This document shows positions 1 through 25,383 of a stretch of DNA of 25,383 bases, in pieces. Positions within the stretch are counted from its first letter, which is position 1, and each line of letters starts with the position of its first letter. The notes under the pieces are model-generated. The model had not been told where the DNA came from and made no database searches. It saw only the letters and a program-made list of their open reading frames with translations. Location of the stretch: positions 1-25,383 of IMG/VR virus record IMGVR_UViG_3300022658_000321; one strand, given 5' to 3'. The translations under genes were made by a program, and so were the position numbers. Origin of the DNA: a virus.

Positions 1-546
1 ATGGAACCATTATCGACATTTGAGCAGGGAGCGCCAGAGGTTTGGTTGTCGTGGACGCAAAAGCTTTTCAAGTACATGGAAGCGTGCTATGGCAATCGCT
101 TTCTCGATATGTGGATTAACTCCGACTTGAATGCAGTGATGCACGTATGGGCATTGAAGTTGATGACGTTGACATCGGATGAACTTCGCAGAGGTAGAGC
201 ATCGTTAGATTCTCGCGATTGGCCACCAACCCTGCCAGAGTTCATCAAAATGTGCCGCCCTGGTGTTGATCCGCAAGTGGCGTATTACGAGGCATTGGAG
301 CAAGGGCGCGCGAGAGAGGAAGGGCGGCAGAACGTATGGTCAAGTCCAGCGATTTATTGGGCTTGGCGTTCAGTTGGGGCGTTTGAGTTCCGCAATCAGT
401 CGTATCAGACGCTGAGGGTGCGTTGGGAAAAAGCACTTGCAGATGAGCTAGGTAAGGGGCGTTGGGAGCCTGTTCCTGTTACTGCATTGCAGTTGGGTGT
501 GGATAAAAATTCTACGGCGATGTCAAAAAAGGTGCTGCTGAATTGA
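1..546 (+). CDS. Replication protein P-like (possibly 5'-truncated by the window edge)
   Basis: A 181-residue protein resembling the lambda P / phage replication P-like group, which loads the host replicative helicase at the phage origin. The visible signature is a W-rich N-terminal half followed by a WPPTLPEF...MCRP segment around residues 74-87, typical of these loaders, and a W-x-WRSVGAFEFRN segment near residues 120-132. The ATG is the first base of the window, so no ribosome binding site can be judged and the true start may lie further left; lambda P itself is longer. The stop is followed within a few bases by a small ORF and then a Q-like gene, the usual order at the end of a lambdoid early operon. 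Family assignment is by motif recall; moderate confidence. Confidence 0.6.
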   Translation: MEPLSTFEQGAPEVWLSWTQKLFKYMEACYGNRFLDMWINSDLNAVMHVWALKLMTLTSDELRRGRASLDSRDWPPTLPEFIKMCRPGVDPQVAYYEALEQGRAREEGRQNVWSSPAIYWAWRSVGAFEFRNQSYQTLRVRWEKALADELGKGRWEPVPVTALQLGVDKNSTAMSKKVLLN

Positions 547-551
547 ATAAG

Positions 552-704
552 ATGGTCTCAAAGCTGACCACGTCAAAGAGCAGTGGTTTTGATCACTTGG
601 GTTGGGCTAGAAGAATCGTAGCGCGAGCACAGGCAGGTGATAAAACTATTCCATTGATAGCGATCAAGAATGCATGTGAGTCGTTGAGAGTGCAAGGTAT
701 TTAA
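552..704 (+). CDS. Small hypothetical phage protein (50 aa)
   Basis: A short basic protein ending in NACESLRVQGI, with a central helix (HLGWARRIVARAQAGDK). It is not recognised as a named family. It lies in the 8-bp-spaced slot between the P-like gene and the Q-like gene and shares their strand, so it is probably co-transcribed with the early operon. The ATG at 552 has no good ribosome binding site. An in-frame TTG at 543 overlaps the upstream stop (TTGA) and sits about 10 bases after AAGGTG, so translational coupling from 543 is possible. Coding status rests on position, strand and the absence of any alternative ORF here. Confidence 0.45.
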   Translation: MVSKLTTSKSSGFDHLGWARRIVARAQAGDKTIPLIAIKNACESLRVQGI

Positions 705-718
705 GTCTGGAGATGAAT

Positions 719-1099
719 ATGCGTGAAGCGGTGCGAAAAATAGAAGTTCGTTATGTGGAAGAAACACCATTAGATTTTTGCCTCGATTTGTGGGTGCGAT
801 TTTGTCGTCGTGATGATTCGTCACTTGGCTGGCGTGGTCGATCAGCGATGCTGGAAAGTGAAGCAAGCGCTGATCCTGAACAATTGTATGAGCGTCGTGA
901 AATGCAGGCGGCAGAGGCGATGGATGCGATGATTGGTTCATTGAAAACACATCACGGGTGGGCGATTAAAAAGCGTTGCGGACAGGCGACGTTATGGCGT
1001 TTTCCTCAGTTAATCTTTGCTGATGTCTTGGCCGAGGCTGAAAATATCTTGACCGAGCAAATGAAAAAAAATCTTGCAACTCGAAATTACTTCAATTAA
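719..1099 (+). CDS. Putative late antiterminator, Q-like
   Basis: 126 residues from the ATG at 719. GGAG at 709-712 is 6 bases before this ATG but abuts the alternative ATG at 713, so 719 is preferred. The layout (LDLWVRFCRRDDSSLGWRGRSA, then MDAMIGSLKTHHGWAIKKRCG and a final WRF motif) resembles the small Q-type antitermination proteins, which have a sigma-region-4-like helix-turn-helix and load onto RNA polymerase paused at the late promoter. Context agrees: it is the last early gene and is followed directly by a strong terminator, a promoter-like TTGACT, a second strong terminator and then the late genes. It lacks the zinc-finger cysteines of lambda Q. Alternative: an unrelated small DNA-binding regulator. 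Confidence 0.5.
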   Translation: MREAVRKIEVRYVEETPLDFCLDLWVRFCRRDDSSLGWRGRSAMLESEASADPEQLYERREMQAAEAMDAMIGSLKTHHGWAIKKRCGQATLWRFPQLIFADVLAEAENILTEQMKKNLATRNYFN

Positions 1100-1140
1100 T
1101 ATTCACCCCAGACGGACTTCGCACGTCCATACAAAACAAA

Positions 1141-1167
1141 GCCTCAGCTAACCAGCTGGGGCTTTTT
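1141..1167 (+). terminator. Intrinsic terminator after the Q-like gene
   Basis: GCCTCAGCT (1141-1149) pairs with AGCTGGGGC (1154-1162) in a 9-bp stem with one G-U pair and loop AACC, followed by five T. It lies 42 bases after the Q-like stop and would end early-operon transcription. Confidence 0.85.
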
Positions 1168-1171
1168 CGTT

Positions 1172-1249
1172 TTCAGCGATAGCTTTCCGGTCAGCAGAAA
1201 ATATTTCACATTGAGTTGACTTTACGTGCTGCACCCGGCTATCGCTGAA
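1172..1249. repeat. Perfect 12-bp inverted repeat around a promoter-like element
   Basis: TTCAGCGATAGC (1172-1183) and GCTATCGCTGAA (1238-1249) are exact reverse complements separated by 54 bases. The interval holds a TTGACT box. As RNA the arms could close a large loop in read-through transcripts; as DNA they could be paired protein-binding sites. The function is unknown. Confidence 0.6.
1216..1245 (+). promoter_or_regulatory. Possible late promoter (pR'-like)
   Basis: TTGACT at 1216-1221 is a good -35 box, and TATCGC at 1240-1245 with an 18-bp spacer is a poor -10 box. It lies between two terminators directly after the Q-like gene, the place of pR' in lambdoid phages, where a weak -10 is compatible with Q-dependent control. 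The call rests mainly on position. Confidence 0.3.
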
Positions 1250-1264
1250 TCAGTTGTGCATGTA

Positions 1265-1303
1265 AGCCCCGATAGACATTTGTCTTCGGGGCTTTTTCTT
1301 TTT
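1265..1303 (+). terminator. Intrinsic terminator (tR'-like)
   Basis: AGCCCCGA (1265-1272) pairs with TCGGGGCT (1286-1293). After a bulged T the stem continues as AGAC/GTCT closed by an ATTT loop. A broken T tract follows to 1303. It lies just downstream of the promoter-like element, as the lambda tR' terminator does relative to pR'. Confidence 0.85.
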
Positions 1304-1521
1304 CCTTCAAAGATTCATTTGTTTTTAATCTTCAATGCCATAAGAGATCAGGGTGATCACTCCCGTCAAAGTCGAGCAATGAGAAAGTGGTCCATGTAAG
1401 ACGCGATTTCTAACAAGAGATGCGCATTGCAAAGCTGATCGGAAGACTCCCTGATAGTGATTGCCTTGATCTGTTATGAGTATTGGTTGTTGTTGACTTT
1501 GTTGGTTGGTAGTTGGCTCCT
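1304..1521. other. Non-coding stretch without a recognised feature
   Basis: About 220 bases between two terminators. No convincing ORF, tRNA or extended repeat was seen. Only short local symmetry (GATCA/TGATC around 1346-1360) and a GT-rich run near 1483-1515 stand out. With the flanking terminators it is the start of the untranslated late leader. Confidence 0.4.
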
Positions 1522-1538
1522 AAGTGTCGGTGACACTT
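1522..1538 (+). other. Small hairpin in the late leader
   Basis: AAGTGTC (1522-1528) and GACACTT (1532-1538) form a perfect 7-bp stem with loop GGT and no T tract. It sits 5 bases before the terminator stem at 1543 and may be a leader RNA structure. Confidence 0.4.
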
Positions 1539-1542
1539 CTTC

Positions 1543-1576
1543 GCTCCGGTTTGCTTCGTGCAGCCGGAGCTTTTTT
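1543..1576 (+). terminator. Intrinsic terminator just before the HNH gene
   Basis: GCTCCGG (1543-1549) pairs with CCGGAGC (1564-1570). The inner bases continue pairing as TTGC/GCAG around a UUCG-type loop, and six T follow. It lies 13 bases before the HNH start, so late genes need read-through. It also argues against any HNH start upstream of 1590. Confidence 0.85.
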
Positions 1577-1589
1577 ATTGGTGGTGACG

Positions 1590-1973
1590 ATGCCTAAAGC
1601 AGCGCCGAAGAAATGCACATACGTAGGTTGTAAGTCATTGGTTAGTGATTCATCTGGTCGGTGTGCTGATCATCAGCGTGAAGCCTGGGTGAAGCATCCA
1701 AAAGCAACCAAGCGCATCACTGGCAGACGCCTGCAGAAGATGCGTGCTGCGTTGTTCAATCGTGATCCGTTGTGTGCTGAGTGTCGACGACAAGGTCGTG
1801 TGGCAGTGGCGACTCAGCGCGACCACATCGTGCCACTCGCTGAAGGCGGTCTAGACGATGAGTCGAACGAACAGGGCTTGTGCGATGCTTGTCATGAAGA
1901 AAAGAGCCTTGCCGAATCAGTGCGCGGCAGACATCGACACCGACCCACAGGGGGCGGGGGCATAAAAGTATAA
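1590..1973 (+). CDS. HNH endonuclease adjacent to the terminase genes
   Basis: 127 residues from the ATG at 1590. The reading frame is open to 1524, but those codons lie inside the terminator hairpin. An N-terminal Cys/His cluster (C9, C14, C25, H28) precedes a classic HNH core: C62-x2-C65, D78-H79 as the beta-beta-alpha histidine, N93, C98-x2-C101 and H102. HNH proteins encoded next to TerS/TerL are known, as in HK97, to work with the terminase in cutting cos DNA during packaging, so the likely role is DNA nicking at cos. It lies 88 bases before the chosen small-terminase start. The family call is firm; the packaging role is inferred from position. Confidence 0.88.
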   Translation: MPKAAPKKCTYVGCKSLVSDSSGRCADHQREAWVKHPKATKRITGRRLQKMRAALFNRDPLCAECRRQGRVAVATQRDHIVPLAEGGLDDESNEQGLCDACHEEKSLAESVRGRHRHRPTGGGGIKV

Positions 1974-2061
1974 CGACCGCGCGGCGGAAACCGTGAGCTT
2001 ACCTAGATTTTTATGGAGAGCGAAAACTACCCCCCGGGGCTTCAATATATGGAATAAAACC
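1974..2061 (+). other. Candidate cos region between HNH and small terminase
   Basis: This short gap contains the 8-base palindrome CCGCGCGG (1977-1984) in a GC-rich patch and a second symmetric patch, CCCCGGGG, near 2031-2039. In HK97-type phages with an HNH protein, cos lies between the HNH gene and terS. The assignment is by analogy; no overhang can be defined from one sequence. Confidence 0.3.
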
Positions 2062-2547
2062 ATGGATTTTAAAAAAGATTTCAGCGTATCGCCGCCTGTA
2101 GTCGGTGCTGCTCAAGTCAAATCAGATCCCGATTTGATTACATCGCCGCCAGTTCCTCCGGTGCCGGGGTTTAGTGCGGAAGAAAAAGAAGTGTATGAAT
2201 ACATTTGCCAAGTGCTACGTGAAGAAGGTGTTGCGCACTTCACTGCTGGCATTTCAATCGTGGTGATTGTGCGTACTTATGTGGACTGGGGCAAAGCGTG
2301 GATCAAGTGCAATGAGCGAGGCCGGACGCAAACGTCGAAGACTGGCTATGAGAGTCCGCTGCCCTGGGCAGAAGACGAGAAACGATTAAAGATGGAACTG
2401 AACCAATGGCTACCGAAAGCATGTCTGACGATACCGTCGCTGGCCAGAACCAGAAAGGACACGGGAGAGAAAAGCGGTCAGGACGATCTGTTCGGCGATC
2501 TCGTAAACCATGCTATGTCCTCACCCGCAAAAAGATCGATCAACTAA
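2062..2547 (+). CDS. Terminase small subunit, P27-like
   Basis: About 161 residues from the ATG at 2062 (GGAA 7 bases upstream). A GTG at 1993 would add 23 residues and swallow the putative cos gap, so it is less likely. The protein recognises the packaging site and presents DNA to the large subunit. The pattern fits the P27 family: a Pro-rich N-terminus, FSAEEKEVYEYICQVLREEGV and a long helix with W residues (TYVDWGKAWIKCNE), a GYESPLPWAEDEKRLKMELN stretch, and a short acidic tail (DDLFGDLVNHA). Its 3' end overlaps the large-subunit ORF by 142 bases in another frame. The family assignment is by pattern and by position before TerL. Confidence 0.72.
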   Translation: MDFKKDFSVSPPVVGAAQVKSDPDLITSPPVPPVPGFSAEEKEVYEYICQVLREEGVAHFTAGISIVVIVRTYVDWGKAWIKCNERGRTQTSKTGYESPLPWAEDEKRLKMELNQWLPKACLTIPSLARTRKDTGEKSGQDDLFGDLVNHAMSSPAKRSIN

Positions 2548-4238
2548 CGCCTGGTGAATTGCAGCAATGGGACGTTGATTACGGCTTGCCAGTGCTGCGA
2601 TATGAAATCGTGACTGGCCGTCTTGTCTATCTCGCGGTCGTTCGACATTACACCGATCTCATTCATGGTCACAAACGTGGACTCAGTTTCAGCGCTGGCC
2701 ACGGTTGGCACGTCATCAACTACATCGAAAAATTCTTTGTCCACATCAAAGGCCCACTCGCAGGCAAGCCAATCCTGCTCGATCCGTGGCAGAAGTTCTG
2801 GACTGCGGTGCTGTATGGGTGGCGGCGTGCTGATGGTGGTCGCCGATTCTCACGCGGGTACGAAGAAGTTGCTCGTAAAAACGGCAAGTCAACGTGGAAA
2901 GGACCACAAGGCGCATATCTTTTTTCGATGGCCGGTGAGATCGGCGCTGAGGTCTATGCCGTGGCGACAACGCGATCACAAGCGATGACGGTTTTTAAAC
3001 CTGCGTTCGATAACATTAAGCGCTGGGTGCGGCGCTCACCGGGGATTGCCAGATCGTTCAAAGTGTTTGGTGGTTTGAACCAGGAGAAGGTTGAGTGCGA
3101 CACGTCAGTCTTTGCGCCATTGCCGGCGAACGCGGAAAACTTGGACGGTCTGAATCCTTCAGCAATTTTGTTCGATGAATTGCATGCACAGAAGACCCGC
3201 GATGTGTGGGACGTAATGGAGTCCGCGCTCGGTGCGCGTTTTGAGCCTTTGCTCTCAGCGATCACCACGGCTGGTTTCATCCTTGACGGCATTTGTACTG
3301 AGGTGCGTTCGTACCTGATTTCAGTATTGGAGGGTAAGCGTATTGATGATGCCTTTTTTGGTTATGTCTATACGCTTGACGAAGGTGACGATCCGTTTGA
3401 CGAAACCAACTGGATTAAAGCCAATCCCGGCCTTGGCAAGTCCAAGACACTGGAATACATGCGCGGCATGGCGCGTAAAGCGGCTGCTTTACCTGGTGCT
3501 TTGGTCAATTTCCTGACCAAAGACTTGAATGTCTGGTGTAACAGCGCCGACGGCTGGTTCAACATCAATGTCTGGGACAAGGGAAATAAGAAGTTTGACC
3601 CTGAAATGTTGCGTGGTCGGCTCTGTTATGGCGGTCTTGACCTTGGATCAACACGCGATTTGACTGCATTTTCGCTGGTTTTTCCTCCTGATCAGGAAGG
3701 TGGTGACTGGCATGTATTGGTCTGGTTCTGGTGTCCACAAGAAAAAATCGACACGCAAGAGCATGACGATGCCGCGCCGTACAAACGATGGCAGAAAGAG
3801 GGCTGGCTGATCGGCACAGAGGGCAACGTGACTGATTACAACCAAGTGAAGTTGCAAATTATCCGTGCGATGCAGCAGTACGAAGTCAAGGAAATCGGCT
3901 TTGACAGGTGGAACGCCTTGCAGCTGGCAAACGAGCTGCTTGATATGAATGTGCCACTAGTTGAAGTTCCGCAAAACACGGGCGGCATGTATCCCGGAAG
4001 TAAAAAGCTCGAAGAGCTGGTCTACGGAAAATTCTTTCAGCATGGCGGCAATCCAGTGCTGCGCTGGTGTGCAATGAATGTTGCCCTTCTCTTTGATACG
4101 AACGGTAACTATCGGCCTGACAAGAAAAAGTCGAACCTCAACGGTCGTATCGACGGCATTGTCGCCACTGTCATGGCGTTAGCGCGCGCAGGCGATGTGG
4201 TCAACGACACAATCACACAAGGCTTTGTTGAAACATGA
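2406..4238 (+). CDS. terL: Terminase large subunit (packaging ATPase/nuclease)
   Basis: The motor that pumps DNA into the prohead and cuts concatemers. 610 residues if started at 2406; an in-frame ATG at 2421 is equally possible. Conserved sequence begins only near residue 55 (WDVDYGLPVLRYEIVTGRL). The ATPase half shows LAGKPILLDPWQKFW (118-132), a Walker A-like VARKNGKST (155-163) and Walker B ILFDEL (254-259). The nuclease half shows GGLDLGSTRDLTAF near residue 407 and EIGFDRWNA near 495, both with metal-binding-type acidic residues. This is the HK97-type Terminase_1 architecture. The first 45-50 codons overlap terS and look low in information, so the true start may be later or non-canonical. 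The stop overlaps the portal start (ATGA). Confidence 0.93.
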   Translation: MATESMSDDTVAGQNQKGHGREKRSGRSVRRSRKPCYVLTRKKIDQLTPGELQQWDVDYGLPVLRYEIVTGRLVYLAVVRHYTDLIHGHKRGLSFSAGHGWHVINYIEKFFVHIKGPLAGKPILLDPWQKFWTAVLYGWRRADGGRRFSRGYEEVARKNGKSTWKGPQGAYLFSMAGEIGAEVYAVATTRSQAMTVFKPAFDNIKRWVRRSPGIARSFKVFGGLNQEKVECDTSVFAPLPANAENLDGLNPSAILFDELHAQKTRDVWDVMESALGARFEPLLSAITTAGFILDGICTEVRSYLISVLEGKRIDDAFFGYVYTLDEGDDPFDETNWIKANPGLGKSKTLEYMRGMARKAAALPGALVNFLTKDLNVWCNSADGWFNINVWDKGNKKFDPEMLRGRLCYGGLDLGSTRDLTAFSLVFPPDQEGGDWHVLVWFWCPQEKIDTQEHDDAAPYKRWQKEGWLIGTEGNVTDYNQVKLQIIRAMQQYEVKEIGFDRWNALQLANELLDMNVPLVEVPQNTGGMYPGSKKLEELVYGKFFQHGGNPVLRWCAMNVALLFDTNGNYRPDKKKSNLNGRIDGIVATVMALARAGDVVNDTITQGFVET

Positions 4239-5538
4239 ACGCAAATTGGAATGAAGTAAGAGCGCGAGCTGCTCAACCTGGCTCAACTGTCCTCACGCAA
4301 TGGAACGCAGAGAGACAGGCTGCAAAGATCAACAATGCGACGAACGGCGTATCGTTTATGCAAAGTTCAGATCCCCGCGTCATTGAATTTTTAGGCGGGA
4401 CGCCAGCTGCTGCTGGTGTGTATGTCACACCAGAGTCAGCACAACGTGTTGCGGCAGTGTTTTCTTGCGTTGATCGTATCGCTGGTGGCGTCAGTGTCTT
4501 GCCAGTAAAAATGTATAAGGTCGGCAGCAGTCGCGAAGAAATCGAAAAAGACTTCATGGTCGATTTGATGAATAAGCGACCTTGTCCAGCGTGGATCGCA
4601 GCAAGTCACTGGCGGCGCATTATGGAGTACATCTTGCTCCGGGGTGATGCTTACACGCTGATTAAGCGTAATCGTATGGGCGACATCAAAGAGTTGGTGC
4701 CGCTGCCCTGGGCTTCGGTCGTCGTGTTGCGTGAAACACTCGCAATTGATAGTCGCAATATATATTCCGTCAATGATGGTATGACGATCAAGGGATACGA
4801 CCAGGACGACATCTTGCATTTCCCGGGTTATGGCTTTGACGGTATGCATAGCTGCTCAGTGATCAGCTGGGGCGCACGAAACGCGAGTGGCAACGCTATC
4901 GCGATGGACGAGTATTCTGGCCGTTTCTTCGATGGTGGGGCGCATCCTAGCATTGTCTTGACGACCGAAAAAAGATGGATCAGAAGCAGATCGATCTGTT
5001 GCAGATGACGTTTGCAAACAAATATAGCGGTACTGGAAATTCTCACAAGCGACCACTAGTTTTAACGGAAGGGATGGGCGTTGATAATGTTAGCTTGAGT
5101 GCTGCTGATTCGCAGTTGCTAGAAGCACGTAAATTTCAAGTCGTCGAAATCGCTCGAGCGTTCGGTGTCCCTCCGCATTTGATCGGCGAAACATCAGCAT
5201 CGACCAGCTGGGGAAGCGGCATTGAAAGTATGGGGCGTGCGTTTGTGATGTTCACGCTTGATCCGCATCTAACGCGCATCGAGCAGGAGCTTAATAGCAA
5301 GCTCTTTCCAAACGGTGAGTACTTCCTTGAGTTTGATCGATCGGTGTTGATGGCCGGTGATTTGAAAACCCAAGCTGAGTTCTACACGGCGGCATTAGGT
5401 GGTCCCGGTGCTGGACCTGGCTACATGACGCAAAACGAGATCCGCAAACGCCAAAATCTGCCGCCGCTGGCGGGTGGTGACAAGTTGTTCAACCCTGAGC
5501 CGAAAGCAAACGGCAACAAACAAGGTCAAGAAACATGA
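4235..5538 (+). pseudogene. Portal protein, HK97 family, split by a one-base frameshift
   Basis: The dodecameric ring through which DNA enters the head and to which the tail attaches. Two ORFs carry it: 4235-5008 (257 codons, N-terminal part with VTPESAQRVAAVFSCVDRIA and VPLPWASV) and 4975-5538 (187 codons, C-terminal part with ARAFGVPPHLIGE and the TSWGSGIESMGRAF core). Homologues read straight across the junction. Here the first frame runs GAA AAA AGA TGG at 4967-4978 and derails into 11 unrelated residues. Adding one A to the six-A run at 4968-4973 restores ...TTEKKMDQKQIDLLQ... and a protein of about 434 residues, normal for the family. The cause may be a real mutation, a sequencing error, or (less likely) recoding. 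The final ATGA overlaps the protease start. Confidence 0.88.
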
Positions 5539-6266
5539 AAAACAAACTGATGCAACTGCTGCAAAACAATGCCAGCAAAGAGCGTAAGCCGGTCAACTTC
5601 GTTAAAAACGAGGCTGGTACCGATGCAACGCTGTATGTCTATGACGTGATTGATTCCTACTGGGGCGTTGCTGCAAAAGATGTGGCCAGCGCGTTGGCTG
5701 CCCTCGATCCTAAGGCGACTTTGCATGTCCGTCTCAATTCGCCCGGTGGCGATGTGTTTGAGGCGCGAGCAATTTCTACGTTAATAAAAGAATTTGGCGG
5801 CAAAACAGTTGCGCATGTTGATGCATTGGCGGCATCTGCTGCGACGACCGTTGCGCTGGCCTGTGATGAGATTGTCATGTCTGATGGTGCCTATTTCATG
5901 ATCCATAACGCATGGACGATCGCCATGGGCAACAAAGACGATATGTCGGAAATGGTCGCTTTGCTCACCAAAATGGACGGCACAATCGCTAATGACTATG
6001 CGAACAAAACAGGCAAGTCGACCGATGAAATTGCGCAATTGATGGACGATGAGACCTGGTTCACTGCGCAAGAAGCGCTTGATATTGGTTTGGTTGACAG
6101 TATTGCTGCTAGCGCAGACAAAACTTCGAATGCAACCGGCAAGCATTTCAACCTGACCGCTTATAACAAAGCACCAAAGGCACTGATCGAGCCTACTCCT
6201 GAGCCTGATCTGTCCATCATTCACGCGAATAACTGCAGGCGCTTGCGACTGCTTTCTACCTCCTGA
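5535..6266 (+). CDS. ClpP-type prohead protease (peptidase S14)
   Basis: 243 residues. It matures the prohead by cleaving the scaffold-like delta domain of the capsid protein. The ClpP fold is visible: LNSPGGDVFEARAI (67-80), nucleophile Ser101 in LAASAATTVA, catalytic His124 in FMIHNAW, and a candidate Asp171/172 in MDDETWFTAQEALDIGLVD. The short basic C-terminus (CRRLRLL) is common in this family, so the gene looks complete. It overlaps the portal stop by 4 bases (translational coupling) and is followed by an intrinsic terminator before the capsid gene. Confidence 0.9.
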   Translation: MKNKLMQLLQNNASKERKPVNFVKNEAGTDATLYVYDVIDSYWGVAAKDVASALAALDPKATLHVRLNSPGGDVFEARAISTLIKEFGGKTVAHVDALAASAATTVALACDEIVMSDGAYFMIHNAWTIAMGNKDDMSEMVALLTKMDGTIANDYANKTGKSTDEIAQLMDDETWFTAQEALDIGLVDSIAASADKTSNATGKHFNLTAYNKAPKALIEPTPEPDLSIIHANNCRRLRLLSTS

Positions 6267-6291
6267 CGCGCTCCAGCGCAGGATCCTCTCC

Positions 6292-6317
6292 AGCTGCCTA
6301 CGGGCAGCTTTTTTTTT
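6292..6317 (+). terminator. Intrinsic terminator before the capsid gene
   Basis: AGCTGCC (6292-6298) pairs with GGCAGCT (6303-6309) around loop TACG, followed by a run of T to 6317. It lies 21 bases before the major capsid start and only 25 bases after the protease stop. Confidence 0.88.
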
Positions 6318-6338
6318 GCTCCTTTCGAAAGGAATACT

Positions 6339-7544
6339 ATGAGCATTCAAGCATTGCGCGAGCGCAAAAAAGAACTCGCACGTCTGGCAAACAAACAATT
6401 GGCTGACAAAGGCGAGCAAGCCTGGACTGCGGCAGATCAGGCACAGTTCGACAATTATGCGGCTGATATGGAAGGCATCGATCGTCAGATTGAAAATCAT
6501 CAAAAGATGCTCAACCTGCGTGCCGAGAACGAATTTACTGATGCACCTCGCAATGAGGATGGCGGTGGACGTTCAGACTTCCAAAAAGGTTATGAGATCT
6601 TTTTGCGTAAGGGCATGAAGGACATGAGCGCTGAAGAGCGTACGCAATTTCGTAACGCCATGTCGACGACAACTGGCTCTCAGGGTGGCTATACAGTTCA
6701 GACGGAAATTGCGAAAACTTTCATCGACACCATGAAAGACTTTGCTGGTATGCGCCGTGTTGCGGACAACATCACGACAGCATTAGGCAACGAAGTTGAT
6801 TTTCCGACGACTGACGGCACAAGTGAAGTCGGTGAAATTGTTAGTCAAAATCAACAGGCTGGTAGCGCAGACGTTAGTTTTGGAACGGTGCCTTTGAATA
6901 CATATAAATTTGGTTCCAAGATCATCACTGTGCCTATCGAGTTACTGCAAGACTCCCAAATTGATGTCGTTTCACTGGTGCAAAAGCGTATTCGTAATCG
7001 CATTGGTCGTATCCAAAATCTGAAGTTCACGCAAGGTAGCGGTGTCAGTGAGCCTTTCGGCCTTACTACTGCTGCATCAGTTGGCAAAATTGGCGCGACT
7101 GGACAAGTAGCCACCATTATTTATGAAGATTTAGTTGATCTCATCGATAGCATTGATATCGCATACCAGGCAGAAGGTAATTTGATGTTTAGCATCAGCC
7201 AGCCATTGCGTCGTGTGCTGCGCAAGATCAAAGACGGCAATGGTCGCCCGATCTGGACGCCAAGTTATGACGAAGGTATTGCCGGTGATTTGAGCGATCT
7301 CCTGCTCGGCTATCCTGTCAATATTAACAACGATCTGCAAGCACCTGGCGCCAATAACGTCAGTATGACTTTTGGTCAACACAAGAAATACATGATTCGT
7401 GATGCGCTCGATGTCACTTTGTTCCGCTTCGATGACAGTGCTTTCATGACCAAAGGTCAGGTCGGTTTCCTCGGCTGGGCGCGTGCAGGTGGCAACTTGC
7501 TCGATTCTGCCGCGATCAAGACTTACAAGCACTCAGCAACCTAA
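6339..7544 (+). CDS. Major capsid protein, HK97 fold
   Basis: 401 residues with a good ribosome site (GAAAGGA at 6327-6333). Residues 1 to about 105 form a charged helical coiled-coil region (QALRERKKELARLANKQLADKGE...), matching the delta/scaffold domain that is removed on maturation. The HK97 shell domain follows, starting near TTTGSQGGYTVQTEIAKTFIDTM, with the N-arm/E-loop-type segment FPTTDGTSEVGEIVSQNQQ and a C-terminal KGQVGFLGWARAGGNLLD. The upstream ClpP-type protease is the partner that cuts the delta domain. Placed between two terminators, it may be transcribed at a level set separately from its neighbours. Confidence 0.93.
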   Translation: MSIQALRERKKELARLANKQLADKGEQAWTAADQAQFDNYAADMEGIDRQIENHQKMLNLRAENEFTDAPRNEDGGGRSDFQKGYEIFLRKGMKDMSAEERTQFRNAMSTTTGSQGGYTVQTEIAKTFIDTMKDFAGMRRVADNITTALGNEVDFPTTDGTSEVGEIVSQNQQAGSADVSFGTVPLNTYKFGSKIITVPIELLQDSQIDVVSLVQKRIRNRIGRIQNLKFTQGSGVSEPFGLTTAASVGKIGATGQVATIIYEDLVDLIDSIDIAYQAEGNLMFSISQPLRRVLRKIKDGNGRPIWTPSYDEGIAGDLSDLLLGYPVNINNDLQAPGANNVSMTFGQHKKYMIRDALDVTLFRFDDSAFMTKGQVGFLGWARAGGNLLDSAAIKTYKHSAT

Positions 7545-7570
7545 TCAGCCGCCGCTGACGTTCAATTAAT

Positions 7571-7602
7571 AACCCGCACACCGTTTAGGTCTGCGGGTTT
7601 TT
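7571..7602 (+). terminator. Intrinsic terminator after the capsid gene
   Basis: AACCCGCA (7571-7578) pairs with TGCGGGTT (7592-7599). The inner stem continues as ACC/GGT after one C-C mismatch, and T residues run to 7602. It lies 26 bases after the capsid stop. Confidence 0.85.
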
Positions 7603-7622
7603 CTATTTAGGAGACCATCATC

Positions 7623-7853
7623 ATGGAAAAACTTTCTCAAGCTCGTGCGTTGATCGATATTGATGCAATTGGTGTTAAGTGCGGTCAAGTCTTCGAAGCT
7701 GACCAAAAAACCGTCTCTGGTCTGGTTAAGTCTGGCCAAGCTGACGACGACAAAGATGCAATCACTTACGCGAAAACGCAGTTTAAAGACGTTGTCACAG
7801 TCAAAGAAATAGCAGCAGATTCTCAAGACAGTTCCGACGACACGGCGAAGTAA
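7623..7853 (+). CDS. Small hypothetical head-region protein (76 aa)
   Basis: A 76-residue protein with an acidic, Ser/Asp-rich tail. The ribosome site AGGAGA lies 8 bases before the ATG. The pattern (short beta segment, VFEADQKTVSGLVKSGQAD, acidic end) is like the small proteins of unknown role found between the capsid and connector genes of many siphophages, where the segment GxxxEAxxxxVxxLVxxGxA recurs. It lies 2 bases before the connector gene. No enzymatic motif is visible. The position suggests a head-assembly accessory or decoration role, but that is a guess. Confidence 0.7.
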   Translation: MEKLSQARALIDIDAIGVKCGQVFEADQKTVSGLVKSGQADDDKDAITYAKTQFKDVVTVKEIAADSQDSSDDTAK

Positions 7854-7855
7854 TC

Positions 7856-8494
7856 ATGAATCTGTCTATCGTTACTGAGCCAGCGATTGAGCCGGTGTCA
7901 TTAGTCGATATCAAAAACTTCTGTAAGGTGGACGTCGACATGACGGACGATGATGTGTTGCTGATGATATTAGTCGGTGCAGCACGTCGTTATGCTGAAT
8001 CGTACACGGGGCGCGCATTCATTACGCAGACATGGCAGGCAACGCTAGACAGCTTTCCGTTACGCGTGCCTCCGTTATCGGTACTGACGCCATCCCCGAT
8101 ACCACGTTATACAGGTACTGATATCGGTATCTTGATGGGCAACATTCAGACCGTGAATTCTGTCACGTATCTTGATCTGACAGGGCAGTGGCAAACGCTC
8201 GATCCGACGACCTACGTTGCTGATTGTACTGGATTGGTTGCCCGGCTCGCTCCTGCTGCTGGAAAAACATGGCCACAAACCCTTGATCAGATCGCCAGCG
8301 TCAAGATTGCGTTTGCAGCTGGTTACGGTGGCGATGCTGCTCACGTGCCGGAAGTGATTCGACACTGGATCATGATCCGGACGAACACGCTGTATATGAA
8401 TCGAGAAGAGGTGGCGATTTTGAGTCGAGGCAAAGTTGATCCTCTGCCGTTTGTTGATAGCTTGCTTGATTTACATAAGGTGCCAGCGATATGA
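7856..8494 (+). CDS. Head-tail connector (HK97 gp6-like / phiE125 gp8-like)
   Basis: 212 residues. The N-terminus reads TEPAIEPVSLVDIKNFCKVD...DDDVLLMILVGAARRYAESYTGRAF, the helical signature of the gp6/gp15 adaptor ring that docks on the portal. The middle carries a beta-rich insertion (about residues 60-140: PPLSVLTPSPIPRYTG...VNSVTYLDLTGQWQTLDPTTYVAD), as seen in the longer phiE125 gp8-type members, and then a C-terminal helix with PEVIRHWIMIRTNTLYMNREE. The stop overlaps the next start (ATGA at 8491). Confidence 0.85.
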   Translation: MNLSIVTEPAIEPVSLVDIKNFCKVDVDMTDDDVLLMILVGAARRYAESYTGRAFITQTWQATLDSFPLRVPPLSVLTPSPIPRYTGTDIGILMGNIQTVNSVTYLDLTGQWQTLDPTTYVADCTGLVARLAPAAGKTWPQTLDQIASVKIAFAAGYGGDAAHVPEVIRHWIMIRTNTLYMNREEVAILSRGKVDPLPFVDSLLDLHKVPAI

Positions 8495-8832
8495 GAGTCG
8501 GTGACTTAAATAAGCGGGTGCGTTTGCAACGTAAATCAACAGTGGATAACGCAGCCGGTCAGTCTGTTGTGACTTGGGTTGATATATGCCCAATCTGGGC
8601 GGCAATCGAACCATTGAATGCCATTCAACGCGTTTCAGCTCAGCAAATTCATCCCGATGTTAGCCACAGCATTACGGTTCGATATCGACCGGAATTTGCT
8701 AGTGCTTTGTTAATAACAGCACTACGTATTGTCTACAAGGGGCGCGTTTTTAGCTTAGCCGGTGGACTCAATCTCAATGAACGAAATATTCAGATTGATT
8801 TAATGGCGATTGAGGGGATGAACGATGGGTGA
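8491..8832 (+). CDS. Head closure / head-tail adaptor protein
   Basis: 113 residues of the phage head-tail joining family (lambda FII / SPP1 gp16-type stopper). The diagnostic start is MRVGDLNKRVRLQRKSTV followed by VTWVDICPIWAAIEPLNA; later come HSITVRYRPE and RIVYKGRVFSL. It forms the closure ring under the connector that keeps DNA in the head. It is coupled to both neighbours: ATGA overlap at the start and an 8-base overlap at the end. Confidence 0.87.
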   Translation: MRVGDLNKRVRLQRKSTVDNAAGQSVVTWVDICPIWAAIEPLNAIQRVSAQQIHPDVSHSITVRYRPEFASALLITALRIVYKGRVFSLAGGLNLNERNIQIDLMAIEGMNDG

Positions 8833-9211
8833 TATTTCTGGTTTAGACCAGCTTAATGCAGCGATACGGGCGCTGCAGCAGAATATGTCGCAACAGCTGC
8901 CCAGCATCGTCAAGCATTCAGCAGAAGCGCTGGAAAGTGAGATCAGGGCGCGTATGCCGGTTAAATCTGGTCAAATGGAAAACGCCCTTGAAATAGTCGA
9001 GTCATCGTCAAAGACGAAAGCTGCTGCGACTGTTCAGGTGGCAGACAGTGGACCAGATCGCGACGAGCACTATGCAATATTTGTTGAATATGGCACGTCA
9101 AAGATGGCAGCAGAGCCGTTCTTCCGTCCAGGCGTCGAGGCTGGTAAGTCTGGGGCAGCCTCGCGTGTCGTTGATGGCATATCTAATGTGGTGAAACCTT
9201 ATGGGAATTAG
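8825..9211 (+). CDS. HK97 gp10-family tail completion protein
   Basis: 128 residues with GAGGGG about 8 bases before the ATG. The family layout is clear: an N-terminal helix (LDQLNAAIRALQQNMSQQ), ARMPVKSGQMENAL near residues 41-54, and the conserved HYAIFVEYGTSKMAAEPFFRPGVEA at 79-102. In HK97-type phages this protein sits at the head-tail interface and caps the tail tube. The last 11 bases overlap the next gene. Confidence 0.87.
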   Translation: MGDISGLDQLNAAIRALQQNMSQQLPSIVKHSAEALESEIRARMPVKSGQMENALEIVESSSKTKAAATVQVADSGPDRDEHYAIFVEYGTSKMAAEPFFRPGVEAGKSGAASRVVDGISNVVKPYGN

Positions 9212-9563
9212 AGCAAGCGTTTTTTCTACATTAAGAGCGATTCCTGCTCTTGCTGGCATGCCGATTCGCCCGTTGGTCGCTCAACCCAATGATAAAGCGC
9301 CGTATGTCGTCTATACGGTGATTACTGGGCGGCGTGTCAAAAGTTTCAAGGGTGATAGCGGACTCGCAAATCCGCGCTGTCAAATTGATGTTTACGCGGC
9401 TGATATTTTGGTTGCAGAGCAATTGCAGAGTGCAATTCGAGTGGGAGTGTTGGCTGATCCTGTTCTGGGCGCTGTGCACGTGGATGACGGTGATGGATAT
9501 GAGCAAGATACCAAACTGGTCAGGCTTCGCACTGATTTTCACTATGGATATACGACTGAGTAA
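9201..9563 (+). CDS. DUF3168-type tail terminator/completion protein
   Basis: 120 residues. MGIRASVFSTLRAIPALA...PLVAQPNDKAPYVVYTVI, then CQIDVYAAD and VGVLADPVLG, fit the DUF3168/lambda U-like group that ends tail-tube growth and joins the tail to the head. It is the last gene of the tightly overlapping connector block; a terminator follows before the tail tube gene. Confidence 0.85.
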   Translation: MGIRASVFSTLRAIPALAGMPIRPLVAQPNDKAPYVVYTVITGRRVKSFKGDSGLANPRCQIDVYAADILVAEQLQSAIRVGVLADPVLGAVHVDDGDGYEQDTKLVRLRTDFHYGYTTE

Positions 9564-9589
9564 ATCCAATCTATTTTTTATTTTTAACT

Positions 9590-9611
9590 GCCCGCTAATG
9601 CGGGCTTTTTT
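9590..9611 (+). terminator. Intrinsic terminator before the tail tube gene
   Basis: GCCCGC (9590-9595) pairs with GCGGGC (9600-9605) around loop TAAT, followed by six T. It ends 14 bases before the tail tube start. Confidence 0.87.
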
Positions 9612-9625
9612 ATTGGAGTATGACA

Positions 9626-10291
9626 ATGACAAATGCAATTCGTAGTCAAGGCACGCAAATTATGCGTGGTGCCGGTGCTGTTGCTGCGCCGAAGGTTGTT
9701 TCTACACTGACTATCACACCAGGTGTCGGTGCTGCGGGTATCGCGACGGCAACTACCGCGACCGCCCATGGTCTGGGGTCAGGCGACATGGTCGTTGTGA
9801 GTGGTTGTGTTCCTGCACAATATAACGGTACTTATCCGGTAGTAGTCACATCGCCTACGGTCTACTCCTACGCGATTCCAAATGCACCGACAGGTCCGGC
9901 AACGACGGTCGGTGCTTACACGGCAACTACTTATGCGTATGCAGCTGTGGAAGAACCCACTGATATCAAAATCGGTGGTGTCAGTATCTCAAGTATCGAT
10001 GCGAGTCATCTGCAGTCTGTCGCAAAAGAATCGATAGCAGGCTTGATCGATAACGGCTCACTCGATTTCAGCACAAACTTTACGAACGGTCCCGTACAGC
10101 AATTGCTGCGTCAAGACGCGGTCGCTGGCGTCACATCAGCTTACTGCATGACGATGGGTGCTGGTGCAAGTCTGATTCGTATCTTTTTCCAAGCTTATGT
10201 GACTAAGTTAGATGGTCCGACCGCCAAAGTCGACGGAAAAATGGAAATGCAATACACAGCGAAGATCACCGGCGCTGTCACCTGGGCATAA
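9626..10291 (+). CDS. Major tail tube protein with an N-terminal beta-domain insertion
   Basis: 221 residues from the ATG at 9626 (GGAG at 9615-9618, 7 bases upstream; the ATG at 9620 is too close to it). The tube core is recognisable from about residue 100: VEEPTDIKIGGVSISSIDASHLQSVAKESIAGLIDNGSLDF and a C-terminal GKMEMQYTAKITGAVTW. Residues about 25-95 form a separate beta-rich unit (ATATTATAHGLGSGDMVVVSG, then YNGTYPVVV and YSYAIP), of the kind found as a decoration in diverse phage virion proteins. The position before the chaperone pair and tape measure supports the tube assignment. Confidence 0.82.
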   Translation: MTNAIRSQGTQIMRGAGAVAAPKVVSTLTITPGVGAAGIATATTATAHGLGSGDMVVVSGCVPAQYNGTYPVVVTSPTVYSYAIPNAPTGPATTVGAYTATTYAYAAVEEPTDIKIGGVSISSIDASHLQSVAKESIAGLIDNGSLDFSTNFTNGPVQQLLRQDAVAGVTSAYCMTMGAGASLIRIFFQAYVTKLDGPTAKVDGKMEMQYTAKITGAVTWA

Positions 10292-10302
10292 CGCAATCAC
10301 TT

Positions 10303-10330
10303 TTTGATGTGCACACGTGTGCACATCAAA
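10303..10330. repeat. Perfect 28-base palindrome in the intergenic gap
   Basis: The half-site TTTGATGTGCACAC (10303-10316) is followed immediately by its exact reverse complement (10317-10330), with no loop bases. The downstream strand continues with CCCC and then TTTT rather than an immediate T tract, so it is an imperfect terminator. It could be a strong RNA hairpin, a weak bidirectional terminator or a dimeric protein-binding site. Confidence 0.75.
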
Positions 10331-10355
10331 TCCCCTTTTACTCTGAAAGAACATC

Positions 10356-10733
10356 ATGACAAAGAAAATACAATCTGCAGTATTCAATAAAGCCGCCTTA
10401 TTTGCTGCAATGAAACCAAAAACTAAAACTGTCACTGTTGAAGGTTTTGGCGACGTTGAAATTCACGGTATGACTGCGCGCGTAAAAGAGCAGGCGACGA
10501 AAGATGCCAAAGAAAAGAAAGTTGAACTGTGGATCTACTGGTTGATTTGCAGCGTGTTTGATCTGGCAGGCAATCGCGTTTTTGATGAGAGCGATGTTGA
10601 AGCATTGCAAGATTCTGGCAATGCCCAAATTGAGTATCTGATGAATGAAGTATTGATCGTCAACGGCATCAAGAAAGAAACAGAAGAAAAAAACTTGCCA
10701 GCAACCCAGAGCGACGATTCAAGTTCCGCTTAG
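10356..10733 (+). CDS. Tail assembly chaperone G
   Basis: 125 residues. This non-structural chaperone coats the tape measure during tail assembly. In siphophages it is made in excess over a longer G-T form produced by ribosomal frameshifting. Visible features are the substrate-like segment VTVEGFGDVEIHGMTARVKEQATK, a central IYWLICSVFDLAGNRVFDESDVEAL, and a Ser/Asp-rich tail past the shift site. It follows the tail tube and precedes the tape measure. The slippery heptamer A AAA AAC at 10688-10694 lies 12 codons before its stop. Confidence 0.85.
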   Translation: MTKKIQSAVFNKAALFAAMKPKTKTVTVEGFGDVEIHGMTARVKEQATKDAKEKKVELWIYWLICSVFDLAGNRVFDESDVEALQDSGNAQIEYLMNEVLIVNGIKKETEEKNLPATQSDDSSSA

Positions 10734-11059
10734 CATTGGCTCTGGGAATGACGATGGGGCAGCTCGATGAGATGCCTTACTCAGAACTCCTGGAGTGGAT
10801 GGAATTTGCAGAAATTGAGCCTTTTGGGTTGCCGGTGCAAGATGTCATACAAGCAAACGCGCTCGCACTGCATGCGAACATGCGGCGCGATGTGAAGAAG
10901 TATCCAGAACCATTCCCGATCAAAAACTTTCAGCTATTCGCCCAAAAGCAAGAGCAGAAGCCAAAAGTAGAGCCACTTGTCGATGGTTTGACCGCCGAGC
11001 AGTGGCGGCAGCGTATTGCGCTAGAAATGATTACTGCAGCTCGTAACAAGGCGAATTAA
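10356..11059 (+). CDS. Tail assembly chaperone G-T, made by -1 ribosomal frameshift
   Basis: Reading switches from the G frame to the -1 frame at A AAA AAC (10688-10694), with in-frame codons AAA AAC. The -1 frame is open from 10649 to 11059. The fusion is 113 + 121 = 234 residues. Directly after the shift the sequence becomes LASNPERRFKFRLALALG, then MTMGQLDEMPYSELLEWMEFAE, a strong match to the T-domain style (RLALALGMTxxxLxxMxxxELxEWxxxxE). That motif lies partly upstream of the TTG at 10736, so independent translation from that codon would lose it. No downstream stimulatory structure was identified by eye. Confidence 0.85.
10688..10694 (+). promoter_or_regulatory. -1 ribosomal frameshift site (A AAA AAC)
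   Basis: This canonical X XXY YYZ heptamer is in the correct phase relative to the G frame (AAA at 10689-10691, AAC at 10692-10694), within the region where both frames are open. It is the expected signal for making the G-T chaperone. Confidence 0.85.
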
Positions 11060-11086
11060 AAAGATTGATTGAGTAGTGAGTGATAG

Positions 11087-11115
11087 AGCCGCCCCTCAAT
11101 GTGGGCGGCTTTTTT
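11087..11115 (+). terminator. Intrinsic terminator before the tape measure gene
   Basis: GCCGCCC (11088-11094) pairs with GGGCGGC (11103-11109), extended by an A-T pair, followed by six T (11110-11115). It lies 13 bases before the tape-measure ATG and rules out the longer reading from 11080, which would run through the hairpin. Confidence 0.88.
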
Positions 11116-11127
11116 ATAGGGGCGGCG

Positions 11128-14100
11128 ATGAGTTTAGGTAATCTCTCAATTAAAGTCAGTGCAGATATTGGGCAATTCACGACAAACCTTGATTTGGCAG
11201 GTAAGGCTGCGCAGGCGAGCATGTCCGATTCTTCCGCTGCGGTCAGCGATTATCGTCAAGAAATGGCGAAGGCAGGTCAAGATACTTCATTGGCTGCTGC
11301 CAAGATGAGCAGCAGCATGAAGGCCGCGAATGACTCGATCATGAATGGATCAGTTGAGGCGGTCAATTCGATACAGAATATTGCAGATACTGCCGATCAA
11401 ACGGATTTTCGTCCAATGGGTGAGCGTATTGCAGAGGCTATCGGTACCGGTATCGGTGTCGGTATTGCTGGGGCAAATAAAGCATGGGACGGGTTTGTCG
11501 CCTATTCAAAAACGAAGGCGCTGGTGATTGGCGCGGCCATGACAGTCGCTGCTACTGCGGTCGGTCTTGGTGCTGTATATGCGGCATACAAGGTGATTTC
11601 CGGCTCTATGGATTTTATCGTCGGTTTAATTACCGGAGACAGCTATAAGAACGCCAATATTGATGCCTTGATTGAGGCGAATGACCAGGTCAAGGCAATT
11701 CAGCGTTCGTTAGGATCTACCGCACAGCAAGCTGCAGCGACGAACGAGGCATTGAAGGCGTTGGGCGTAGATAAGTCTGATTATCTGTCGGTGTATACCA
11801 AGGCAGAAGATGCCATCCGCGGCAATAAGGAAACGCTTGATCAGCTCGGCGTTAGTTATGGCAATGTGCAGGAGTTGATGCAGAGTGCTAATGCGGTGCT
11901 AAATACTTATACCGAAGGCTGGGATCGGAATCAAGTTGCGCAGCAATTAGGCTTGGGTACCGCTGCACAAGTTGCCGAAGCAGCGAAGGTGACGGATGGT
12001 GCGTTATCGCAAGCTAAGGCGACGCTGGATGAGTACAATTTAGGTATAAGCACAGAATCGCAAGAGGCCATCAAACGATTTTCTGATACTACGCGCGAGT
12101 TTAATCATAATTTGGATCTGACATCAGAGGGGTTTAAACGCGCGATTGCTGACAGCATCATGCCAATATTAACGGACTTTGCGAACTTTTTTAAAGACGG
12201 TTGGCCAAGTATTGTGAATGTGTTTCGTTACACGTTGGCAACTTTAACATCCCTTTTTTATGGTTTAAAGACGAGCGTAAATATAGCTCTTGAATCTATC
12301 AACGGTAGTGTAAGTATCGTTGCAAAGTCTCTGTTTAGTATTGTAAGTGCCACGGCAAAGGTCATTTCAGGTGACTTTGCCGGTGCAAAAGATGATCTCG
12401 TCAAGGGTTGGGAGAGTGGTAGTAATCGACTCGACGAAATTGGAAAAAATATTGTTGCTGAAGCGCAGAATAATGCAAAAGCAATGCGCATGGCCTGGGC
12501 ATTGGATGATCGCCACGACCTGAATTCCTTGCAGAGGGGAAAGTCTTTTATTGATCCGGCAGTTGAAAAGAAAATAAAAGATCAGGCTGATGCATATAAA
12601 AAGATGGCCGACGCCATCACGGAAAAAACCGGCGTTCAACAGTTAGAGATTCAGCTCAATGAAAAACTAACTGAAGGTCAACGCAAAGCAGTCGAGTTCA
12701 CCAACGCGCTCGCTGCAGGAACATTAGACCTGACTGATGCGCAGAAAAAAGATTACACAACCAAGCTTGAAGCGTTGATCGCGCAGGAAAAGATCAACAA
12801 AGCAATGCAGGATGCGCGTAATGAACGGACGAAAGACAATGGCTATGACAGTCTGATCAAGTCGATACGCGAAAAAATTGATATCCAAAAGTTAGAGCAG
12901 ACTTCAGATGATTCGCTTACTGAGGGTCAAAAGCTGGCGTCAAAAGTCAATACTGACCTGCAAAATGGTGTGCTGAAATTGACGACCGGCGAGAAAGCGC
13001 GTGTAACAGCGTTGCTCGATCAATTAGTCGTTGAAGAGCAACTCAATGCCGCTCATAAAGATGCGCTGAAGCTGGCTGCAAACATGGAGAAGGCAAGCGC
13101 CGACAACCTGAAGACTCTTGACTCGCAGATCGAAGCCGAGCGCATCAGAAACGCTGAGATGGGTTTAAGCAAGCAGCAGATCGAAGAGTTGGCTTCCAAG
13201 CGTCTCATCGATGCGGCGGCGGCTGATGAAGAGTTGGCCAGCAATATGCGTCTCGCTGCCGACTATGCTGGACCGTTGCATGATGCATATATTCAGTTTG
13301 CAAATGATCTCGACAATGCTGCAATCAAAAAGCGTGCGCTTTCTGAGATCCGTTCAGACAATGCAGATAAACAAAAAGGCATTGATGCGCTGGCTGAAGC
13401 AACCAGGGCGCGAGAAGAGCTCGATAGACTCTTTGATCCTGCGAAGGGGCGTGATTTTGGTAACACGATCAAGGGTGCTCTCGGTGAGGCAGTCGGCGCG
13501 GTGGTCAAGCTCGATGCTGCGATGCGTAGTTACGGCACCAATCAGGCCGCATTAGAAAAATCGATTGCCCTGGCTAAGACAGAAGCAAACGGTGACTCCG
13601 AAGTACTTGCGCAACGCATGGATCAAATCAATCGCAAGTCAGCAGAAAATCAGCTGGCCAACTATGCGCAGATCACCGGCGCTGCGAAGGGTTTCTTTAA
13701 TGAGTCCAGTCGCGGTTATAAAGCACTGCAAGCAGCTGAGCAAATTTTCCAAGCGGTACAACTGGCACTAACTTTATCCACGACTGCAGCCAAGCTTTTC
13801 GGGGTAAGTAGTGTGACTGCCGCGACCGTTGCTGGTGAAGAAGCAAAGACAGCAGCGGTGACCGCTGGATTGGGTGTCCAGTTGGCAGCGGACCAGGCAA
13901 AAGGTGCATCTGCTGCTGCGGTTGCGGTCGCGACACAAGCAGAGGGCGATCCGTATTCTGCCTGGGGACGTATGGCGGCGATGGCGGCGGCGATGGCAGC
14001 TATCGGCTTTGCGGTTGGTGGCTTTGGTGCAGATGGCGGCGGCGGTGGAAAAACGGCGGCGCAAATGCAGCAAGAGCAGGGTACTGGTACCGTGTTCGGG

Positions 14101-16158
14101 GATGCAATGGCGAAGTCTGACTCGATCACGAAGTCGATGGATATTCTGAAAAACAATTCAGATTTGATGCTGCCGATCAATCAAGGGATGCTTGCTTCGT
14201 TACGCGTGATTCAATCGTCAATGTCTGGCTTGGCGAACTTGATTGTTAGAACTGCTGGTGTGACGGATGGGGGAAATTTCGGCATTCAAACCGGTACCAT
14301 CTCGCAGGGCTCGAAGTTGGGTGATTTCGCTAATTCAATCCCAAATTGGTTGTCCGCGATTTCAGGTGGCCTTTTAGGATTTGTTGGTACCAAAGTGCTC
14401 GGTCTTCTGGGTAGTTTGTGGGGTAAAACCACGCAAAACATCGTTGATTCAGGCTTTCAGTTCGGCGGCAAGTTGACCGATCTGCAAAAAGGCGTTGGCT
14501 ATAACCAGTATGCCAGCGTCGATACAACGTCAAGCAGCTGGTTTGGCTTGAAGAAAAGCACCAGCAATTCCATCGTCACCCAAGGATTGAATCAAGAAAT
14601 CTCCAATCAGTTTGGTCTGATTTTTACCAATCTTGAATCGGCACTAAAAGGTGCGGCAAAAGGCTTGGGTGTTGACGTCAATACCGTGACAGACATTTTG
14701 AGTAATCTCAAAATCGACAATACTTCCGTGTCGCTCAAGGGTTTATCCGGGCAAGCGCTGACCGATGCGATTAATTCGGTCGTATCTAAAGCCATGGATC
14801 AGATGTCGTCGGCTGTTTTTCCAGCGATGGAAGCATTCCGGGCAGTTGGTGAGGGTTACACGCAAACCGTGATCCGGGTTGCGAGTGGCGTCGAGGTTGC
14901 GCAGAACGCACTGGACAAGTTCGGTATCAAGGCAATCAAGTTCTCAGATGTCATCAATAAGCAGGGCGATATCGGTGCTGAGATTATTCGTCAGAGTATT
15001 TTAGGTGTCGAGGGCTTATCTGGTGTCGGCAAGATCATTGACGGTATGACCGGCTCTGCTTCAGATCTGACGGCGGCATATCAAACCCTGCTTGATTTGC
15101 GTAAGCAAATGGCAGGCGTTGGTTTGAACGGTCAAAATCTGGGTACATCGATAATCGACGGCGCAGGTGGCACAAAAGGCTTGGCTGATGGGTTAAGTGC
15201 ATACCAGGACCAGTATTTTACCGATGCTGAAAAAGCAGCAGCAATGACAAAAAATCTTGCTGCTGAGTTTGCAAAACTTGGTGTCGCGATGCCATCAAGC
15301 AAGGCTGAGCTTCGTGCTTTGATCGAGCAGACTGGCACCGGTACTGCCGCTTCTGCAAAACTGACTGGTCAATTGCTTGCGCTGACAAGTTCCTTTGCGA
15401 CTGCATCTGATGCAGTACAAAAGCTGTCTGACGCGCAGCGTCAGGCAGTGCAGGCAGCATCGGATAGTTACGCCAGCTTTGCTGATGGATTGCGTAAGTT
15501 TCAATCGAGTCTGATGTTGAGTAGTGCATCGACATTGACACCGATTGAGAAATACGCTGAAGCAAAGCGTCAATATGAGGCGACCTTAACGAAAGCTAAG
15601 GCAGGCGATAAAGATGCTCAGTCTCAGTACCAAAGTGTTGCAAACGCGTTTCTCGATGCATCACGTGCTGTCAATGCTTCTAGTACTGCTTATGCTGCTG
15701 ATTTTCAGAATGTCATGGGTAATGCGGGCGAGATGGCGAAATGGGCTGATCAGCAAGTTGATCTTGCCAAGGCCAGCCTTGCTGCGATGAATCAACAAGT
15801 CGTAGCGACTGGGCAGGTGGTAGATGCTGTCAATAAGCTTGGTGATCGCATGATGCATCACATGGGGGGTAATGCTCCGGGTGGTGACGTGCTTGAAAAT
15901 ATTGGTGGGGTTTCATCTCAGCAAATTGACTACAGCAAATATGGCCAAGAGAACACGACAGCACTTGTCGATGAAATCAAGCAACTACGCGCAGAGGTAA
16001 AAAATCTGCGCGACGATCAGCAACAGCAAACAGATCAGATCGTTGCGGCGAACTACGATGCAAACTACGGTGCTGCAAAAACTGTCGTAGATAGCACCGC
16101 GAAAGCCGCAAAGGACGCGATCTGGGCGCAGCAATCCATAGCGGTGATAAAACGATGA
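11128..16158 (+). CDS. Tail tape measure protein
   Basis: 1676 residues from the ATG at 11128, preceded by AGGGGCGG. It sets tail length and is ejected into the cell envelope during infection. It begins with the common LSIKVSADIGQFTTNLDLAGKAA, then long Ala/Gln/Lys-rich helices. Hydrophobic segments lie near 130-156 (ALVIGAAMTVAATAVGLGAVYAAY), about 946-970 (an Ala/Met-rich run leading into GGGGG) and about 1070-1095. Two tandem copies of an 83-residue unit start near 497 and 580 and share QxLE...LTEGQ...L...E.L..A..DA. If each residue spans about 0.15 nm, as known for tape measures, the tail would be about 250 nm long. It follows the chaperones and overlaps the next gene by ATGA. Confidence 0.9.
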   Translation: MSLGNLSIKVSADIGQFTTNLDLAGKAAQASMSDSSAAVSDYRQEMAKAGQDTSLAAAKMSSSMKAANDSIMNGSVEAVNSIQNIADTADQTDFRPMGERIAEAIGTGIGVGIAGANKAWDGFVAYSKTKALVIGAAMTVAATAVGLGAVYAAYKVISGSMDFIVGLITGDSYKNANIDALIEANDQVKAIQRSLGSTAQQAAATNEALKALGVDKSDYLSVYTKAEDAIRGNKETLDQLGVSYGNVQELMQSANAVLNTYTEGWDRNQVAQQLGLGTAAQVAEAAKVTDGALSQAKATLDEYNLGISTESQEAIKRFSDTTREFNHNLDLTSEGFKRAIADSIMPILTDFANFFKDGWPSIVNVFRYTLATLTSLFYGLKTSVNIALESINGSVSIVAKSLFSIVSATAKVISGDFAGAKDDLVKGWESGSNRLDEIGKNIVAEAQNNAKAMRMAWALDDRHDLNSLQRGKSFIDPAVEKKIKDQADAYKKMADAITEKTGVQQLEIQLNEKLTEGQRKAVEFTNALAAGTLDLTDAQKKDYTTKLEALIAQEKINKAMQDARNERTKDNGYDSLIKSIREKIDIQKLEQTSDDSLTEGQKLASKVNTDLQNGVLKLTTGEKARVTALLDQLVVEEQLNAAHKDALKLAANMEKASADNLKTLDSQIEAERIRNAEMGLSKQQIEELASKRLIDAAAADEELASNMRLAADYAGPLHDAYIQFANDLDNAAIKKRALSEIRSDNADKQKGIDALAEATRAREELDRLFDPAKGRDFGNTIKGALGEAVGAVVKLDAAMRSYGTNQAALEKSIALAKTEANGDSEVLAQRMDQINRKSAENQLANYAQITGAAKGFFNESSRGYKALQAAEQIFQAVQLALTLSTTAAKLFGVSSVTAATVAGEEAKTAAVTAGLGVQLAADQAKGASAAAVAVATQAEGDPYSAWGRMAAMAAAMAAIGFAVGGFGADGGGGGKTAAQMQQEQGTGTVFGDAMAKSDSITKSMDILKNNSDLMLPINQGMLASLRVIQSSMSGLANLIVRTAGVTDGGNFGIQTGTISQGSKLGDFANSIPNWLSAISGGLLGFVGTKVLGLLGSLWGKTTQNIVDSGFQFGGKLTDLQKGVGYNQYASVDTTSSSWFGLKKSTSNSIVTQGLNQEISNQFGLIFTNLESALKGAAKGLGVDVNTVTDILSNLKIDNTSVSLKGLSGQALTDAINSVVSKAMDQMSSAVFPAMEAFRAVGEGYTQTVIRVASGVEVAQNALDKFGIKAIKFSDVINKQGDIGAEIIRQSILGVEGLSGVGKIIDGMTGSASDLTAAYQTLLDLRKQMAGVGLNGQNLGTSIIDGAGGTKGLADGLSAYQDQYFTDAEKAAAMTKNLAAEFAKLGVAMPSSKAELRALIEQTGTGTAASAKLTGQLLALTSSFATASDAVQKLSDAQRQAVQAASDSYASFADGLRKFQSSLMLSSASTLTPIEKYAEAKRQYEATLTKAKAGDKDAQSQYQSVANAFLDASRAVNASSTAYAADFQNVMGNAGEMAKWADQQVDLAKASLAAMNQQVVATGQVVDAVNKLGDRMMHHMGGNAPGGDVLENIGGVSSQQIDYSKYGQENTTALVDEIKQLRAEVKNLRDDQQQQTDQIVAANYDANYGAAKTVVDSTAKAAKDAIWAQQSIAVIKR

Positions 16159-17564
16159 CAAATCAGGACTTTCTCACCTGGCTTAAAAAGCCAAGTGCGC
16201 AGCGAGTCGTCCTGGTTGAGTGTGTGGCCAACGTCGGCGGGGTAGAGATTATTCGCTATCTCTCGACGTTGAACTACAACACAGGACCAAACGACAGCCC
16301 TGCGAATCAACATTATCAACCTATCGTTTCAACGGGTATCAGTTTTACTGAGCAGTTATCGCTAACAGCTCAGGTTAACTTAGCGGCAGGCGATATCGAG
16401 ATTCAAAATTACAACGGAGTGCGCGATAGTTGGCTCTCCGATGTTTGGATGAATCGCTCGATCAAAGTATATGTCGGCGATATGAGCTGGCGGCGTGGCG
16501 ATTTTCAGATGATCTTTAATGGCACGGTGGCAGATATAACGCCTAAGAGCCGTGACACGTTGGCACTTAAAATCAGGGACAAGCTGCAGCTGCTGAATAT
16601 GCCACTGTCGGAATTGACGGTTGGCGGGACGGTGACGAATAAAGATGCTTATATTCCGATCTGCTTTGGGGAAGTACATAACATCACGCCCATACTCAGT
16701 AACCCAGCGACATTGGAATATCAAGTGCACACGTCTGCACTTGAGCAGATTATCGAAGTGCGCGACAACGGTCTGCCGATCGCTTTTACCCCGAATGCGG
16801 CTACAGGTAAGTTCACGTTGCAATCGGCTCCAGCTGGCGTGATCACAGTCAGCGCGCAGGGCGACAACGGTCTTGGATATGTGAATACGGCGGCGCAACT
16901 GATCCGGCGCATCGTCACGAGCTTTGGTAACGGAGCCACGCGTTTTACTGATGCTGACATTGACCTGGTCAATTTTGCGGCGTTTGACGCGGCGCATCCT
17001 CAGCCGATGGGTATCTATTTTTCTGATCGCGTCAACGTGCTTGCGGCATGTCAACAGATCGCAGCCAGTATAGGTGCGCAAATGGTTATGAGTCGCACCG
17101 GACAATTACGTCTATATCAGATAACACTGCCGGCAGTGCCAACCGCAGATATTTATCCGCGTCACATGTTGGAACGCAGCTTGACGCCAAAGTCACGCAC
17201 GGACGTGATCGCAGGTGTAAAGCTTGGTTTTTGTAAGTGTTGGACAGTGCAAAACAACTTGCAAACGGCTTTGCCTCCTGAGCATAAGTCTTTATACGCA
17301 ACTGAGTGGCTGACGACCAGTGTTAGTGATACGACTGTCCAGGCATCTTATAAGCTCGATGCGACGGTCGCACAGCAAAACACGATGCTTCTGTGCAAAG
17401 TCGATGCTGATGTAGAAGTCGCGAGGCAATTAGTTATGTGGAAGGTTCCCCGCACAGTCTATGAATTTGAAGGGGTACCTGAGATGTTATCGCTGCAACT
17501 GGGGCAAGGCGTGACGGTTCATAGCAATCGATTTGGTATGCAAATGGGGTTCCTGCAGTCGTGA
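16155..17564 (+). CDS. Tail-tip (baseplate hub-like) protein; C-terminus lost by an apparent one-base deletion
   Basis: 469 residues as read. It starts with FLTWLKKPSAQRVVLVECVAN and alternates beta-rich segments (ISFTEQLSLTAQVNLAAGDIEIQNYNG, IKVYVGD, FNGTVADITPKSRDTLALKIRDKLQLLN). This style is seen in tail proteins directly after the tape measure that form the tip hub in betaproteobacterial siphophages; the exact family is not assigned. The frame breaks at ATG GGG TTC (17544-17552). Adding one G to the four-G run (17546-17549) continues as [20 protein letters not shown] and ends at 17618-17620, overlapping the next start as ATGA and giving 488 residues. That fit makes the frameshift very likely real in this sequence, whatever its cause. 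Confidence 0.65.
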   Translation: MTNQDFLTWLKKPSAQRVVLVECVANVGGVEIIRYLSTLNYNTGPNDSPANQHYQPIVSTGISFTEQLSLTAQVNLAAGDIEIQNYNGVRDSWLSDVWMNRSIKVYVGDMSWRRGDFQMIFNGTVADITPKSRDTLALKIRDKLQLLNMPLSELTVGGTVTNKDAYIPICFGEVHNITPILSNPATLEYQVHTSALEQIIEVRDNGLPIAFTPNAATGKFTLQSAPAGVITVSAQGDNGLGYVNTAAQLIRRIVTSFGNGATRFTDADIDLVNFAAFDAAHPQPMGIYFSDRVNVLAACQQIAASIGAQMVMSRTGQLRLYQITLPAVPTADIYPRHMLERSLTPKSRTDVIAGVKLGFCKCWTVQNNLQTALPPEHKSLYATEWLTTSVSDTTVQASYKLDATVAQQNTMLLCKVDADVEVARQLVMWKVPRTVYEFEGVPEMLSLQLGQGVTVHSNRFGMQMGFLQS

Positions 17565-17961
17565 TTTCGTTACAACCTAATTGGCTCAATGGGCATGTGA
17601 AAGTGGGGTTTGTCGTATGAGCGCCATTGTCAATGATCGTGATGTGCTGCTGCAAGCAGCACAAGTAAGAAATACGAACCCTACCGCCGGAAAATTAATC
17701 ATGATTAGCGCTGATTCGACTGCGTTCAAAGTGACAGCCGGTGTTGCGGCTCCTGTTGCTATTGCGATGCAGTGTCAGTTAGTTGGTGTAGCAGGTGTTC
17801 CTACGTTTTCTGTTGTAGGAGCTAATCGATTGATTGGTGATGGTCTTAATCGTACCTTGTCGTTTGCTGACGTTACCTCTGATACTGTGGTTGTCACGGC
17901 GACACTTGTTTACGCAGGTATTACATATACCGCGAAACAATCGTTTTTTAGGCTTTCAGAT

Positions 17962-18195
17962 GGTGCACCGGGCGCACCAGGAGCACCGGGTGCACCAGGT
18001 ACTCCGGGTAATCCGGGTAATCCGGGTGCGCCCGGTGCGCCCGGTGCTCCTGGTGCTCCTGGTGTTCCTGGTACTCCTGGCCTTGCGGGTGCCTCAGGTC
18101 CGCCTGGTGCACCCGGTGCGCAAGGTCTTCCTGGTACCGCTGGACCACCCGGCAACCCCGGTCCACCTGGTACCCCAGGAGCTCCCGGTACGCCG
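17962..18195 (+). repeat. Collagen-like Gly-X-Y block 1 (26 triplets)
   Basis: 78 residues of uninterrupted Gly-X-Y, mostly GAP, GTP, GNP and GPP. The Pro/Ala-rich composition and near-identical 9-base units (GGTGCACCG-like) suggest expansion by slippage. The antisense strand also reads as Gly/Pro triplets, which is a coding artefact. Confidence 0.9.
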
Positions 18196-18461
18196 GGTAT
18201 CAAGAATACGATTGTGCATGCATATCAGTGGACTTTGTCTGGCGCGCAACGACAAGTGGTGCAGCGATTTATACCTGGGCAACAGCGAGTTACGACAATG
18301 TTCCTGCGACAGGATGGAGCGCAATTAAACCACCGCCTCCGACCGTTGGTGCCACTCTTTACGAGGCATCGTTCGGTCTTGTGGAAACAAAGGGAGCGCC
18401 GACAAGTGCAATTGATTGGTCGCAGGCAAGCGTTGTCAGTATCGGCTATCTCGGTGTAGAT

Positions 18462-18596
18462 GGAAAAATAGGACCCCCTGGACAGAACGGCCAAAATGGA
18501 AAGGATGGTCAAAACGGAAAAGACGGGCTCCCCGGTAAGGATGGGCAGAATGGCCAAAACGGAAAGGATGGTAGTAATGGCGCGGCTGGCAGCTCG
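18462..18596 (+). repeat. Collagen-like Gly-X-Y block 2 (15 triplets)
   Basis: 45 residues, mostly GQN and GKD with GPP, GLP, GSN and GAA. The charged, Asn/Gln-rich composition is unlike block 1; KD pairs can give salt bridges between chains of a triple helix. It lies in the -1 frame relative to block 1. Confidence 0.9.
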
Positions 18597-19039
18597 GCGG
18601 TGATCTGTTATTGCTTGATCGACGGTATGTCACTCAATGCATCACCAGCATTTGCTGCAGTCAACGGGAATGCGATGCCTGCGACGGGTACGTGGGGTGA
18701 GTCACGTGCATGGCAAAGTTCTATTCCGTCACCTGCAGCGGGGCAATCTGTTTTTCAGACAAACGGCATTTATAACCCAAACATCAATCAGACAGTGTGG
18801 TCTGTTCCATACCTGAGCAATTTAAAGGTTGGCAACTTATCTGCGTTGTCTACAAATACAGGTAGCCTGACCGTTTCTGGAACCATTAGTTCGGCAAATG
18901 GAAACTTCCAAGTGGCGGCAGACGGAACGATGCAAGTGCAGTCAGCGGCGGCTGGGCGTCGAACCGTTATTAATTCGATGGGTGTTGCATGCTATGACGC
19001 TAACGGTGTGCTACGTGCATTTATTGGAACTTCATAAAC

Positions 19040-19267
19040 ATGAGTGATTTTTACTTTCGCACATGGGATGCAAACGGGGTGCTGACCTTTGGATCGAACG
19101 ACCGGCTGGGGCGCATTCTTGGTCGCATCGACGTGATCGGCGCAAACAACAATGGTACTTTCAACGATCCAGCGATGCTTAATGGTGATCCATTTGCATT
19201 CTTTTTTCAGATGGAACTGGATCTACATGGGTGGCATGTCTCGCCTCCGCAAGTGGGCAAACTGTAA
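19040..19267 (+). CDS. Small tail-tip protein; C-terminal 29 residues lost by an apparent one-base deletion
   Basis: 75 codons as read: MSDFYFRTWDANGVLTFGSNDRL... resembles the small proteins (about 100 residues, starting M-x-D/E-Y-x-x-x-x-W/Y-x-x-x-G-x-L-T-F) encoded in tail-tip clusters, role unknown. The frame ends abruptly in GTG GGC AAA CTG TAA. Adding one G at 19255-19257 continues as GQTVTWTFGGLNANQGNNNP plus SGFILYGIR and stops at 19342-19344, giving 101 residues with a sensible beta-strand end. The restored C-terminus would overlap the start of the following gene by 56 bases in another frame. It starts 2 bases after the fibre stop. Confidence 0.6.
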   Translation: MSDFYFRTWDANGVLTFGSNDRLGRILGRIDVIGANNNGTFNDPAMLNGDPFAFFFQMELDLHGWHVSPPQVGKL

Positions 19268-19288
19268 CGTGGACTTTTGGAGGTTTAA

Positions 19289-20092
19289 ATGCAAATCAAG
19301 GCAACAATAATCCTAGCGGCTTTATTTTGTACGGCATTCGTTAGTGCCTGTGGTGGTGGCTCAGGGAATCCGAGTATCAACAGTGAAGCAGATGTGATCG
19401 ATCAACAAAGTTTGGAGCGTGTAAATAATATGCCGAATGGTTTTAGGATCGTAGGAGATCATGGCGTAGTTCAAATTGATGACTCTTTTTTTAACTTAGG
19501 TTTAAAAGCGAAAGGGCAGCTGTATATGCCGCCGCAATCGGCAAGCATGCAATACGCAACCCTTACTGTCACGGCAGACACCCCTGTACTCTGTATTCGT
19601 CCCGTAGTGACATCAATTGCATTAATTAGTGTGACTCGGTCAGGAAATCAGTACACATATACCTTTGGCGGAAAAGACCCTTCTTCTGAAACGTTTGCGT
19701 GGTACCTGTTCGATAAAATGCCAGTGGTTGATAAGTGGGGGGCTGCTATGGTTTGGAATGCCAGTGGTCAGCCGGTCTTTAACTCTGATTATCCAGTGAT
19801 GAAAGTCGCTGCGATTTCAAACTTACCTAACACGGTGCTTATGACGCAGGCCGGTGCTATAGACGCAGGGGTGGCGAGTGTGTATGCAGTTTGTGTCACG
19901 CAAGGGCGCATTCAACACATCAGTTCGCGGGCAGGTATGGGATTTCAAGGTGCGTTGCTGGTGGAAGGGGTAAAAGTAACGAACACCGGTGCTGTAACGA
20001 AAGCCTTAGTTCGTAGTAATGATTCTGCGGGTGTGCTCTATGCTACAACGCAGGGCGGCCAATTAATGCTTGTCGACGTGTCGGGGCTGTAA
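19289..20092 (+). CDS. Predicted lipoprotein carrying a phage tail-type domain
   Basis: 267 residues with an excellent ribosome site (GGAGG 5 bases before the ATG). The N-terminus is a textbook lipoprotein signal: MQIK, hydrophobic TIILAALFCTAFV, lipobox VSAC with Cys21, then GGGSG. From about residue 48 (MPNGFRIVGDHGVVQIDDSFFNLGLKAKG...) it looks like small tail-tip proteins of temperate phages that normally start near that Met and end ...PVFNSDYPVMKVA. An internal ATG at 19430 would give that cytoplasmic form, but its nearest GGAG is 12 bases away. If exported, it would sit in the outer membrane or periplasm rather than the virion, perhaps as a surface-modifying or superinfection-exclusion protein. 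That role is inference. Confidence 0.6.
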   Translation: MQIKATIILAALFCTAFVSACGGGSGNPSINSEADVIDQQSLERVNNMPNGFRIVGDHGVVQIDDSFFNLGLKAKGQLYMPPQSASMQYATLTVTADTPVLCIRPVVTSIALISVTRSGNQYTYTFGGKDPSSETFAWYLFDKMPVVDKWGAAMVWNASGQPVFNSDYPVMKVAAISNLPNTVLMTQAGAIDAGVASVYAVCVTQGRIQHISSRAGMGFQGALLVEGVKVTNTGAVTKALVRSNDSAGVLYATTQGGQLMLVDVSGL

Positions 20093-20922
20093 TGGCTAAC
20101 CTACGCATTATTTATGACAACGCAGCAGATAGGGCAACGATATCCGCAAGCTCTGTCGCCGGTGCGATGCTGCCAGTTGCCTTGCAAAACGATACCAAGT
20201 CAGATGTGTGGCGATCAACGTCGACGTCTGCGGCATTGACGCTGACATGGCAAACATCTGAGGTCGTTACTGCTGTTGCGCTGTGTTACAGCAACCTGAC
20301 ATCGCAAGCAATGATTCGGATTAGCGGCTTTACCAATGCCGCCGATACGGTACCGGTTTTCGTTAGCAACTATATCTTTGCCTGTCCAGCTGCGCCGTTT
20401 GAGCAGTTTGGATGGGGGCGAGCCGCACTGGGTCTCAACGCGTACATGTACGGTGGCTCAATTGCGCAAGCGTGGTTGCCGACACCTCTGATCCTTCAAA
20501 AACTGCTGATCGAGGTGGTGGATACGTCGAATCTTGCTGAATACATTGAGGTTGGCCGCGTCATCGCCGGTGACTACTGGTCGCCTGAACGTAGCGCAGA
20601 GCTAGGCGCGACGATCACTATTGTGGATGCTAGTAAGCATTACAGAACGGATGCTGGTGATTTGCTCACAGACATGGCCACGCGCCATCGAAAGCAAAAT
20701 ATCGCCCCGGCAGTGATGGCAGGCGCTGATCGTACCCGGTTGTGGGAAATTCTATGGGGTGGTGGTATCGCCCGACCGGTGTTCTTTAGCTTGTATCCGG
20801 AGGCGAGGGATACGCTCCTGGAGCAGACGCACAGCATGTATTGCAAACTCAACGTCATGCCTGTAATGACGACACCATTTTTTAACAGATTTACAGCTCA
20901 GTTAGAGCTTGAGGAGGTTTGA
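20092..20922 (+). CDS. Tail-associated structural protein of unknown function
   Basis: 276 residues, coupled to the upstream gene (TAATG) and to the fibre gene downstream (TGATG). The N-terminal half looks like a beta-sandwich (LTLTWQTSEVVTAVALCYSNLTSQAMIRISGF, FVSNYIF, KLLIEVVDTSNLAEYIEVGRVIAGDYWSPE), reminiscent of discoidin-type carbohydrate-binding folds. The C-terminal part (ARPVFFSLYPEARD...) is compact and without known motifs. Proteins of this style occur next to fibre genes in Burkholderiales prophages. A role as a tail-tip or fibre-attachment component is likely from position; sugar binding is only a suggestion from the predicted fold. Confidence 0.55.
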   Translation: MANLRIIYDNAADRATISASSVAGAMLPVALQNDTKSDVWRSTSTSAALTLTWQTSEVVTAVALCYSNLTSQAMIRISGFTNAADTVPVFVSNYIFACPAAPFEQFGWGRAALGLNAYMYGGSIAQAWLPTPLILQKLLIEVVDTSNLAEYIEVGRVIAGDYWSPERSAELGATITIVDASKHYRTDAGDLLTDMATRHRKQNIAPAVMAGADRTRLWEILWGGGIARPVFFSLYPEARDTLLEQTHSMYCKLNVMPVMTTPFFNRFTAQLELEEV

Positions 20923-22550
20923 TGTCGACGCGATTTTATGTAGGACAGAAAGATTACATCACGCAATTAAATGCGATGGATGACGCTATTAATGCAGCGG
21001 GTAGTTCAACTAATCCAAGATTTACCACATTTGGTGGAAGTTGGCTTGTTCCAGATGTGAGACCAAGTAAAAAGAAGCCGCAAGATTATTTGAATAATGC
21101 CTCAGTAATAGAATTTAACAATTCAGAAAGTTTTGATAGTCCACCAGGCATGGTGTCTGCATTCTACCCGTATGTTATGACAGTATCAGGATATACAGCA
21201 AGCGGCGCAGGCGGCGGTGGATTGCCAGTACAGTTAAACTTCGGTGATAGTTTGTCATATCGTAGGGGTAGCTCGGCATCTACTTGGGCACCTTGGAAAA
21301 GAGTAACGTCTTATGATGATCAAATTGCTGCATTTGGATCACCTACTTCAAAAAATACTATTTTAGTTGTAGGTGGTGACGGTACGACGAATGGTGCATC
21401 AACCTTAATTCAGAATGGGGGAGGTACTATTATCGCGATGGGAAATAAATCGGCTGTTATTGGTGGCGCTTACGATAACACTCCATTTTTATACGCACCG
21501 TACCCTATTGAATGTAGTGCAGGTATGAAATTTAGTAATCAGATTCAAATTAAGGGTAGCTCTGAGTTGGTGCGGTTGAATGATGACCAATGCTATATTA
21601 GTTTTTACAATACTGCTAACACTACCCGAACAGCCTATATTCAAGCTGCTTCTGGTTCAAGTTTGGCATTAATGGCCGACGGCGGAACTACTGCTATTAA
21701 ATTTGGAGTTGCAGGTTCATTTAAAGCATTAATTGACTACAGTGGGAATTTTTATCCCCTTGCAGATAACTCAGTTTCAAACCTTGGACAACCATCGAAT
21801 AGATGGAACACCGTTTATGCGGGAACTGGAACTATCAATACGTCAGATGCGCGTGAAAAAACCCCTGTTTCAAAATTAACTGATGCTGAGATATCGGCTG
21901 CTAAAGATCTTGGCAAAGAAATTGGAACATACAAATGGCTGGCTGCACTTCAAAATAAAGGTGATGATGCGCGGCTGCATATTGGTATGACTGTTCAGAG
22001 AGCAATCGAAATTATGCAATCGCATGCGCTTGACCCGTTCGCGTATGGTTTTATCTGCTATGACAAATGGGACGCGAAGTCAGACCGGCATCAAACAAAT
22101 ATTGGTTTGAAGGTCGCAAAAACGAGACTCAACGTTCGTCAAGTTCAGAAAGTGACAAAATCTGATACACAGGTCACTGAAGTTCAGATGATCAATGGTA
22201 TTCCAACATTGGTGACAGTAACAAAGCATCTTGAAACTCCAGTGTTTCAAGATGTCCCTGTGTTAAATCCTGATGGTTCGCCAGTAATGATTCAGACTCC
22301 TGATCATCTTTCAGATACTTTGGTCGTTCTTACAGATGCGCCACAAGTCAAGCTGGTGCCGATGACGCATAAAGTCCCGGTGATGGAAACTGTGCAGACG
22401 ACTGAAACTTACGAAGAAGATGCAGAGCCGGTGTACGAAACGGTCGTCACTCAGGCTGCAGGCGACCGCTATGCCTTCCGATACGATGAGTTGAATATGT
22501 TCATCGCAGCAGGCTTTGAAGCTCGGCTCCACGCGTTAGAAAACAAGTAA
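20922..22550 (+). CDS. Tail fibre with C-terminal S74 intramolecular chaperone
   Basis: 542 residues from the ATG at 20922 (GAGGAGG at 20911-20917; the upstream TTG is too close to it). Residues 1 to about 305 form the fibre and receptor-binding part, with beta-rich repeats and a NLGQPSNRWNTVYAG lead-in. The S74 domain begins at TSDAREKT; Ser308 and Lys313 form the catalytic dyad that cleaves the chaperone off after trimer folding. It ends in GDRYAFRYDELNMFIAAGFEARL. Between the dyad region and this end lies a long Val/Thr/Pro-rich insert (about 405-510), with PDGSPV and several ETV/EDV repeats. This probably binds the host surface; the receptor is unknown. Two terminators follow. Confidence 0.85.
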   Translation: MSTRFYVGQKDYITQLNAMDDAINAAGSSTNPRFTTFGGSWLVPDVRPSKKKPQDYLNNASVIEFNNSESFDSPPGMVSAFYPYVMTVSGYTASGAGGGGLPVQLNFGDSLSYRRGSSASTWAPWKRVTSYDDQIAAFGSPTSKNTILVVGGDGTTNGASTLIQNGGGTIIAMGNKSAVIGGAYDNTPFLYAPYPIECSAGMKFSNQIQIKGSSELVRLNDDQCYISFYNTANTTRTAYIQAASGSSLALMADGGTTAIKFGVAGSFKALIDYSGNFYPLADNSVSNLGQPSNRWNTVYAGTGTINTSDAREKTPVSKLTDAEISAAKDLGKEIGTYKWLAALQNKGDDARLHIGMTVQRAIEIMQSHALDPFAYGFICYDKWDAKSDRHQTNIGLKVAKTRLNVRQVQKVTKSDTQVTEVQMINGIPTLVTVTKHLETPVFQDVPVLNPDGSPVMIQTPDHLSDTLVVLTDAPQVKLVPMTHKVPVMETVQTTETYEEDAEPVYETVVTQAAGDRYAFRYDELNMFIAAGFEARLHALENK

Positions 22551-22587
22551 TACGAAAAATTAGTTCAAAGTAGTACAGATGACCGAT

Positions 22588-22607
22588 CCCGCATAGCGGG
22601 TTTTTTT
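22588..22607 (+). terminator. Intrinsic terminator after the S74 fibre gene
   Basis: CCCGC (22588-22592) pairs with GCGGG (22596-22600) around loop ATA, followed by seven T. It is the first of two terminators in tandem. Confidence 0.8.
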
Positions 22608-22609
22608 AC

Positions 22610-22637
22610 GCCCACACATTTTGTTGTGGGCTTTTTT
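22610..22637 (+). terminator. Second tandem intrinsic terminator
   Basis: GCCCACA (22610-22616) pairs with TGTGGGC (22625-22631), followed by six T. It lies 2 bases after the previous T tract and 18 bases before the next gene, so the region from 22656 on is doubly insulated. Confidence 0.8.
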
Positions 22638-22655
22638 ACGTCCAGAGGAATGTAA

Positions 22656-23204
22656 ATGCAGCCAAAAAACGAACACGAAAAAAAGGCGACGCTGTCGGAA
22701 GACACCTTCTATCCAGATCACGAAGTACGCAAAGAGTCTGCCTTGTTTGTGCGCACAAAAAAAGAAATGCGTGCGGAATGCTTTGACGCCTGTTCGGTCT
22801 GTGGTGATACCGAGCAGCTGGAATTTCACCATCGCTTCTTTGAATGGGCGTATCAGCATGCAATCAATTGGCAGTGGATCAAAGATGTCGCTACGAATAA
22901 GACCGATGTGATGTGGTCGCATAAGTTGACGTGTGTTGTACCGATCCCGAAAAAACATCTGATTTGGGATTTGATCCGTTTGACTCAGGGCTTTGATTGG
23001 GAATCGTTCGACCCGGCTAATCCTGTGTCGTTCGTTGATTCGGAATACAACCAGCTCCCACTTTGCATGCTTCATCACCGTGGCAAGAATCACGGTCGTC
23101 ACGAAGAGTCAGATCCAGTATGGAACGTACAGGGATTCCTGGTAGAAGGCTTTGTGTACTCGCCCGATGAGCTTAAGGCGATGCATGTGAAGGAGGGCGC
23201 TTAA
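22656..23204 (+). CDS. HNH-like zinc-binding protein between tail and lysis genes
   Basis: 182 residues with AGAGGA about 7 bases before the ATG. The core resembles an HNH/zinc-ribbon nuclease: C46-x2-C49 followed by LEFHHRFFEWAYQ (H58-H59), and a second cluster LPLCMLHHRGKNHGRHEE near residues 133-150. The spacing between the halves (about 80 residues, with WQWIKDVATNKTDVMW and a KKHLIWDLIRLTQGFDWESF segment) is longer than in typical HNH enzymes, so activity is uncertain. Similar proteins occur between tail and lysis genes of Burkholderiales phages. It is preceded by two terminators and coupled to the next gene (TAATG). Confidence 0.6.
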   Translation: MQPKNEHEKKATLSEDTFYPDHEVRKESALFVRTKKEMRAECFDACSVCGDTEQLEFHHRFFEWAYQHAINWQWIKDVATNKTDVMWSHKLTCVVPIPKKHLIWDLIRLTQGFDWESFDPANPVSFVDSEYNQLPLCMLHHRGKNHGRHEESDPVWNVQGFLVEGFVYSPDELKAMHVKEGA

Positions 23205-23557
23205 TGGATTTGTCGCTGTTAATCCAGATCGTTGGTGGTGCGATCCTCTCCGGATTTTGCGGGATATTTAGTTATTCAATGAGACGCAACGTTCGACAAA
23301 CTGATGATGCATTGAAGGAGCTTCAAGGAGATCTGCACGAAGCTCAACTTGAAATCATCAAGCGCAAAGATGAGCTCGCAGAGTTTAGATTGCACGTTGC
23401 CCAGAACCATGTGACGCAAAGCGACCTAAGCAAATCAATGGATCGCATCGATCTGTCCATCGAGCGTCTGGTGACGGCGGTCAACGACAGCGCTAAAGAG
23501 ATGCGTGAACAACTCAACATGCTCAACGTAAAAATTGACGGAAAGGCTGATAAATGA
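23204..23557 (+). CDS. Coiled-coil membrane protein of the lysis cassette
   Basis: 117 residues; AGGAGGG lies 6 bases before the ATG, which overlaps the upstream stop. An N-terminal membrane segment (LLIQIVGGAILSGFCGIFSY, residues 5-24) is followed by basic MRRN and a long charged coiled coil (VRQTDDALKELQGDLHEAQL... to the end). The same layout occurs in small lysis-region proteins encoded just before endolysins. It could be an accessory to, or a form of, the holin, but a single membrane segment plus coiled coil does not define a holin class. It overlaps the endolysin start by 4 bases. Confidence 0.55.
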   Translation: MDLSLLIQIVGGAILSGFCGIFSYSMRRNVRQTDDALKELQGDLHEAQLEIIKRKDELAEFRLHVAQNHVTQSDLSKSMDRIDLSIERLVTAVNDSAKEMREQLNMLNVKIDGKADK

Positions 23558-24021
23558 ACGCTATTCAAAAAAGTTTAGCCGCCATCGTTGGTTCGGCCGC
23601 TGCAGCCGGTCTGCTGGTTTTGACACCAGCGGAAGAGGGTACTGTCTACAAGACCTATAAAGACTTGGGCGGTGTTCTCACCTATTGCACCGGCGCGACC
23701 GAGAATGCGATCTGGGGCAAGACATATACGCCGGCCGAGTGCAAAGTCCAGCTCGATAGAGACCTGGCACGGCATGCTGAAGGTGTTATGGAGTGCGTTC
23801 CTGTACCGCTGACCGATGGGCAGAAAATCGCTTTTGTCGATGCGGCATACAACGTCGGCATCAAAGCATTCTGCGACTCATCGATGGCCAAGAAAGCGAA
23901 TGCTGGTGATTTGGTCGGTTCGTGCGATGCATTGATGCTCTGGAATAAAGTCGGCGGTAAGGTAGTTGCTGGCATCACTAAACGAAGGGCGCAAGAGAGG
24001 GAAATATGCTTGAAAAAGTAA
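23554..24021 (+). CDS. SAR endolysin (GH24 lysozyme)
   Basis: 155 residues. It hydrolyses the MurNAc-GlcNAc bond of peptidoglycan. The catalytic triad fits the T4 lysozyme pattern exactly: Glu28-x8-Asp37-x5-Thr43 in EGTVYKTYKDLGGVLTYCTG. The N-terminus (residues 7-23, AAIVGSAAAAGLLVLTP) is a weakly hydrophobic Ala/Gly-rich segment typical of signal-arrest-release endolysins, which tether inactive in the membrane and are released when it is depolarised. Several cysteines (45, about 62, 80, 108, 121 and near the C-terminus) could form the disulfides known in P21/P1-type SAR lysozymes. A SAR endolysin predicts a pinholin-type partner nearby. It overlaps Rz by 16 bases. Confidence 0.92.
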   Translation: MNAIQKSLAAIVGSAAAAGLLVLTPAEEGTVYKTYKDLGGVLTYCTGATENAIWGKTYTPAECKVQLDRDLARHAEGVMECVPVPLTDGQKIAFVDAAYNVGIKAFCDSSMAKKANAGDLVGSCDALMLWNKVGGKVVAGITKRRAQEREICLKK

Positions 24022-24536
24022 TTACGTCAGCAGTAGTCGTCATCATCGTCGGAGCAGGTCTGTACGTAGGATATGAACACGTAAAAGACCTGGGCCGTGC
24101 TGAAGTTCAAGCAGAGTGGAATGCCGACAAAGAGCGTCAAGATAAGGCGGCGAAAGCCGCTATTGCTAAGCGTGAAGCTGAAAATATCCAAGTGGCCGCT
24201 GCTCAGGCAGAGACCGTCAAACTCATTAAAAAAGGAGAGGCAAATGAAAAAGCACGTAGCGATGCTATTAATGCCGCTGCTCTTAGTAGCATGCGCAGCG
24301 ACCCCAGAAGTCAAGGTCGTGGACTTACCGGAACCACCAAAGCCGAAGATCCCAGCGAGTCTGATAAGAACACTACCGGAGCCTGGCTACTTTCAAACGC
24401 AGGGCTGCAAGATTTATTCGCTCGTTTGCGATACGCAGACGAAATAGTCGCTGGTTGCAGGGCGCAGCAAACGTTTTTATACGATAACGATTTAATAGAA
24501 AGGAATCACGATGGCATGGATCAACCCGCTCGATAG
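24006..24536 (+). CDS. Rz: Rz-like inner-membrane spanin (i-spanin)
   Basis: 176 residues with GAGAGGGA before the ATG. One N-terminal membrane anchor (VITSAVVVIIVGAGLYVGY, about residues 5-23) precedes a long periplasmic Ala/Lys/Glu-rich coiled coil (AEVQAEWNADKERQDKAAKAA...) and a compact C-terminal segment (LQDLFARLRYADEIVAGC). With the nested Rz1 lipoprotein it would bridge the envelope and fuse inner and outer membranes in the last step of lysis. It lies directly after the endolysin (16-base overlap) and overlaps the next gene by 26 bases. The low-complexity middle (RSDPRSQGRGLTGTTKAEDP) is where the Rz1 frame is imposed. Confidence 0.88.
   Translation: MLEKVITSAVVVIIVGAGLYVGYEHVKDLGRAEVQAEWNADKERQDKAAKAAIAKREAENIQVAAAQAETVKLIKKGEANEKARSDAINAAALSSMRSDPRSQGRGLTGTTKAEDPSESDKNTTGAWLLSNAGLQDLFARLRYADEIVAGCRAQQTFLYDNDLIERNHDGMDQPAR
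24244..24447 (+). CDS. Rz1: Rz1-like outer-membrane spanin lipoprotein nested in Rz
   Basis: 67 residues entirely inside Rz in the +1 frame. AAAGGAGAGG ends about 4 bases before the ATG at 24244; this is far better than any upstream start in the same frame. MKKHVAMLLMPLLLVAC is a lipoprotein signal with lipobox LVAC and Cys17. The mature part is short and proline-rich (LPEPPKPKIPASLIRTLPEPG), as in Rz1 proteins, and it has two further cysteines near the end. It partners with the i-spanin through C-terminal contacts. Embedded Rz/Rz1 pairs are well known. Confidence 0.88.
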   Translation: MKKHVAMLLMPLLLVACAATPEVKVVDLPEPPKPKIPASLIRTLPEPGYFQTQGCKIYSLVCDTQTK

Positions 24537-24783
24537 AGTTCCACAAATACCGAAGGGCTACGCAAATCATTTTATCTACGCCCAGCTGCTTTACTTGCTG
24601 TTGTTGCTGGTGATGAATTTGTATTGGGCGTTTGTGATAGTGCTGTTGGTAAGCGTAGGCAAAAAAGTTGTCGACTATCGCCGTGAGATGGAACCGTTAA
24701 GTATGTGCGCGGCAAAAGCGGCTGTGTCGATTGCTGGTGGTGCAGTGCCATTTCTGTGCCTGCATTTCGCGTTCGAAATATAA
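24511..24783 (+). CDS. Small membrane protein, possible holin
   Basis: 90 residues with AAAGGA about 9 bases before the ATG. Hydrophobic stretches are FIYAQLLYLLLLLVMNLYWAFVIVLLV (about residues 21-47, long enough for a helical hairpin or one to two passes) and AAVSIAGGAVPFLCLHFAF (about 69-88), separated by basic KKVVDYRREMEP. Size, topology and place in the lysis cassette fit a holin, but the family is not recognised and holins usually precede the endolysin. Its stop is followed after three bases by the convergent integrase stop, with no terminator between. Confidence 0.5.
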   Translation: MAWINPLDRVPQIPKGYANHFIYAQLLYLLLLLVMNLYWAFVIVLLVSVGKKVVDYRREMEPLSMCAAKAAVSIAGGAVPFLCLHFAFEI

Positions 24784-24786
24784 TCA

Positions 24787-25383
24787 TTAGATTTCGGCAT
24801 TTAGATTCTCAATATCATCGATAAACTTAGCCCAGAGCTCGAGAGCAGATCGCCGCTCTGGGATATCGGTTCTAACATCATAAATAGCGTCCATCCCTTG
24901 AAGTTTATGATTGAGAGCAAGTTCAGATATTTCCTTACTTATGCCTAGATTTCTCATATGTCCCTTAGCGGTGCTTCGGGTATCGTGTGGAGTAAATTTT
25001 CGTGTTTCTATTTCTCCGCGTTCAAATGCTCGCGTTATGGCCGCCCAAAGCGTAGTTGGGCCTACGTGGGTGTCGCCATTTCTTGTTCTTCGGTCGTCTC
25101 GCGCCGGAAGTACATATGCTGACGAGCCAGCATATTCTTTTAATTCTAAGAACCATTTTTCGACTGTTGGCGTCAGCGGCACCAGAAAGCCTTGTCTAGT
25201 CTTAACTGCATCATCATGCACAATCCACGTCTTTGCGACAAAATCAATATCCTCCCATTTGGCTTTCGTTAGTTCAATTGAGCGTACGCACGTTGCAAGC
25301 AGAATTCGGAATGCAAGGGCATTGCAGGTTCCTATAAATTCTATATTAGCGAGAAGGGATTGGATTTCCTCTTTTGTAAGCAT
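24787..25383 (-). CDS. Tyrosine-recombinase integrase, C-terminal half (cut by the window edge)
   Basis: 198 residues visible. This is the catalytic domain that joins phage and host attachment sites. All active-site positions are present: Arg34 in ATCVRSIEL, Lys61, His133 and Arg136 in PHDTRS, His159 in ALNHK and nucleophile Tyr168 in AIYDV. The C-terminal ERRSALELWAKFI resembles P4-type integrases, which are usually about 400 residues, so about half the gene lies beyond base 25383 and the Met at the edge is probably internal. It faces the lysis genes tail to tail, 3 bases apart. Confidence 0.92.
   Translation of the reverse strand: MLTKEEIQSLLANIEFIGTCNALAFRILLATCVRSIELTKAKWEDIDFVAKTWIVHDDAVKTRQGFLVPLTPTVEKWFLELKEYAGSSAYVLPARDDRRTRNGDTHVGPTTLWAAITRAFERGEIETRKFTPHDTRSTAKGHMRNLGISKEISELALNHKLQGMDAIYDVRTDIPERRSALELWAKFIDDIENLNAEI

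Follow-up and report, generated by a model that had tools for sequence, protein, structure and literature searches.

A probable lipoprotein variant of the phrog_4062 tail-module family with a signal peptide overprinted on the preceding phage gene

The DNA analysed here (25,383 nucleotides, referred to as the window) comes from an IMG/VR record and represents part of a temperate tailed phage. It encodes a terminase, a portal, a protease, an HK97-type capsid and a major tail protein as well as a tape measure protein, fibre genes, an endolysin, Rz/Rz1 and an integrase. An open reading frame of 267 codons, present at 19289–20092 on the plus strand as predicted, is preceded by a collagen-type fibre gene and a small phrog_2427 gene and followed by a phrog_8610 gene and a tail fibre gene with an S74 chaperone. 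The start of the phrog_8610 tail-module gene (20092–20922, plus strand) overlaps the stop codon of the ORF by 1 nt, and the same neighbour is found in the two related prophages L004 and L009 described below. Comparison with shuffled sequences revealed no promoter above chance near the ORF, so that the ORF is likely to be expressed as part of the late tail operon. In a quiet lysogen the gene is probably silent.

The original prediction had placed a lipoprotein signal with the lipobox VSAC at the beginning of this ORF, and our own lipoprotein rule recovered it. The N-terminus reads MQIKATIILAALFCTAFVSAC-GGGSG and displays the features of a type II signal peptide, namely a basic n-region (K4), a hydrophobic core and a lipobox with its cysteine. 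The signal peptide comprises residues 1–20 (19289–19348, plus strand). The lipobox V18-S19-A20-C21 and the adjoining GGGSG form residues 18–26 (19340–19366, plus strand), with the Cys21 codon at 19349–19351, leaving a mature lipoprotein of 247 aa. A variable linker follows (residues 27–47; 19367–19429, plus strand), which is predicted to be disordered and differs in length by whole codons between loci. It leads to an internal methionine, Met48 (19430–19432, plus strand), which is the usual start of phrog_4062 proteins, is present in all three known lipoprotein forms and might serve as a second start. Translation from the upstream start is preceded by the Shine-Dalgarno (SD) sequence GGAGG (19279–19283, plus strand), whose calculated anti-SD duplex energy of −10.0 kcal/mol lies beyond the first percentile of the background (−8.4).

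The lipoprotein rule, a fixed rule of our own built from a regular expression and hydropathy, was applied to all ATG, GTG and TTG starts on both strands. Two of the 2,801 starts in the window passed, that of ORF 19289–20092 and that of the spanin gene Rz1 (24244). Among approximately 25,000 starts in 32 loci the same rule picked the three lipoprotein forms, Rz1-type spanins, one Bcep176 lipoprotein and a handful of other ORFs, mostly short. The Rz and Rz1 genes of the window (24006–24536) represent an ordinary two-component spanin, in which Rz1, with the lipobox LVAC, overlaps in another frame. Within the same bacterial family, lipoproteins encoded by hosts begin with near-identical signals, for example MKSKFHILAALVCAAALTACGGGS, and the host machinery should therefore accept the phage signal. 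The loci L011 and L014 hold such host lipoproteins of the FKBP-like type, and it is here that MKSKFHILAALVCAAALTACGGGS closely resembles the signal of the phage.

Two points had not been part of the original prediction: the actual C-terminal coding region of the upstream phrog_2427 gene extends in another frame into the signal, and this gene is frame-broken in the window. The ORF list gives this gene for a small tail-module protein as 19040–19267. A tblastn search with an intact relative returned two abutting pieces in two frames with one break, located at a run of six T residues (T6, 19202–19207). In the −1 frame after this single-base break, the reading continues as ...DGTGSTWVACLASASGQTVTWTFGGLNANQGNNNPSGFILYGIR to a stop codon at 19342–19344, so that the gene covers 19040–19344 (plus strand) and the end of its true product is encoded, in a different frame, by the DNA of the signal peptide. 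The first 56 nt of the signal peptide sequence are shared with the 3′ end of the upstream gene. The T6 break is probably a sequence error. In total, the window contains at least four single-base frame breaks (4968–4973, about 17555, about 18210–18240 and 19202–19207), two of them at homopolymers, in the conserved genes for the portal, a phrog_8917 protein, the collagen fibre and the phrog_2427 protein. These breaks are probably sequence errors as well.

The same extension was found in two further prophages, one of Undibacterium squillarum (L004) and one of a congener (L009), at approximately 52–64% identity over the whole proteins. The L009 genome belongs to the same GTDB genus as L004, and a further locus, L054, is identical to L009, which makes three distinct loci in all. 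The upstream phrog_2427 gene is unbroken in L004 (99 aa) and in L009, where its product ends in NNPSGYIMYGVF and ANPSGFINYGIF, respectively. The next ORF begins within this gene in another frame, with MVRTRVRTILLATLCTAFFSAC-GGGSG in L004 and MRIKVQILAGLLITAFFSGC-GGGSG in L009. Hence the signal starts inside the 3′ end of a phrog_2427 gene in all three loci, and the cysteine to be lipidated and the disordered glycine-rich tether sit just beyond the upstream stop codon.

Downstream of that stop codon the DNA is constrained by the lipoprotein frame only. Here the sequence S-A/G-C-G-G-G-S-G is kept in all three loci; seven of eight third positions are variable as against one of 16 first and second positions (Fisher p=1.8e-4 for third-position versus other variation in SAC-GGGSG). 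Judged by this pattern of substitutions, SAC-GGGSG is under purifying selection. A strong SD sequence precedes the lipoprotein start in every locus (−10.0 in the window, −6.8 and −9.4 in the other two). When the upstream ends were recoded synonymously in simulations, such a lipoprotein start appeared in 0.3–1.6% of trials, and the shifted frames of six relatives without the extension showed no lipoprotein-like start. Because the signal is kept in two other genomes with variation of the synonymous type, is rare in recoding and is absent in six relatives, the lipoprotein reading appears to be real and selected. The alternative of a virion family to which the complete ORF, N-terminus included, would belong was not borne out: the extension was absent from all non-lipoprotein relatives examined. 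Export, as originally proposed, is the best reading in view of the conservation of the signal in three loci, and the product is very probably an exported lipoprotein.

A search for the extension in about 1,000 relative genomes, one genome-contig scan and seven viral-contig scans yielded only the three distinct loci. It is present in two of 43 genomes of the genus, and each of the three genomes carries a single phrog_4062 copy. Given this narrow distribution, the extension seems to have been acquired recently by Undibacterium phages. A literature search found no report on lipoproteins of Undibacterium prophages.

The remainder of the protein is an all-beta phrog_4062 domain (19430–20089, plus strand). 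A search with residues 48–267 matched the phrog_4062 profile over its full length (1–230 of 230; E=2.5e-21) and began exactly at Met48, in agreement with the earlier proposal of a phage domain that usually starts near this internal methionine. ORF 19289–20092 is a lipoprotein variant of the phrog_4062 family. An AlphaFold model of the domain was all-beta with middling confidence (pLDDT 65, pTM 0.68); when the tether was included, it was disordered and confidence was no better. The best fold matches in BFVD belong to the same family, with phiL7 p23 at E=3.4e-9. In the homologue from Acinetobacter phage P1 (L001, 4028–4720), residues 108–163 match phrog_2427, and phrog_4062 proteins therefore look like a tandem pair that arose by duplication of the single domain encoded upstream. 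Two cysteines, C102 (19592–19594) and C202 (19892–19894), are conserved in all three lipoprotein forms. Among 11 other members, none has a cysteine in the C102 column and phiL7 alone has one in the C202 column. Such conservation is compatible with an oxidising compartment, although common descent might equally account for it.

Family members located after a J or tail-fibre gene and a phrog_2427 gene are phiL7 p23, BcepGomr gp24, Almagne, KS9 gp21 and Bcep176 gp60, and by annotation phi1026b gp22 and phiE125 gp23 also belong to phrog_4062. ORF 19289–20092 resembles these proteins in its full-length domain, its beta fold and its position directly after the small phrog_2427 gene of the tail module. 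In contrast, their reading frames start at a methionine right after the upstream gene and lack a signal peptide, where the protein described here has a 47-residue extension. On plasmid pPAU1 of Photorhabdus asymbiotica (L039), two tandem pairs of phrog_2427 and phrog_4062/6061 genes (900–1867 and 2675–3654) lie near a colicin-like pore-forming gene and a short lipoprotein ORF (3864–4094), so the cassette also occurs outside tail operons.

The proposed tail-type nature of the domain held in part. The phage family and the placement in a tail module were confirmed. A role as a tail-tip virion protein is suggested solely by the position after the J/fibre gene, and PHROGs labels phrog_4062 as 'unknown function'. 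A literature search found no virion proteomics on a confirmed phrog_4062 member. The virion study of Xop411 lists proteins, and no link between its p24 and phrog_4062 could be made, as phiL7 p23 gave no match in Xop411. Searches of Pfam, NCBIfam and PADLOC returned no family for the ORF and no match to a defence family, a sequence search against solved structures gave no match for the domain, and Foldseek on the PDB gave none below 0.001 for its model. Known exclusion proteins matched the domain neither in sequence nor in fold in the searches run. VIA-align reported Z-scores of up to 7 with the receptor-binding domains of the Pam1 and LKA1 tailspikes, the Oekolampad RBP, the R2 pyocin fibre and unrelated beta sandwiches. 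Values of this size are usual for so common a beta arrangement and were rejected as evidence of kinship.

Phage lipoproteins as such are already known. The Llp protein of T5 blocks the receptor FhuA (PMC9586334), and Rtp45 blocks LptDE (PMC12685063). Like the ORF described here, these and other outer-membrane exclusion lipoproteins are phage-encoded and lie near receptor-binding genes. Rtp45 is a protein of approximately 6 kDa, however, and ORF 19289–20092, which shows no sequence match to it, does not share this small size, its mature form of 247 aa being derived from a tail-module domain. Ltp of TP-J34 is a surface-exposed phage lipoprotein conferring superinfection exclusion, but it is encoded in the lysogeny module of a phage of a Gram-positive host and not in a tail operon. 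The overlapped o-spanins of the Rz/Rz1 type provide a parallel in gene layout, in that their lipoprotein start also lies in the upstream gene in another frame (PMC6139136). Their partner is the i-spanin of a lysis cassette, whereas the partner found here is the phrog_2427 gene of a tail module and the product contains a large folded domain. The protein is very probably a phage envelope lipoprotein in which an overprinted signal precedes a domain from the tail module.

From these results and known rules of lipoprotein export, we propose how a phrog_4062 tail-module protein may have become an envelope lipoprotein. A second reading frame over the last part of the preceding phrog_2427 gene would have supplied its signal peptide by overprinting. 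Synthesis would occur late, together with the other products of the tail operon, and be followed by Sec-dependent export, lipidation at Cys21 and sorting to the outer membrane by the Lol system. According to the Lol sorting rules established for E. coli, glycine at position +2, in the absence of aspartate, directs a lipoprotein to the outer membrane, and this location is predicted here on the same grounds. The most likely target of the anchored beta domains, kin of a cassette adjoining tail-tip and fibre genes, would be the phage receptor or a partner on the virion, which they would occupy. In this way progeny would not be lost to debris, to sister cells or to cells already infected, and a second phage would meet resistance. 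An envelope-anchored, late-made blocker of adsorption or superinfection is the function we favour, with a probability of roughly 0.4. Signal, overlap, conservation, lipobox selection, family membership and operon position were seen directly; export, lipidation, outer-membrane sorting and timing follow from known rules, and the blocking of a receptor or virion is inferred. In favour of this function are the lipoprotein N-terminus and its conservation, the selection on the lipobox, the strong SD sequences, the rarity of such starts in recoding, the conserved cysteines and the precedent of phage lipoproteins that block receptors. The missing match to exclusion proteins, the much smaller size of Llp and Rtp45, the tail-operon site, the limitation to three distinct loci and the middling domain model count against it.

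The main rival is a gene with two starts, a tentative possibility in which the upstream start would give the exported lipoprotein and Met48 a cytoplasmic form joining the virion. In its favour, there is a single phrog_4062 copy per genome and Met48 is kept in all three loci despite the diverging linker ahead of it. The SD sequence at Met48 is fair in the window (−6.8), yet moderate in L009 (−5.0) and unremarkable in L004 (−3.0), and the motif E-x-V-x-N before the methionine looks conserved as protein. Moreover, members of the family are only putative virion proteins, and the phrog_2427/phrog_4062 pair is missing from several related tail modules. The fuller version, one gene with two products, appears doubtful: an outer-membrane lipoprotein with the overprinted signal would display the phage's own tail-module domain on the envelope and occupy the receptor or partner virions, and the Met48 form would enter the virion.

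Three further readings were considered. As a moron for lysogenic conversion or adhesion, the envelope lipoprotein would alter binding or attachment at the host surface and would not act on phages. Lectin- and adhesin-like beta folds among the weak structural matches, a weak match to phrog_425 ('membrane associated protein', moron class; E 9e-5) and late lipoproteins of other phages such as Bcep176 gp55 are consistent with such a role. We regard it as unlikely, given that the gene lies within the tail operon without a promoter of its own and that weak Z-scores are common among beta sandwiches. (Bcep176 gp55, at 4511–5377 of L056, is a 288-aa lipoprotein (SLAACGGGDDSG) right after the lysis genes and is annotated as phiE125 gp28-like.) That the signal is a chance wrong-frame reading of the upstream gene, with Met48 as the true start, was to be expected from the overlap: the true upstream C-terminus spans 19289–19344 in the other frame, and the sequence contains several frame breaks. 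Two clean genomes nevertheless keep the signal, the SD sequence and the open linker, and the lipobox cysteine and GGGSG are encoded beyond the upstream gene, with synonymous variation only, except for A/G at −1. Conservation in two genomes and synonymous variation largely refute this reading, which is now very improbable. A spanin-like outer-membrane lipoprotein aiding lysis would account for the gene layout, which is that of an overlapped o-spanin (PMC6139136). It seems hardly credible for a domain of a tail-module family in a phage that already has its own Rz/Rz1 pair.

The favoured blocker would differ in its origin from known superinfection-exclusion lipoproteins, for which we know of no evident kinship to the tail genes of the same phage. 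In the present case the anchored part is itself a domain from the tail module, and its envelope anchor was created de novo by reading a tail gene in a second frame, which makes both the origin by overprinting and the possible function, self-mimicry at the receptor, testable. The locus also points to a source of annotation errors, as gene callers that avoid overlaps would choose Met48 as the start, and the export signal would go unannotated.
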